A stretch of 64,000 nucleotides of DNA from Panorpa germanica (taxonomy: Eukaryota; Arthropoda; Insecta; Mecoptera; Panorpidae), in the NCBI GenBank assembly GCA_963678705.1, contig OY783203.1, forward strand, positions 18,086,535 to 18,150,534, written 5' to 3'. A program made the translations under genes and the position numbers. The stretch's first letter is position 1. Every line of letters begins with the position of its first letter. Positions 1 to 64,000 of the stretch are shown here, piece by piece. The notes under the pieces were generated by a model. That model was not told the DNA's origin. It ran no database searches and was given only the letters and a program-made list of their open reading frames with translations.

Positions 1-32
1 TTAAAGTTAACTATATGTAAATAAATTATAGT

Positions 33-600
33 TAGTAACACTGACCAGAGATATTACAACTGCATTCTGGTCAGGTGAGCTAACGGTATATATTAGTTAT
101 AGCTACTATCATTATAGTATGTGCCAACGGCCAACATATTTGATATTTGTCAGAGTTGACAGAACTGAATGTGCATAATGTTAAGTTATTATAAAATTAG
201 ACAAAAAGGAATTGACAATTTAAATAATAAACTTTAAATGTATTTTCATTGATTTCAGGTAAGATAGTATGATTTAAGTTAAACAGTGTAATTATTATAA
301 TGTGTATGTAAATTACTAAAAGTCTGTGATTTCAGAAGCAACACCTAAGTTTGATTAAAAATTTACAATTCCTAAAATGTCTTATAAAACGATACTAAAA
401 TATTTTTATTTGGTCAGCGCCGTTCATCGCGGGTGGTGCACAAATTCGAACCAAACCAGACAGTAATTTAGAATTAGATACCACATATAACAGAATACGA
501 GTGCTTCTAAATTAATTTTAGGCAACATAATAAACTGACTCGTTCCCAGCGCATATAATTTTGTGTGTGTGTGAAGTAATGGACTCGTTGATACTATCTC
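33..600. repeat. Dispersed repeat family H, copy 1
   Basis: The first part (about 33-385) is closely repeated at 38645-38962, sharing stretches such as AACACTGACCAGA, ATGTTAAGTTATTATAAAATTAGA and CAATTCCTAAAATGTCTTA. The second part (about 425-570) resembles 40200-40400, sharing CATCGCG.GTGGTG, AGAATTAGATACC and CAGCGCATATA. The two parts are adjacent here but are separated at 38.6-40.4 kb by LINE and other repeat insertions, so this copy shows the older arrangement. No protein motif or terminal repeat was found; the class is unknown. Confidence 0.6.
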
Positions 601-1147
601 TTGTCCCAAAAAGTTTGCAAACCACTGTATCATATTACACGGATAAAGAATTTCTTGCAACCTCTGTTGTGCCAGCCACGAGGCTCCCATAGTCGTGGGT
701 GGTGGGGGGGTAAGTCGAGGGGCCGTAGGGTCGCCGGGTCTGTGGTTATGTAGGTCTTCTATAATACTATATATAATATATATATATATATGTATATACT
801 ATACTATACACACAAATTCCCCTCTCACTAAACAAATAGTTTACATTTCGTATTACGGTTCTACGCCATGTGTAGAACAAAATATAAATTCTCACAGTTT
901 TTACAAACGCCGAATAATCTATAAACACATAAGTTCGTAAATCACGTTTATTGACCAAACTAAAGATAGGTCAGTTACGCTGATAGTTCTAAAAAAACCT
1001 TATGGGCGCTTGCACCCCCCTCCCCCATGTCATAAAAGAAAACACACAGAAAATGATTAACAACTAAAAATTTGATTATTTAATTCACTGTTTCAAATTG
1101 ATCCTTGCAGGCACTAATAGGACTTTAGATTTTATTTAATATTATTT
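601..1147. other. No gene recognised; low-complexity spots
   Basis: This stretch holds a G-run near 700-711, a short TA-rich microsatellite near 774-795 and a C-rich spot near 1013-1026. The small open frames on both strands have no recognisable motif and are treated as chance. Confidence 0.5.
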
Positions 1148-1312
1148 AAATATGCTGTTTCATCGACGATTTGCAAAAATGTTGACAGTATCTATGGTGT
1201 CTTAGACTCATATATATGGACTACAACTCTGCCTTATAAGTTTTATGATTATGACCACATAATCAAATTAGTACCGATAACAATAAAATCCAGAAAATAT
1301 AGCAGAGAACAA
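1148..1312 (-). repeat. tRNA-derived SINE, body fragment
   Basis: The fragment carries the SINE body words seen in the complete copies: ATATATGG, a CCTTATAAGTTTTATGATTATGACCACATAATCAAATTA-like block (about 1233-1270) and CCAGAAAATATAGC. The tRNA-like head is missing, so the copy is truncated at its 5' end (right side in this view). Confidence 0.6.
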
Positions 1313-1334
1313 GTTATATACTACACGTAGAGAA

Positions 1335-1848
1335 TAAAATTCTAAGACTTTTGGCGTCCTCGGATTTTTCCCTGAATTTCCTGAAAACCCGTAATTTTGG
1401 AAAAACTAAAAAAAATATTTTTACTTTTGCTCTATACCTTTAAATTCGTAAAAGATGGAAAGTTGAATTTTGACATGTGTATTACGGTGTTCAATGCTAA
1501 TATTTTTTGAAAATTAGAATTTGAAAAATTGGAAAAGGGGGCGTTAAGAAAATTACAGGACCCGGTAGGAAACTTTGGAGAAAACTTAAATATTGGATTA
1601 CTTAATAATGAAATATGTTATTAAAAAAAAAGAAATCAAAAAATTATTGGGGACACGGGTGTGGTTTTTGCCGAGGGTAAACATTGGGCCAGAAAGTTGA
1701 AATTTTATATATGGGCTAACTTAAAAAAGTTGGTCAAATAATGAACAAATTGGAAATAATATATTTTTTTAGTCAGTTTATATGAAAAATTATTTGTTTT
1801 TATATGTAAAATAAATATGGAACGAGTTTAAAATTTCAATTTAAAAAT
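1335..1848. repeat. Dispersed repeat family A, copy 1
   Basis: This copy aligns by eye over several hundred bases with 18770-19310 and 30990-31290. Shared landmarks are GACTTTTGGCGTCCTCGGAT, CCCGTAATTTTGGAAAAACT, GTGTATTACGGTGTTCAATG and GGCCCGGTAGGAAACTTTGG. The 5' leader present at 18655 and 30880 (TATTATAATGTTCCA.GTGTA) is absent here, so it is 5'-truncated in that orientation. No coding motif or inverted termini were seen. Class unknown; a non-autonomous Helitron or a LINE-derived repeat are possibilities I cannot distinguish. Confidence 0.65.
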
Positions 1849-3335
1849 GGAATTAAAATTTGAAATAAAATACAATTCACACAAAAAAGACAGTCGTCGC
1901 TTGCGACAGGGGTAAACTCTAGTAATATGATATTTTCAAGGTTCTGAAAATAATTTGTACACCTATTACTAGTAAAGATGTCGTGGCTTCGAATATGGAC
2001 TGCACATTTGTAACCAATCAATGAAACACCTTCTGGTACTACTAGCTTTATAAGGTACAATCTACAAAATAAAACAAAACAAATAAATCCGTATATTATA
2101 CAAAAATAAAGGAAATACCATGAAATAAAAAGCGGATGTTAGGCTGTCTGTATGTCTGTGTGTCCCATGCCCATCTAGATATTATCGACAAATAGAATCA
2201 ACAAGGCCATGTTATTTATAAATACATAAGTCAAAGGTCATATTTTATTTACTTTTATGTTTTATTTGGGCTGATGGAAGCAAAACTAAAAATCAATATG
2301 AGATTTTATTCTGATTAGAACAAAAATAATATATAGAAAGTTAGGGTTGGTTCCTTTAGAAGGTATTCAAATAAATAACATATTTATTAAGGTTGACTGC
2401 TTCCTAAATGCGGTAATAGAGCCTATTTTGGAAAACGTAATATTGTTAAAAGATTTGTCTGTGGTTTTTAAGGTAAACCGCAGATGATATTATAAGGGTA
2501 AGCTTCAAAGATAGAAAATTACCTTGCAGCTTTAGGTTCGCACTTGCTAGTTTCCACTTCTCATATAGAAATTGTTTTACAATGCAAGTGACACTTATTA
2601 GCTTACTACTTGCTAATTACAAGGTTCGTTTTCTATCTGTGTTTACACAGCGACATTAATGCATCAGATTTATAGTTCAAACATGGAAGAGAAGGGAAGC
2701 GGGGGGAAGATGTACACTGGCGTATCTTAGACATCAACTGAGATCGGTTGAGATAGTTTTCCGTTCGGCTAAATGATATCGAGTTGCTTTTTAAACTTTA
2801 GACGATGTTGGGAGTAACACACTTATACGAGTAAACATACAGATACCACTAGTCTCTGTTCCATATCTTTTATGTTTGAATTATAAATTCGATACAGTAA
2901 TGCCGACCTACACGATGGACGATTACCATAAAACAAATTAATTTATTTAATATACTAATAGCGAGATCGTAGTCGAGATTATTTTAAATAAATGATTGTA
3001 TGACCAACTAGGGACCATATACCGTAAGGATGTTATTATTGATAAAGGAAATTACCCAATATAATTCAACGTAATCATTGTTCTTCTTAGTCATTCTACA
3101 TCTTCTAATTTCTCATTTTAACTTGTATCAAGTTATTCTTTTCTCCTCCAGTCTAAATGTTTCTTATTTCAACTTCCATCGTTTGTAATTTGAAGACCAA
3201 TATCTGTCGTGCTTGTATTAATGCCGATGGTAAACAATTTGAATATTTACTGTAATGTAAATAATGTAATAAATTTATAAAATAATGAAAAATTGTTTGT
3301 ACCATTTGTTTTAATTCATTCAACATTTTTCAACA
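1849..3335. other. No gene recognised
   Basis: AT-rich unique-looking DNA. The open frame on the minus strand at 1836-2060 overlaps the end of family A and shows no motif. A GC-richer patch at 2690-2720 has no evident structure. Confidence 0.5.
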
Positions 3336-4047
3336 ACACAAAACCTATTTTGGGTATTGTAAAAGTGATTACTATCAACAATTTTTGAAATTTGTTTCTT
3401 GTTTAGAAATAGTATGCATTTTTTTTTTTATAATTAGTTTTCCTAGAGTATTATACCATTTTGGAATCTTGGATAGTTGCGTCAATTTTTAAAAAACATG
3501 CCATAGTAGTGTTCATACTTTATATTTACACGACGATGAGTAAAAGTGGACTGAAAGTAAATATCTTTAAAAATTTTAGCGAAAATATAATTTTGATTGA
3601 TTTTTGTGTAAAAACTACAGGCGTTCTGGGATTTTTAATGGTATTGGTAGATAGCAGTGCTACTTAGGTTGCCGATACAACAAAAAAAATCAGAAATATT
3701 AAAAATTAAAATATAAAATATTTAGAAATATTTCTAATTTCAAAACAAAAATGAGATATAGTCAAAATCACAATAATTTGGCGGCAACTTATACTTAAAA
3801 GAGGTTATATGAGCGGTATAAATCTATAATACGATACTGAATTTTATCTTATTCGTTCCTATATACATTATAGACAAATAAGTGAGTTAGTACTTTTTAG
3901 TTATATTAACAGTTTATACCCCACAACTTGTTTTAAGTATGAGTCGCCGCCGAACTCTCGTAATTTGAACTATACATTTTTCTTTCTCGAGTGGTCATGA
4001 GCAGGCCCATCCTCTAGTGCCCGATCGTTGAATTTTGAGACATGTTG
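3336..4047. mobile_element. Family B (CCCTGTA-ended) element, copy 1, interrupted
   Basis: This copy matches 16855-17374 along most of its length: GGGTATTGTAAAAGTGAT, TTTAGAAATAGTATGCAT, CCATTTTGGAATC, GATAGCAGTGCTA. The right end reads GTCATGAGCAGG..CATCCTCTAGTGCCCG.TCGTTGAATTTTG, the terminal inverted-repeat sequence of the complete family-B element at 24593-25035. About 200 bases of family C sit inside it (3770-3978). The open frame 3461-3667 lies within the repeat and is not thought to be coding. Confidence 0.65.
3770..3978. repeat. Family C inverted-repeat fragment inside family B
   Basis: The left edge (GGCGGCAACTTATACTTAAAAGAGG) and the reverse complement of the right edge (AATTACGAGAGTTCGGCGGC, then GACTCATACTTAAAACAAG) form an inverted pair. 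Related single arms lie at about 6650-6715 and 46455-46500. This looks like a small MITE inserted in a family-B copy. I could not identify a clear TSD. Confidence 0.5.
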
Positions 4048-4072
4048 TATATATATATATATATATATATTG
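4047..4072. repeat. TA dinucleotide microsatellite
   Basis: A run of about twelve TA units lies directly at the right end of the family-B copy, possibly expanded from its TA target site. Confidence 0.85.
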
Positions 4073-4096
4073 CAACAATCATTTAAGACGCAAAAA

Positions 4097-4446
4097 GGGT
4101 TAAATCTCGGAGTGAAAGGTAATAAGCCAAAAACTTGTAAAAATCTTTATTTTGATATTTTATAAGTTCTCTCAAATATCTCGTGTACCTTCTATTCTCT
4201 GCGCTATATCTCAGGAAGGGTTGATCATACGAAAAAATGCGTAAGATCAAAGTTGTAGAGAATTTTATGCTGAACAGCTTTAATGATAACTCTAAATGTC
4301 ATTTAAAGCATAGGAAGCAAGATATCTGCAAGAAACGATTTATGTGTACACGAGATACTATGATATGTTTGAGAGAACCTATAAAATATCAATACAAAGA
4401 TTTCTACAAGTTTTTAGCTTATTAGCTTCCATTCCGAGGTTAAATC
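4097..4446. mobile_element. MITE-like element with ~100-bp inverted ends
   Basis: The left arm (about 4097-4195) and right arm (about 4335-4446) are inverted copies. Both contain GTTAAATCTCGGA/GG..TTAACCTCGGA, AATAAGC.AAAAACTTGTA, ATTGATATTTTATA and GTTCTCTCAAA. The open frames at 4237-4425 and 4344-4535 lie in the arms and spacer and are not considered genes. No matching flanking duplication was seen, so the superfamily is unassigned. Confidence 0.65.
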
Positions 4447-5150
4447 CTTATTTAACTGGGCTATATGAATATTTACAAGAAAAGTTGATTTTTGAAATGC
4501 CTTTGTACATAATTTGTTCATTTTACAATTCCTGAGCCATGATTATATATAACAAATTAATATTGTTCAAAAATAATAACAAGGGAATTATAAAAGATAT
4601 GCAAATTCATTAAAACTTTTATCATTTCCGTCTTAATTCTTTTATAATTTATTTAAATGTACAAACGCTACTCGCAGTAATGATACTGTTACTGTAATAC
4701 AACAAAGAAATAATTTAATGTTACAAATTAAAAAGTAACTTTTTTCAAGTTCTGTGTGACTAGAATATTAATAATTTATTTAAAAGATTATATTGGATTT
4801 TATTTAATAATAAAAGATGAATATATTTTTATTTTTCATTCATTTTCGCAGTGATATATAAAAATCTATTTTTTTTTAGATAAAAATAAAAATAGACTAA
4901 ATTACATTTAAAAAATAAGATATAGGTTTTAAAAGATATCAGTTTCTTAAATAAAGAATTCTCATAAAATGCCCTTAAGCTGCGTGCAGACGTGCAACTG
5001 AATGACATAAATCAGTCGAGGATTTAGTGTGTACGCAATGTTTGTTGTATCTAGATAAACCTTCACATTCAGATAGAAGGTCATGGAATTAATTAAGAGA
5101 TAAAACATAAAAAAATGACACGAGTGAAAGTTATACCACAAGGCCATGGA
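4447..5150. other. No gene recognised
   Basis: Very AT-rich sequence with homopolymer A and T tracts; no repeat match or motif was noticed. Confidence 0.5.
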
Positions 5151-5152
5151 AC

Positions 5153-5430
5153 TTATTCATTTATTTATTTAGATGTCGGCCTTTTTCCGATGCTGAATTC
5201 TATCACTGACTAACGCCTGCTATATTTGCAGTATTTACCTCCTCATATACGGATTCTATACCGTTGCTTAATAAGTTTTATGATTATGATCACATAATCA
5301 ATTTAATTCTAATAACAACTATTCTAGGTTTACTAGAAAATATAGCGCTGGTCCGAGAATCGAACTCGAAGACATAGCAGTCTGGTTTCAACAATCAATC
5401 CTCTCAGCCACTGTGTCGTCTATTATTTAA
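5153..5430 (-). mobile_element. tRNA-derived SINE, near full length
   Basis: Read on the minus strand, the element starts with a tRNA-like head. It has an A-box-like stretch (CAGTGGCTGAGAGG) and a B box (about 5350-5360, GAGTTCGATTCTC, close to the GGTTCGANTCC consensus). The body contains CATAATCATAAAACTTATTA, and the 3' end (CAGTGATAGAATTCAGCATCGG ... GCCGACATC) runs into an (ATAA)n tail. This layout of Pol III promoter, body and simple-repeat tail is that of a tRNA-derived SINE. At least ten related copies or fragments occur in the window. It encodes nothing and would depend on a LINE for movement. Confidence 0.8.
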
Positions 5431-5504
5431 GAAATTTATCAATGATAATTTTATTACCGATGACTATTTCTTTGATGTCTTCAGTCTTGTTTTGTGCCCT
5501 GGAC

Positions 5505-6002
5505 TAGAGATGGCGATCTGAGTTCGATTAATCGAAGAATCGACTTTTTGAGTCGAAAAAATTTATTTTAATCGATTTTAAACAATGGATCGATCGATCC
5601 CTGAATCGATCTCAAACACTCGAAAATCGAGATTAGATTTTTGTAAGAATGCAACTATACAATTATTTACATTATTTGTTACAGGCTTTGACATGAAATA
5701 TTGGGAATTATAATTATTTTATTCTATAATAAATAACGTACATGATTTTATTGATTAATTCAAAATCAATAATCATTTATTTTATAATTATAAGAAAGGC
5801 TTGCATTTTTTAATAAATTTAATAAAAATAAACTCGATAAAGATAGTTTTTCTTTTTTGGGTTAGTGTCTTTTTTTATATAAAAACTCAAAAAGAATCGA
5901 AAAACCGATTTTTAAGAAATCTATCTTCTGAATTGATTCTTTGACTTCGATATGAATCTAGATTCAAAAATCGATCTATTTTAAGAACAATCGCCATCCC
6001 TT
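5505..6002. mobile_element. Non-autonomous hAT-type MITE
   Basis: The left end TAGAGATGGCGAT and the right end, reverse-complemented (AAGGGATGGCGAT), form terminal inverted repeats typical of insect hAT elements. The flanks CCCTGGAC (5497-5504) and CTCTGGAC (6003-6010) match at 7 of 8 positions, the TSD length of hAT. The subterminal regions are rich in ATCGATT/AATCGA words in both orientations. The open frame at 5887-6075 (minus) is part of this element and its flank and has no transposase motif. Confidence 0.8.
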
Positions 6003-6010
6003 CTCTGGAC

Positions 6011-6765
6011 ACAATTTTTTTAAATTCAATTATTTTCAGTTGGAATTGTACTTTCTTTCTGGGTAGTTTCCCCATTTTTTGGGCTAATCCCGAAGATTTA
6101 TTTCTTTCCTATCAGAAAAACGTATATTTTAAGTTAATGTAAGTTTAATCTATTATAGATTTGATCTATAAACATAAAGTAATACTTCACGTTATTATAT
6201 ACATAAATATGTCACACATCTGCACGCGGCTTTAGAATAAGAAGAACAAAAATATGTTTTTCAATTGAGGGCTTTCTTATTTATCTAAAATGTAAATAAA
6301 GATGAGATAAGATGCTTTGTGTGATATATTCCTCTCTTTCTAACTTATAAGTATAGCACATATTCCATACTCTTCTGACAAATGAAAACGAATCTCTTTT
6401 TTGTTATATTGAAGAAAATACATTTTGTTTACACGACGTTATACAAATTTCATTTTTTTTTGATATCAAAGGAAAATATAACAATATATAATCTGAGACT
6501 TATCAAAATTATTATTCAAAGAACAAAGATGAAGGACACAAGTGACAAAAAATAAATAGATTTTACGATAAAAATATGAATAACAATGTAGAATATGTGG
6601 GAGGCGTTTGAAAAGATTTCAGCTTAGACAAGTAAACCAGTTTTAAGGTTTTTTTGCATTTATAGTTCAAATTACGAGAGTTCGATGGTCACTTATGCTA
6701 AAAAGAGGTTGTAAGAGATGTATTATTATATACGATACATTGGTGATTTTAAAAAAAATTATTTA
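6011..6765. other. No gene; single family C arm at 6650-6715
   Basis: Mostly AT-rich DNA. The segment TAGTTCAAATTACGAGAGTTCGATGG followed by CTTATGCTAAAA matches the family-C arm at 3.9 kb and 46.46 kb. Nothing else was recognised. Confidence 0.5.
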
Positions 6766-6896
6766 TTTGAGTGCATCCACTTTCAAAAGTTATTAGCACT
6801 TAAAAAAATATATACATTTATAAACAACATTTACAAAACATAATTTACAAGTAATAGACATGAGTATGGGTATTTAAAATAAAGAGATTTAATAAT
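6766..6896 (-). mobile_element. I-like LINE, 3' untranslated fragment
   Basis: On the plus strand it reads GAGTGCATCCACTTTCAAAAGTTATTAGCACTT, then TATATACATTTATAAACA, then GAGTATGGGTATTTAAAATAAAGAGATT. The same sequence in sense orientation ends the RNase H-bearing LINE fragment at 43295-43880, so this is the 3' end of a minus-strand copy cut off upstream. A SINE copy begins a few bases to the right. Confidence 0.75.
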
Positions 6897-6904
6897 TAAT
6901 AAGA

Positions 6905-7117
6905 GATGCTGAGATCTATCTCCTACTATATTGGCAGGTTTTGTGGTGTAGTGTCCTATACCGCTGTCTAATAAGTTTATGATTATGTATGCACATAATC
7001 AATTTAATTTAATAACAACCAAACCCAGAAAATATAAATCTGGTCCGAGGATAGAACCCGAAGACACAGCAGTCAGCGTCAAGCATCAATTCTCTCGCCC
7101 ACTGTGTCGTGGTAGCA
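6905..7117 (-). mobile_element. tRNA-derived SINE copy
   Basis: The copy has the complete head: minus strand CACAGTGGGCGAGAGAATTGATGCTTGACG, then TGTGTCTTCGGGTTCTATCC, where the box B centre TTCGA has mutated to TTCTA. Body words CATAATCATAAACTTATTAG and GAGATAGATCTCAGCATC are present. The open frame at 6979-7272 (plus) covers the SINE in the wrong sense and is not a gene. Confidence 0.8.
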
Positions 7118-7829
7118 TTTTATATCAACAACAATATTGCAAAGAACAAATAAAATGTTGTGTAGTGTATTTTGTAACATCAGATATTCAAGGATTGCTT
7201 TTATGTCCTATTAAATGTCACCAGATCATAAATATGTATCATTATGTCTTGGAAATAAATGTCATACATTGACTGTTGATTTTACCCTTAAATTATCCGT
7301 TTATTCAGGTACAATTGGGCTGTGAACAATATTTGAATCTATACTGCATTGTACCACCTCAAATATACAATTATTTTTATTCAATTCGCAATATTATATA
7401 GTTTTTAACGAATTAGATACTTTTTTCAGACACTTTATTAATTAAAGAGGTAAACATTTACAAATATGACACTTATTATTTCCTTAGTTTCTTCCCCTCT
7501 TCTATTGCCATCACTGTTCGTCAAAAGAAGTGTTTAATCAAACTACCATATGTCATGGCAACCCATAAAGTTTTCATATAAATAATTTCATATAATAATT
7601 CTATTTCTTACTATGTTCTACAGACTTTGTGACGCTAAAAATATTAAACAGTAAAACGAAATTCAAATTTTAAATAAATATATCTCCGTCAGTTTTGGGA
7701 TATTTAGTAAAATAACGCCGAAATACATTAATTAACCTATATTTCAATAAAAAAATTAAAAAATCAGTCACTACCTAGTTGCATGTATATAAGATTTACT
7801 TAATTTAACATAACATTGCTAGGTTAAGA
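7118..7829. other. No gene; short family F-like piece at 7665-7715
   Basis: TTTTAAATAAATATATCTCCGTCA followed by TATTTAGTAAAATA resembles the TATATCTCCGTCAATATTTAGATATTTAATAAAATA core of family F (25.4 kb, 50.3 kb). The rest is unassigned AT-rich DNA. Confidence 0.45.
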
Positions 7830-8241
7830 CGAGGGTAATTTGATAATTCAGTGACTTTTTGAATTTTCCGCACAGCCATTGAAGCAGTTATCCCTGCGAT
7901 GGATGCCGCGACTGCGATTGAGTGTGTAGTCATTATGGTAAAAATCCATAAATTGGTCTTCAAACTGCTACCCCATCCAGCATATTCTCCAGATTTCGCC
8001 CTCTGCGATTATTTCCTGTTTCCAAACCTGAAAAAATGGCTTAGTGGTAAAAGATTTGGGTCAAACAAAGTGGTCATCAAACGCCTATTTTGAGGGCCTT
8101 GGACAAAAACCTATTATTTGGAAGGAATAAAAAAAAATTGGAAAAACGCAGGACTAAATGTATTGAGCTTATAGGAGACTATGTTGAGAAATAAATGTTT
8201 TTCTTTCAAAAAAAAGTGATGGAATTATCAAAATACCTTCG
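7830..8241 (+). pseudogene. Internally deleted mariner element with transposase C-terminus
   Basis: The terminal inverted repeats CGAGGGTAATTTGATAATTC (left) and, reverse-complemented, CGAAGGTATTTTGATAATTC (right) bound the element; the right end is followed by TA. Frame 7899-8093 encodes HPAYSPDFALCDYFLFP and then LKKWLSGKRFGSN. This is the C-terminal catalytic block of mariner transposases, in which the D of ALCDYFLF is the third acid of the DD34D triad. Downstream, frame-shifted, comes KCIELIGDYVEK, the usual mariner C-terminus. The N-terminal and central coding parts are deleted and the gene is dead. Related copies are at 15.3 and 47.3 kb. Confidence 0.88.
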
Positions 8242-8316
8242 TATAATGTAAAATTACATAACAAAAGTTATATTGCGACATAAATTTACGTTTTCTGACG
8301 TCAATAAAGTTATATA

Positions 8317-8447
8317 AGGTTTTCCGATAACGGTGCGTCGATTTGTATCATCTCATATAAAACATACACTCTGTATATTCATATAAGTTGTATCAAGGTG
8401 TTTTGTATGAGATGATACTAAATCGACCCGCGTTAATTGGAAAACCC
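8317..8447. mobile_element. TA-flanked MITE, 131 bp
   Basis: The left arm (AGGTTTTCCGATAACGGTGCGTCGATTTGTATCATCTCATA, about 41 bp) pairs with the right arm (TATGAGATGATACTAAATCGACC ... TTGGAAAACCCT). TA lies on both sides. It is nearly all arm, as expected for a short Tc1/mariner-type MITE. Confidence 0.75.
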
Positions 8448-8783
8448 TATGAAAAACTATATAATGTTACAAATTGAATTAATATGATTGGACAAGATGT
8501 TTTTATTTAATAACAATGTAACAAAATTATGTTAAACTTCGGTAAATAACAAAACTACGTATATTCAGTGGCGTAGCTAGGTAACAAAGGGCCCCGGTGC
8601 AAAAAAAAAATCTGGGCCCCTAACTAAACGATTTAGGTTTTTCAAGTCAGATATAAATATATATAAATACTTTAAAGGTACAAAGCTATTAGTTTATCAT
8701 CAGGATAAAGAGTATCGTACACTGCATGGCACAGCAAAACTACTTATTACATGTATGTGTATGTGTGTCTTGTGTGAGCTTTA

Positions 8784-9474
8784 GGTCTGTCTCAGTATGG
8801 GACCGTATTTAAGCGAATTTCTGCCGGACGTATACGGGCTACTACGCTTTACCTATCCGAACCATGTAAATGTAATGAGATCGCTCTGGAGCTCTCAGAC
8901 TGCACGCTACAAAGCCGTCCGAATACGGGAGGCACTACCTCGCACAGTAGAAGCGTATAAAGGCGAATTTTATCCAAGCGTTACTACTACTACAACGATA
9001 TACTATAAAAACCTTTGTAAATACAAACAGCCGCATAGACTGGAGGGGATACCTAACAACGCTTCTTCTTTCGCTGCTATACGGGTCTTTTCGCCTCTAT
9101 CGCGACATAGCGTACCATCGTATACCAGTAGTGTATCGATAAAAATTAAAGTTAAAGTTTGCTCTCATAATAAATTATATTAGTGCTAAAGAACTCCAAT
9201 ACACCCCTACAGTTCACAAGTTAGTTATCTGAGAGGCTAATAAAACAATAACAATTCTAAAAACTAATAACATAATAAGATAATATACCCTTATCTTATT
9301 ACCCAGATTTATGACGTAACATCAACAGAATACTGTATCATAAATATAGATAAATAAATTAGTATAAACATGTATTGTGACACACATAAGCGGTTTCCTT
9401 TATAGCTACTCCAATCCGCCGATTTACGTCCGAATACGCCGACGCTTAAATACGGTCCCTTACTGAGACAGGCC
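8784..9474. mobile_element. PIF/Harbinger-like element nested in hAT
   Basis: The ends GGTCTGTCTCAGTATGGGAC and, reverse-complemented, GGCCTGTCTCAGTAAGGGAC are followed in both arms by CGTATTTAAGCG. They are flanked by TTA on both sides (8781-8783, 9475-9477). A 3-bp TWA duplication with a GG..CTGT terminus is the signature of PIF/Harbinger. The open frame 8797-9183 (128 residues) begins inside the terminal repeat, has no transposase or Myb-like motif and is probably fortuitous. GC content is higher than in the neighbourhood. Confidence 0.8.
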
Positions 9475-9604
9475 TTAGGGTAGTGATCGCCTAGGTGAAG
9501 AAAAAAAATCTTGGATTTATATTATTGGAATTAATCAATAAAACGAAGTAAATCAAAAGATGTATGCATGTATGTATGTAAAACATTTATTGTACATAAA
9601 ACAT

Positions 9605-9745
9605 GAATAGTATATTACACACCGAGGGAAGAAAGTAGGACATTTCAACCCGCGTGTAAAACTGACCCCTATCCGAAGGCAAGGGTGGCAAACACGCGAA
9701 GTGGAATATCCTACTTTCTTCACTAGCGAGTATACTATTTTGCAC
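9605..9745. mobile_element. Palindromic MITE nested in hAT
   Basis: Two ~50-bp arms are inverted: AATAGTATATTACACACCGAGGGAAGAAAGTAGGACATT on the left and, reverse-complemented, AATAGTATACTCGCTAGTGAAGAAAGTAGGATATT on the right, both continuing to CGCGTGT. The open frame on the minus strand at 9553-9759 is the hairpin itself, not a gene. Confidence 0.65.
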
Positions 9746-10270
9746 CAAATTATGTGCACTTATGTCACTATTTCTAACTTATCCAGATCAATTATTATGA
9801 TGTTTTAATAGTAGACCAAAGGAAATAAATATCTGCCTTTTCTGTATATTGTTAGCGATATTGCGCTCTAAGACTCTAAGTACAATCCTGCAGCTACTTT
9901 TGTTTCAGCTTAATCTCAACATAAACAACTCTAGAATGCGTACCTCTGCCTGAGAGAATTACGTAATAGACTTAGACCCTTGTCTGGTCCATGCTTCCCC
10001 CCTCCCTCATGTTCAGCGATAAATTTGTACACAAGTGAGTATGAAATACACTCAATAAAAAAAATTCATACCTATTTAGAATTTTTGTTATTGTTTATGT
10101 TTTTGTTATAAAAGTTTTGTATGCATTGTCGGGAATAACTATTTACTAAGAGTATTACTTTACTGTGAAACCGTTAAAATATAAATATAAGTTATAAAAG
10201 TCCGAGGGCCCCCTGAGCTTGGGGGCCCCGGTGCACTGCACCGACTCGCCCATACCTAGCTACGCCAGTG

Positions 10271-10940
10271 CGTATATTATATATTACGTTAAATAATACA
10301 TGAGTTTACATTTTGTGATTAGAGTGGTCTTTGTGGGAGATTTCTGATTATGTCACACGAATAATACTCAATTCAAATTTGACTGGTTAATCGGTTTGCC
10401 AAAGCCACAATACATATTCCAATCAGGGTTCTATTTTCTTAGATTTTCCTTTGTGATTTCGCTCATTCAGGAACACACTATGTTGTCATGCTGTTTAAGC
10501 CAGGGTAGTGTAGTAATATTAGTAAACAGTCTGCAATGTATGTTCTAGTACGTAAAATACTCATTACCGTTATGTGCTTTTATGTTATACCTCTCTCGTT
10601 TATATCTCCATCAGCCACCCTCCGGCCTCCACCCTCACCCGATTTGGGATTGGGGTTGAGTATGATATGATGTCGCGCACAGACTCCACCGCATTGACGA
10701 TATCAATACACGTCATACGCACATTTATTGTGTAATTTAATAAGCTTTATGATGTTTTTATTGTGTAATAATAATATTATTATTATTTTTATTGTCGTTT
10801 TTATTAATATTTAATTAAAAACGAAAATTGAATTTTGGTAAATGAATAATTTATAGTGTTTATCTTTGTATAGTGGTTTTCAAAATCTATTTATTCGAAT
10901 CAAAAAAGAAAAATTGTTTGTGAATGGCTAGGTTTATATT
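10271..10940. other. No gene recognised
   Basis: Unassigned AT-rich DNA with a slightly C-rich patch near 10610-10650. Confidence 0.5.
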
Positions 10941-10944
10941 AGAG

Positions 10945-11400
10945 GCATACTTATACAAAAGAAGTATATGGCGATGAATGTTTATCACGCGCACGTGTTT
11001 TTGAGTAGTATAAGCTATTCACGACCGGGTCGCCCTTGCACGTCAAAAACGCATGAAAATATCGAAAAAATTGGTAAATTGAAACTGTAAGAATTGATAA
11101 AGGATTCGTACGGCAAATTTGACATAATAACTTTAACATGCTAAAAGTGTGTGCCAAAATGTTGCCTAAAATTACATTATTCATCGGATCTTGTACCTTG
11201 CGACTTCAATCAGTGTGAAATTTTAATCAAAAAGGAACAAGATTTGAGTCCGTTAAAACTGTGAAAAAGAAAGCGGCACGCGTCCTAAAGTAGCTGACAG
11301 AAGAAGACTTCGAGTACTGTTTCGAACAATGGAAGTTTCTCATGGGGCGTTGTAGGGCTAGAGGAGAGGTGTATATTGCAGCTGATAATTATTAAATATT
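10945..11400 (+). pseudogene. Mariner transposase pseudogene, second lineage
   Basis: Frame-shifted reading on the plus strand gives pieces in the order expected for a mariner transposase. YGDECLSRARVFEWYKLF is the N-terminal helix-turn-helix region, SRPGRPCTSKTHENIEKI the linker, and MLKVCAKMLPK the start of the catalytic part. LVPCDFNQ contains the third catalytic acid, and KAARVLK, TEEDFEYCFEQWK and GRCRARGEVYIAADN form the C-terminus. The catalytic core between MLPK and LVPCDF is missing, and several stops and frameshifts are present. It belongs to a different mariner lineage from the CGAGGGT-ended copies, judging by the different C-terminus. No terminal repeats were identified. Confidence 0.85.
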
Positions 11401-11841
11401 TGTGAAATCAAAATAAAATGTTTTACAGCGTCAGTCTCGTTATTTAACAGCCGCTCCTCGAATCATATTCGTCTCGTAGAGCTCATTATATGAAAATCTG
11501 GAAATACTGAAGTAGCTACATTACTCTCCTTTGTTTATCATTAGAAATAATTGACTTAAAAACTTTTAATTAAATTTACATAGTGCTAACTGTTTTTTTT
11601 CTTTGCTGTTAATTCTTATTTAATTTTTTTTTACTAAATTATGAAAATTTTAAATGAAAAAACAAAATAACCTTTCTTTATTTCATAAATTAATTACTAA
11701 GTTACTTTTTAATTAACGTAATTGACTTTTTAAAGAAAGTTTCATAAGACTAACTGACTTAGGGGCAATTTTTTTCAATAGTCTTTTAACTCTGATTTAT
11801 TATAAACCTTGGTTAATACTTATTTTTTAAATATATATTTG
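11401..11841. other. No gene recognised
   Basis: AT-rich DNA with T and A tracts, no match noticed. Confidence 0.45.
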
Positions 11842-11900
11842 AGTGCATCAACTTTCAAAGCTAATGACTACACAAGAAAAAAAAAATTTATCTCATTTTG
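11842..11900. repeat. Short LINE 3' tip joined to family B scrap
   Basis: TTTGAGTGCATCAACTTTCAAAGC is the 3' tip of the I-like LINE (minus orientation). It is followed by ATGACTACACAAG and TTTATCTCATTTTGT, which match the inner arm of family B (24640-24682). The next element, a TTAA-type MITE, begins within this scrap. Confidence 0.55.
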
Positions 11901-12371
11901 TATTCCCACTCACTGTTTTGATATAGATAGATATAGATAGATTTACGTTTTTATTTAATATTTTTATCTAGATTTTTATCTAGGTTTTCAGAATAGGCAT
12001 TCCTTGTCACATTCGTGTTTTAATTTGAGTTTAGTTAATTTAGTTGGTGCGCATGCGTCGTTAGTAATATAAATTTTGACAGTCACCAATTGGAGAAAAT
12101 TAAATGTGGAATATTTAAAATTGCTGTTTTTAATAACAATTAGTAATAGGAATTGTTCTTACTTCTTTATTTTTGACAAACTGATCAAACTCAAAAAACT
12201 GAAAAATAAATTCTACTCCATTTTGTCACATTTTGGAGGTTATAATATAATATACTTTTTTTTTTAAATTTACTACTTTTAATTTAGAAACATTACCCTT
12301 TGTAGGGTTCTTAAAAAAAACAAAGAAAACGTAAATTAAATACAAAATAAGTGAGTAGGAATGATACTTAA
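11896..12371. mobile_element. TTAA-flanked MITE, copy A
   Basis: The left end ATTCCCACTCACTGTTTTGATAT and the right end, reverse-complemented (TTAAGTATCATTCCTACTCACTTATTTTGTATTTAATTTACG), are an inverted pair. The interior matches the copies at 23452-23891 and 32966-33510 (GGTTTTCAGAATAGGCATTCCTTGTCACATT; AATTGCTGTTTTTAATAACAATTAGTAATA). The right edge carries TTAA; the left TTAA is lost. A (GATA)n expansion lies at 11930-11942. The frame 12076-12267 is inside the repeat. Confidence 0.75.
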
Positions 12372-13039
12372 GCAGACGTTAAATAGAACAAAAAACTTTT
12401 GAATCGAAGACATACCTGAGAAGACCTCGGATGATACAGTACAAATATATTTATTCAAACAATCATCAATAATTCATAAGCCGTGAAATCAATGCTGCTT
12501 GTACGCAACTTAATATCGGTTGATTATTTATTTAAGCGGTAAATGTAGAAAAGTAAATATTTCCCACGAGAAAGAAAGAGACAGAAGGTGGTGATGTGTT
12601 ATACTCGTAATTCTGCTAAAGTAAAAAAGTAGTGAAAGGCCCGGGCTGTGTGTCTGTGGACAAAAAGTCTCATTGCGTCTATAGCCACGTGTTAAATGGC
12701 TTGTTGACCTATCGCTATTTTCCACGGGGAATTTAAAAGTGGCCTGTGATATCTAGCAGTGAAACAGAGACGGAGAAAAAGTATTACTAGTACTAAAAGT
12801 AACTGAAGGTTATATTATTCTATATACTGGTTCAATAATTGCTCTTATGTCAACAAAATAATATCTTTTTTATCTACAATATTTTTTATTTTTACTCGAA
12901 CTCATTTTGGGAAAAGTGAAACAACAAGAAAAGATTAAAGTAATTTGCTTCATTTGTTTTTAATTTATTGTCGATTTATTTTCTTTCATCGACATTGTCG
13001 GTTTATATCTATCATTGACAACGAATAAATTATACCATA
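12372..13039. other. No gene recognised
   Basis: Unassigned AT-rich DNA. The minus-strand frame at 12528-12725 lacks recognisable motifs. Confidence 0.45.
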
Positions 13040-13150
13040 GCATAGTAATTTAACTTAATTTAATAATAATCAAAAACATAAATCAATCAAAACCAGAAAA
13101 TATCGTACCTGTCTGGGACTTGTACTCGAAGTCACAGAAGCCTGGTGAAG
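13040..13150 (-). repeat. Degenerate SINE fragment
   Basis: CAAAACCAGAAAATATCGTACCTGTCTGGGACTTGTACTCGAAGTCACAGAAGCCTGGTG matches the SINE body-head junction with many substitutions. It is an old copy ending close to the Harbinger-like MITE. Confidence 0.5.
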
Positions 13151-13188
13151 CACGTGTTATATACTACATTGCGTGTAATAAAATCTTA

Positions 13189-13568
13189 GGCCGTCTGCAC
13201 ACGGGTCGACTGATTGCAAACTAGCCGCGCAACGAAGTTTCCAACGAGAAGCGAGCCGTGTTTCGAGACTCTATAGAATTTTTAACAATAGCATAATAGG
13301 GGATTTTATTGTGTCGTATTATGTATGTATTTAAATACTTTTGAAAAGTATTTGTGCACATCTCTGCTCATAATGTCACCATCAATAGCATGCAACGTAA
13401 TTGCTCTGCAAAACACACGAAACACAGTCGCTCAAAATCAATTTCAAATCAGTTTAGTTTCGTTCGTGCTGTGTGCGTTCTCTCACTAACAACAAAGTTC
13501 CATTCTCATTCGGTTCGGGCAGATTCGGGGCTCATTTTTGCAATCAGTCGACCCATGTTCGGGCGGCA
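13189..13568. mobile_element. PIF/Harbinger-like MITE, copy 1
   Basis: The left end is GGCCGTCTGCACACGGGTCGACTGATTGCAAA. The right end, reverse-complemented, is TGCCGCCCGAACATGGGTCGACTGATTGCAAA. TTA flanks both sides (13186-13188, 13569-13571). Copies with the same core (GACTCTATAGAATTTTTAACA, TATTTAAATACTTTT, GTTCGGGCAGATTCGGGGCTC) are at 37640-38025 and, truncated, at 52634-52969. The open frame 13354-13572 runs through it and is not coding. Confidence 0.82.
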
Positions 13569-14597
13569 TTAGTCGATTTTTCCTCCATTCCTAGAGGCCT
13601 GGAGGATCATCCTAACTATATTTATCACTGAAGTGGGTCCGTCCGGGTCATACAGAGTGACATACGTGGTGTATGAGTAGTGGGCAAACCGAATACTTTT
13701 TACCATTGGCACAAGGAGAAGTGCAATATCAACGGGAACCCCCATTCGCATACCACCCGACCATAATCCGGGCAAGCATGAAACTGAACAAAACAGCCTG
13801 TGGTAAATGCCTGTTGTTTATATATACAATTACTTAATTTACGCAAATGGCTGATTTCGAACAGGTCCTTGCTTTTATGAAACAAAATATGTATTTAAGG
13901 TTAAAATATAAAATTATATATCACACAATGTTTGTTAGGTGAATATAATGTCAGATTACGTAAAGTTAATATTACATCAATTTACATTTTGTGTCTAGTG
14001 GAAAAATTGGCATCCACCTGTCAAACGGTGCTAACGGTCCATCCGGCTCGAAGGACCAAATGTTAATGAAAATTTCGATGTTAATATTTACACTTGTTTA
14101 TTTATTTGTAGAGTGTATTCATTATAGTTAGAAACTTATTAAAAATACGACTTAGTATTGGAAGTGACATTATTGAGATAACTTGATACTTATTTGTTGC
14201 TACTTTAGAGTTTTTGCTAGATGAAAGAGAGCAACTCTGATAAACGTTCTGAAGTGCTACTCCCTGTATTTGCCGTGTCAGTAGCCAAAAAAGGAAATTA
14301 CTTTATTTGTCTACCTACAGTGAGAAAACTGTATTGATGTTGTCTACTTCTTTGGTAGGAGCTTAACTTTCAGATTTTTAAACCTTTAAATGAAGAATAA
14401 TACACAAACAATATGTATAAGTCAAATAGGACTAGATTTAACTGAATTTGGCACAAATTAGAAAAGAGGTCAATAGTCCCCAACCGAGTAATTTCTCACA
14501 AATATTAATAATCTGTTTTTCTCTATAACTTGGCATTCAATTACTATTAGCACATATTATTTATCAAGTAGCTAAAGTATGACACTGTGTGTTCAAT
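13569..14597. other. No gene; GC-richer block of unknown origin at 13580-13800
   Basis: Directly right of the Harbinger-like MITE lies a block less AT-rich than its surroundings. Its minus-strand frame (13569-13775) reads PDGPTSVINIVRMILQASRN near its end. I do not recognise it and it may be a repeat. The remaining sequence to 14597 shows nothing. Confidence 0.4.
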
Positions 14598-14664
14598 ATA
14601 AACCCAGTAGGAGGTCGTCGGTGATAGGACTCAGCATTGGAAATAGACCGACGTTAAATAAAAA
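14598..14664 (+). repeat. SINE 3' tail, sense
   Basis: GTAGGAGGTCGTCGGTGATAGGACTCAGCATTGGAAATAGACCGACGTTAAATAAA is the 3' end of the SINE family in sense orientation; upstream parts are missing. Confidence 0.65.
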
Positions 14665-15282
14665 ATAGTTGAATTAATAAAAAAAATATTTATAGTGAAA
14701 GAAAACCGTAAAAATAGTTTAACACGTTCGTTCGCTACTGTAGTTCCGTAATTCTGTAACATATTATGTATTGAGTACAATATCCCTGGGTCTTGGGGGT
14801 CGACGACTTCCTGGAGGAAGGTAGCTGACGCATGGAACATAAAGCACAAAGCACTACAATCTGATTACGTTCATTGAAAATAAATTCTCTTTTCTCTGAT
14901 TCTCAAGGTTTGACCCTATTGGCTATTGTTCAGTTTTAGTCTGAGACGTTGTTCCGAAATTAGTCTCACTTTGCTCAAGATGTTTTTCGAACAGTAATTA
15001 CTCCTTCGGGCTGTATTTTAAATACGTCATAGTATAATAATAACAACTATGTCATCATATGTACAGAATTTAAAAAATATCTACGCATACTGGCAAAGCG
15101 CGAACATAGCTAATATTAGTATTTACCGTTATTAGAATGGTGGTTCGTGTTCGTGCACCGAATGTTTGTCCTGCGATCACGAACTATGTGTAGGCAGATA
15201 TTATACGCGAATTTCGAACATTCGTACGCAAATTTATAAACCTGGGGCAAGCATTAGTTCTTGTGTTAATGTTCTGTACTTT
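14665..15282. other. No gene recognised
   Basis: Unassigned. A short region at 15075-15240 contains GCGAACATAGC, TGTTCGTGC and CGAATTTCGAACATTCG words suggestive of a small inverted structure, but I could not define ends. Confidence 0.4.
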
Positions 15283-15537
15283 TGTGATTTTGCCCCTGTG
15301 TTCTTAACCTGAAGAAATGGTTTGGGCGGTAATAAATTTTGGTCTAACAAAGAGGTCATCACTAAAATCACTGAAACAAACGCCTATTTTGAGGGCCTTG
15401 AGAAAAACCATTATTTGGAAGAAATAAAAGAAATTGGAGAAACGCTGAACTAAATGTATCGAGCTTAAAGAAGACTATGTTGAGAAATAAAGCACTTTTT
15501 CAAAAAAAAAAGTCACTGAATTATCAAACTACCCTCG
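15283..15537 (+). pseudogene. Mariner 3' fragment (CGAGGGT lineage)
   Basis: It is collinear with the 3' half of the element at 7830-8241: ACCTGAAGAAATGGTTTGGGCGG, AACGCCTATTTTGAGGGCCTTG, TGTATCGAGCTTAAAG and GACTATGTTGAGAAATAAA. It ends in the terminal repeat AGTCACTGAATTATCAAACTACCCTCG followed by TA. It retains a segment (ACTAAAATCACTGAAACAAACGCC) deleted from the 7.8-kb copy. Stops are present and the left end is gone. Confidence 0.8.
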
Positions 15538-16326
15538 TATAATGTTGAACCAGTGGAGACACCTTCTAACAGAATTTGCTTCCCTCTTTACTTACGCTTT
15601 GCGTATATTACGTTTATTAATATTCCTAACATCGTTTAGCACAATTCAGAGCCCTAGCCTTGGCACCAGCATCAGCACCAACACCAGCACCAGCCAGCAT
15701 GTAATTAATAATTTTTACAACGTTTATGCATATTTACCGTAACTAGATGTAATCTTACTCCAGTTTAATTATAATAGCATTAAGTTTTAATTATAGCAAA
15801 GTTTAAGTCAAGTTTCACGTTGTCGAGTTGCGGGTTGCCTATTGTCATTACAAGGAGCAATGTGTGTGTGTATGTATATGTGTACAGTGTTTTAGTCCTC
15901 CACAGCTGTCGTTTGGGCCCCAACAATTTAAACAAAAGGTCCTCCGAATCAAGATTACGTTCCAAGCAAGGATTGAAATTTTAATTCAGTTTTCGGTAAA
16001 CCTTGAATCTAAATGCAATTTAATTAAGCAAAAGAGAATGGTCTTGAATAATTGTATTATATAATTTAGCTGTTTATTTTGGAGTGGGATAAATTTACTT
16101 TTGTCTCACAAAAGGGAGACTGATGGGACTTCTACAAACTACATTAGATAGAGCGACTCAAACAGCCAACAAAGTAAAGGACTTGCTATGAGAAGTTTCC
16201 GTAGCCTGTTCAAATCAACGTTTCGTCGCTTGGATTCTGACAGGTGAAGTGGTTTCGCGTAGCACATACCAGAGACATTTCATACGAACGACTGTAAATT
16301 TTTCAAACTCTTTAGGTACTATGAAC
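15538..16326. other. No gene; short GCACCA-type repeat
   Basis: At 15661-15700 there is an imperfect run of CACCAGCAC/CATCAGCAC units. A short CTCCACAGCTGTCG patch follows near 15900. The frames at 15542-15742 and 15828-16064 have no motif. Confidence 0.45.
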
Positions 16327-17819
16327 CAGGGCTGCGAGTCAGTAAAAAAACATTCGACTCCGACTTCGGATAATTTTATTCATCCGACTCCGTCCAAATT
16401 CAATACTAAGATATTTTGGGGTATGTGCAATATAAAAAAGAAATATATATTTATAAAATATACCCGCTAACAAGACCGTATGTCTTGTTATTCAAGGTTT
16501 ATCTAACACAATAAATGTTGTTGGTTACGTAATCGATTTTACCTAACATGCAATGTTTTGTTACCTATTTTTACTGCTTTTTGAGAAGTAAATCTATCCT
16601 TTTTGCGCATTACCATACTGGCAAAACTTCTTAAGGAGATCACGTAAATATTTTTATGTTCTTAACAATGCTCTTTGACCTATTTACTCGTATTTTATTA
16701 AATTGAATTATTTATTCGTATTTTAAACACTTAAAATGAAACTAATTTTAGATTAAATATTACTACGTTGTGCTTAAGAAAAGATATTCACCATTCATAC
16801 CATTAATATTTTATGTTTAGTGGATTGATTAAAATAAAATTGAAATGAATTTAAAAAACCTCTTGGGTATTGTAAAAGTGATAACTATCAACAACAACAA
16901 TTTATGAAATATGGCTCTTGTTTAGAAATAGTATGCATAATTTCTTTTTATTGCTAGTTTTCCTGAAGTATTGTACCATTTTGGAATCCTGAAGAGTTGC
17001 ACCAATTTTTAAAAAAACTTGCCATAGTAGTGTTCATACTTTTTTTTACACCACGATGAGTTAAAGTGGACTGAAAGTAAAAATCTTTAAAAAATTTAGG
17101 GGAAAAAATAATTTCGATTGATTTTTGTGTAAAAACTACTAGCATTCTAGGATTTTTAATGGTTGTTGTGGATAGCAGTGCTATTTAAAATCCGAAATAT
17201 TTGAAAAATTGTGGTCTTGGTAGTTAAAAACATCTTAAGGTGTTTCAATTTTCGAAAGATTTTTATTTTTTTTGTAATTTCTAAACAAAATGGGATAAAT
17301 TCTTTTTTTCTTGTGTAGTCATGAGCAGGACCACCCTCTGGTGCCCGCTTATCGTTGAATTTTGGGATACCCTGTATATTAAGATTCCATTTTACCCTGT
17401 GCGAATTTGTAAATTTTATTTATCTTCAGATTTTATTTTATTCAGTCTAAATTTATCTCAGCGATCTATCAAATTGATCGATTAAATCTGCTATTGATAA
17501 TACATACAATTATCCATTTTCTCGTAGTGTACACCTTAATTTGGGCTCTGAACAATATTTTAAATTCTAGAAATGTATATTATATGTACTGATAAAGTTG
17601 ACTATCAGGATCTCAAATGTGATTTCTTTAAATAGTCGCAATATTATTGAAGATGTTAACAATTTAAAAACAGTTATTTAAAGAACCAGAATTAATTATT
17701 TTTTAATTTATAATATTTAAATATTTTCATAACATACTAGAAAGTTCAAGCCGAAGTCGGAGTCGGAGTCGGTACAATTTTACCTCCTCTGACTCCTCGT
17801 ATCCGACTCCACAACCCTG
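16327..17819. mobile_element. hAT-type element carrying a nested family B element
   Basis: The left end CAGGGCTGCGAGTCAG followed by CGACTCCGACTTCGG and the right end, reverse-complemented (CAGGGTTGTGGAGTCGG followed by AGGAGTCAGAGG), belong to the widely found hAT type with GAGTCGGAGTCGG subterminal repeats. The immediate 8-bp flanks (CTATGAAC and TTAAGCAC) match at only 5 of 8 positions, so the TSD is eroded or the pairing is coincidental. A family-B element occupies 16855-17374. No transposase remains. Confidence 0.7.
16855..17374. mobile_element. Family B element, copy 2
   Basis: It matches copy 1 at 3.3-4.0 kb and the complete copy at 24593-25035. The right end is CTTATCGTTGAATTTTGGGATACCCTG followed by TA. 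The left part (GGGTATTGTAAAAGTGATAACTATC) is shared with copy 1 but not with the 24.6-kb copy, which is therefore internally deleted or rearranged. The minus-strand frame 16954-17145 is not supported as coding. Confidence 0.7.
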
Positions 17820-18654
17820 TTAAGCACTTTACTAGTCTGAGTGTCTCGATAATTACTGGTTTAAGAGCACTCTTCGGGATATGTGACCATGAACAGAACA
17901 ATTACTTTCTATAATTAAAACATTGTTATCATTTACATTACACATTTGTCAAATAAATGATTAATTGTCAGAAAAAATGACACATAAAGTATTTTTTCAT
18001 TTAAAACACACCGTATAAACAACAACAAATTAAAAGAGATTATGAAAATAAACCCTAAGCTTTATTAAGCGGCCCTGTTCGTAAATTTTCCACAAAAAAA
18101 ACCCCTAAACACCGTACCTACTTAACATTCTTGACAAGGCTGAGGCTAAGACAGTTTTAAAAGAGAATTTGTTGGTTATAAAAAGACGTTGGAATTTTAT
18201 CCATCCCAAAGCGCCTGAGCCCACAACCTGTTGACAGCTGGAGCTCTAAGCTCTGCTAGAAAGCGGTGCGGGTTTTATCCGTTTTTATAACGTTGTGTGA
18301 CACTCTAAGCTCCCCCACTAATGCCTGGATGCTTGGCCTGACTGATTTTACTGGGAAAATAAAACCCCGGGATCTGAGTGCTAGGTACGAGTATATATGA
18401 ACATGCTAAGAAAATCTGAATTGAATTCGAAATTTTAAATCAATTCTCTTCTAATACCTTTTACGAAGAAATATGGGTCATTCCATTTGAAGGATCAGAA
18501 AAATAAAATAAGATGATTATTATTGGCTTCCGCAGTGAATAGGAAGTGACAAAATTATATACCATATGTATCGCTAAAATGGCCCATACGTTACCGACCA
18601 TGTATTCCGGAAAACTGCTGCGTAGTATATTGGAATGTAATGTGTGTATATATC
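17820..18654. other. No gene recognised
   Basis: A less AT-rich patch at 18120-18380 contains GGAGCTCTAAGCTCTGC and CCCCGGGATCTGAG but no readable protein or repeat match. Confidence 0.45.
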
Positions 18655-19310
18655 TTCTTATATTATAATGTTCCAGGTGTATATTTATATGTTTATTTGT
18701 TTATATGCGTCAGCGATTAGTATGGGGGCTCGAAAACGGTTAAGCGCATTTTCTTGAAAATTGTCTGTTTCGTAGAGAAAAAAATTCTAAGACTTTTGGC
18801 GTCCTCGGATTTTCCCCTATATTTCCTGGAAACCCGTAATTTTGGAAAAACTAAAAAAAAAATTTTTTGCTCCATAACTTTTAAATCGTAAAAGATAGAA
18901 AGTTGAAATTTGGTATGTGTATTACGGTGTTCAATGCTAACATTTTTTGAAAATTAGAAATTGAAGAATTGCAAAAGGGGGTGTTGAGAAGGTAGAGGCC
19001 CGGTAGGAAACTTTGGAGAAAACTCAAATTTTGGATTACTTAATAATGAAATATGTTATTAAAAAAAAAATTCAAAATTTTTATTTGGAGGCACGGGGGC
19101 GGTTTTTGCCGAGGGTAAAAATGGGATTAGAAAGTTAATTTACTAATGTACCTAATTTACAAATCGAAAAAAAAATCCTACATTTTGAAAAAAAGTTGGT
19201 CAAATAATGACACATTGAAAAAAATATTTATTTTTTTAGTCAGTTTATATGAAAAATTATTTGTTGTATGTAAAAAAAATATGGAACGAGTTTAATATTT
19301 CAATTTAAGG
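18655..19310. repeat. Dispersed repeat family A, copy 2 (longest)
   Basis: It begins TATTATAATGTTCCAGGTGTATATTTATATG. It continues through GACTTTTGGCGTCCTCGGAT, CCCGTAATTTTGGAAAAAC, GTATTACGGTGTTCAATG, GAGGCACGGGGGCGGTTTTTGCCGAGGG and ATATGGAACGAGTTTAA. The three copies in the window share these landmarks. No long open frame or terminal inverted repeat is visible. Confidence 0.7.
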
Positions 19311-19312
19311 TT

Positions 19313-19515
19313 GATGTTTTCTGAACTATATTCAATTGAAATAATAATACCCATATACTTGACCGTGAAATTTCCATTTTTTAAAACTAATTATTTCGGA
19401 AACCTACCCTTATTTAATTTTTAAATTAATGATTGACTATCGTAGAACAAATTTACAAAGTTTCAACAGGTTCTCCATTCTTTATTACTTTACAAGGATC
19501 TCCTTAATATATAAA
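19313..19515 (+). repeat. Dispersed repeat family D, copy 1
   Basis: It is inverted relative to 39600-39830, sharing GATGTTTTCTGAAC, TTGAAATAATAAT, AAACTAATTATTTC, ACTATCGTAGAACA.ATTTACAAA and TTCTCCATTCTTTA.TACTT followed by ATCTCCTTAA. No coding sense detected. It abuts family A directly. Confidence 0.65.
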
Positions 19516-20123
19516 AATACTGTTTAATAAAAGTGCAAAAAGTGACTTTTTTCTGTGGATACTAAAGACCGTGCATTTTCAGTTACCTAGTTATAGTACT
19601 CAACTAACGATGTAATACACCCCCTGTCAAATTTTCTGCGGACGCCTTTTGTTTTTAGCCATTGTATCACGAAGGCGCTAAAGTAAACAACGAAAGAAGT
19701 ACGCTTATAATTTTTGTGTAATTGTTGTTCATATTTGTTCGTAATTAATTACCGTTGTGTTTTAATTACAATGGGTTCCCATTGTTCACGTTGAACAGTA
19801 TAAAAGAAACAAAAAATAATCCCTGAGGATTTTGTTATTTATTTGGAAGTGCCATTAATTATTATTGTATATATTTATATAAAATATTGAACATTGTTTC
19901 ATAATAAATAAAATTAGGAGAGAGATAAAATATATAGAAATAGAAGCGAAGGAAAGAGATAACGAATCGCTTGTATTTACAGTGCTTCTATTTCCTTCAA
20001 TAGCTATAGTTAATTTTTGTAACAATTTATCTTTTTCGTAGAAAGTTTTACAATTAAAATGGTTTTTGTTAAGGGAGTTAACTGAAAATTAAGTCTAATA
20101 TTACAAGTTATTTATTTTATCTA
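19516..20123. other. No gene recognised
   Basis: AT-rich, unassigned. Confidence 0.45.
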
Positions 20124-20300
20124 ATTGCAATGCTGAGTTCTATCACTGGCGACCTCATAATAAGTTTATGATTAGGTAAACATATAATTAATTTAAATTT
20201 GATAACAACCTAATCTAGAGAATATAGCGCTGGTCCGGGAATCGAACTCGAACCCAGAACAGCGTTAAGTATAATGTTCTCGACCACGGTAATTATATAT
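20124..20300 (-). mobile_element. tRNA-derived SINE copy, internally shortened
   Basis: The 3' end GCTGAGTTCTATCACTGGCGACCTC joins directly to AATAAGTTTATGATTAGG, lacking the middle body. The head keeps GAGTTCGATTCCCGGACCAGCGC on the minus strand (box B). The remainder of the head is diverged. Confidence 0.75.
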
Positions 20301-20742
20301 TAGCGCTTCGCCCCATCGCAAAGTGACGTGTATTTAATATTTGTGATTAAATTTAAAGTTTGCAGTTAGTTTGATCTTAAGTACCATTCCCACTCAATGA
20401 GTTTTTTAGAGTTAATTTAATGTTTTAACCTAAAATGCGCACATACTAAATTTCAACTTTGTAGCTCTTTTGATTTTACCCATATTACTAACTTTGGTTT
20501 GCTATTAACTTAAATTTTTGTTTTTCAAGTATTGTAAAATGTACGCGATCAATGTTTATCTTTTCCATTTCATCAGAAATTTGCGAAATAATTAATTTTT
20601 TGAATTTTACAGTTCTTCCAGAATAACATTTTCCAGAAAAATTCAGAGAACACTTCAATTGTCTTCTACAATATAATTCTTCTACAAAATTTTAATTCGA
20701 TTTTGATACATATATATCCTATGTGTTTTCCATATAAAAAGT
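20301..20742. other. No gene; possible left end of a TTAA-type element
   Basis: At 20378-20400, CTTAAGTACCATTCCCACTCAATGAGTTTTT resembles the TTAA-MITE terminus, but the interior and a right end could not be matched. The remainder is unassigned. Confidence 0.4.
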
Positions 20743-21022
20743 CAGTGTCGTAGCTTCCGCCGTATATGATACAGAGCCCCCGGGCTACAGGGGCCCAAAA
20801 CGTGTGTAAGCAAAGATTAGTAGAATGTTATTCACAATCTCACTAAAACTCTAAGGCCGTGCTTAGCTTAGTTCTTAGGAGTATTAATTGTAAGTAATAA
20901 TATATAATCAATATATAATTATGTTAAATCAATGCGAGCGTTTTGTGAGAAATCTTTACCCATCATTTTGGCTCCCCAACAAATTTTGATACAGGGCCCG
21001 TCTAAGGCACGCTGCGTTACTG
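20743..21022. mobile_element. hAT-type MITE, 280 bp
   Basis: The left terminus CAGTGTCGTAGC and the right terminus, reverse-complemented (CAGTAACGCAGCGTGCC), are hAT-like. The subterminal GATACAGAGCCC/GATACAGGGCCC blocks sit in the expected positions. Flanks TAAAAAGT (20735-20742) and TAAAAAAT (21023-21030) agree at 7 of 8 bases. Confidence 0.75.
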
Positions 21023-22384
21023 TAAAAAATAGAACATTATTAAATTAGGAACATTATAACTAGTAGATTGAAACGCTATTAATTGTTTGTGAAGCATGTT
21101 TAATTTGTTCAAAAATAGTAACACAAAGGGGGCTCTCCTAGGGGAGGAAGGGGTGGGGGGGCGTGTGCGGTGATGGTATTCTATACTGATGTCAATAGAT
21201 ACGTATTATTAAACTCGTAATTCAAGCAAACTTTACTATTAAAGAAAGTTTTACAATAATGCGTTGTATGTGTATGTAGTATGTTGTGTAATAGACTGCT
21301 ACTGCTCTCTAGTCGGTTCTTCTTCTTATTGTTAGGTGTCTTGTTATGATTATTATGCTGACGTGCACGCTTAAGGCAATGACGTCACAGTTACATGAAA
21401 TTTACCCTAACATTATACACAATAGATTCAAAATTTGTTGTAATTATATTAGATGGAAACAGGGGCGTAACTAATTATATTCAAGTGGGAAAATAAATCG
21501 GATCTGGCAGTGAAATATCTTACTTTCTATCTCAACTCTAAACTCCCACAATTAAGCAATTTTGGGTGCGTTTTCTACTGCATAAGAACATTAACATCTT
21601 GCGATCAATGTACTGTTATAGAGACGCCATTTTCAATGAGAGGAAGAAAAATAGGGGGCGAGGACCCAATCCGTTCTACCATCAGTGAAAACCAACAATT
21701 GTAAAATAATTTTAAAAATATTAAGTAGGTGAATCACTTAAAAATAACACCATGAAAATTGTCAACTTAGTAGGAGATCGTCGGCGATAGAGGTACTTTT
21801 TAATAAATATATAATGAAAATTAAGTAGTAAAATTTTAAGTTTATTTTTAATTTTTTTTTTAAATTTGATTTCCAAAGATTATTACAATCTGTCTTGTTT
21901 AGAGGACATTCAGTAATAAGTATGTAAATTATAAGAGTCTTGCGCGGGATGTGTTCATCGACTCATCTCTCACTTTCAATAGATCCTAGGATCTGATTAG
22001 GTGGTACTTTTTTTAGTCTGTGTACTACCGAATTATTGGACATAGAGAGCTGGCCAAATTCTTTGGATGTTCAAGTATTCTCTCTTTGCAGGCTTTGGTT
22101 CTAAGCATTATTTCTTCATTAATCGTAGGTATATCCAGATCCCGATGTATTATATTATTAGGTATTAGACAATCCTTAGCATTTTAGACTGAAATCTTTG
22201 GATTGTTTCAATATTAGAGGTAGATGCAGTACCCCGTAGTTAAATACCATATGACCATACTGGTTCAAGTATGGATTTGTGAAGCAGGAGTTTGTTTTCA
22301 GTGCTCAGTTGCTCAATTCCGTCGTAGCAGCGAGTACATCTTCCGCAGTTTTTATTTATTCAATTTATTTAGCGTCGACATATT
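21023..22384. other. No gene; G-rich tract and isolated hAT-like end
   Basis: A purine/G-rich tract lies at 21130-21165. ACAGGGGCGTAACTA near 21460 resembles a hAT left terminus without a partner. The SINE-tail-like string TTAGTAGGAGATCGTCGGCGATAG lies at 21758-21790. Frames 21510-21704 and 22224-22457 show no motif; the latter runs into a SINE. Confidence 0.45.
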
Positions 22385-22572
22385 TAGCATTTATTGTGTC
22401 GACCCTCATATGTGCGAACTGCACTGCTGCCTAAAATGTTTGCCATTATGTACATAATACATTAAAGTTCATAACCAACCAAACCCGGAAAATATAATTC
22501 TGATTAGGGGCCGAGCTCGAAGATGCAGCAGTCTGATATCATCATTGTTCTCACCTACCGTATCGTCTATGT
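22385..22572 (-). mobile_element. tRNA-derived SINE copy, diverged
   Basis: It contains CTGCCTAAAATGTTTGCCATTATGTACATAAT, CCAACCAAACCCGGAAAATATAATTCTG and a degraded head (GAGCTCGAAGATGCAGCAGTCTGATATCATCATTGTTCTCACC). Box B is mutated. Confidence 0.7.
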
Positions 22573-22639
22573 TTAAATATTAAAAATCACTATAACTATA
22601 GTAATTCTTATTTGAATCTACAGACATGTTTGTTATAAA

Positions 22640-22910
22640 ACCTTGGCAGCCCTTGTCAAAGTCAAACTGTCTTTGACAAGGGTAATCACGACTTAGCAGA
22701 GACCTTGTTAAATAACTAAGTTTTATTAATTTCTTTTAGTAAATATTTTTTTTTCTAAAGCAGGTTGAAAAAATTTGTTCGAAATATGAAAGCTTCCGAC
22801 GTATTAAGTTGCATGTCGCGCTAGTCTAGACGTGTTATACAACTTCTTACAACAAATGTTGGATGTCGCATGTTTAAGTCGCACGTATGTGTACGATACT
22901 TAAGACATCA
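22640..22910. repeat. Family E half-element
   Basis: It matches the right half of the complete family-E element (46915-47141): AAACTGTCTTTGACA, CCTTGTTAA.TAACT.AGTTTTATTA, AAAGCAGGTTGAA, TTCGAAATATGAAAGCTTCCGACGTATTAA and ATGTTGGATGTCGCATGTTTAAG. A 10-bp inverted pair CCCTTGTCAAAG/CTTTGACAAGGG lies at 22652-22682. Confidence 0.65.
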
Positions 22911-23451
22911 ACTAAGAACATCGACAATTCGGATTTAGGCTCAAACCAGGCACCATACATTAGAATAAGACATTCTAATTAATATTAATTATGTAATAAC
23001 ATTTGACTAATAAATATTTTTGAATTTGATATTTCTCACAGTGCATTATCGGATATTAGCCGACGTTAAATAAAATAAATAAAAAGATACACGGTTTTAA
23101 GAACAATTTCTAAACAGGTTCAGTATAATTTTCTAGTGGGTGGTGTCTACTTTATATCTACGTTCTACGTTTCTGACACTATAAGTCTACGATGGGAAAT
23201 TGTTTTCGACGATGATGTGAATTTATGTTAAAATATTTTCCCCTCAGACTATATCGACCTAGTAAAGTACTTTTAAAATTATCCCCCATGGAGTTTCTAT
23301 AAACATAGTATATTTAAGAGTTTCTCGTCATATTTTTGTAAATATTTATTTTTCGAACCCCTTTTTTACTACCCTACGCCTCATTGTCGTAAAATTATAT
23401 AATGTTAAGCTATAGAAAATATATCTTTTAAAAATAAAAGCTTAAGCCTCA
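22911..23451. other. No gene; SINE-tail-like string at 23045-23090
   Basis: GATATTAGCCGACGTTAAATAAAATAAATAAAAAG resembles a sense SINE 3' end with its (ATAA)n tail. The rest is unassigned. Confidence 0.45.
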
Positions 23452-23891
23452 TTCCCACTCACTGTTTTGATATTTAATTTACGTTTTACGATTAAATATT
23501 TTAATCTAGATTTCAGGTTTTCAGAATAGGTATTCCTTGTCACATAGGTAATTTTGACAGTTCGACAGTTAGACAAAATTGAATGTGGAATAAATAAAAT
23601 TGCTGTTTTTAATAACAATTAGTAATATAAAGTGTTCTTACTTCTCTATTTATGACAAACTGATATTGAACTTCTTTTAAAAATAAATCCTCCTACATTT
23701 TGAAAGATTGTCACATTTTGGAGGTTATCATATAATATAGTTCTTTTTAATTTAGTATTTGTACAGGGAAGTAGTATTTATTTTTAGTATTAGTAGTTAT
23801 TTTAGTATTTGTACAGGGAATGACTACGCATAATGCAATACAATTTTAATTAAATACAAAATTAAAACAGTGAATGGGAATGATACTTTAA
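23452..23891. mobile_element. TTAA-flanked MITE, copy B (both ends present)
   Basis: The left end is TTAAGCCTCATTCCCACTCACTGTTTTGATATTTAATTTACG. The right end, reverse-complemented, is TTAAAGTATCATTCCCATTCACTGTTTTAATTTTGTATTTAATT. TTAA bounds both sides, as in piggyBac and Kolobok insertions. No transposase is present. An internal tandem duplication of TTAGTATTTGTACAGGGAA (about 23752 and 23801) is unique to this copy. Confidence 0.78.
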
Positions 23892-24326
23892 TTTTTACAA
23901 TTTTTACATCTACTATGTAGTTAATTAAATTATCTGAATTTTTAATTTTCTCTGACGTAGCCAATTAGCTATTTAAATTGCAATTAAGATATTACGTAAT
24001 AAAGATTCCTTTGTGTCTTTCGGTAAGTGACTGATACTCGTATATACTCGTATTATAATTACTATATGAAAGTAAAAGCTTTTAACGCTCAGTTTGGAAA
24101 GGATTTTACCATGTCCATTAGCAGCTAATTATATTCATTTTCTGTTTATATGTACAAGTCGAGTACATGGGTATACTAATACTGAATTTTAATTATATAT
24201 AAATTACAATTTAATTTGTTTATTATTTATAATGGGATCGTCTCATGCCAAGCAATCGATTTTGTCGTTTATTTTTGTGTTTTCAATTTCTAGTGGTTTT
24301 TTGTTACTAATAAATAAATGGTACAC

Positions 24327-24576
24327 ATACGTGCGACTTACTCGACCCTTTTGTTCGAGATCACATTTAAAACCGTCCTTTCTTTAGATGTTCAGACTTC
24401 GTATTGAAACATTTTTGTTTTATAAAAATACTACCTTGAATTTATTAAAATAGCATAAGTAAGGGTTTTATTAGTGTCGCATGTTTATGTACACTCATGT
24501 CTAAATAATGTCAACTTATGAATGAAAATATATAAATGTTGGATGTCGCACCAATCTGTACGAGGCATTATGTACT
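24327..24576. mobile_element. Family E MITE, short form
   Basis: The left end GTACACATACGTGCGACTTA and the right end, reverse-complemented (GTACATAATGCCTCGTACAGATTGGTGCGACATCCAACATTT), share the family-E terminus. The interior (ACTACCTTGAATTTATTAAAATAGCATAAGTAAGGGTTTTATTAGTGTCG) is inverted relative to 46640-46780. Confidence 0.6.
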
Positions 24577-24592
24577 TTAGGTGTAGACTATA

Positions 24593-25035
24593 CAAGGTGT
24601 CCCAAAATTCAACGATAAGCGGGCAATAGAGGGTGATCCTGCTCATGACTACACATGAAAAAAATAAAAAAAAATTATCTCATTTTGTTTAGAAATTAGA
24701 AAAAGAAATTAAATTTTTTTGAAAATTGAAACACCTTAAGATGTTTTTAACTACCATGACCACAATTTTTTAAATATTTCTGATTTCTTTTTTGTATCGG
24801 CAACCTAAATAGCACTGCTATCCATAACAATCATTAAAACTCCCAGAATGTTAGTAGTTTTTACACAAAATTCAATCGAAATTACTTTTTTCCCTAAAAT
24901 GTATAAAGATTTTTACTTTCATACTTTACCACTTTAACTCATCGTGTAACTCATTTTTTTTTTTTTTTTTCTTGTGAAGTCATGAGCAGGACCACCTTTT
25001 GGTGCCGGCTTATCGTTGAATTTTTCGACACCCTG
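24593..25035. mobile_element. Family B MITE, complete
   Basis: The termini are CAAGGTGTCCCAAAATTCAACGATAAGCGGGCA and, reverse-complemented, CAGGGTGTCGAAAAATTCAACGATAAGCCGGCA. The inverted arms extend about 70 bp to CCTGCTCATGAC and A-rich linkers. TA flanks both ends (24591-24592, 25036-25037). TA target sites and CAGGGTGTCC-type termini suit the Tc1/mariner group. The copies at 3.3-4.0 and 16.9-17.4 kb carry extra internal sequence, and no transposase is visible in any. Confidence 0.78.
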
Positions 25036-25044
25036 TATGTTAAG

Positions 25045-25490
25045 AGATATTAACAATTAAAAAAGTCATTTTGCCTCTTTAATTATTAAAGGGATTCAAC
25101 GTTGTACACATTCCAATTGCAATGGACATCACAATCCTTGTGTAAGGTTACCAACCTTACAGCTCATAAATCTCTGCTATATGTATTTATATATAAAAAT
25201 ATCAAATATTATTTACATCTATTTCATGGAACAAACAAATTTCAATATTATGTCTACCTTAGCAGAGTTAAATAAAATAAAAACTTATTATTCTTTGACT
25301 TGACTTGATTATTTGACTACCAACAGTTACAGAACATTATCACAGCACTGACCTACTCAACAAATAACTCACGGTAAAATGCATTTCACGTCATACAAAT
25401 ATGGCCGACCATTTCTAGCGCTAAAACTACAATTCAAACTTTTAATTGCTATATCTCCGTCAATATTTAGATATTTAATAAAATAGAATG
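25045..25490. repeat. Dispersed repeat family F, copy 1
   Basis: It is inverted relative to 50270-50900: AGAGATATTAACAATTAAAA, CTTTAATTATTAAAGGGATTC, ATAACTCAC, CATACAAATATGGCCGACCATTTCTAGCGCTAAAACTACA and TAATTGCTATATCTCCGTCAA. Class unknown. Confidence 0.6.
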
Positions 25491-25553
25491 TGGCCCCCTC
25501 GGGCCTGGAAACCGTGTCATTCTTCCCGCTGTGCCACCCTGTTGTTACGTCAC
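25491..25553. repeat. Solo hAT-type terminus
   Basis: Reverse-complemented, it reads CAGTGACGTAACAACAGGGTGGCACAGCGGGAAGAATGACACGGTTTCCAGGCCCGAGGGGGCCAC, a typical hAT end beginning CAGTG.CGTAAC. No partner end was found, so it is a fragment. Confidence 0.5.
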
Positions 25554-25600
25554 TGTCAGTACTAGAGATGTAAAACTACTGTTACGTGTACAGTGTGAAA

Positions 25601-25843
25601 TCAAACTAAAAAAGGATTGAACGAGTCAAAAGGCAAATAGCATAACAGCTCGCTAATAACCACATATGACAAGAACGGTATTTGACACGTGTAACAATTT
25701 CCCGGTAATATTCCCTTTGTGTTGAACACAAAGGCTAAATTCGGCGTATTATTTAATGCAATAGTTTCCATTTCGAATTCAATTTGATTATTTAGTGACG
25801 TTTGACATAACTTTGTTACCATGTCATTAAATTCATAGAACAT
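25601..25843 (-). other. Open frame of 80 codons, unrecognised
   Basis: The frame has no motif I recognise and no flanking gene structure. It is reported only because it lies in otherwise unassigned sequence between two repeats; I think it is probably not a gene. Confidence 0.15.
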
Positions 25844-25884
25844 CCAGTAATCTCATTCCAGTAAACATTTTGGAGTTATGTCTA

Positions 25885-26335
25885 TACGACGATAATATTG
25901 AAGATATGTCATGAAACAATTCAATTTGATTTCACTCGTTCAAGAGAAATGTCAGTGATATGAACTACAAATGATAAAAACACTTCACATACCTCACTAC
26001 CGTACCAGTATTATATGAAGTCACAAATAAACCATTAAAGTGTAACAGAGACAGATATATCTTGTTTCTTTTTCTGTGATAACCTCGTAACATGAAGGTG
26101 GAATTTTATCTCTATTAAAATAAATATTTTAAAAATAAATAATTTTAATTTTATCAAATAATTTTATCTCTACTAAAATAAATAACAAATGTAAAAGAAA
26201 TAACAACTATATGTCCCATTAATTGTATGATGTAGGAAAGAGAAAGAATATTCTTATGAAAAAGTTCTGACAATTTTATTTTCATAGGTGACATCTATCG
26301 GAATTCTGAGTGAAAAAGAATTGTTTTCTTGACTG
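25885..26335. repeat. Dispersed repeat family G, copy 1
   Basis: It matches 49180-49430 and 49880-50005: TCATGAAACAATTCAATTTGATTTCACT, AAATGTCAGTGATATGA.CTACAA, TGTATGATGTAGGAAAGAGAAAGAATATTCTTATGAAAA and CATAGGTGACATCTATC. It is the uninterrupted version of the sequence into which an R1-like fragment inserted at 49.4 kb, so it shows the empty site. Confidence 0.7.
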
Positions 26336-27420
26336 GAACTGGGTTGGTTGGGAACTGGCTTTCCTTTATCAATTCTCGTTTAAATCTATGTATCTCGATA
26401 TAGTCTCGATATAGTCGTAGTCGATACATTTGTGTTTTTCTTATTCCAGCGTACAATTTTGAACTTTACTCCCCGTAGGTTCAGTTAAACCAGCTATTGT
26501 TTTTATTGTATAAATATTCAATAATGTTCACTTTATTGAAAACAGAACCAGAGATGTAATCCTTACTCCACATCGTTTTTATTCTATATTCTACATCCGC
26601 TTTCAGTTTTCAATCGCTTTAAGCAAAAGAAAAAAAGGGGAGTGAGTAAGACGTTCTTGTTTACAAAAGACAGTTATAATCCGTTTTTCTTTGAAGCTAT
26701 ATTTTACTGCATTTCCCAGGTTTCTTTTTACATACCTTAAAGGTATTTTTTATTTAAGATATATTTATAAAATGATATATTTTATATAATATTATAAATG
26801 GATAAAAATCTTGAGTACGACATTGCCATAAATAGAGAGTTGCTTTGAATTTCGCCCAGCTTATATTTACATGAGATGTACATTTTGTATATTTCACACG
26901 TCGTGAAACTGTATTTTTCTTTTGAAACGTATTGAGTTTAAGTTGCGCATCTTTCTCACGTTCCGTGTATATCTGTCTCTTTCTAGCACAATGTATTCTC
27001 CTGCTGTGAAGGTTTGACATTAAGAAAATAAATACGTCCGTTCGGACTGTAATACAGGCATCAAGACGAGTGGTGGTGGTGGTGATGGTGGAGGGGTGTC
27101 CGAGCTGAGAGAGAGAGGGTGCTTTATTTAGAATTGCTGGAAAATTCCGGGTTTAACGTTAGGGTTGGATTTTGCTGACTTATTAACAAAGAAAGTTACT
27201 AAGACCATAGTTAGTTCTAATCATGTTCTGCTGTCATTGCTACAGACGAGATCATTACAAGGTTGACAGCTCAATTCGACTGTAGATTTAGGTAGATAGA
27301 TGTAGTAGCCTGTAGTAACTGTCGGAAGGCATGAGCATGACTGTCATAAAACAGGAGCCACTGGTAAATGATATTTTATAATACAAGTATATCATAATGT
27401 TCGAACTGTATAATGTTTCA
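26336..27420. other. No gene recognised
   Basis: It includes a (GGT)n/(GGTGAT) short repeat at 27070-27092 and a GA run at 27107-27118. TATCTGTCTCTTTCTAGC at 26971-26988 also occurs inside the 50.5-kb MITE. The minus-strand frame 26754-27020 has no motif. Confidence 0.4.
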
Positions 27421-27480
27421 CAAAGCGTAGTAGTTAGTAAGGGCTAAGATAGCGGATTCGAATCCAACCCAACCCAAGAC
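27421..27480 (+). repeat. Possible tRNA-like (SINE head) fragment
   Basis: GCGTAGTAGTTAGTAAGGGCTAAGATAGCGGATTCGAATCCAACC contains a B-box-like GGATTCGAATCC preceded by a weak A-box-like stretch. No cloverleaf could be drawn by eye. It is unrelated to the main SINE family. Confidence 0.3.
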
Positions 27481-28162
27481 GCCGTTAAATGGAAAAATAA
27501 AATCAAGTCTAGGTTGTTGAGATTACGTCCTGGCTTTGGTAATACGTACAGCCGTTCGATGATAGTACTACATCTACAAAAGTAGATTGAAAACTATATA
27601 TTGTCACAAAACCAGTATATAATGAACTTCATCGGGAATTTATAATTTGAAAACGCTCACTCTAATTATTTTATTAAAATCTTTTTTTCCGTAACTTGGC
27701 AGGTATGTACTGAATTACTATGCTAAGTATGAGCAAAATCGGTCAACCAGTTTGTTTACAGCAGTTGTTGAATAAATCCAAAAAATTTATAAAATAATAG
27801 GCGTCGGTCATTAACCCCTCTCAAAAGCGTATTACTTTTTGGACACACCTTGTATGTAACAGTGTACTATCCCATTATCTGATTCAATATTCGGATAACT
27901 ATCAAATGCATCCAAACAAAACGTGTCGAATACTGTTTGAATTTCGAACATTGCTTTCGCCGTTATCGCAAAACATAGACGATCGATATAGTATAGAGAT
28001 CGAAGACTGTACTTTCAACAACAATTTGCAGATAGAAATCTTTTTCTAACACATCGGGGCTCGGGGTTGGTTCTGGCTGGTGTGCAATGTGGAGAGAATA
28101 GTGTCGAATTTAAGTTAGGTAGTACCCCAGGTTTATTCCAGTAAGGTTGGTAGTATATGCCA
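27481..28162. other. No gene recognised
   Basis: Unassigned. TTTGGACACACCTTGTATGTAA at 27838-27859 resembles a single CAGGGTGTCC-type MITE end. Confidence 0.4.
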
Positions 28163-28246
28163 TTGCGAGGCCCCGGGTAGCAGATCTTTGCGAGACCCCG
28201 GGGTGGCAAATTTTTGCGAGGCCTAGGGGCGGCAGATCTTTGCGAG
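28163..28246. repeat. GC-rich tandem repeat, ~29-bp unit
   Basis: There are about three units of the form TTTGCGAGGCCCCGGG(T/G)GCAGATC (28164-28190, 28191-28218, 28219-28246) with substitutions. It is strikingly GC-rich against the AT-rich background. The unit contains the GAGGCCCCGGGCGG string found in the hAT-type end at 28508. Confidence 0.65.
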
Positions 28247-28504
28247 GCACTTTTTCTTTGTATAATTTATCTAAATTGTAACTAAGTATTTTTTATGATA
28301 ATTGACGAGAAATAAAATTTTATATTGGAAGTTTTATAAAAATTAACAAGCACAAAGATGACAAATATTAATGATGATAATCTAAGGTACATGAGTGTCT
28401 TAAAAGATATACGCAGTGATTCTAGTAGGATTTCTAAAGAGCGAGGCGCGAGATTCAAATAAATATATAATAATGAATTTTTCTCCTTGAGTTGTTGTGC
28501 GCGA

Positions 28505-28562
28505 ATACGAGGCCCCGGGCGGTTGCCCTGTTTGCCACTACTAAGGCCGCCTCTGCCCTACA
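28505..28562. repeat. hAT-type right terminus
   Basis: Reverse-complemented, it reads GGGCAGAGGCGGCCTTAGTAGTGGCAAACAGGGCAACCGCCCGGGGCCTCG, close to the common hAT terminus CAGGGCCGGCCTTAG...GGGCAACCGCCC. The left partner was not found; the GC-rich tandem array to the left may be its internal part. Confidence 0.5.
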
Positions 28563-28841
28563 ATCAATATTTCTAAGAATCGTACGAATCTTATACGATT
28601 CGTGGCGATTAGTACGAATCTTGTCAAAATTGTTTGTGGGGTATATATATATATATATAGTTTGTTCTCACAGTCGACGAAAAACCAATTCGATTCTAAA
28701 TTATAGTCACCTTTAAAATTTTGTCGTTCTTCGGTCCGGACCCACGGGCCTAGACTTAATCTGTTGCTAGGAGAGAAACAAATAAGAATTTTCGGGGCGG
28801 CAAATTGTGGGTTTGTACACAGACCTCATTTAGACTAGTCA

Positions 28842-29035
28842 TGGTGAGGTTGCAATAATATATGACCAATAGCTGAAGAATTTTTAACGTCTAAACGAAC
28901 AAACGAATTAGTATTAAACAAGTAGTAAACAAGCATTGTAATACTTTCTTTGTTTAGACGGTAAAAATTCTATTGAATATTATTGTTTATTTGTTTAGAC
29001 GTTAGAAATTCTGAAGCTACTATTGGTTCACCTTA
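28842..29035. mobile_element. Short inverted-repeat MITE
   Basis: The left arm CCAATAGCTGAAGAATTTTTAACGTCTAAACGAACAAAC (from about 28864) and the right arm, reverse-complemented (CCAATAGTAGCTTCAGAATTTCTAACGTCTAAACAAATAAAC), pair. A third GTTTAGACGGTAAAAATTC block lies in the middle at 28950-28969. It abuts the foldback element to the right. Confidence 0.55.
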
Positions 29036-29058
29036 TATTAGACGTAAACAGTTCTTAA

Positions 29059-29589
29059 TAGTCCAAGATCACAGGACCGGCAGACATCACTTATTTTCTG
29101 ATGAACAAAATGTGTAAGATTGAGTAGTGTTAGTATGTACAATGATCGTATGTCTACCTGCTAACTTGACCAGTCGGTCATTTTCCAGGTATCAGGTAAT
29201 CAAGGTTTATGTCTCACTCTCTTTCATGCGCACGGATAATGCACTCTCGCTCCTACTCATAACGGAATTAAAATTGGGTCATGGGGATGTTTGGCCCCTT
29301 GGATCAATCTCTCCTCTGGTAAAACGTTTTAAAGCAGTTGTCTTGTAATACCTTGTATTACCTTGCAGACGCTTTAAAACTGACAAAAAAATTACTTAAA
29401 CTTACTTATTTTCTGATGATCCATTTTTATATATGTTAGCGAGACAACTGTTTTAAAACCTGGAAAATGGCCGCCTGGTTAAGTTAGCAGGTAGGCATAC
29501 GATCTTTGTATATACTAACACTACTCAATCTTACACATTTTGTTCATCAGAAAATAAGTGATGTCTGCCGGTCCTGGGATCTTGGACTA
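29059..29589. mobile_element. Foldback element with ~150-bp arms and 14-bp TSD
   Basis: The left arm starts TAGTCCAAGATCACAGGACCGGCAGACATC. The right arm, reverse-complemented, starts TAGTCCAAGATCCCAGGACCGGCAGACATC. Pairing continues for about 145 bp to GACC..TCGG(C)CATTTTCCAGGT. The perfect 14-bp direct repeat TAAACAGTTCTTAA flanks it (29045-29058, 29590-29603). The spacer (about 29205-29440) includes the frame 29127-29348, which begins in the arm and has no motif. The TSD is longer than for hAT, Mutator-like or Harbinger elements, so the superfamily is open. Confidence 0.85.
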
Positions 29590-29603
29590 TAAACAGTTCT
29601 TAA

Positions 29604-30071
29604 GAAAATGTTAAACACTAACTTGAACTATTTACTATTTTTTACTATTTGATTGTACTTGCAGCACACACACACACACATATACTCGACTCATTTTTAT
29701 TTGTCACATCTTAAATGCACAATAAATTGTTTTTCCTTTTATAAAGATTAATACATCTCTCTTAAGATTTTCCTCAAAGCTTTAATGTTGCTTTTCCGTA
29801 TTTAACAACGTAACTTGATATTTTTGTATAATAATAGAAAATTTGATACAAGAAATTGAATTCGTTTAAGACTATAATACCAATACTAAAAGGGAGATTA
29901 TTCAATATAAAAGCTTTACCTATAAAATAAATATGAATTTTGTACAGAAAATGCAAATTTATTAAGACAAAATGTTGGTTTAATTTAGGTAAAGCTATTC
30001 ATTTATTAATTTATGAGGGAATTTAATGAAATATTGATAAATTGTCAATTTTTGTAATAGAAGCTGTTTTT
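29604..30071. other. No gene; CA microsatellite
   Basis: A (CA)n run lies at 29665-29680. The minus-strand frame 29774-29956 is not supported. Confidence 0.5.
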
Positions 30072-30372
30072 TTTTTTGAATGCATCAATTTTCAATAGTT
30101 ATTGGTACTTAAAACAATATATACATTTATAAACATTTGTAATATATAATTTATAAATAGGAGTACGGGTATTTAAAATACAGATATTAAATTAGTTTCA
30201 TTGATAAAGTTAATAAGGACTTTGTCTGCTTTCAAATATCTGCTTATAGTATCCCGGGCATATTACAGTTTTGTCTTTGCGATGAGTACTTGGACTATGG
30301 AAGGGGAATATGCTTTACTGTTAGTTGGCTGTTACATTGTTCACATAAGTAACAATATTACAGATAGTAGTA
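30072..30372 (-). mobile_element. I-like LINE 3' fragment
   Basis: On the plus strand it runs from TTTGAATGCATCAATTTTCAATAGTTATTGGTACTTAAAACAATATATACATTTATAAACA. It continues through the C-terminal coding part (GACTTTGTCTGCTTTCAAATATCTGCTTATAG, GCTTTACTGTTAGTTGGCTGTTACATTGTTCACA). The antisense corresponds to the ICEHCNSPLMVKHIILRC region of the copy at 43.6 kb. It is 5'-truncated. Confidence 0.75.
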
Positions 30373-30879
30373 ACACTTTTGATTGTTAACTTATCTATGT
30401 AGTTGATAAAGAAAAACTCTTTTAAATATTTTTCTGAAGACAAATCGATTCTACGTCAAATTAATTACTACAGTTTACCAGCAATAGGTTCTAAATTGTA
30501 AGTAGGGCAGTAAGCAGGGCAGAAAATAGAAAACTATAACAAATGAAATACTTGCTAAGAATTTAAAATAACTCCGACAGCTCAGTAATTTATTAACGGA
30601 AGTGATCATTCGTCCATGCGGCGACTGGATGAACTACGCAGACAAGAAGGAGTTTCGGAGTGTGGTGAAAAAGGGAGAAGAACACCCCTGTTCTTAACAG
30701 TACGGACCAGGGGGTGGCCTAATTCGATTTCAGTTTCGGTTCTAAGATAATTTGCTTATGATCAAGTGATTTAATGGACTTTTTTAAAAGTACAGACATA
30801 CGAAAAATCTGTTAATTGTGATATTTTTTTAAATTTTGTGGTAATTATAACACGTTTTTGAATAAACCTCGTTTATCCT
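30373..30879. other. No gene recognised
   Basis: Unassigned; a somewhat GC-richer patch at 30600-30720 shows no motif. Confidence 0.4.
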
Positions 30880-31290
30880 CCTATATTATAATGTTCCAAG
30901 TGTATATTTATTTGTTTATATGTTTACGCGATTCGTATGGTGGCTAGAAAACGGGTTCATGTATATTTATGAAAATTTCCTATTTCGTAAGATTTCGTGT
31001 AACTTTTGTAGACTTTTGGCGGCATCGGATTTTCCCCTGAACTTCCTAAACCCGTAATTTTGGAAAAACTAAAAAAAATATTTTTACTTTTTGCTTTATA
31101 ACTTTGAATTCATAAAAGATAGAAGGTTGAAATATGGCATGTGTATTACGGTGTTTAATGCTAACATTTTTTGATAATTAGAAACTGAAAAATTGGAAAA
31201 GGAGGCGTTGAGAAAATTAGGAGGCCCGGTATGAAACTTTGAAGAAAACTAAAATTTTGGATTACATATTAATAAAATATGTTATACAGT
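30880..31290. repeat. Dispersed repeat family A, copy 3
   Basis: It starts TATTATAATGTTCCAAGTGTATATTTATTTG and runs through GACTTTTGGCGGCATCGGATTTTCCCC and GTGTATTACGGTGTTTAATG to GGATTACATATTAATAAAATATGTTAT. It is cut off there and joined to different sequence holding the 31279-31521 frame. Confidence 0.65.
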
Positions 31291-31521
31291 CAGTATTGGT
31301 CGATAAGAATGTCACAATATCTAAAAAAACCGGCTAGCAAGGAAAAGATGAGGCAAATTCAAAACCAGTGCTGGACGCAAATAAGTAGAAGCAAATTGAG
31401 ATTGATTAAGGAAAATACAAAAAGTGGGAAACTTCTTATCAGAGCAACAGACAATTCGAAAAAGCCATCTTCAGACTATGAACAGGAATTCGAGATTGAC
31501 GCATCAACACTTAATCAGTAA
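31279..31521 (+). CDS. Unrecognised lysine-rich open frame, probably TE remnant
   Basis: The predicted 80-residue product is rich in Lys, Arg, Gln and Asn (KKPASKEKMRQIQNQCWTQI ... KLRLIKENTKSGKLLIRATD). Its first codons fall in family A. After the stop, codons in the same frame continue to read as polar sequence (TVQQLLDANNSPLSTNN), which suggests the frame is the surviving end of a longer, broken coding region such as a retroelement ORF1. No zinc knuckle or other diagnostic motif is present, so the identity is unknown. Confidence 0.3.
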   Translation: MLYSQYWSIRMSQYLKKPASKEKMRQIQNQCWTQISRSKLRLIKENTKSGKLLIRATDNSKKPSSDYEQEFEIDASTLNQ

Positions 31522-31809
31522 AACAGCAGCTCCACAGTGCAGCAACTATTAGACGCAAATAACAGTCCATTATCTACTAATAACCTGCCCACAATATCAA
31601 ACTCAACGAACAAAACACAACATCAGTGGTGAACTAAAGGACATGTTTTCAGACAATCCAAAAGACATTCAAAAAGTACTCGAATTCCTTACTGATATAA
31701 ACTTAATAATCCAAATTTAACTATAATAAATTAACCTCAGGCGAATTAGACCTTGTTGTTTAAATCGCCTCAAAACCTAAAATAAAAAAAAAAAGGAAAA
31801 GAGAGTAAT

Positions 31810-32045
31810 CGCGAGGTTGAGACGAGGGAATTGAAGAAAAGGGCAGTGTGGCAAGGAAGTAGAAAAATTAGAGTACATTAAGAGTAGGTGAGATCTTACA
31901 GGGGAATAAGGAGAGAATAAAATGGATGGAGTGAAATAAAGGACAGAGGAGATGAAGCTTGATATGTAGTTTAAAGAATGTAAAATTGTTTATGTAAGAA
32001 AATAAAATGTATTTTTGAATTTAGGGCGGAAGAATGTAATGCACA
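31810..32045 (+). mobile_element. R1-like non-LTR 3' fragment
   Basis: GGAAGTAGAAAAATTAGAGTACATTAAGAGTAGGTG, then GGGGAATAAGGAGAGAATAAAATGGATGGAGTGAAA and GATATGTAGTTTAAA, match the reverse complement of 35030-35180. There they follow coding sequence of the R1-like family. It is a decayed 3' coding end plus untranslated region. Confidence 0.55.
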
Positions 32046-32965
32046 ACGGCACAGATTAATAAATACAATACAATTTATATTGTTATCAAAAGAGTTTCAA
32101 AAAGCTGTGACGATTTTGTTTGCAATGATTCATTCTAAAATTTGCAGCGGTATTACTAAAATCAAACTCATTTTATCAATTATTGTAATATTTGTTACGT
32201 AAAAGATAAGTTTTCTTATGATAAATAACCCTTAAATCTGTGTTTAACGGATTTGTATATACATATTATAAATACATGTTCCTATACATACATATATAAT
32301 TATTTATACATAAACTTTATGTATTTATATTAGCATGTTCTAATACAGTAGATGATGTAAGTATGCAAGCAACTAAAACATAATTAAAAATACATGTGCA
32401 AGTTGAATAGACATGCACATTGGGCCGAGGCGTCTGGCGTCGACGCCTTCTGCAATCGCCGTCACCGTCGCCGTCGCCATCGTTCAGCGTCTCACAAAAC
32501 AAGTTGGGTGCCAACTGACACGTGGTGGACTATGGACACATGACCGTCAGAAGGCACGATTGAGCGCTCCCAAACTCATCTAACATCTACAGCTACAGCT
32601 ACTACATCCGAATATAACATAACATATATACATAGTTTGATTTGAGAGGTAACCTTATTTAAAAACAATATACTAGAAATAATGTATAATGAACTCAAGA
32701 TTGTCTCCTCTAAAAATAACTCCGAAGTAACAACTATAGCATTCTATGTTCAGTGTTTTCAGCTAGCGTAAGATTCTCTGCGAATCCGCTGTTCTCCGAG
32801 CCCGCGAGTTTGGTATTGTGGACTGTGTACTCAAACGTTGAACTGACGTTTGAAGCGCGAACAACAGTTGTTTGGAGCAGCGTGTTTGATTTGGTGGACC
32901 TACGGACCTTGCGAATGGATGAGTCTCATCCAGGAGCGGACTAACTACAGAACGCAATTAAACTG
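32046..32965. other. No gene; CGCCGT hexamer tract
   Basis: At 32450-32483 the minus strand reads as imperfect repeats of GATGGC/GACGGC units. Open frames lie on both strands at 32753-32957 in an unusually less AT-rich 200-bp stretch, but neither has a motif and neither is retained. Confidence 0.45.
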
Positions 32966-33510
32966 TAAATTCTCATCATTCACAGTTACTGTTTTGATAT
33001 TTAATTTAAGTATATTAATCTAGATTTCAGGTTTTCAGAATAGGCATTTTTTGTTACATTAATACATTAATTTGAGTTTAGTTAAGTTAGTTGGTGCGCA
33101 TTCGTCGTTAGTAATATAAACTTTACAGTTCGATAGTTAGACAAAATTGAGTGTGAAATAATTAAAATTGCTTTGTTTTTAATAACAATTAGTAATAGAG
33201 ATTATTTTCACTTCTTCATTTTTGAAATTGAATTTTAAAAATAAATCCTACTGCATTTTGACAGATTGTTACATTATAGGTTATAATACATTACTATTGT
33301 TACATTATAGGTTATAATATAATACAGTATTTTTTAACTTAGAAACATTGGAATTTGTAAGGTTCTAAAAAGAAAAAAGTGAACGTAAATTAAATTCTAA
33401 TATTAAAAATGGTGCAGAGAATGATTACGCATATTTCCATATGCTATACAATTTAAATTAAATACAAATTTGAAATCAAAATTAAAACAGTGAGTGGTAA
33501 TGATATTTAA
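32966..33510. mobile_element. TTAA-flanked MITE, copy C
   Basis: It begins TTCTCATCATTCACAGTTACTGTTTTGATATTTAATTTAAG and ends, reverse-complemented, TTAAATATCATTACCACTCACTGTTTTAATTTTGATTTCAAATTTG. The interior matches copies A and B. It contains a ~35-bp tandem duplication of TTGTTACATTATAGGTTATAATA at 33266-33325. The right TTAA is present (33507-33510); the left one is eroded. Confidence 0.75.
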
Positions 33511-33964
33511 GGAATCCCGATGCTACTGTTGACACTTTGTCATACTTTTGGAGCCAGGGACAGAGATAGGCAACATTTTTTTTTTGAGCGTCTCCTCTCA
33601 CCTTTCATAAATTTATTCCCAATAAAACAGTAAGATATTTGATTTATGTATTCTATTCGTTGAAAATTAAAATTGTTATTTATCCAAAGAAGATATCTTA
33701 CATTTTCGATACCATCTACCTTGGTGAGATGCTCCTGGTGCGTTAGACTTCCTCTAAGACCTTGATTTCAAGATGGACACCAATTGTTTTTCTTCAATTC
33801 TTTTGTCAATTTTTATCCTCTTTTGTTTCAGCGAACAAATTTTTATGATTTGATAATCAAATTTGAAAAGCAATTAAGTAGAATAAAGAAAATAAATTAG
33901 ATCCAGAATATATTATAGTTTCTTATTGCAAATGTCCATTGATTTTTTTATATGAATTGTTTTA
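33511..33964. other. No gene recognised
   Basis: Unassigned AT-rich DNA. Confidence 0.45.
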
Positions 33965-34082
33965 TAATAAAAATAATAAATAATCAACTCATACTCGTGT
34001 CTATAAGTTGCAGATTATGTATTGTAAATGAATATATTGTTTTAAGTGCTAATAACTACCGAAAGTTGATGCACAAAAAAAA
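33965..34082 (+). mobile_element. I-like LINE 3' tip, sense
   Basis: CATACTCGTGTCTATAAGTTGCAGATTATGTATTGTAAATGAATATATTGTTTTAAGTGCTAATAACTACCGAAAGTTGATGCAC is followed by a short A run. It matches the 3' end of the 43.3-43.9 kb copy and shows the true 3' terminus as ...GTTGATGCAC plus A tail. Confidence 0.75.
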
Positions 34083-34169
34083 TTCAAGTTAATGCATTCA
34101 CATAAATCAATTTAATAAAAAATTCAAGAAGAACTATGTTATTATTTATGTTATTTATTTCTTTATTTA

Positions 34170-34352
34170 ATTTCATTTAACGTACGCCCATTTTCGACAT
34201 ATATATGGTGTTATATATATGTACCACATAATCAAATTAAGTCTGACTATAACCAAACTCAGAAAATATACCACACTGGTTCGGAGCTCGAACCCAAAGA
34301 CACAACAGTCTGGCATCAAACACTAGTGCTCTCGGTCAGTGTGTCGTCTTTA
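34170..34352 (-). mobile_element. tRNA-derived SINE copy
   Basis: The minus-strand head CACTGACCGAGAGCACTAGTGTTTGATGCCAGACTGTTGTGTCTTTGGGTTCGAGCTCCG contains an intact box B. It is followed by the CCAG..TATATTTTCTGAGTTTGGTTATAGTCAGA body and a shortened 3' end (TCGAAAATGGGCGTACGTTAAATGAAAT). Confidence 0.75.
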
Positions 34353-34984
34353 TTTATTTATTACTGTTAATTTGTTATTGCGTTTAAATACCGAAACTAA
34401 TTATGAAAGGAGATGTACACATAACTGCTGGATAATTAAAATGATTTCTTAATCCCAATACGTCCCTGATCTGATACGAGCGCGATTTTCTACTTCACAG
34501 TGAACATTTCCCGTATGTGTATGTATAACACATATAAATATACTACAAATATATATACAAACCATATGCACGTCTGTAAAATAGCTTTTTACAGAGGTTT
34601 TGAAATTTAAACTTAACATAACTTAAATACTTTATAAATGAGTAGCCTATTAATAGCCGAATAGTCGACTATTAGACATCTGTTGATTTTTTGTGGTACT
34701 AAATTTTAAATATTTTTAATATAACCTTAAATTATTTTATGAAACATATGTTAATAGTTTATAAAGAAATATTGAAACTATGTGGATTTATTAAAATTTC
34801 ATTTATTTTATAGAGGGCGTCATTCCTTCAATTGCTTTTTAAAACATGCCTCACAAATCGTTAGGCATTTTAAGGCATGCCTCACAATCACAACAGCTAA
34901 GTTATTATCTTGCATTAATTGTAATATAATTACAATTAATACTATACCGTTAGAAAATACATTATTCCTCCTTAAATTCACGAG
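34353..34984. other. No gene recognised
   Basis: Unassigned. ATTAATAGCCGAATAGTCGACTATTAGACATC at 34650-34681 resembles the subterminal part of insect hAT MITEs but lacks a partner. Confidence 0.4.
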
Positions 34985-35487
34985 CTACATTTTAAACTAC
35001 ATATCTAGTTTTACCTTCCTTCTCCTTTAATTTACTTTGCCTACTCCTTTCATTTCTGTCATTCATCTTATTCCTTCCTACTCCCCTTGTACAATTTACA
35101 TCAGGTCTACTTCACTTTCCAGCTTCTCCTGACACCTACTCTTAATGTGCTCCAATTTTTCCATTTCCTTTCCTCACATCCTACAAACTTGTACTTCTCT
35201 GCACTACAATATATACTTCCTCTTTTTTCATTTCCTAGTCTAAACCCCACGATCATTTTTTTAAGTACCGCTCTGATTTTCCAGGTATAGCGGCATTCTT
35301 TTCGTTATTATATTTTGCTTCATCCATCTCTTTCATCCTACTCTGTTGTTGGACTTCTATATCTCTTTTCTTTATCAGATTCTGTACCACTCTTCCTTCC
35401 TCTCTTAGTCTTGGTATTCCTCTTCCTCCTAGTTTTTCCATACTGTATTCCCTCACCACACTCACGAGGCAGAGAGCCTGCTTCACT
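34985..35487 (-). pseudogene. R1-like non-LTR C-terminal coding remnant
   Basis: The minus strand from 35486 encodes REYSMEKLGGRGIPRLREEG, then EMDEAKYNNEKNAAIPG and SERYLKK. After a frame change it reads MIVGFRLGNEKRGSIYC. The order AKYN...YL...FRLGNEKRG is that of the C-terminal region after reverse transcriptase in an R1/Jockey-type family also seen at 49.4 and 59.2 kb. The remaining downstream part is degraded coding sequence and 3' untranslated region. Plus-strand frames here (35087-35290, 35315-35653) are pyrimidine-rich shadows. Confidence 0.7.
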
Positions 35488-35653
35488 TTTTTTCCCTACC
35501 TTATTGCTCTCATTCTTGCTTTTATACGGCTGCTATATTTGTTTATTTTTGATTTGTTTATCATTTTGTGAGTTTATTTTATTGCCAGTCATGGAATACA
35601 CATATTCCATGTTAGAAAATTCAACCTGTACCAAACAAAGCTGCGATAACTAA

Positions 35654-36249
35654 TTACGACCTAACCATGACAAAGAGATTGTGATTTAAGGTATTAAGAA
35701 ATATATAAAGCAAAGATTTAAATTAGTATTCTGCTTAATTAACAATTAAACAAGGTTAGCATCGAACTGGATCTGTCGAGTTCGTATTTGAAAATTTATC
35801 TGAGGTCCTATAAAATGTATTGCTTTCACAGAGGCTTAAGTTTTCTTCAAATTAGTTTCTATTTTCTCTTCTAAGTTAATTTAAATATGTTCTAGTTATA
35901 TACAAGAGAGTATTGCGCATGCTCTGTCTTCTCCCATTAATTTTACAAGCACTTTTCTTTCCATTCGACCCCGTGGAATGACTCTTACTCCCCTAAGCTG
36001 TGTTTTAAGAAGCATGCTATTATATTCGGTAAGTGTATTAGGAGGATTAAACAATATATTATTTGTGCTATCTTAGTGTGAACACTCACCACTTCAGACA
36101 ATAGGGAACATGTATGGAATGCCAAACTTTGCAGATAAAGTAAAAGAAAATTCTGCTAGTGCACTGGTCACTGTGCTCGTGTGCACCACCCGCTGTTACT
36201 CAATAATTTCGCAGTAATGTGTATTTACAAGTAAAGAAAAAAAAACAGA
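35654..36249. other. No gene recognised
   Basis: Unassigned AT-rich DNA. Confidence 0.4.
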
Positions 36250-36335
36250 CACCATAGAAACTGCTAATGTAGCAACAGGTCGTCGAAGATAGGACTCAGC
36301 ATCGGAAATAGGTTGACGATAAATAGATGAAATAA
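36250..36335 (+). repeat. SINE 3' portion, sense
   Basis: ACCATAGAAACTGCTAATGTAGCAACAGGTCGTCGAAGATAGGACTCAGCATCGGAAATAGGTTGACGATAAATAGATGAAAT is the 3' third of the SINE. The tRNA-like head is absent. Confidence 0.7.
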
Positions 36336-37639
36336 AAAAAAATTAGATACAATTGATATCACGTGGAATTCTTTTTCATTTTCGTCAATTTAAATGCCTA
36401 ATGGCAAAACATTAAAATAAAATAATATAACTATCAAAAGTTGATGCACTTAATAAATGTAAAAAAAAGAGATTGCAATCTTTAAATTAAGCAAATGTCT
36501 TATAAAACTCTTAACGCATCAAGATAACGGTACGACACAAACACCCTGTCCCAGTTAAATTTGGGAATGATTGTATAAACGGAAGGATATTCGATTTATT
36601 TATTGGTTTTCTTCTTATTTCTGAACATACTATAAATACTCGTACAAACAAAGGAATTTTTCTCACGTTTTTCGTCTACTACATACGAGTACGTTTTTTT
36701 CTTCGTTTTGTTTCTACACTGCTTCTATTCGTATTTTAATGCAAATTTCGTAGTTCATATGCCAGGAGAACATAAAAGCAATAATCCCCTAAGCATGCGT
36801 GACTCCTAGATCCCAGTCGGAACGACGTCGACGTCGGCGTCGCGACGCGTTCATTGTTCTGTTTATCCGACTCACTGCGTTTGTTCGTTCCCGTCACGTA
36901 CCGGGATAATCAGTAGTCATTTAAGCATCTTCTATATTAAATTTGTCTCTAAATCAACTTGATATCATTTCCGACATACTAGATTAAATATTATTGCTAA
37001 GACCAAGGGCATTCATCCCTAAAAAGAGGAGTTCAAAATGTTTTTTTTGTGTTGATTTTAACTCAATCGAATTGAAGCTACCGTAGTCACTTTCATGCAA
37101 GATGCACACTCCTTAAGAGTCATCTTGAAACTCTCCTCTCCTTCATGTAGTATTTTGTACAGACACAAGTAAGAACAAAAAAAGGTCATTTGTTCAAGTT
37201 TTTGGTGAACCCAAAAAAATGTCTCGTAAATCCGTAGAGCTTAAAAAAAAATCATGAAAATGAGACCTAGAAAAAATCCTCCAAAAACTTGAATAAGTAA
37301 TCATACTATCAATAAAACTGATCAACTATAGATATTCAGTAAACTGACTTCATTGTGTCAAATAAAATACATGTAGAAAATTACGTAGCTTTGCTCTGCC
37401 CATAGCAAATATTCTAGATATTGCAGTATAATAGTGCCTAATTAGGTTTTTCCCTCACGTCCTGATAACTTAAGAGTACCTGACTATAACTCCGTCGGAC
37501 ACACCCTAGTCAGGCTAATTTCAGGACCACCCGATCGAAACCATATATGACGTCATTTTTTTTCTGATGTAAGGTGGAGTTAATTTCAACTTTATCGAAT
37601 TGAATGTTGCGTAGCCACTTCCAGAATCTGGCGGAGTAA
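36336..37639. other. No gene; LINE tip and CpG-rich spot
   Basis: ATCAAAAGTTGATGCACTT at 36432-36450 is an I-like LINE 3' tip. A CpG-dense stretch with GACGTCGACGTCGGCGTCGC lies at 36821-36850. The rest is unassigned. The minus-strand frame at 37510-37797 overlaps the next MITE and is rejected. Confidence 0.45.
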
Positions 37640-38025
37640 GGCCGTCTGCACACGAAGTTTCCAATGAAAACGAAAAACGAGCCATGTCGAGCCGTGTTTC
37701 GTGATTCTATAGAATTTTTAACATAATAGCATATTAGGGTATTTGTATGTATGTATTTAAATACTTTTGAATAGAATTTGTGCACATCTCTGCTCATGAT
37801 GTCATCATCAAAAACATGTAACGTAATTGCCCTGCGACCTAGAAATATAGTCGCTCAAGACGTGCTCAACACCAATTCAAATCAGTTTAGTTTCGTTCGT
37901 GCCGTGTGTGTTCTCTCTCTCGTACACACGTGCGTTCTCTCACTAACAACACAGTTGCATTTTCATTCGGTTCGGGCAGATTCGGGGCTCGCATTTGCAA
38001 TCATTCGACCCATGTGCGGACGGCC
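37640..38025. mobile_element. PIF/Harbinger-like MITE, copy 2
   Basis: The ends are GGCCGTCTGCACACG and, reverse-complemented, GGCCGTCCGCACATGGGTCGAATGATTGCAAA. TAA is duplicated on both sides (37637-37639, 38026-38028). The core is shared with 13189-13568. Compared with copy 1 the left arm lost GGTCGACTGATTGC, and an extra TCTCTCGTACACACGTGCG segment duplicates the GTGCGTTCTCTC motif. The 149-codon frame 37778-38227 runs across the MITE into its flank and is not a gene. Confidence 0.82.
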
Positions 38026-38644
38026 TAAATGTGAGGCTCGGGCGACTAATATATGGATGCTGGAGAATTCCCCATCTTGCTCACATCACTTTGCTTTTTT
38101 GTTCGCACACCAATTTCAATGGGGTCGCCCAAATTGGAGGTTGCTAGCGTGTGAGGTCTCTCACATAACTAAATATGTATGTATATTAGTTGTTATAAAC
38201 TATTATATTTACATGCCAATATTATAATTAATATATTTCAATATATAGTTAATAGTAGTTTAGACTGGACAAAACATCTAATTATTATAATAAGTGAGTT
38301 TACAGTATAACCTGTACTGTGGTCTGTAGGTCGCGATCGATCGTGGGTCTATGGAACGGTTTTGTACAAGAGACGCTTGACGTCGCAATGCGGCGCCGGG
38401 GGTTTTGTAGACGCGCAGCACTAGTATACAGCACGCAGGACTTTGTATATTATACTAAACTTTAATGTATTTTTATAGAAAATTATGCATATATTAAAAA
38501 AATGTGTATTACGAAAAAAAACCACTTTTAGATATGCACATTAAACCTGCTCTTCAAAATTTGAATTAATATGTATTGTTTTTATAATAAGCTAAATATA
38601 AACGCGACAAATCTGACTCATTTTATTTAAAGAAATTATATTTC
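38026..38644. other. No gene; CpG-rich patch at 38330-38440
   Basis: ACAGTATAACCTGTACTGTGGTCTGTAGGTCGCGATCGATCGTGGGTCTATGG recalls hAT termini of the type CAG.GGTTCTCAACCTG but is too diverged to assign. The rest is unassigned. Confidence 0.35.
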
Positions 38645-38962
38645 TGTAGTTGGTAACACTGACCAGATATATTACAACTGCTTTCTGGTCAGATGAGTTA
38701 ACGGTATATATTAGTTGATATTTGGAATCGACAGAACTCACTGTGCATAATGTTAAGTTATTATAAAATTAGATAAAAAGGAACTAACAATTTAAATAAT
38801 AAACTTAAATGTTGTTTCTTTGAATTCAGGTAGGATAGTATGATTTAAGTTAAACAGTGTAATTGTTGTAATGTGTATGTAAATTACTAAAATAACAGAC
38901 TTTGATTTCAGATGCAACACATAACTTTGAATAAAAATTTGCAATTCCTAAAATGTCTTATA
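38645..38962. repeat. Family H copy 2, first part
   Basis: It is collinear with 33-385; it ends at ATTCCTAAAATGTCTTATATT where an I-like LINE 3' end starts. The second part of the family appears at about 40190-40450. Confidence 0.65.
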
Positions 38963-39530
38963 TTCATTTGAGTGCATCGACTTTTGATAGTTATTAGCAC
39001 TTAAAACGATGTACACATTTATAAATATAAACATTTGTAATACATAATTTATAGTTTATAAATACGAGGTATTTAAAATAAAGAGATTAAATTAGATACA
39101 TTGATAAAGTCAATAGGGTTTTCAGACTTTCTCTGCTTTCAAATATCTGCTTATAGTCTTGAGGCATGTTACAGTTTTGTCTGTGCGATGAGTACTTGGA
39201 GCATTTAAGAATAATATGCTTTACTGTTAGTGGGCCGTTACATTTTTCACTGTGGTTCTCTTTTCAATAACGGGTATGAGTACAATTTGTATGACCTATC
39301 ATGAGTCTAAATATTACTACTTCCAGCTTTCTATTTAGTCCCACCGGTAACTCTTATTTACTAATTGATGGCTTGACTTCTCTTACTTTGTTATCAGTTT
39401 CTTCGTTCCATTCATCCTGCCATGAACAATTTAATACATTTTTAGCTTTGTTCTTTAAATCTGAACATGTTATAGTTACTTTTTTTGGAATTTTGAAAAG
39501 ATTTGCATGATCTATCATTAGTTCTACATA
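38963..39530 (-). pseudogene. I-like LINE C-terminal region and 3' end
   Basis: It is antisense to the plus strand. The 3' tip (CATTTGAGTGCATCGACTTTTGATAGTTATTAGCACTTAAAACGATGTACACATT) leads through the zinc-knuckle-like coding part (38.1 to 39.29 kb) into the segment between RNase H and knuckle. That segment (AACATGTTCAGATTTAAAGAACAAAGC; TGGCAGGATGAATGGAACGAAGAAACTGATAACAAAG) matches 43408-43480. 5'-truncated and out of frame. Confidence 0.75.
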
Positions 39531-39599
39531 TTACTACTCCTAGACTTGTATTGGATCCGATCGGTGTATTGGACTACTTCTTTTGTTCTTCCTATACTG

Positions 39600-39830
39600 G
39601 CCAGAATTTAAGGAGATTCTCGTTAAGTAGTAAAGAATGGAGAACTTGCTGAAATTTTGTAAATATGTTCTACGATAGTTAATAATTAATTAAAAAAAAT
39701 TAAGTAAATGTAAGTTTTCGAAACTTTTAAGGAAATAATTAGTTTCAAAAAATGAAAATTTCATGTAAGTATCTAATGGAGAAAATTATTATTTCAAGTG
39801 AATGTGGTTCAGAAAACATCCAGTTTTCGA
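39600..39830 (-). repeat. Dispersed repeat family D, copy 2
   Basis: Reverse-complemented it parallels 19313-19515 (ACTATCGTAGAACATATTTACAAAATTTCAGCAAGTTCTCCATTCTTTACTACTT). Together with the LINE it separates the two halves of family H. Confidence 0.65.
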
Positions 39831-40189
39831 TTTAAATAATAAAAATAGTTTGTTTCCGAAGAAATAACAAAAATAATTGACATTTTTATAAAAAATATCA
39901 TCACAATCATCCGCTACTTGCATTGTTCAAACCATGATGTAAAATTTGGCAACGTAGCTCGCGCAGTTAGTCGCCGCATAGTAACCACGAATATTTGAAA
40001 TGCATTAGGTTTAAGTTTTCAGGTTATGTACTCTAGCAGTGTTGTCAAATGAGCCCAAGCGATTTAGAGTTTTTAGTCAATTTAATGTTTATACATTTTT
40101 AGTAATTAATTTCTTTTTAAATTTATTATATAATATTATCTATAAATTTTAAAATTATTTAAAAATCTCATGTCCTTATTTCACGTTAT
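39831..40189. other. No gene recognised
   Basis: Unassigned AT-rich DNA. Confidence 0.4.
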
Positions 40190-40450
40190 TGTGAAATTTT
40201 TGAACATCGCGAGTGGTGTACTCGGGCACATAACCAAATAGACGTTAAATATACATAAGTGCCCAGAAAATCGGAAAGTAACTAAGAATTAGATACCGCG
40301 AGTGGTAATTATTCATTTCAGACAATGCATCAAACTGATCCGTGCACACAAAGTGCACAGCGCATATACCGATAAGCGCATACACCGATAAGGTGTTAAT
40401 AAATATACATATGTAATTTTGTGAGCATAAAGCTCAATTAAAACCCACCT
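40190..40450. repeat. Family H copy 2, second part
   Basis: ACATCGCGAGTGGTG, CTAAGAATTAGATACCGCGAGTGG, CATCAAACTGATCCGTGC and CAGCGCATATA parallel 425-560. A small direct repeat, GCGCATATACCGATAA / GCGCATACACCGATAA, lies at 40361-40391. Confidence 0.5.
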
Positions 40451-40788
40451 GCCGTTTCGAAACATTTTCTCCTCGACTAAACCTAACCTCTAAACCAACC
40501 TATACTCCCGCACCCCCGCACTCCCACCCTATTGCCTACCCTTAGGGTGCTCGTCTCTCTGATAATGTACGAGCATATTACATGAACACGATGCCGCAGC
40601 GTATGAATAGAATTATGTTGTAGGATGTCAAAACAAAACTTCTAAACCCTGGGTGGGGTGTAACAGAAGGAGGGGATAACAGGATTTTGGGACTCGTCTT
40701 CCGGGAAATCGAGATCATTATTTATAACATTAAGTGTTAAATGGATATAAGCTACCCGTGTTTGTTGGCTTAATGTATATACATACTC

Positions 40789-40823
<35 letters not shown>

Positions 40824-40976
40824 GGTCAAAATAGAATAATGTATATTAAGTGCCCATTTTATCTTTCTTTAAGGAAAACTTCAACAAAGGGTCTTTAAGA
40901 AAAATGTGAGAAATGCGGAACAGATTAAATTTTTCACGCAAATGCAATTGTTGTCACATTTTATTTAGTTAAAGGT
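40451..40976. other. No gene; TA microsatellite at 40787-40820
   Basis: The (TA)n run is preceded by TACTCG. A C-rich stretch (CCCGCACCCCCGCACTCCCACCC) lies at 40506-40530. No gene. Confidence 0.55.
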
Positions 40977-41055
40977 GAGGTGGTCACTGGGGTCGAGATT
41001 ATTGATACTTGACTTCAGACTGTTATGTCTTCGTGTTCGATCACTAGACCAGCGT
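40977..41055 (+). mobile_element. SINE tRNA-like head, sense
   Basis: GAGGTGGTCACTGGGGTCGAGATTATTGATACTTGACTTCAGACTGTTATGTCTTCGTGTTCGATCACTAGACCAGCG is the sense head with A-box-like and B-box (GTGTTCGATCAC) elements. The body is replaced by a LINE fragment; a SINE tail in the same orientation resumes at 41363. Confidence 0.75.
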
Positions 41056-41067
41056 TTTTTTTTAAAT

Positions 41068-41362
41068 ATTTATTTGAGTGTATCAACTTTCAATAGTTTA
41101 TAATTATATAACATAATTTGCAACTTGTATTTACCAGTATGGGTACTTAATATAAAGAGATTAACTTTGTTTAATTGATAAAGTCAATAAGATATTTTAG
41201 ATTTTCCCTGCTTTCAAATACCTCCTTATCTTTACAAGGTCTGTACGATAAGTACCTTGAACATCGAAGAATAATAAGCTTTACCGTTAGTGAGTTGTTA
41301 CATTGTTCACAAATTGGTAAAGACCAATTTTTATTTTCTGAATGTGGCTGTTTCAAAGCATA
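41068..41362 (-). mobile_element. I-like LINE 3' fragment inside a SINE
   Basis: It runs from GAGTGTATCAACTTTCAATAGTT through TAATTGATAAAGTCAATAAGATATTTTAGATTTTCCCTGCTTTCAAATA to GCTTTACCGTTAGTGAGTTGTTACATTGTTCACAAATTGG. The minus strand encodes the ICEQCNNSLTVKLIILRCSRY zinc-knuckle-like part (a Lys-Leu change replaces the usual His). Confidence 0.75.
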
Positions 41363-41430
41363 GTAGTTAACATAGTAGGAAGTCATCGATGATAGGACTC
41401 AGAATCAGAAACAGGCTGACATTAAGCAAA
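41363..41430 (+). repeat. SINE 3' tail, sense
   Basis: TAGTTAACATAGTAGGAAGTCATCGATGATAGGACTCAGAATCAGAAACAGGCTGACATTAAGCAAAATT is the same tail as at 14.6 and 36.3 kb and has the same orientation as the head at 40977. Confidence 0.7.
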
Positions 41431-41789
41431 ATTAAATTAATAAATTAATAGAGTGATTCAACTTACCAATGAATATAAACTGCTCGTCAGGTTCATCGGA
41501 GCTGAAAATAAGAAAATTAACGTTAAAAACAGTAGAAATGTGTATTTTTTGTTTGGGATTTATTAGTAAACGTTATTCGAAAGTCCCATTACCGCTTACT
41601 AAGATTTAGTGGTAATTTAAGGATTTAACCTAAAATGTAACTTTCAGCATGCGAAATATAAAGAAGTAAAATTAATTATAATAAATACAATAATTATTAC
41701 AAAATATTGTATAATACAATATTTTTAACAAGTTCAAAATTACATAAGGTTAAAACCTTAAGTTATATCAACTATAATCAGAATCAAAA
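41431..41789. other. No gene recognised
   Basis: Unassigned AT-rich DNA; TTTAACCTAAAATG at 41624-41637 is shared with 20425-20438. Confidence 0.4.
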
Positions 41790-42130
41790 GTAATCATTGT
41801 AAAACCCCAGCTCACCTGTATAAAATTAATATTAAATCCGACAATCGATGCCAATGTGGCGAATTAGGAACTTTACATCATATTATATTTGAATACATCA
41901 ATTATAGTCTACAAAGATCAAAATTCAATAGTGAAATATTAGATGTTTAAAACTTTCCTTGTTAATACAAAATTTTTGTTAAGTGATTCAAAATTAATTA
42001 TTTGAATTATTTAAATATTTAGACAATTGTAAAATAGAATTATAAATGTTACGTTAAATATATATAAAAAATGTGTGATGGTGGCTATGACGAATAAAAG
42101 TCAAGGCCACATAATTAAATAAATAAATAT
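41790..42130 (+). pseudogene. Jockey-like non-LTR C-terminus and 3' end
   Basis: The plus strand reads SDNRCQCGELGTLHHIIFE followed by INYSLQRSKFNSEILDV. This is the CxCG...HHIIFEC...R C-terminal zinc-ribbon-like block common in Jockey and related LINEs, with the last Cys changed to Tyr. It is followed by an untranslated region ending AAGTCAAGGCCACATAATTAAATAAATAAAT, a tail of ATAA units. Heavily 5'-truncated. A third non-LTR lineage beside the I-like and R1-like ones. Confidence 0.7.
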
Positions 42131-42544
42131 GTAAATAAGGTTAAAATTAGTAAAATGATGTATACATAAATTAGGAAAGCAATAAGACGCACTTAGAGAT
42201 TAATTATTTATTTATAAATTATGTATTTCGTTCAACAAATTATTAATTATGAATAGGGCTAGAATGTTAGCAATTAAAATAAATGAAGCTGTTATATTTG
42301 GTACCTTAATTGTGGTTAGCGTGTAAACTGATGCTAATTTGTTACTTAAAACTAATTTATATTCAGAATTCAGATATTTAGTTTCAAACTCATGAACTCA
42401 GTGGCGTAGGCAATATTGTGTTCAACACAAATTTAAACAAGGTGAATCTCAAGTAAACTTCAGTTTATGTTTCTCTGAAACCTCGTTTTCTTTTCTTAGT
42501 TATTTTTGTTAGAGATTTTTTAAATTTCTGCCGTTCTATTAACA
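42131..42544. other. No gene; isolated hAT-like end near 42400
   Basis: CTCAGTGGCGTAGGCAATATTG at 42399-42420 looks like a hAT left terminus (CAGTGGCGTAG), but no matching right end or 8-bp duplication was found. Confidence 0.4.
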
Positions 42545-42690
42545 ATGTTGGAAGTATTTATAGTGTCATGGCTTCATATATGTGGGCTGTGGAATCAAAT
42601 TAAATCTGATAACAAACCCAGAATATAGTAGTGGTTCGGGGATCGGAACCAAAGACACAACAGTCTGACATCAAGCATATATGTTCTTAA
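42545..42690 (-). mobile_element. tRNA-derived SINE copy
   Basis: It includes GTGTCATGGCTTCATATATGTGGGC, AACAAACCCAGAATATAGTAGTGGTTCGGGGATCGGAACC and GACACAACAGTCTGACATCAAGCAT. Box B has one change (GGTTCCGATCC on the minus strand). The 5' end is diverged. Confidence 0.7.
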
Positions 42691-43294
42691 AAATGTGAGA
42701 CAGTATTGTAGTTTTACTTTAGATATAATTTTAATTAGATTACAAGTAGAATTTCTTCTTGGGTGCTTTTATTCATGTGGGATTTTTTTCACGAATAAGT
42801 ATTATCTGTTTTAGTTTGTGTTCTGTAAATAGGAATAGTTATTAGGGCCTGTCCGACATAGAATACAATAATTATTTGGGCTCCCATCGGGTACTTCCTA
42901 GTAAACAATTTGGTGAAGTGTCCTGTTTTGTGATGTTTCTATCACTATTGCACTTCAATTATAGTTCGCATCAATTTTATCTTCATTTGTATTCCGACAG
43001 GTGGAGTGGTTTCGCCATTTGTAAACGATAAAATTGACATTTCATATGAACGACTGTGAGAAACTGAACTGTAAATAAACTCTTTTATGATAAAAAAATA
43101 ATCCGCATCTTCTATATGATGGCAAAGTGACTCCCAGGGTTATATGGCTTGTAAATCTGAAATCAAAATTGTAACAAAAAATTGAAAGAAAAATCGAGTC
43201 CAAATCTGAATCGTATATCATCATATAAACCACCCTAAATCAGTCGGTTGAAGATTTTGAACCATTTAAAAATGTTCTTAAGATTTGTAAATTT
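42691..43294. other. No gene recognised
   Basis: Unassigned. GGGCCTGTCCGACATAG at 42845-42861 resembles a Harbinger-like end without a partner. Confidence 0.4.
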
Positions 43295-43880
43295 TAGTCG
43301 ATAGCCAACGGAATTCCCACACCAGCATTGCACCAAACGAACAAGTTGACAATTATGCTAAAGAAGCAATTCATTCGGGGCGCATTCCAGAAGAAGCAAC
43401 TATAACATGTTCAGACTTAAATAACAATATTAAAAATGCAATAAATTGTTCATGGCAGGAAGAGTAGAACGAAGAAACTGATAATAAATTAGGGGAAGTG
43501 AAGCCATCAATTTGCAAACAAGAGTTACCATCCGGACTAAATAGAAGGCTGGAAGTAGTAATATGTAGACTTATGATAGGTCATACAAATTATACTCATA
43601 CCTACTTATTCAAAAAAGAACCACAAACAATATGTGAACATTGTAATAGCCCACTAATGGTAAAACATATTATTCTTCGATGCTTAAGGTACTCGTCGCA
43701 CAGACAAGACTGTAATATTCCTGAGAAATATAGGCAGATATTTGAAAGTAGGGAAAGTTTGAAAAACCTTATTGACTTTTTCAATAAAACTAATTTAATC
43801 TTTTTATTTTTAATACCCATACTCGTGTCTATATTTAAAAATGTATATATTGTTTTAAATGCTAATAATTGTTGAAAGTT
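43295..43880 (+). pseudogene. I-like LINE: RNase H end, zinc-knuckle-like tail and 3' UTR
   Basis: This is the best-preserved copy. SHTSIAPNEQVDNYAKEAI is the C-terminal part of an RNase H domain (compare the usual SHxGIxGNExADxxAK). After one in-frame stop, frame 43498-43875 encodes LNRRLEVVICRLMIGHTNYT, then THTYLFKKE and ICEHCNSPLMVKHIILRCLR, the C-terminal block of I-clade LINEs (Cx2C...Hx4C). RYSSHR and a run of basic and hydrophobic residues follow. The UTR ends with GTTGTTTTAAATGCTAATAATTGTTGAAAGTTGCTGCGC-like sequence. The element is 5'-truncated and non-functional. Confidence 0.85.
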
Positions 43881-44937
43881 GCTGCGCTTTCAAATTTTTA
43901 CGTGATCAATTTATCTATGAAATGTAGGTATACCTTATACCGTCTACAGGGGAGAAGCGGGAAGAATACTTCTAGGGGTATGGCCTTGACGATGGTCATT
44001 TTACAGTCGCATAACACATCAATAAATTACGATGAAGAACAAAAGAATCAGACAAATAATTGAAAGTAATAACACAGTATTTGCATAGTGTAGTAGTAGA
44101 TATTGGTATAGTACACAAACCTACTTATGCTGTGAGTATAATCAGAGAACTTAGCTGCTATTATACTGTGTTTTAAATTCTCTTTCTCGTTGACACACAC
44201 AAATGATTAGGATATGTGGTGTAGTTGTATTACAAATGGGTCACTCTCGACTAGATGATAATATTAATTATGTAGTTCATAGTTGTAATGGAGCACCCGC
44301 CAATGGATTTGATATGAAGGGTCGAATCTAGGTGACGGGTAATGATGAGCTTCAACTTTATTCCCACCTACTCTTTTAGTTTGAATATTATATTTACTTA
44401 GTGTGCGTCGATAATATATTTTATTTAAAAATAAGTATTATCTTTATTTATTATAAACTATTGTACTTAATATAATTATTATTATTTCTTTATTATTTTA
44501 TCTCTAGCTGAAACTTATATTTATGATAAGGTTTAAAGATAAAATAAAGAGTAAAATTTAGTAGCAGGGAATGTGAATGATTTTTTATATACTGCATTTT
44601 GTTCAATACAGAACTTAATTTAGGATTAATTTTGCTTTTAACTTCTTTTTTTCAAAAGTTACAATGAAAAGTAATTAACAAAAGTTGTAGATGATATTGA
44701 TATCTACGAAGAAGCTCTGCATAAATTTTTTTTTTTTTTTTTTTTTTATTTAGTCTTTGGCTTATTCAACCTTCTTGCCGATCATATTTTTAATTTGTCT
44801 TTTAATTTTATTCAGTCTTTCTAATTTGTTTCACATGTAGCGTGTATTTTTAACATCATATCTACAGAGTGTTTATACGGTTCAAATTCTTATCTTATTT
44901 GTTTTAATACTATCCGTCTCAGTTCATTTGTTTTTAA
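43881..44937. other. No gene; T-tract and weak inverted repeat
   Basis: TTTATTCCCACCTACTCTTTTAG (44346) and, reverse-complemented, CATTCCCTGCTACTAAATTTTACTCTTTA (44540-44573) may be a diverged TTAA-type MITE. A T run of about 22 lies at 44727-44748. The frame 43869-44063 has no motif. Confidence 0.4.
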
Positions 44938-45056
44938 TACTATCAAATTAAGTTCATAATAACCAAACCCAGAAAATATTTATCTGGTCCGGGGATCGAA
45001 CCCGAAGACACAGCAGTCGGCGTCAAACATCAATGCTCTCGCCCACTGTGTCGTCA
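44938..45056 (-). mobile_element. tRNA-derived SINE, best-preserved head
   Basis: The minus strand begins GACGACACAGTGGGCGAGAGC, then ATTGATGTTTGACGCCGACTGCTGTGTCTTCGGGTTCGATCCCCGGACCAGAT. The A-box-like GTGGGCGAGAGC and box B GGGTTCGATCC are both clean and about 45 bp apart. The body continues AAATATTTTCTGGGTTTGGTTATTATGAACTTAATTTGATAG and then stops. This copy is useful for consensus building. Confidence 0.82.
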
Positions 45057-46440
45057 TAAAATTGTGTGAATCATAGTTTTCAAAATAAACACAAAAAAAA
45101 ATGATTATAGTCTTATTTTCAAAATGGAGACGCCTTCACTCCGAAAATTTAAATTTGAATGAAGTATTAATCTTTTCACATAATGAAAAAATAAAATAGC
45201 TCCCTAAAACGTACGGTTAGCTTTTCTTTAACCCTGGACTTAAGGGTATTAAGGCAAATTAAAACGTAATGCAAATTTAAGATATTTTAAAGATAGTTTT
45301 TTCTAAATAAAAATAATGAAAAACGATGTTTTAACTTTTTAGGCTTATTATTACACTTATTCTATATACAAAATTTTTTTTTTTTGAAATAAAAAAAAAC
45401 TTAATTATTTTAAAAATGGTGCTGAAGTAGACCGTGTCAAAAAATTGGCGCTGGACGATGTTACCGATTTTGGCTCTTCTATTTATCTAACTAAACCAAG
45501 AAAATTATTAATTAGTATGAGTACAATTATGGTCGAGACTAGAGAAAAAAGAAATTGACAAAATGGCGCGCTTTTGAAATTGAAATTCTAAAAAATTCTA
45601 AAACTAAATTAAAATTTTAGACGTTTCGGTTGAATAGTTTTTTTTCTACAACATCATGCGGAAAATAGTACTTTTGAGATAAATATCTATTGATATATGC
45701 TAAAACGGCTGTAGAAACGAAAATATTGTCAATATTCTTACAAAAATTTAACAGTATATTCTTAAAAGACTATACTTTCGAAATATAAAAAAAAAATCGA
45801 TGTTTTGAGAATTCTAGACCACCTCAATGTATATGGCGGTTATATGGTTTGTAGACCTCGTGAACTGTACCTACTGGATACAATTAAATTTGAAGAACAA
45901 GTAGAAGGAGAAGTAAAAAGCATCACAGTTGCTCCAAGAATCGATAAGAATCAGTGCAGAAAGAATAGTTTGAGTTTAATTATGTAGTAGATTTTGTGAT
46001 AAAGTTGTTAATCAAATCCAACAAAGTATTCATTCATTTTGAACACCTGTATACTGGTACATAATTATTACTCTCATATAAATACTTTCACGATCACTAC
46101 ATATCAACTATGTACGTTGTACAGTTTACATTTATGACTGTAAGTTATTGCATGTGTTCTCTTGTTCATGTGTTGCTATTACAACGCCATTGAACTTGTC
46201 CCTTGCTCCATATTTCAATGCATTAGCAATACATTGTGTATACTCGTATACTAATGTTTAAGCAGGTTCTATAAAACAACATTAATCTTCGGGTCGTCTC
46301 ATGGCCATTAAATGAGTTCATTAAATCCTACATTAACCAATTTATGATCACGGCAAACTGCAAACTGCAAACTGCATACCATTCATGTTTAATTCACTAT
46401 CTGTACACTGGATCTCTATCGAATGACCTCTCCACACAGA
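45057..46440. other. No confident gene; orphan frame at 45805-45987
   Basis: A 700-bp AT-rich stretch (45100-45800) contains GTGCTGAAGTAGACCGTGTC and ATGGCGCGCTTTTG but nothing assignable. The 60-codon frame 45805-45987 (plus) reads HLNVYGGYMVCRPRELYLLD then TIKFEEQVEGEVKSITVAP. Its composition is protein-like and unlike the surrounding DNA, but I recognise no family. GCAAACT is tandemly repeated three times at 46354-46377. Confidence 0.35.
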
Positions 46441-46555
46441 GAAGAATTAATATATGTAGTTCAAATCACGAGAGTTCGGTGGCGACTGACGCTTAAAACA
46501 AGTAAAAAAGCACTGTCTCACTTATTTCTTTATAATAGAGTAATGTACCGTACAG

Positions 46556-47141
46556 ACTGATGCGACTTAAACATGCGACATCTAACATTTATATATTTTC
46601 ATTCATAAGTTGAAATTATTTAGACATGAGTGTACTGAATGTGCTGCACTTTTAATGTAGAGACTAGTACGACATAAATATAAGACACTAATAAAACCCT
46701 TACTTATGCTATTTTAAAAAATCTAGGTAGTATTTTTATGAAACTAAAATGTTTCAATCGTAAGGCGGAACTTCTAAAATAATCGCGGTTTTGAATGTGA
46801 TCACGAACAAAAGGGTCCAGTACCTAATCAGTCTCCAGTATAATCTCAGTGCGTGTTGACGTTTTTTTTAGTTGTGTTTTGTAAATAAATAAAAATAATG
46901 ACCTGAACAATAGACACTTGTCAAACTGTCTTTGACAGACCTTGTTAATTAACTGAGTTTTATTACTTTTTTTTCTAAATATTTTTTTCCTAAAGCAGGT
47001 TGAAGGAAGTCGTTCGAAATATGAAAGCTTCCGACGTATTAAATTTCATGTCGCACCAGTGTGGACGTGTTGTACGACTTCTTCCAACAAATGTTGGATG
47101 TCGCATGTTTAAGTCACACGTATGTGTATGATACTTAAGAT
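46556..47141. mobile_element. Family E element, complete
   Basis: The left arm (CGTACAGACTGATGCGACTTAAACATGCGACATCTAACATTT) and the right arm, reverse-complemented (CATACACATACGTGTGACTTAAACATGCGACATCCAACATTT), are terminal inverted repeats of about 45 bp. The interior left half corresponds inverted to 24330-24560, and the right half matches 22640-22910. The complete copy therefore explains both partial copies. No transposase or clear TSD was seen. Confidence 0.7.
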
Positions 47142-47325
47142 CCAAAAAGCCATTTAACCTACGTTGTTTTAGCAAAGGTGAAATTTTGAGAATAAACAAT
47201 GTAATTCAGATGTAGTTAAGAACGTATGCGTACTTGCTAGCTTGAAAGCGGGTCTTTTACAGATAGTAGGTACAAAAGATACTTAAAAACCTCACTACGT
47301 GAATGTATGATGGCTGGATTTTATA
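47142..47325. other. No gene recognised
   Basis: Short unassigned stretch. Confidence 0.4.
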
Positions 47326-48160
47326 CGAGGGTAGTTTGATAATTCAGTGATTTTTTTTGAAAAAGCGCTTTATTTATCAACAACCTTTAAGCTCGATACA
47401 TTTAATCCAGCATTTTTCATATTTTTTATTCCTTCTAAATAATAGATTTTCTCAAGGCTCTCAAAATAGGCGTTTGTTTCAGTGATTTCAGTGATAACGT
47501 CTTTGTTAGACCCAAATCTCTTACCGCCCAGCCTTATCTTCTGAATAGGAAACAGGAAATAGTCGCAGAGAGATAAATCTGCAGAATATGCTCAATGGGG
47601 TAGCAGTTCTTCTAGCAATTTATGAATTTTTGCCTTTGTTATTACACCAGGGTACTATCAGTTAGTGTACATTTCATCAATGTGTTCAGCATGGTCGCTT
47701 TAGGCGCCATTTTTGGAATAGTGAACTAAAATGCTCGGCGACTCAACATTTGAAGGGAATGAAGGGTGAAGGGTGAAGGGAGTCACTGAGCTAAAGTTCA
47801 GTGCAGTTCAGTGATACCACATATTAAAACATAATATTTATATATATACATAAATATATATTAATATTGTAGTTTTATTTTGTGTTATGCTTTGTATCAC
47901 TTTGTATACAATTATTTGCATTTGTTTAGTACTATGCGACTTATGGCGTCTAAAGCGATCATGCTGAATACATTGATGAATTTTACACTAACTGATAGTA
48001 CCCTGGATTACACATTCAATCACAACGCGGTATCCATCGCGCGGATAGCTGCTTACAATAGCATCTTTCTCAAAATTTGACAGCACTCTATTAATAGATG
48101 GCAGTTGATGGGAGCTGCGCGGGAAATTCAAAGAGTCACTGATTTATCAAAGTACCTTCG
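47326..48160 (-). pseudogene. Mariner (CGAGGGT lineage), both ends, with nested hAT MITE
   Basis: The ends CGAGGGTAGTTTGATAATTCAGTGA and, reverse-complemented, CGAAGGTACTTTGATAAATCAGTGA are flanked by TA (47324-47325, 48161-48162). The minus strand carries transposase C-terminal sequence (NKLLEELLPH-like, then AYSADLSLCDYFLFPI, then GKRFGSNKDV and CIELKGC). It is joined to an N-proximal piece (CTATCCGCGCGATGGATACCGCGTTGTGATTGAATGTGTA, 48013-48055) matching 7881-7927. A 358-bp hAT MITE has inserted at 47648-48005. Internally deleted and not functional. Confidence 0.85.
47648..48005. mobile_element. hAT MITE (CAGGGTAC family), copy 1
   Basis: The ends CAGGGTACTATCAGTTAGTGTA are inverted on both sides. 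Flanks TATTACAC (47640-47647) and GATTACAC (48006-48013) match at 7 of 8 bases. The arms include CATGATCGCTTTAGACGCC on the right and CATGGTCGCTTTAGGCGCC on the left. It disrupts the mariner. The frame 47880-48080 spans its right arm and is not a gene. Confidence 0.85.
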
Positions 48161-48784
48161 TAAATTAAATAAACAAATAAACTAAAATTCATTTATTCTG
48201 CTTAACTTTAATAGTTTCTCTAAATATGAAATAAAATAGAAAACATTTTAGAAATATGACGATAAAAAGAAAAGTTTATCCCACACAAATTCTTCTTTAC
48301 TTTCGTTTAATATTAATAAAGAAGCAAAGGTAAACAAGCAAGTTTAGAAAATATATAAAATGTATGAATTGAAACAGATTTTTTACTGGAAATATGAACC
48401 GTGAGTGATTCCTTAAATAGCCATTGGCTATATATTTAGTAACCGTATATTTTTTTGTAATGATTTCAACCCCTCACAATGATATTTTGTTTCTCATATA
48501 TAAAATATAAATATTGAATTATCAAAGCTTCATCAAGTCACGTGGTCGTACAAATATTATGAATAATTCATACACTTAAATAAACATTGGTTAGTATAGG
48601 CACACCCTGAAGCCCACACGCAAAAAGATGAAGACAACATTATTTAGAAAGGTTGAACAAAGAGAGACAACGCTACTATTCGTTTAGCCTTATAATACTT
48701 GATAATGGATATAATAAATCAACCCAATAAGTTTGCCACTGCCTAATAAGTTTATGAATACAGTTTTTCATATAATTAACTAGC
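48161..48784. other. No gene; SINE body scrap near 48740
   Basis: GCCACTGCCTAATAAGTTTATGAATACAG is a short SINE-body remnant. The rest is unassigned. Confidence 0.4.
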
Positions 48785-49115
48785 TGTCCCGGCCACGCGT
48801 TGCTGTGACTAACGTTTTTGTCATATTACATTACATAGCGCCATCTATTGAATATTTACTCAATCTAGTCAACAGAATATTTACTCAATCTAGTCAACAG
48901 ATGTCGCCATCATCGTCGCCAGATGTCATATGTCATATACAGATAATTAATAGACAATTAATAGATATTGCAATCATAAATTGAGATGTAAGCTATCCTA
49001 TCTTTCAAGTTGGATCAAACTGCACCCGGTGTACAAATTTGATTAAAATCGGTTAAGTAGTTTAGGCGTCCATCGCGGAGGAACAACGTGACACGTAATT
49101 TATATATATTAAGAT
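48785..49115. repeat. CTAGCTGTCCCGGCC-type arthropod repeat
   Basis: It begins CTAGCTGTCCCGGCCACGCGTTGCTGTG and ends AAAATCGGTTAAGTAGTTTAGGCGTCCATCGCGGAGGAACAACGTGACACGTAATTTATATATATTAAGAT. Sequences of this type are very common in arthropod genomes; the element class is not fixed here. A 25-bp tandem duplication (GAATATTTACTCAATCTAGTCAACA) lies at 48849-48899. Confidence 0.6.
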
Positions 49116-49179
49116 TAATAACTAGCTCCAACCTTTTGGAGTCACTTTGACATCATATTAAAAGTGCGTATGATTTTTT

Positions 49180-49430
49180 GTCATGAAACAATTCAATTTG
49201 ATTTCACTTATTCAAGGCAAATGTCAGTGATATGAGCTACAAGTGGCAAAATCACTTCTCCTGGCCTCACTACCCTGCCATTATTGAATGAAGTCTGAAT
49301 GAACAGGCAGATATATATATTGTGATGATCTGGTGAAATGAATGTGGAATTTTATCGCTACTAAAATAAATATTTTCAAATGTAAAAGAGAAAACAACTA
49401 CATTTCCACTTCAATGTATGATGTAGGAAA
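49180..49430. repeat. Family G copy 2, left half
   Basis: It is collinear with 25910-26230 up to CACTTCAATGTATGATGTAGGAAA, where an R1-like fragment is inserted. The right half resumes at 49874. Confidence 0.7.
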
Positions 49431-49873
49431 TGTACATTGTTGATGATGTACAGGCAAGAAAAAGGAGAATGAGGAAACAGGGAGAATGAACCAGGAATTG
49501 GGAACATGAAGAGACAGGGTCAGGAGAAGAAGAAGCAGAAAGTGCTTTTGGAAGTAGAAAAAGGCTAGAATAGTTTAAATTTATATAAGAAGACCCGAAG
49601 TATTGGGAAAGGAATGGAATGGCGACAGAGGAGGCAGGGAGAAGAACAGAAGAAGGCACAAGTGTGGAAGAGGAGCTAAGTAGAAGAGACAGACAGACAC
49701 AACAACAGAAAAGAATGGAAAAAATTGAGAAGAGTAATTACAACAAAATATATATAAGGATTTGGGAGAGATACCACAATACTTAAGAGAAAAAGACACA
49801 AATAACATGAGAAAGATTGCCAAATTTATATTAGGAAACGAGGAGAAAGGAAACAGAAATAGAAATTAAATAT
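49431..49873 (+). pseudogene. R1-like non-LTR fragment with ~26-bp TSD
   Basis: The direct repeat CCACTTCAATGTATGATGT.. flanks it (about 49405-49430 and 49875-49900, two mismatches). Comparison with the empty site at 26215-26245 confirms insertion. The plus strand, with frameshifts, encodes RMEKIEKSNYNKIY, then IPQYLREKD and NNMRKIAKFILGNEEKGNR. This matches the C-terminal region of the R1-like family at 35.4 and 59.2 kb. The insertion stops just after GNEEKGNR, so this copy lacks the Cys-rich block and 3' UTR. Minus-strand frames 49411-49823 are antisense shadows. Confidence 0.78.
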
Positions 49874-50005
49874 CTCCACTTCAATGTATGATGTTCGAAA
49901 GAAAAAGAATATTCTTATGAAAAGATTCTGACAATTTTTTTTCATAGGTGACATCTATCTGAAATCTGAATGAAAAAGAATCGATTTCTTGACTGGAACT
50001 TCACC
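49874..50005. repeat. Family G copy 2, right half
   Basis: ATGTATGATGTTCGAAAGAAAAAGAATATTCTTATGAAAAGATTCTGACAATTTTTTTTCATAGGTGACATCTATCTG continues the family-G sequence after the R1-like insertion. Confidence 0.7.
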
Positions 50006-50229
50006 TCGCTATTCCATTTCACCAAAATGTTTGCTATGCATTACTCAGCAGATTAATAACAGCGGCTCAGATCATTCAGTCGCTGTTTTGTCTAATGAAA
50101 ATTGAGATGAAGTGAAGAAATGTGTTCTAATTGTACTATCGATAAAATTCAATATAAATTAGTGACACAATACACAAAAGTGGAGGTTGAGTTAGCTTGT
50201 AGCACGCTAGGAAATTAAGTCTTGCACAC

Positions 50230-50900
50230 AGCGTTACAATGGACTTATGAACTCATTTTTTAGGGGTCGATTTTCTAATTGTTGATTAAAATATATGTTA
50301 ATAAATGTATATTGGTGTTTTTATTTTATTAAATATCTAAATGTTGACGGAGATATAGCAATTAAAAATTTGAAGTGTAGTTATAGCGCTAGAGATGTCG
50401 ACCATATTTATGACGTAACATGTCGCACTTTTAAGGAATAGGTGAGTTATTTGTTATATGAATGAGTTCTGAGTTAAGCATAGAGATATAAGAATAGAGT
50501 GCGCGAAGGGTACGGCCGCGAGTAAGAGGAAGGGATAAAGGCAAAGAGAGAGATAGCTGCAGGGCATCCTATCTGTCTCTTTCTAGCCGAACCGCTGCTG
50601 CTGGTTTGACGGTGAAGTAGGGGGTAAGCAAGAAAGCAGATGCAGTGCTCGAAAGAGACATAGAGGACACTCGTTAGTCGTTTATCGTAGTATTCAGCGC
50701 ACTTGCGCATTCTATTCTTATACCTCTATGGTGTTAAGTATGCTATCTCTTTTACGCTGTGTTGTATAAAAGATATGGCAACTTAACAGACGTGACGTTA
50801 CATGAATTGGAATTTTCTATATCTATGAATCCCTTTAATAATTAAAGGGAAACAATTAATATTTTAATTGTTAATATCTCCTAAATAATAGCGAATTATT
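50230..50900. repeat. Dispersed repeat family F, copy 2, interrupted
   Basis: It is inverted relative to 25045-25490. TATTTTATTAAATATCTAAATGTTGACGGAGATATAGCAATTAAAA, AGCGCTAGAGATGTCGACCATATTTATGACGT and CCCTTTAATAATTAAAGGG are shared. A 252-bp MITE lies inside at 50479-50730. Confidence 0.6.
50479..50730. mobile_element. MITE with 8-bp TSD and CATAGAG termini
   Basis: The ends are CATAGAGATATAAGAATAGAGTGCGC and, reverse-complemented, CATAGAGGTATAAGAATAGAATGCGC. Flanks GAGTTAAG (50471-50478) and GTGTTAAG (50731-50738) match at 7 of 8 bases. The interior is markedly GC-richer than the surroundings. CA termini with an 8-bp duplication fit the P superfamily or hAT; I cannot decide. The minus-strand frame 50474-50710 is the element itself. 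Confidence 0.78.
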
Positions 50901-52006
50901 ACAAAATTGTTGGACATTTGAGGCCCTGGTAACCAACTTTATTAATATATTGTTTAATATTATTTAGATATTAAGAAATGGTTCACAAGCCCATTTCTAT
51001 GCGAGAGGTATACTGAAATATACGAATATATTTACATATACATATTAGCTTACAATTTTTATTCTTCTAATGTTTAAAAAGTAACGAACGTATCTTTATT
51101 TATACTGTGAGCTAAAATTAACAAAGGAACCGTCAGAGATAATAATGTGGTAATATTCTTATAAAAAACCTTTCCTGGAAAATAAGATCATGCTTCTCTG
51201 CAATTAACTTCGTTCCTTTTAAATAATTCCTTTGTATAATTTCTGGCAATACGCCTACAAAAAAAAATTATATTTTATGAAATTTACTTTATTCTTTTAC
51301 ATATACTTGTATAAATATTCACTTAACGGATTCACAGCGGATTGTGTTCATCCGCGTCCGCGTCCTCATCCGCATCCTCATCCGCATCCGTGTTCGCGCT
51401 CGTTTACCAAAACTCTACTTCTGTATCTGTATTTGACTTCTGACAGCTTTCATAATTACCACCGCATAAAAACCCTTTAAAGGGTTATGAATTATAATCA
51501 GTGGAACACAGATCAAACAGATTTCAAAAATATAAAACTCCTGTTCAGTGTTAAACAGGACCAGGAACTACAGACCACAACGGCAACGGGAACGGCAACG
51601 GCTATTTATAGCCGTGGAAGCTAAACTCTTCATTTAATTATATTTGACATGGTAACTTTCCTAAACCGAGCTTCATAATTTTAATTAAAATGAAAATATT
51701 TTAATAAAATTTGTATACGAATATAGACGCCATGTTTGTAACCAATTAAATAATAAAATATGTGAAAAAGAGTTGGCATTTATTCTGATTTGTAAATTCC
51801 ACTGCTCCAGTGAGATCAATGTATGAGTGTTTTGACGTGTATGCTTAGGCAGGTTGGTTTATTTTTTAAAGGACAATGGTAACACGGATGACCTTGGCAT
51901 ATAGGGAGTTATGCCCAAGTAGAACTGGAGCTACATGAGGGTTCTATCAGACCCTGAAGCATTACCTGGACTAACCCGACACGGCTCTAGTCAGGCACTC
52001 GTGAGG
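50901..52006. other. No gene; hexamer microsatellites
   Basis: CCGCGTCCGCGTCCTCATCCGCATCCTCATCCGCATCC (51351-51389) is an imperfect hexamer array. AACGGCAACGGGAACGGCAACGG lies at 51578-51600. The frame 51232-51480 runs through the first array; I do not consider it a gene. Confidence 0.5.
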
Positions 52007-52014
52007 TTAGTTAC

Positions 52015-52612
52015 CAGGGTACCCTCACTTAGTGTACAATTCTTCAATGTCGCTTATGGCGCCCTCCGTCCGCCATTGTTGGGTTAGTGAACTAAGATGC
52101 TCGGCGATTCAATGTCGCTTTAGGCGCCATAAGTCGCCATTATTGGGTTAGTGAACTAAGATGCTCGGCGACTCAACATTTGAAGGGAATGAAGGGTGAA
52201 GGGAGTGCACTTAACTAAAGTTCAGTGCAGTTCAGTGATACCACATATTAAAACATAATATTTATATATATACATAAATATATATTATTATTGTAGTTTT
52301 ATTTTGTGTTATGCTTTGTATCACTGTGTATACAATTATTTGCATTTGTTTAGTACTATACAAAAATATTATGTTTTAATATGTGGTATCACTGAACTGC
52401 ACTGAACTTTAGTTAAGTGCACTCCCTTCACCCTTCATTCCCTTCAAATGTTGAGTCGCCGAGCATCTTAGTTCACTAACCCAATAATGGCGACTTATGG
52501 CGCCTAAAGCGACATTGAATCGCCGAGCATCTTAGTTCACTAACCCAACAATGGCGGACGGAGGGCGCCATAAGCGACATTGAAGAATTGTACACTAAGT
52601 GAGGGTACCCTG
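52015..52612. mobile_element. hAT foldback MITE (CAGGGTAC family), copy 2
   Basis: The element is almost entirely palindromic: two ~235-bp arms (52015-52250 and 52380-52612) are near-perfect inverted copies around an AT-rich loop. A perfect 8-bp duplication TTAGTTAC flanks it (52007-52014, 52613-52620). Each arm contains a ~77-bp direct repeat (GTTAGTGAACTAAGATGCTCGGCGA and GTCGCTT.GGCGCC). Adjacent to the loop are GAAGGGAATGAAGGGTGAAGGGAG and TTCAGTGCAGTTCAGTGATACCACATATT. No coding capacity. Confidence 0.92.
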
Positions 52613-52633
52613 TTAGTTACACTTTATGCTTAA

Positions 52634-52969
52634 GGCCCTCCGCATATGAGGCGACTGGTTGCAAACCTTAGCCCCGAATCTGCCCAAACCGAATGAAAAT
52701 TGAACTGTTTTGTTAGTGAGAGAACGAACGTGTATACGAGTGAGAGAAAACACAAAGCACGAATGAATCTAAACTGGTAGTCGAGCCGTATTCCGTGACT
52801 CTATAGAATTTTTAACAATAGCATAATAAGGGATTTTATTGTGTCGTATTTGTTTGTATGTATGTGTTTAAATACTTTTCAATAGTATTCGTGAACATCT
52901 CTGATTATGATGCAATCATCAAAAGCATGCAACCAACCATGCCCTGCGACCGAGAAATATACTCAAACC
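52634..52969. mobile_element. PIF/Harbinger-like MITE, copy 3, truncated
   Basis: It begins GGCCCTCCGCATATGAGGCGACTGGTTGCAAACC preceded by TAA. It contains CCCCGAATCTGCCCAAACCGAATG (reverse arm) and then, in the forward sense, GAGCCGTATTCCGTGACTCTATAGAATTTTTAACAATAGC. It ends at ACTCAAAC where a hAT MITE begins; no right end follows. Confidence 0.72.
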
Positions 52970-53155
52970 CAGGGTACTATCACTTAGTGTAAAATTCATC
53001 ACTGTCGCTTTAGGCGCCCTCAGTCCGCCATTTTTGGAATAGTGAACTAAAATGCTCGGCGACTCAACATTTGAAGGGAATGAAGGGTGAAGGAAGTGCA
53101 CTGAGCTAAAGTTCAGTGCAGTTCAGTGATACCACATATTAAAACATAATATTTT
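52970..53155. mobile_element. hAT MITE (CAGGGTAC family), copy 3, left arm only
   Basis: CAGGGTACTATCACTTAGTGTAAAATTCATCACTGTCGCTTTAGGCGCCCTCAGTCCGCC runs to CCACATATTAAAACATAATATT. Only one of the two 77-bp units is present. It breaks off into antisense mariner sequence, so the right arm is lost. Confidence 0.75.
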
Positions 53156-53400
53156 TTACGTTTACAATTTCTGTGCGACCCAAACCACAACAAAACTCAG
53201 TAAACCACTTCTTTATCATTGAAATTGATGGTGCAGTGTCCCCATAGTATTTATCAAGGCATATTTATCGTTAAAATTCACAAAGTTCTCTGCTTTCAAA
53301 CTAAAAAACGCAGCTTGCTCAAAATTAGGCAGTAGTCGATTAATAGATGGTAGTTGACAAGAGCAGTGTTGCATTTAAAGTTACTGCGCGGGAAATACAA
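53156..53400 (-). pseudogene. Mariner N-terminal fragment, antisense
   Basis: The minus strand encodes APSISMIKKWFTEFCCGLGR, the helix-turn-helix region of mariner transposase (compare ...KWF.EF.CGR.). Upstream lies 5' untranslated sequence (GCAGTAACTTTAAATGC...CTATTAATCGACTACTG) resembling that next to the 48.1-kb mariner end. It complements the C-terminal pieces at 7.8, 15.3 and 47.3 kb and is probably the same lineage. Confidence 0.7.
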
Positions 53401-54519
53401 AAACTGCTATAATTTATATTCATATATGTATTTCTCCTACTAAATATGTTATTCCACGTTTCTACAAACCCACTGTTATTTGGAAACATTTATTTTAGAC
53501 AAACGTTTTCACGACGTTCGGTGAAAATGTTTCTTTGCGTAAATTCACTGTTTTATTGATTACATTAAAAATAAATCGCCTCACCCAATGGAACCCACCA
53601 TTAATTCTCTGGGGTTAAATAAACAATATTCAAATTACCAAACTCTCTATATTACTTACTGAATTTCTATTAATTAATTCTATTGCTCCTCCTATATCTA
53701 CCCTTGAAAATTGTGACGAAAACCCTTTTTGTTACAACCCTCTAACCCACTAACCCTTTATTTTTAGTTGTTCATTTTGACGAGATATTTTAATCAAAAA
53801 CATACAACAATGTCAAACATTATTAGAGTATGCTGGGATGCTGGGCTGCTGGGATGTTCTTATGTTCTTTGTAGTTGTAGCTGTAGCTGTTTTGCCGGCA
53901 TTCGGTTCAGTTGTTCAGGCATTCAACTGTTTCAAATATGCAAACACTTGGGCGTTGCCATGGGGTAGTGGACGAGGGAGAACGAGGAAAAGAGAACACC
54001 TGAAAGAGTCAAAGGACCCCGGCTGTTAATTGCTTTATTTTCCAAGACAATTAGAAACACTTTATAAAATATATAGAATAATAAAATGCGCTTATACTGA
54101 AATTGTTTACTTAGGCGAAAAAATGTTGGTTAACTTTTAAACCTTTAATATCACCCTTTTTAATACTCATTTTCCTTATTCTTTGGCAGGAGATAAAAAA
54201 TAATAAAGAAGATGAATTACTTTAACGATATTTTTCACTGATAGACTAATAGGATTTTTTAGGAACCCTTTTTTAAGAAAATGAATTTTTACTTAAGTTT
54301 CACAGTTCGTGCAAATTATATACTTTCTTTTATATAGTTTTCATGTAACAATGTTACATTTTTAGTGATATATATTACACTTTTACATAACGTAACACTT
54401 ATTCATTTACAATTTTACCTTTCTACTATAGTGACAATTATAAATGTAGTGTAAAAACAAAACTATAAATAGTCTAAATTAAGGAAATGTCAATATCGTA
54501 TGTTATGAATATGAATTGG
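53401..54519. other. No gene recognised
   Basis: A hairpin AAACGTTTTCAC-GACGTTCG-GTGAAAATGTTT lies at 53503-53532. The overlapping frames 53768-54029 are Cys/Val-rich low-complexity readings of a TAGTTGTAGCTGTAGCTG-type repeat and are not retained. Confidence 0.45.
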
Positions 54520-54525
54520 CTATAG

Positions 54526-54716
54526 TGGTCCAGTCATTTAAGCTTAAATTAGGTAAGAATCTCGGAATTCGAGATACCCAGCTGTAAGTCTGTAAATACT
54601 TGTATATTGACACCTAAAAGTTGTCTCAAAACCTACATATGGTAGAGATACCAAGCATTTACAGACTTACAGCTGGGTATCTCGAATTCCGAGGTGAACT
54701 TACTATAATGACTGGG
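54526..54716. mobile_element. 191-bp hairpin MITE with CTATAG flanks
   Basis: The core arms CTCGGAATTCGAGATACCCAGC and TGTAAGTCTGTAAAT are inverted with essentially one difference over about 42 bp (54563-54604 and 54656-54697). The outer ends TGGTCCAGTCATT and, reverse-complemented, GCCCAGTCATT are shorter and less matched. CTATAG lies directly outside both ends (54520-54525, 54717-54722). The termini recall GCCCGGTCAA of the element at 55117. Confidence 0.8.
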
Positions 54717-54777
54717 CTATAGATAAATTGCTCAGGTCAGTTGTTATTACGTGAATGAATAAAAAAAAATAAACGTT

Positions 54778-54975
54778 GCCTATTATTGATGCTTAGTCCT
54801 ATCACAGACGACCTTGTAGCATATTAGCAGTTTTCATGGTGTTGTGGCCTCATATATGTATATATCTATATTACCTAATAAGTTTATAATTATTTAAGCA
54901 CAAAAGTAATTAAACTTGATCACAATCAAACCCAAAAGTCGATATAGTGGAATCTTAGGTAGAACTGAGCTGTCA
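54778..54975 (-). mobile_element. tRNA-derived SINE copy with degraded head
   Basis: GATGCTTAGTCCTATCACAGACGACC, AGCATATTAGCAGTTTTCATGGTGTTGTGGCCTCATATATG, ACCTAATAAGTTTATAATTATTTAAGCAC and CAATCAAACCCAAAAG follow the SINE order. This copy has the fullest 3' half. The head (AGTGGAATCTTAGGTAGAACTGAGCTG) is unrecognisable as tRNA. Confidence 0.75.
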
Positions 54976-55059
54976 CAACTTCTTCACGTCGGTCAAGTAC
55001 GCAGTCGATTCGGACTAGTGGTGTCAATCAAAATTAATTCGGTATTAAATTCAACTAAT

Positions 55060-55116
55060 ATTCTAATGCTATTAGACTGTAGAAGTATTAAATAACTTTT
55101 ATATAATATATATAAT
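55060..55116. repeat. Left copy of direct repeat flanking the CXC element
   Basis: ATTCTAATGCTATTAGACTGTAGAAGTATTAAATAACTTTTATATAATATATA is repeated with few changes at 56376-56440, just outside the right end of the element. This is far longer than a TSD, so the site was tandemly duplicated before insertion or the flanks belong to a larger repeat. Confidence 0.6.
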
Positions 55117-55249
55117 GCCCGGTCAAATTAAACCAAAAAATAAGAGTAAAGTTACATAAATTCCCACCAAGCTGAAAATCGGTAAGATTGTTTAAAATAT
55201 CATTAAAAACAAAATTTGTTTTTATAAAAGAGTTTTAACTCTTCTTTCT

Positions 55250-55864
55250 ATGTACGGAGCTCTTAAAAAAACTACCTGCTTAGATAAGTATAGATATGCA
55301 TGTTTCGTTAAAAACACCAAAAGTAAAAAACAAGTACAATTAGCTTGTCTTCCTCCAACCTCAGTTGCTGCTCATCAACATCTTTTTAGGGTATATTACC
55401 AAGTTCAAGTGTGGCTTGGTTATCAGCTAGAGCCTACAGACTGGGGTTGGAAGTTGGTCAACAATTCATTAGAACCAGTGCACACTTTACTTCCACCTGC
55501 GCCGGAAAAACTGCTGAACTCGATTTTTTGCAACTGCAAAAAGGGATGCAGTGCTAAATGTGGTTGCAAAAAAGTCGGACTGTTCTGTTCTCCGGCATGT
55601 ACACATTGTCAAGGCCGGTTGTGCTCTAATATTGAATCACCAACAGTAGAGGATCCGTTTGATTCCAACGAGGCAACATGCGATACATCGCTATTGACGC
55701 AGTTTACATGCACTCAGGATGAAGATGAAGAAGAACAAGAAGAACAAGAACAAGAAGAACAAGAACAAGACGAACAAGAACAAGAAGATCAAGAAGAAGA
55801 ACAAGAAGAAGATTTGAAAGTTACGACTCGGACGATTAAATTTCACTACTTTTTTTTAACTTAA
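55250..55864 (+). CDS. TE-associated protein with Cys-rich CXC-like domain and acidic tail
   Basis: The predicted product has 204 residues. Residues 10-60 carry a conserved-looking block (LDKYRYACF ... LPPTSVAAHQH ... RVYYQVQVWLG), followed by EPTDWGW (61-67). Residues 94-125 form a cysteine cluster (CNCKKGC, CGCKK, C, C, C, C), nine Cys spaced like the CXC/TCR repeats of tesmin/TSO1 proteins, which bind zinc and DNA. Residues 156-188 are almost only Glu, Gln and Asp. I recall the WLG...DWGW...CNCK..C block from unannotated arthropod proteins linked to repeats, but cannot name the family. The start chosen is the first ATG after the left inverted repeat (32 bp inside). The frame is intact, which is unusual in this window. 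Catalytic motifs are absent; a DNA-binding role is inference. Confidence 0.7.
   Translation: MYGALKKTTCLDKYRYACFVKNTKSKKQVQLACLPPTSVAAHQHLFRVYYQVQVWLGYQLEPTDWGWKLVNNSLEPVHTLLPPAPEKLLNSIFCNCKKGCSAKCGCKKVGLFCSPACTHCQGRLCSNIESPTVEDPFDSNEATCDTSLLTQFTCTQDEDEEEQEEQEQEEQEQDEQEQEDQEEEQEEDLKVTTRTIKFHYFFLT
55722..55820. repeat. GAAGAACAA trinucleotide-type coding repeat
   Basis: Imperfect GAAGAACAAGAACAAGAA units encode the Glu/Gln tail of the CXC protein. Slippage is likely to vary its length. Confidence 0.85.
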
Positions 55865-56375
55865 ATTGCTTTTATCTTTTCAATCTCTGCTAATATCCAT
55901 TATTTTTCAATAGTTTCAAATTAAACAGGATCAAAACTGACCCGTGGAATAGGCCTACTGGGGAAACCACGTTAAAAAAAACGCGCTAAGTACACTACCT
56001 CATAGGTGGCGAGGAAACGTGTGCATATTATGACGATTACAACTTTTACAACTTTTTGAATCGTTATATCTCAGAAACGGTGGCTCGTAGAGAAAAAAGT
56101 ATTAATAAATTTCTTGTAGATAATTTTATGATCTACAATTTTTGTCTGAGGTATTTTTATGATAAAACTTACCGTTTTGCTGAAAATCGCGAAAAACTCA
56201 TTTCTTTGACTTTTGACCTTGAATAAATTCTTTTCCTTACAGGGGAAAGATGGGGAGTTTTCAAATTTTGTTTTTAATGATATTTTAAACAATCTTACCG
56301 ATTTTCAGCTTGGTGGGAATTTATGTAACTTCGAATGTCTAACTTGACCGGGCTATAATACTAATTTAAAATAAT

Positions 56376-56440
56376 ATTCTAATTATATTAGATTGTAGAA
56401 GTATTAAGTAACTATTAAATATTATTATATAATATATAAA
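56376..56440. repeat. Right copy of direct repeat flanking the CXC element
   Basis: ATTCTAATTATATTAGATTGTAGAAGTATTAAGTAACTATTAAATATTATTATATAATATATA parallels 55060-55116. Confidence 0.6.
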
Positions 56441-57409
56441 CTTATCAATTAGTGTCTTATATTGAATTTCTAATATTGGCAAAATAAAACGTGAATCAAC
56501 ACCTTGTTGCTCAATATTTAATCAAATTTTCCTTTTAGCAATAGATTAACTGATATGTCTCTTAAATAATTACAGGATTTCAGCCGTAAGAAACATTTAT
56601 TTACTTTAAAAATTACAATTTATTTAAACCATGTACAATGACAGCTCTCTCTCTCATATGTGTGCAGGCACATACAACTACCCGCTGCCTAATGAGTTTA
56701 TGATTATGTATAAACAATAGAGATACAATTTCTAATGGCTATGTTTTTCCAAGTGTGATAGTACCTGTCCTTATAATAATTCTCCAAGTACTTATATGAA
56801 AAACTATTAAGCGTTTTCTACCTACACATACTGGTACCAGGTCTAGAGAAACAAATATATTGAAAAATGTAATCATAATACATGACTTGCATGATTTTTG
56901 TATTTTAACGTAACAATTGATTAATCTTTCTAAAAAAGATCTATGATTTATTTAAATTTATTTTGTAAATAATTTTATATTTTCTTTTGATTTTCTTATA
57001 TTGTTCTGGCAAAGAAAATCCATTTCAATTTAATTACATTTTTAATTTTTCAAAGAAGAAATATGATATTTGATATGAAATATGATTGTAAAAATATAAT
57101 CAGAATGAGTATCTCACAGATTTTTTTTAATTATAATCAAAAAGATATTTCTTATCTAATAAGAATTTGTGAAGGACAGACTCTTTGATCTTCATTTCTC
57201 AAGTAAATTATATTTTTTGTTTATAAATAATTTTGATTAATAATTTCATGGTGGTTGAATACAGTGTGTTTTAATTGGGAAAATTCTGTTTATAACTAAT
57301 ATCATATATTTTTAATTAAAAAAAACGAAATATCTTGTTCAATACTTATCGATTTAATACAACTTCTTATAGGTTTCAGGATAAATTGGAAAGTGAATTA
57401 AGCTTCAAG
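56441..57409. other. No gene; SINE body scrap near 56685
   Basis: CTACCCGCTGCCTAATGAGTTTATGATTATGTATAAACA is a SINE-body remnant. The rest is very AT-rich and unassigned. Confidence 0.45.
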
Positions 57410-57680
57410 GAGTTATTGCAAGGAAAGAGGGAAGGAAGAGTATGGATGACGGAGGTAAGAAGAAGGAGAAGAGATAAGGGTAAGAAGTGAGCGCAATGGT
57501 AGATTTGAATTTTTGGCAAATGACGTGAGAAGAAAGACGTAAACGGTAAAGAGAAGAAGGTACAGGCAAGAAAGAAGGGGAAGGAGGAAGCTATGAAAAT
57601 GAAGGAGGAGTAGGGAACATGAAGAGAGAGGGTCAAGAGAAGAAGAAGCAGAAAGTGCTTTTGGAAGTAGAAATAAATGT
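57410..57680 (+). mobile_element. R1-like non-LTR fragment
   Basis: Purine-rich sequence. GGGAACATGAAGAGAGAGGGTCAAGAGAAGAAGAAGCAGAAAGTGCTTTTGGAAGTAGAAA is nearly identical to 49502-49562, and the upstream AGGTACAGGCAAGAAAGAAG also parallels 49450-49465. Coding sense is lost. Minus-strand hydrophobic frames (57376-57739) are antisense shadows. Confidence 0.6.
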
Positions 57681-59154
57681 ATATAATAAATAGAAAAAAA
57701 ATGTAAAATAATACTTGCTATAGATATTATAAGCAACAAAATTTTATTTGCTTACTATCTACATTGGTTAACGGTGACTTCAATCAGGACAGATATTTGG
57801 CGACGCCAGAACATGAGCTCCAAACCAAACACTTGTATTACAATTTTGTAAGTAAATACAAGTAGTTAGTTAATTAAAGATTTAACATTTCACGACAAAT
57901 TCCAAAGAAAGTTCTTCGTCTGATTTTATTATTTTCTCATGTCAGGCTCGAACCCACTATCTTGGCTGTTGTAGGCAGACACAGTAACCACAGCACTACC
58001 TACGACAGTTACACAATAAGTAAATAGTGTTTAGAATTATACTCCAAACAGTATTTCATAAACAAAACTTGCTTGTGGGAATATTTTTTATCATTAACTT
58101 TTGTTCTAGCAACGGTTATTTTCCGGCTGGATAATTTCATAATAACTCACGATGATTGCGCTCGGGCTCGGGCCTTGAAAAATCCCCCTATCCCGGTTCT
58201 CCCTGATCACCCGAATGTTGCGGATGTAGGGTATCTGGAGCAAAACCACAAACAAACAATCGGCCGCTTTAGGAAAATAAAATACGAATAAACAGATTAT
58301 GTACAATATACAGCGCACAGCCGTAACCGTAATACAGGTACTAAATAAACACCACTACAATAATTAGAATTAGAGTTATTTACATGTACATATTTGGGTT
58401 ACCACTTATGCGAAGGCGATCCCTAATTAAAATAACGCTAATTACTGACGTTAATTGTTTATATAGGTCTGTCTGTCGTTTATATGTGGTTGAAACAAAG
58501 TTATTCGAAAAGGGGCCATTTATAAATTACATCACATAAATTTCATGCTTTTTGGACCACTCCCTAGTGCTTGTCACAATTTGCGGATACCTCATCTACG
58601 CTTGCTGTGACGTCACATTTTGAAAATTTAAATTTAAAACCTTATTAAAACAACACATTTATAAAATCAATATTCCCAAACTACCAGAAGCAAGTAAATG
58701 TGACCATTTAAGAGCGAACATAAGCTTCAAATAATAAACAAATAACAAAATAAATTAAACATTGAATCAGTTTTGCTCTGATAACTGATATAACTGTAAA
58801 CGTTGAGTTACTTCAGGCCTTATATGGTAATTTCAAATTTTGGAGTTTCACAACAAAAAAGTATCTAGCATCTACCAGGGCTTTCTGTTACGATCGCTCA
58901 GTTTGGGAAATAGGCTGCATTCAACAAACAAACAATTCCAAAAATTTCAATTTCAAAATAACACATGTTAATTTCATTGAGACACTTTTTAATAATTTTA
59001 ATATTTTTGATTGTTGAGACATCACAAAGTTTATGATTCCTCCCCATCGCCATTGTCATAATTCGTGAACTACTTCCCCCCTTACTGATATTTGAAATTA
59101 ATATATCTGAAATACAAAACGTGCTTGTGATTTACAAAACTTGTGATTTGTTTG
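57681..59154. other. No gene; tRNA-like fragment and mixed frames
   Basis: At 57945-58012 the minus strand has GTAGGTAGTGCTGTGGTTACTGTGTCTGCC and GTGGGTTCGAGCC. These resemble A and B boxes of a second tRNA-derived SINE head. A GC-richer patch at 58145-58270 is open on both strands (58073-58291 plus, 58106-58318 minus) with no recognised motif. Confidence 0.4.
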
Positions 59155-59530
59155 TCCAATACAAAACGTGATTTGGGAGAGAGAGATATCACAATAATTA
59201 AGAGAAAAAGACACAAAAAACCTGAGAAGGATTGCCAGATTTAGGTTGGGAAAGGAGGAGAAAGGAAGTACTGAGATACTGAGCAAATAGCGAGGAAAGG
59301 ATGTACAGGGTGTGCAAAACGGAGATACAAACATTGCAGCACATTAAGTTTTAATGTGAGAAAAAGGTAACAAGCGAAAAAAATATTGTGCAGTTATTAA
59401 AGGGAGGCACTGAAGGGAAGAGGTGGATGGCGGAGATAGAGAAAAGAAACGAGGAAAGAGAAGGAATGGCAGAGTAGAAACAGGAGGGAGAGTAGCAGGA
59501 GGAGCGAAGCAGTAGCAGTTTTGTTTTTAT
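59155..59530 (+). pseudogene. R1-like non-LTR C-terminal coding remnant
   Basis: Frames on the plus strand give LRRIARFRLGKEERKE, SEERMYRVCKTEIQTLQHIK, then KGGTEGKRWMAEIEKRNEERE. The order FRLG.EE...R.YRVC..EI.T..H followed by G.EG..WM.E.E..R is the C-terminal Cys/His block of the same R1-like family as at 35.2 and 49.4 kb, here including the part missing at 49.4 kb. Frameshifts and stops abound. Confidence 0.72.
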
Positions 59531-59710
59531 TTTTATAAGGATAAATTTATGCTTTCTTTTTTCGTTTGGAAGGAGTGAGAATGTCTAGATTTGAATTAAG
59601 TATATTGTCATGTAAATAAATGAGTTAAGTCACCAAAAATGAAGTGCTAAATGGCAAAAACATTAAAATAAATAATAATAAAAAAATAAAATACAAAAGG
59701 TGTTATTTTT
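59531..59710. other. No gene recognised
   Basis: GTGCTAAATGGCAAAAACATTAAAATAAAT at 59645-59674 resembles 36393-36424, the stretch just upstream of another LINE tip. Confidence 0.4.
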
Positions 59711-60910
59711 AAGTGCATCAACTTTGGAAGTTATTAGCACTTTCAATCAATATTACATTTTTATATACATTTTTTTTCTTACAAAACATAACTTACACTA
59801 TATATAATAATTACATTTCAATTATAAATTCTTATATTTCTTTTCCGTTGCTCTAGTAACTCTTTCTGTTTTCTTGTATTTATTTTTCGCATTTTTCTTT
59901 GTTATGTCATTGCTATGTTTGAATCCGAGCTATCATCCTCATTATCTGACTCGGTGATTGTAGTTTCAGTTGTCGTGCTCTCATTCTTTTTCCTTTTATT
60001 TTCCATTCTTGCGCCTGGTAGTTTAAATATATCTTTTTCTTCGCCAATAATATTTACTGCTTCAGCTTCTTTCCATGCACTATTTTTCCCTTTTTCATTA
60101 ACAGAATTTGGGAAGTCATGTTGGTTGATAACACCTGGTAATCTATTTCCCATTGCTTCTATATTGTTTTCAGTTATTGTATTGTTTCCTGTTATCGACG
60201 CATAGCTGAGAGTTGTCCTTTCTTCTGAGGTTCTATTTTTAAAGTGTGTCGGACAATCCTGTCCCAAATGGTCCAGGCCGTCACATAGTCAGCATGTTTT
60301 CCTTTGGTTTCTATAGCTTGCCCATACTTTTCGTCCCACCATACTAATGTACGATGGGATTTCTTTTTTTTAAATAATTTTTACGGCCAGTATCCCATTA
60401 TACACCGGAAATGGCATCTCTTTCCCCCACTTCTCTTTTCTTATGTTAACTATTTTTCCATAATCTTGGAGTGCATGTTGTATGGTAATGTCTTCCATTT
60501 CATATTCAATATCGTGTAATTTTACTATCTTATACCTGTCCGCTCTTTCCAGTACAACTTTCTATGTCTTGTTATCCGTTCCTATATATTCAATTTCTTC
60601 ATATTTTTCTAGTACTTCATCGATTGGTCTGATTTCCTTTAATTTCACTAACATTTTATTTCCATTGAATTGGATGGCCAACACATCATCTACATTTAGT
60701 TCTAACTTATTTCTTAGAAATAAATGCAATTCAGTGATTGCCATTCTATATTCAACATTAACAAATTCCACTCTCATTGTGTTTTTCCTGTTTTGTTCCA
60801 TTCTATTGTCTTATTTCACTTCACTTTAAATTTAAACTATTTGTTTTTGTTTATAAAATAAACAGCGAGCAATGATTTCATAGCAGTATTTCGTTTTACC
60901 GGAATAATCA
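59711..60910 (-). mobile_element. I-like 'half-LINE': ORF1 joined to LINE 3' end
   Basis: On the minus strand this runs from a leader (about 60910-60802) through an ORF1 (60801-59902, broken) directly to the family's 3' end. The last ~120 bp (59711-59830, AAGTGCATCAACTTTGGAAGTTATTAGCACTTT on the plus strand) are the I-like LINE 3' tip. The whole of ORF2 (endonuclease, reverse transcriptase, RNase H) is absent. An ORF1-plus-tail structure of this kind resembles half-LINE derivatives known from other genomes. Confidence 0.68.
59902..60801 (-). pseudogene. Gag-like ORF1 of an I-like LINE, broken
   Basis: The minus strand starts MEQNRKNTMRVEFVNVEY and continues for 79 codons to a stop. After it the same frame continues VVLERADRYKIVKLHDIEYE and DYGKIVNIRKREVGERDAI. 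Around 60285-60240 a frame-shifted part reads C.LCDGLDHLGQDCP, a Cx2Cx4Hx4C zinc knuckle interrupted by one stop. The last segment (60267-59902) is a polar tail with NEDDSSDSN near its end. RNA-binding knuckles after a basic domain are typical of LINE ORF1. At least one stop and one or two frameshifts make it non-functional. Confidence 0.7.
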
Positions 60911-62654
60911 AAAAAAGATGTTTACCCATCAGTGGTCGGATCGAGACTCCACAAAACGTGTTTGTTAAAAAAAAAAACATTTCTCTTTATTAACTTAATT
61001 TTTTTGTGATAGTCTATAGGGAGATTTTTTATGTATAATAGAAAATAGTTGGGCAGACAGGACAAGTTTTACATGCTTCAAATGGGAGACGAGCCTGAAA
61101 ATTGCCTACTTTGTTAATAATTAACTCGGATTCTAAACGGTTAAAAGTTCTGTTACTTCAGTATTTACTAGTAAACGTTACTCTTAGCCTATAAACAAAA
61201 ATTTAAAAAAAATCTATCGAAAAGTGCTTTCACCTTAAATACAAAGTCAAATTAAAAGCAAGAACATTTGTGAAGAAAGTTCGTGACAAGGTGTGACAAT
61301 TTCGGAGGAGCTCACATCTTTAGTAATCTCTTTAACAACGTTATTGATTTTCTTTAATACCCAAAAAGTCATATTCATCTGAAATCACAACCCCACCCCA
61401 CCCTTTAATTCGACACTTTTCATTTTTATCTAAAACTCCTTGGGGTTTTCATTAAATACGTTACAAATACTTTTCCAGCTCATTTGTAGTCGACAGTAAA
61501 CCTAATCAATCACGACGGGTGCATTAATTCTTTTCATTGTGATCCCCCTTCCTGAAGTTGATCTTTTCTAAAACTCCTCTTCGCCCTCTTTCTTTCACCC
61601 CTTTCATACTCTCATCTTAATACATCGAACACTTTGCGAATAAAATTAAGGGGTTATAATTCGTTTGACAACATACCGAGAGTTATGTAACTGTCTCAAA
61701 TAATTAGAGCCGCATACTTTTAAGTAAGGATTGTGCTTTTCAAACTAAGGGTATAAGACAAGAAATGCTTAAGTAAAAATAAAAAAAAATAGTCTTACAA
61801 GTAAAAAACAAATACATCAAGTTTATTCTTTATTTATATTAGATATAGTTAAATTCTCTCTTCACAGCGCACGTAGCTACTACTATGGAATATGCGATAC
61901 ATCGCATAGCGCGTGAAGCAGAAGATACTCAGTGAAAACTATATGCTGAATCTGGCGTTGACCGTGCAGCGCACGAGACTGAAGATTACCGGGGCTTGCT
62001 GAAATAGCACGACATGACCATTGACCACTTAGCCGCGAAATAGTTGGATTGATCTAATAAATAAAAAATTAAATTGTTAATAAGAAAATGTCGTTTTATT
62101 CCAACTTTAAGTCATAATTCCCTATAAGCCAGTTCGCGTAGCCAGCCATTGACAACCTTCATAAAAGTAAACATTAGTCTATGGCTCTATAGCCCCAGAA
62201 GTTGTCTTTCAACCAGAAAATTTTTCGCAACACCAAAATGATTTCCAAAGAAGAAACCAGTATATTTATTTTGTCATCAACCAATTCTGTGTAGCTGTTC
62301 AATAGCCGCTTATCACCATGCTTGTTTGCAACCATTGTAATACAAAATAAAAGATAAGTTAGCCGGTATCAAGATTCAAACCTAAGATTACTTACTTAGG
62401 TCATTTAGCGATAACTTTAATTTTTATAGCATTATTTACACATAACAGTGTGTATTTTTTAATTTCTTATTAGTTTGTTAATCAAGTATCAAAAATCGAA
62501 ACTAGGGTTAGAGGCGATATAACCTTGTGATAACGTTTATAAAGGAATTATGTCGACGTTATACTAAGTTTAAGTTATGTCGAGTTTATAAGTTAACAAT
62601 TTTCCTATTATCAGTTTATACCTGGTATAAATTGTTATAACAGGTTTATTAGTA
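60911..62654. other. No gene; repeat-peptide remnant at 61875-62045
   Basis: The plus strand at 61880-62030 reads HRIAREAEDTQ, stop, KLYAESGVDRAAHETEDYRG, a two-fold repeat of about 20 residues with A.E.ED spacing. It recalls the 23-residue STPR-type repeats seen in insect and repeat-associated proteins. The rest is unassigned. Confidence 0.4.
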
Positions 62655-63125
62655 AGGCGGTATGTATATGAGAACAAAGACGTGGTTAAGAGACTTAAGG
62701 GTGGTAAGATGGACAGGCTTTATAGTGATTAGAAAAGATAGGGATGGTAGAGGAGAAGGGGTAGCCTTGATGGTAATAAATTCAGGAAAGAAAAAGAACA
62801 TGAAGATCACGGCACTCTTCAAGAGTGCAAGATTTAGCTAAGGTTTGCCGGGAAAACTAGTTTCGTTACTAAACAAATTGTTTGAGAGGAGAAAGAGACA
62901 CTTTTGGTTTACAGACAAAAAAGAAGAAAAAATTTTAAGAGAGAAAGGGTTGGTCGGTATGTCTTGCCATCGATAGGATACAAAGCCTAGGAGTTAATTT
63001 ATGAGAGCAGTAGTGGGTTAGTTTTCTTGGAATTTATGGTCGAGAAAGTGGAAAAGCAGAAGATATGGCAAAAAAAGGATTGGGGTTCAAAATATTAAGA
63101 GAAAAAGAAAATGTTTAAGCCCGAT
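62655..63125 (+). pseudogene. Non-LTR endonuclease-domain remnant (R1-like)
   Basis: Plus-strand frames give TWLRDLRVVRWTGFIVIRKD then RDGRGEGVALMVINSGKKK. This is the apurinic-endonuclease-like motif (TWL...Y...RKDR.GRGGGVA...V) at the start of non-LTR ORF2. Degraded sequence follows, with KWKSRRYGKKRIGVQNIKRK. The GGGVA motif has one Gly changed to Glu. No reverse transcriptase follows. It is probably from the R1-like family, whose C-termini lie elsewhere in the window. Confidence 0.62.
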
Positions 63126-63355
63126 TTTTTAATACTGAGGTAACGATGGATTATTATAAATCTCGATTGATTGATACTTTTGTTTCACAGCGCTAATTTT
63201 AGTTTAGTTTAGTTCAGTGTTTAACAAAAGTAGAATTGAAGAAAACATTTTTGAGTTTAATACCATAACTGTAGTGCAAATGACTTTTAAAAAATCGGCT
63301 TATATTGTTATAACATAGTAACTGATAATAAGACTGGTTACAGCATTTCGTAATA
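63126..63355. other. No gene recognised
   Basis: Unassigned AT-rich DNA. Confidence 0.4.
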
Positions 63356-63756
63356 CCGCGGTACCTCGAGTTACGAACATAATTCGTTCTTTGACTACGT
63401 TCGTGGAAAAGTAAAGCCTTCTCGCATATTTAGGACTGTCTAAAACTATCTCAAGTATCTCAAGTTTTATAATTCCAAGCTAACAAATTTTTCTACTTCT
63501 TCTAACACTTTGCTTCGATAATATAGACTCCTTTAGCCACATGAACTGTCCTTATCTTTAATCATTAATATCGTAGAGATTTATTTACTTATATCGTACT
63601 GTTTAGCGAATAAAAAACAAGAACGCTATTACGCTTAGGCTTCTTTACACCACTGTCACTGAGCGAAAACGCTTATGCGTTCGTAACCCGAGACATAGTA
63701 CACAAGTCAAGTTAAATTCTTCTCCTAAATTGTGTTCGTGACCCGAGGTACCACTG
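63356..63756. mobile_element. pogo/Tigger-like MITE
   Basis: The left end CCGCGGTACCTCGAGTTACGAAC and the right end, reverse-complemented (CAGTGGTACCTCGGGTCACGAAC), are the classic CAGTGGTACCTCG terminus of pogo/Tigger elements. TA flanks both sides (63354-63355, 63757-63758). The second pair GCGTTCGTAACCCGAGACATAG (63675) is an internal repeat of the terminus. No transposase remains. Confidence 0.8.
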
Positions 63757-64000
63757 TAAAATGATACTAAATTCAAGTACTGTAAATGGATGAGTACTTA
63801 CAGGGTGGCGGCGTCGACACCATAAAGGCAGCGGTCTGGAAGGTGCGCATATACCTATGAAGCACTTAGAGACCTAGAAAGTCATACGAACCATTAAAAA
63901 ATGCGTAATATTTATAAGCTCAACAATTTTTTATTCTTATTGATAAAAAATGTATTATTTTTTATTATATTTTAATTATTATTAATTATTGTCGAGTAAG
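63757..64000. other. No gene; possible element start at 63799
   Basis: ACAGGGTGGCGGCGTCGACACC begins a GC-richer stretch that could be the left end of a hAT-type element. Its continuation turns AT-rich and leaves the window unresolved. Confidence 0.35.

Follow-up and report, generated by a model that had tools for sequence, protein, structure and literature searches.

A non-autonomous DNA transposon copy with an internal deletion, most probably a member of the Academ superfamily, and its longer relatives in the genome of Panorpa germanica

Dada elements generate target-site duplications (TSDs) of 6-7 bp, and KP of the Drosophila P element is a deletion derivative that represses transposition. 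AcademX is said, in work by Kojima from 2020, to carry its transposase and an XPG nuclease in one protein. A published account (PMC10045372) gives AcademX a TSD of 3 or 4 bp and a nuclease, and gives IS3EU TA..TA termini, a TSD that in most cases is 6 bp and a transposase of the IS3/IS481 type. A second paper (PMC5199201) gives insect Academ MITEs a 3-bp TSD. Among the matches listed in our literature search, no paper linked Academ with a CXC domain. Here we compare with these systems a 1.24-kb unit located in a 64-kb stretch of Panorpa germanica DNA (hereafter the window), which lies in contig C21 of a 464-Mb assembly (G000). Most likely the unit is an internal-deletion derivative, no longer autonomous, of an AcademX-like DNA transposon in the Academ superfamily (Table 1).

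The first-pass annotation had described the unit as having terminal inverted repeats (TIRs) of ~100 bp. The inverted ends are real, but they are not continuous: unmatched bases, 22 of them at the left end and 12 at the right, separate the 10-bp tips from the 70-bp arms. The tip sequence GCCCGGTCAA had exact matches at the two element tips only within the 64-kb window, and the arms are 100% complementary, with zero mismatches; a perfect inverted repeat of 70 bp is not chance. When the element was used as a query, its positions 906-1215 aligned in reverse to the left TIR of several copies, and the window copy was found to be without the inner part of its left TIR, that of the parent being ~330 bp. 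Elsewhere in the window, a 91-bp inverted repeat (85%) bounds a MITE-like unit of ~360 bp (4092-4452); a stretch inside this unit (4202-4269) shares 72% similarity with subterminal sequence of the element (56062-56130). There is also a G+C-rich tandem repeat at 28163-28248 (26-bp unit, 3.3 copies), the rest of the window being A+T-rich.

Table 1. Features of the element and its flanks (window coordinates).
Feature	Coordinates	Strand	Basis or remark
Left flank, dispersed-repeat segment	55043..55116	+	Present again on the other side
TATAAT left of element	55111..55116	.	Best read as flank TA + 4-bp TAAT, left terminal TA lost
Probable non-autonomous transposon copy, internal-deletion derivative, 1237 bp	55117..56353	+	Genome copy alignments
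Left terminal 10 bp, GCCCGGTCAA	55117..55126	+	Exact match
Left inverted-repeat arm, 70 bp	55149..55218	+	Remnant of ~330-bp TIR
Filler at deletion junction, 21 bp	55219..55239	.	Junction search and parent comparison
204-codon ORF	55250..55864	+	C-terminal part of parent frame from internal Met; last 17 residues out of frame
Nine-cysteine CXC-like cluster	55529..55624	+	Residues 94-125
Glu/Gln-coding repeat tract, acidic tail	55721..55812	+	
1-nt deletion site relative to L010	55812..55813	+	About 55812; frame shifted
Right TIR at parental length, ~332 bp	56022..56353	-	Query 906-1215 against copies' left TIR, reversed
Right inverted-repeat arm, 70 bp	56262..56331	-	
Right terminal 10 bp, GCCCGGTCAA on the - strand	56344..56353	-	Reverse complement
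TATAAT right of element	56354..56359	.	Best read as terminal TA + TAAT
Right flank, second copy of left-flank repeat segment	56359..56433	+	84% identical

Genome searches bore out the proposal that the unit is a mobile element with inverted repeats, since it is multi-copy with common ends, and other copies bounded by GCCCGGTCAA were present. Copy counts are lower bounds, because 40 of 875 first-look candidates were scored with the element as the query. At 37 of these 40 places the match started at query position 124 (window 55240) and ended at 1215-1237, with 91-98% identity; the remaining places were the window itself and two shorter pieces (from 410 and from 467), and separate left-TIR matches covered about query 1-102. 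The one start common to 37 places marks a junction at window 55240, upstream of which each of these places continued differently from the window copy. A 68-bp stretch spanning the junction (55195-55262) had a single genome match, namely the window itself. Among copies with both ends (n=34), 24 measured 2129-2229 bp, and the other ten ranged from 1237 bp (the window copy) to 8090 bp. One of them, L010 (7025-9208), measures 2184 bp and shares the termini of the window copy; it has TIRs of ~330 bp and a 405-codon open frame in which the CXC-like block comes after a FEN/PIN-like series of motifs (VVFDGY, DADVLII, GEDIDLL, and GCDTTS, in that order), a series that we take to resemble, in its order, the FEN1/XPG family. 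A genome search with 303 residues of this parent protein gave at least 130 matches of 41-100% identity (130 of 595 candidates scored).

Six copies on contig C3 (G000:C3:13371500-13523100; L009, L010, L021, L024, L025, and L026) had the same outer flanks. Because these flanks are identical, a larger block holding the six copies has probably been duplicated, with an assembly artefact as the alternative. The L009 copy spans 7756 bp and contains a nested 832-codon ORF (L009:3728-6226) with gag/protease features that appear, by eye, to be LTR-retrotransposon-like. Approximately 1.8 kb upstream of the L010 copy, there is a 277-codon ORF (L010:4411-5244) that resembles, again by eye, a bZIP transcription factor.

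The longest type found, on the minus strand of C8 (C8:3146624-3152997), measured 6374 bp including both termini. Interruptions divide its coding sequence into stop-to-stop frames of 304, 146, 638, 147, and 123 codons, and it is laid out as an N-terminal Cys-rich piece and a middle region, followed by the nuclease-like and CXC-like parts. Relative to this element, the segment missing from the 2.18-kb copies falls between their positions 448 and 456. N-terminal and middle frames also occur at L065, where the match to the 2.18-kb element is limited to 96 bp, and 64 matches were listed when the genome was searched with 455 residues from the middle region. The genome holds a deletion series of 6.4-kb, 2.18-kb (multi-copy) and 1.24-kb forms, the last with a single junction and a 21-bp filler. 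The first-pass annotation had raised the idea of a derivative keeping only the cysteine-rich module, and had looked to a longer relative with a nuclease upstream of the CXC block as a sign of a transposon; longer relatives do carry additional protein regions upstream, and the nuclease-like motif series is found there.

Five aspartates (D197, D199, D222, D224, and D279) were invariant in a four-row alignment of the nuclease region (alignment A2). Pfam gave no gathering-level match for the four nuclease-region members; the best were NYN (E 0.0044) and 5_3_exonuc_N (E 0.014), each in two of the four members, with unrelated weak matches such as FSIP1 (E 0.0063) alongside, and two of the four members scanned (L052 and L053) were near-identical. 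A PDB search with the nuclease-region profile returned 2qip as its only match (E 0.51). Comparison by hhalign with host exons of XPG/EXO1/FEN1 type (named by eye) gave P 0.13 and a probability of 0.4%, and at this P paired the DAD stretch with EADA and GEDIDL with ITEDSDL. The Pfam XPG_I model matched five genomic places, all outside the element's family, and scanning IMG/VR with alignment A2 gave 168 pattern matches, of which 0 were confirmed. The middle region had no Pfam match, and PHROGs returned nothing convincing for three parent pieces. The profile evidence for a nuclease is weak and speaks against a firm filing under Academ. Under that label, the middle region would be the transposase and the nuclease-like part may act in transposition.

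Two other views of the family were weighed. An undescribed superfamily other than Academ, sharing the 3-4 bp TSD by chance, would accommodate the observation that no Pfam, PHROG or PDB family confidently matches the protein pieces scanned, but it seems unlikely to us, considering that TSD length, inverted repeats and nuclease-like part all fit AcademX as described. We would give only a slender chance to the view that the parents form a superfamily apart from Academ, in which a FEN/PIN-like nuclease fused to a zinc-binding CXC-like block and to a large middle domain of no known class would transpose elements with TA-ended termini and 3-4 bp duplications, and in which the 2.18-kb forms would have spread because this module aids their own mobilisation.

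Turning to the window copy, its ORF had been singled out as the only clearly protein-like frame of the window; no second ORF in the 64 kb reaches 150 aa. It had also been called intact, and this description does not hold. The ORF matches the final 195 codons of the L010 frame, beginning at an internal Met 210 residues in, and differs from L010 over the common part by four substitutions, one 3-nt insertion and the 1-nt deletion listed in Table 1. In the alignment, all that precedes the internal Met is absent from the window copy, VVFDGY, DADVLII, GEDIDLL and GCDTTS included. Since the ORF starts at an internal Met, has lost the nuclease-like motifs and is frameshifted at its end, it is not intact, and the window copy encodes no complete enzyme. 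The acidic Glu/Gln tail and the cluster of nine cysteines reported earlier are both present, but Pfam CXC/TCR models did not match the cluster, either in the whole window ORF up to E 1 or in its 46- and 100-aa sub-regions up to E 10. Because of this result, we call the block "CXC-like" solely for its cysteine spacing, which looks like that of the Tesmin/TSO1 CXC (TCR) domain. Five weak Pfam matches of the ORF (TLP-20 at E 0.0058, RPA43_OB, and three others) were set aside as they were below cut-offs and lay on or across the acidic tail, and weak PDB matches of the parent frame and the window ORF were unrelated. NCBIfam gave nothing convincing for 157 aa of the ORF. Relatives of the window product had no pattern match in IMG/VR and none were found in phages, and in GTDB genomes 41 pattern matches yielded 0 confirmed by tblastn. 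Rfam gave 0 matches at the gathering threshold, and ARAGORN found no tRNA.

Private substitutions were counted in 32 copies including the window copy (L032 and L048 dropped; the C3 group and the C5 pair each represented by a single copy). Results showed 249 private substitutions in total, 123 of them in frame. The in-frame changes comprised 27 synonymous, 88 nonsynonymous and 8 stop changes versus 27.1, 87.9, and 8.0 expected without selection, and codon positions 1-3 carried 43, 39, and 41 substitutions, respectively. The element frame evolves neutrally in the copies. Since any transposon should accumulate changes neutrally once inserted, these counts argue against a host function and are no test of selection between transpositions. 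By analogy with KP, the window copy or the 2.18-kb form might produce a truncated protein that binds the ends and represses transposition, a role compatible with the Academ reading. Retention of both ends and of a cysteine-rich, potentially DNA-binding module would suit such a repressor, as would the multi-copy 2.18-kb form with its mostly open frames. However, the 1.24-kb form is single-copy with a frameshifted tail, and the private substitutions reveal no selection on the frame, so the chance of this role appears very small.

TSDs were counted on 40 loci, with L014 and L002-L008 left out as repeats of other regions. Six loci were without one end and 34 were both-ended; once copies that had the same right flank were merged (six copies on C3, two on C5), 28 independent flank pairs remained. 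TA abutted the tip on the left in 27 of the 28 pairs, on the right in 27, and on both sides in 26. Outside this terminal TA, a duplication was present in 25 of 28 pairs (23 of 3 bp and two of 4 bp), against 6.2 pairs on average and 14 at most when the flanks were re-paired at random (2000 trials). The three exceptions were the window copy, L037 and L039. A plain 2-bp TA duplication was rejected because the match extends past the TA. In four of five further copies (L050, L051, L052, and L054), TA plus 3 bp could be seen by eye, L053 being unreadable, and the flanks of the 6.37-kb C8 copy itself showed no clear 3-4 bp duplication.

The first-pass annotation had taken TATAAT as a 6-bp duplication hinting at IS3EU or Dada and had suggested aligning copies to confirm the length. 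TATAAT is indeed present on both sides of the window copy, but the aligned copies do not bear out 6 bp as typical of the family. At the GCCC boundary, a direct duplication of at least 3 bp was found in 4 of 28 pairs, below the shuffled mean of 6.1: 6 bp in the window copy, 7 bp in L046, 5 bp in L022, and 4 bp in L039, with the rest under 3 bp. A duplication of exactly 6 bp at this boundary was seen in the window copy only among the 28 flank pairs. Under the family rule, the simplest reading is that the window copy carries a 4-bp TAAT duplication and has lost its left terminal TA; the alternative is a true 6-bp TSD. Membership in IS3EU or Dada with TATAAT as the true TSD would explain the hexamers at both ends, and IS3EU, whose termini PMC10045372 describes as TA-ended, would agree with the TA-ended family termini. 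It is nonetheless highly improbable, since TSD length lends neither superfamily support when 25 of 28 pairs have 3-4 bp outside the TA, and eight protein pieces scanned with Pfam up to E 1 had no DDE/IS3-type match.

Genome searches (40 candidates scored for each flank) showed that both flanks of the element belong to one dispersed repeat, and comparison of five repeat copies showed that the left flank stops ~75 bp deeper in this repeat than the right flank's start. The element sits exactly between two repeat segments that are 84% alike over 75 bp, a position for which simple target duplication does not account. A 75-bp target duplication was rejected as unlikely, because the flanks have diverged to this extent although the element's arms are identical. 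The simplest guess is insertion into an already duplicated repeat.

We give next to no credence to a host gene or exon within a coincidental inverted duplication, or to a domesticated CXC protein. The ORF is the longest open frame of the window and many wider-family copies keep open frames, but the unit is multi-copy with common ends and TSDs, its filler-bearing junction occurs at a single locus, its tail is frameshifted, and its private substitutions fit neutrality.

The full-length type (~6.4 kb) has inverted repeats and TA-ended termini, and the large protein that it encodes comprises an N-terminal Cys-rich part, a big middle region (the presumed transposase), the FEN/PIN-like series, the CXC-like block and the acidic tail. 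A first internal deletion would have given rise to the ~2.18-kb copies with their 405-aa nuclease-like-plus-CXC frame, which then would have spread, and a further deletion, sealed with the 21-bp filler, would have produced the 1.24-kb window copy; we infer this order of deletions, 6.4 to 2.18 to 1.24 kb, from comparison of the forms. Since both ends are kept, the window copy could in principle be moved in trans by the protein of a full-length element, presumably in a cut-and-paste manner. The window unit is thus best regarded as an ordinary defective DNA transposon copy, a relic that reveals its parent family. Because several related families and a degradation series (6.4, 2.18, and 1.24 kb) occur together in this genome, it gives direct access to the TSD rule and protein layout of an element type that has received little study. 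The locus also offers a caution, in that a 6-bp TSD called from one copy in AT-rich DNA can mislead.

Of the known systems, KP provides an analogy, in that internal deletions may likewise keep both ends and part of the coding frame; it differs in that the P element belongs to another superfamily, whereas the window derivative is single-copy with a damaged frame. IS3EU and GingerRoot are similar to the element's family in their TA-ended termini and differ from it in that the family has a 3-4 bp TSD and no IS3-type domain in the eight pieces. Although the window copy itself differs from AcademX by the loss of the middle region and the nuclease-like part, its family resembles AcademX, as described, in its 3-4 bp TSD (25 of 28 pairs) and in its TIRs, which are ~330 bp in the 2.18-kb copies, while in L051-L054 the arms align over some 470-750 bp; the nuclease-like part, which profiles recognise weakly, may be a further likeness.
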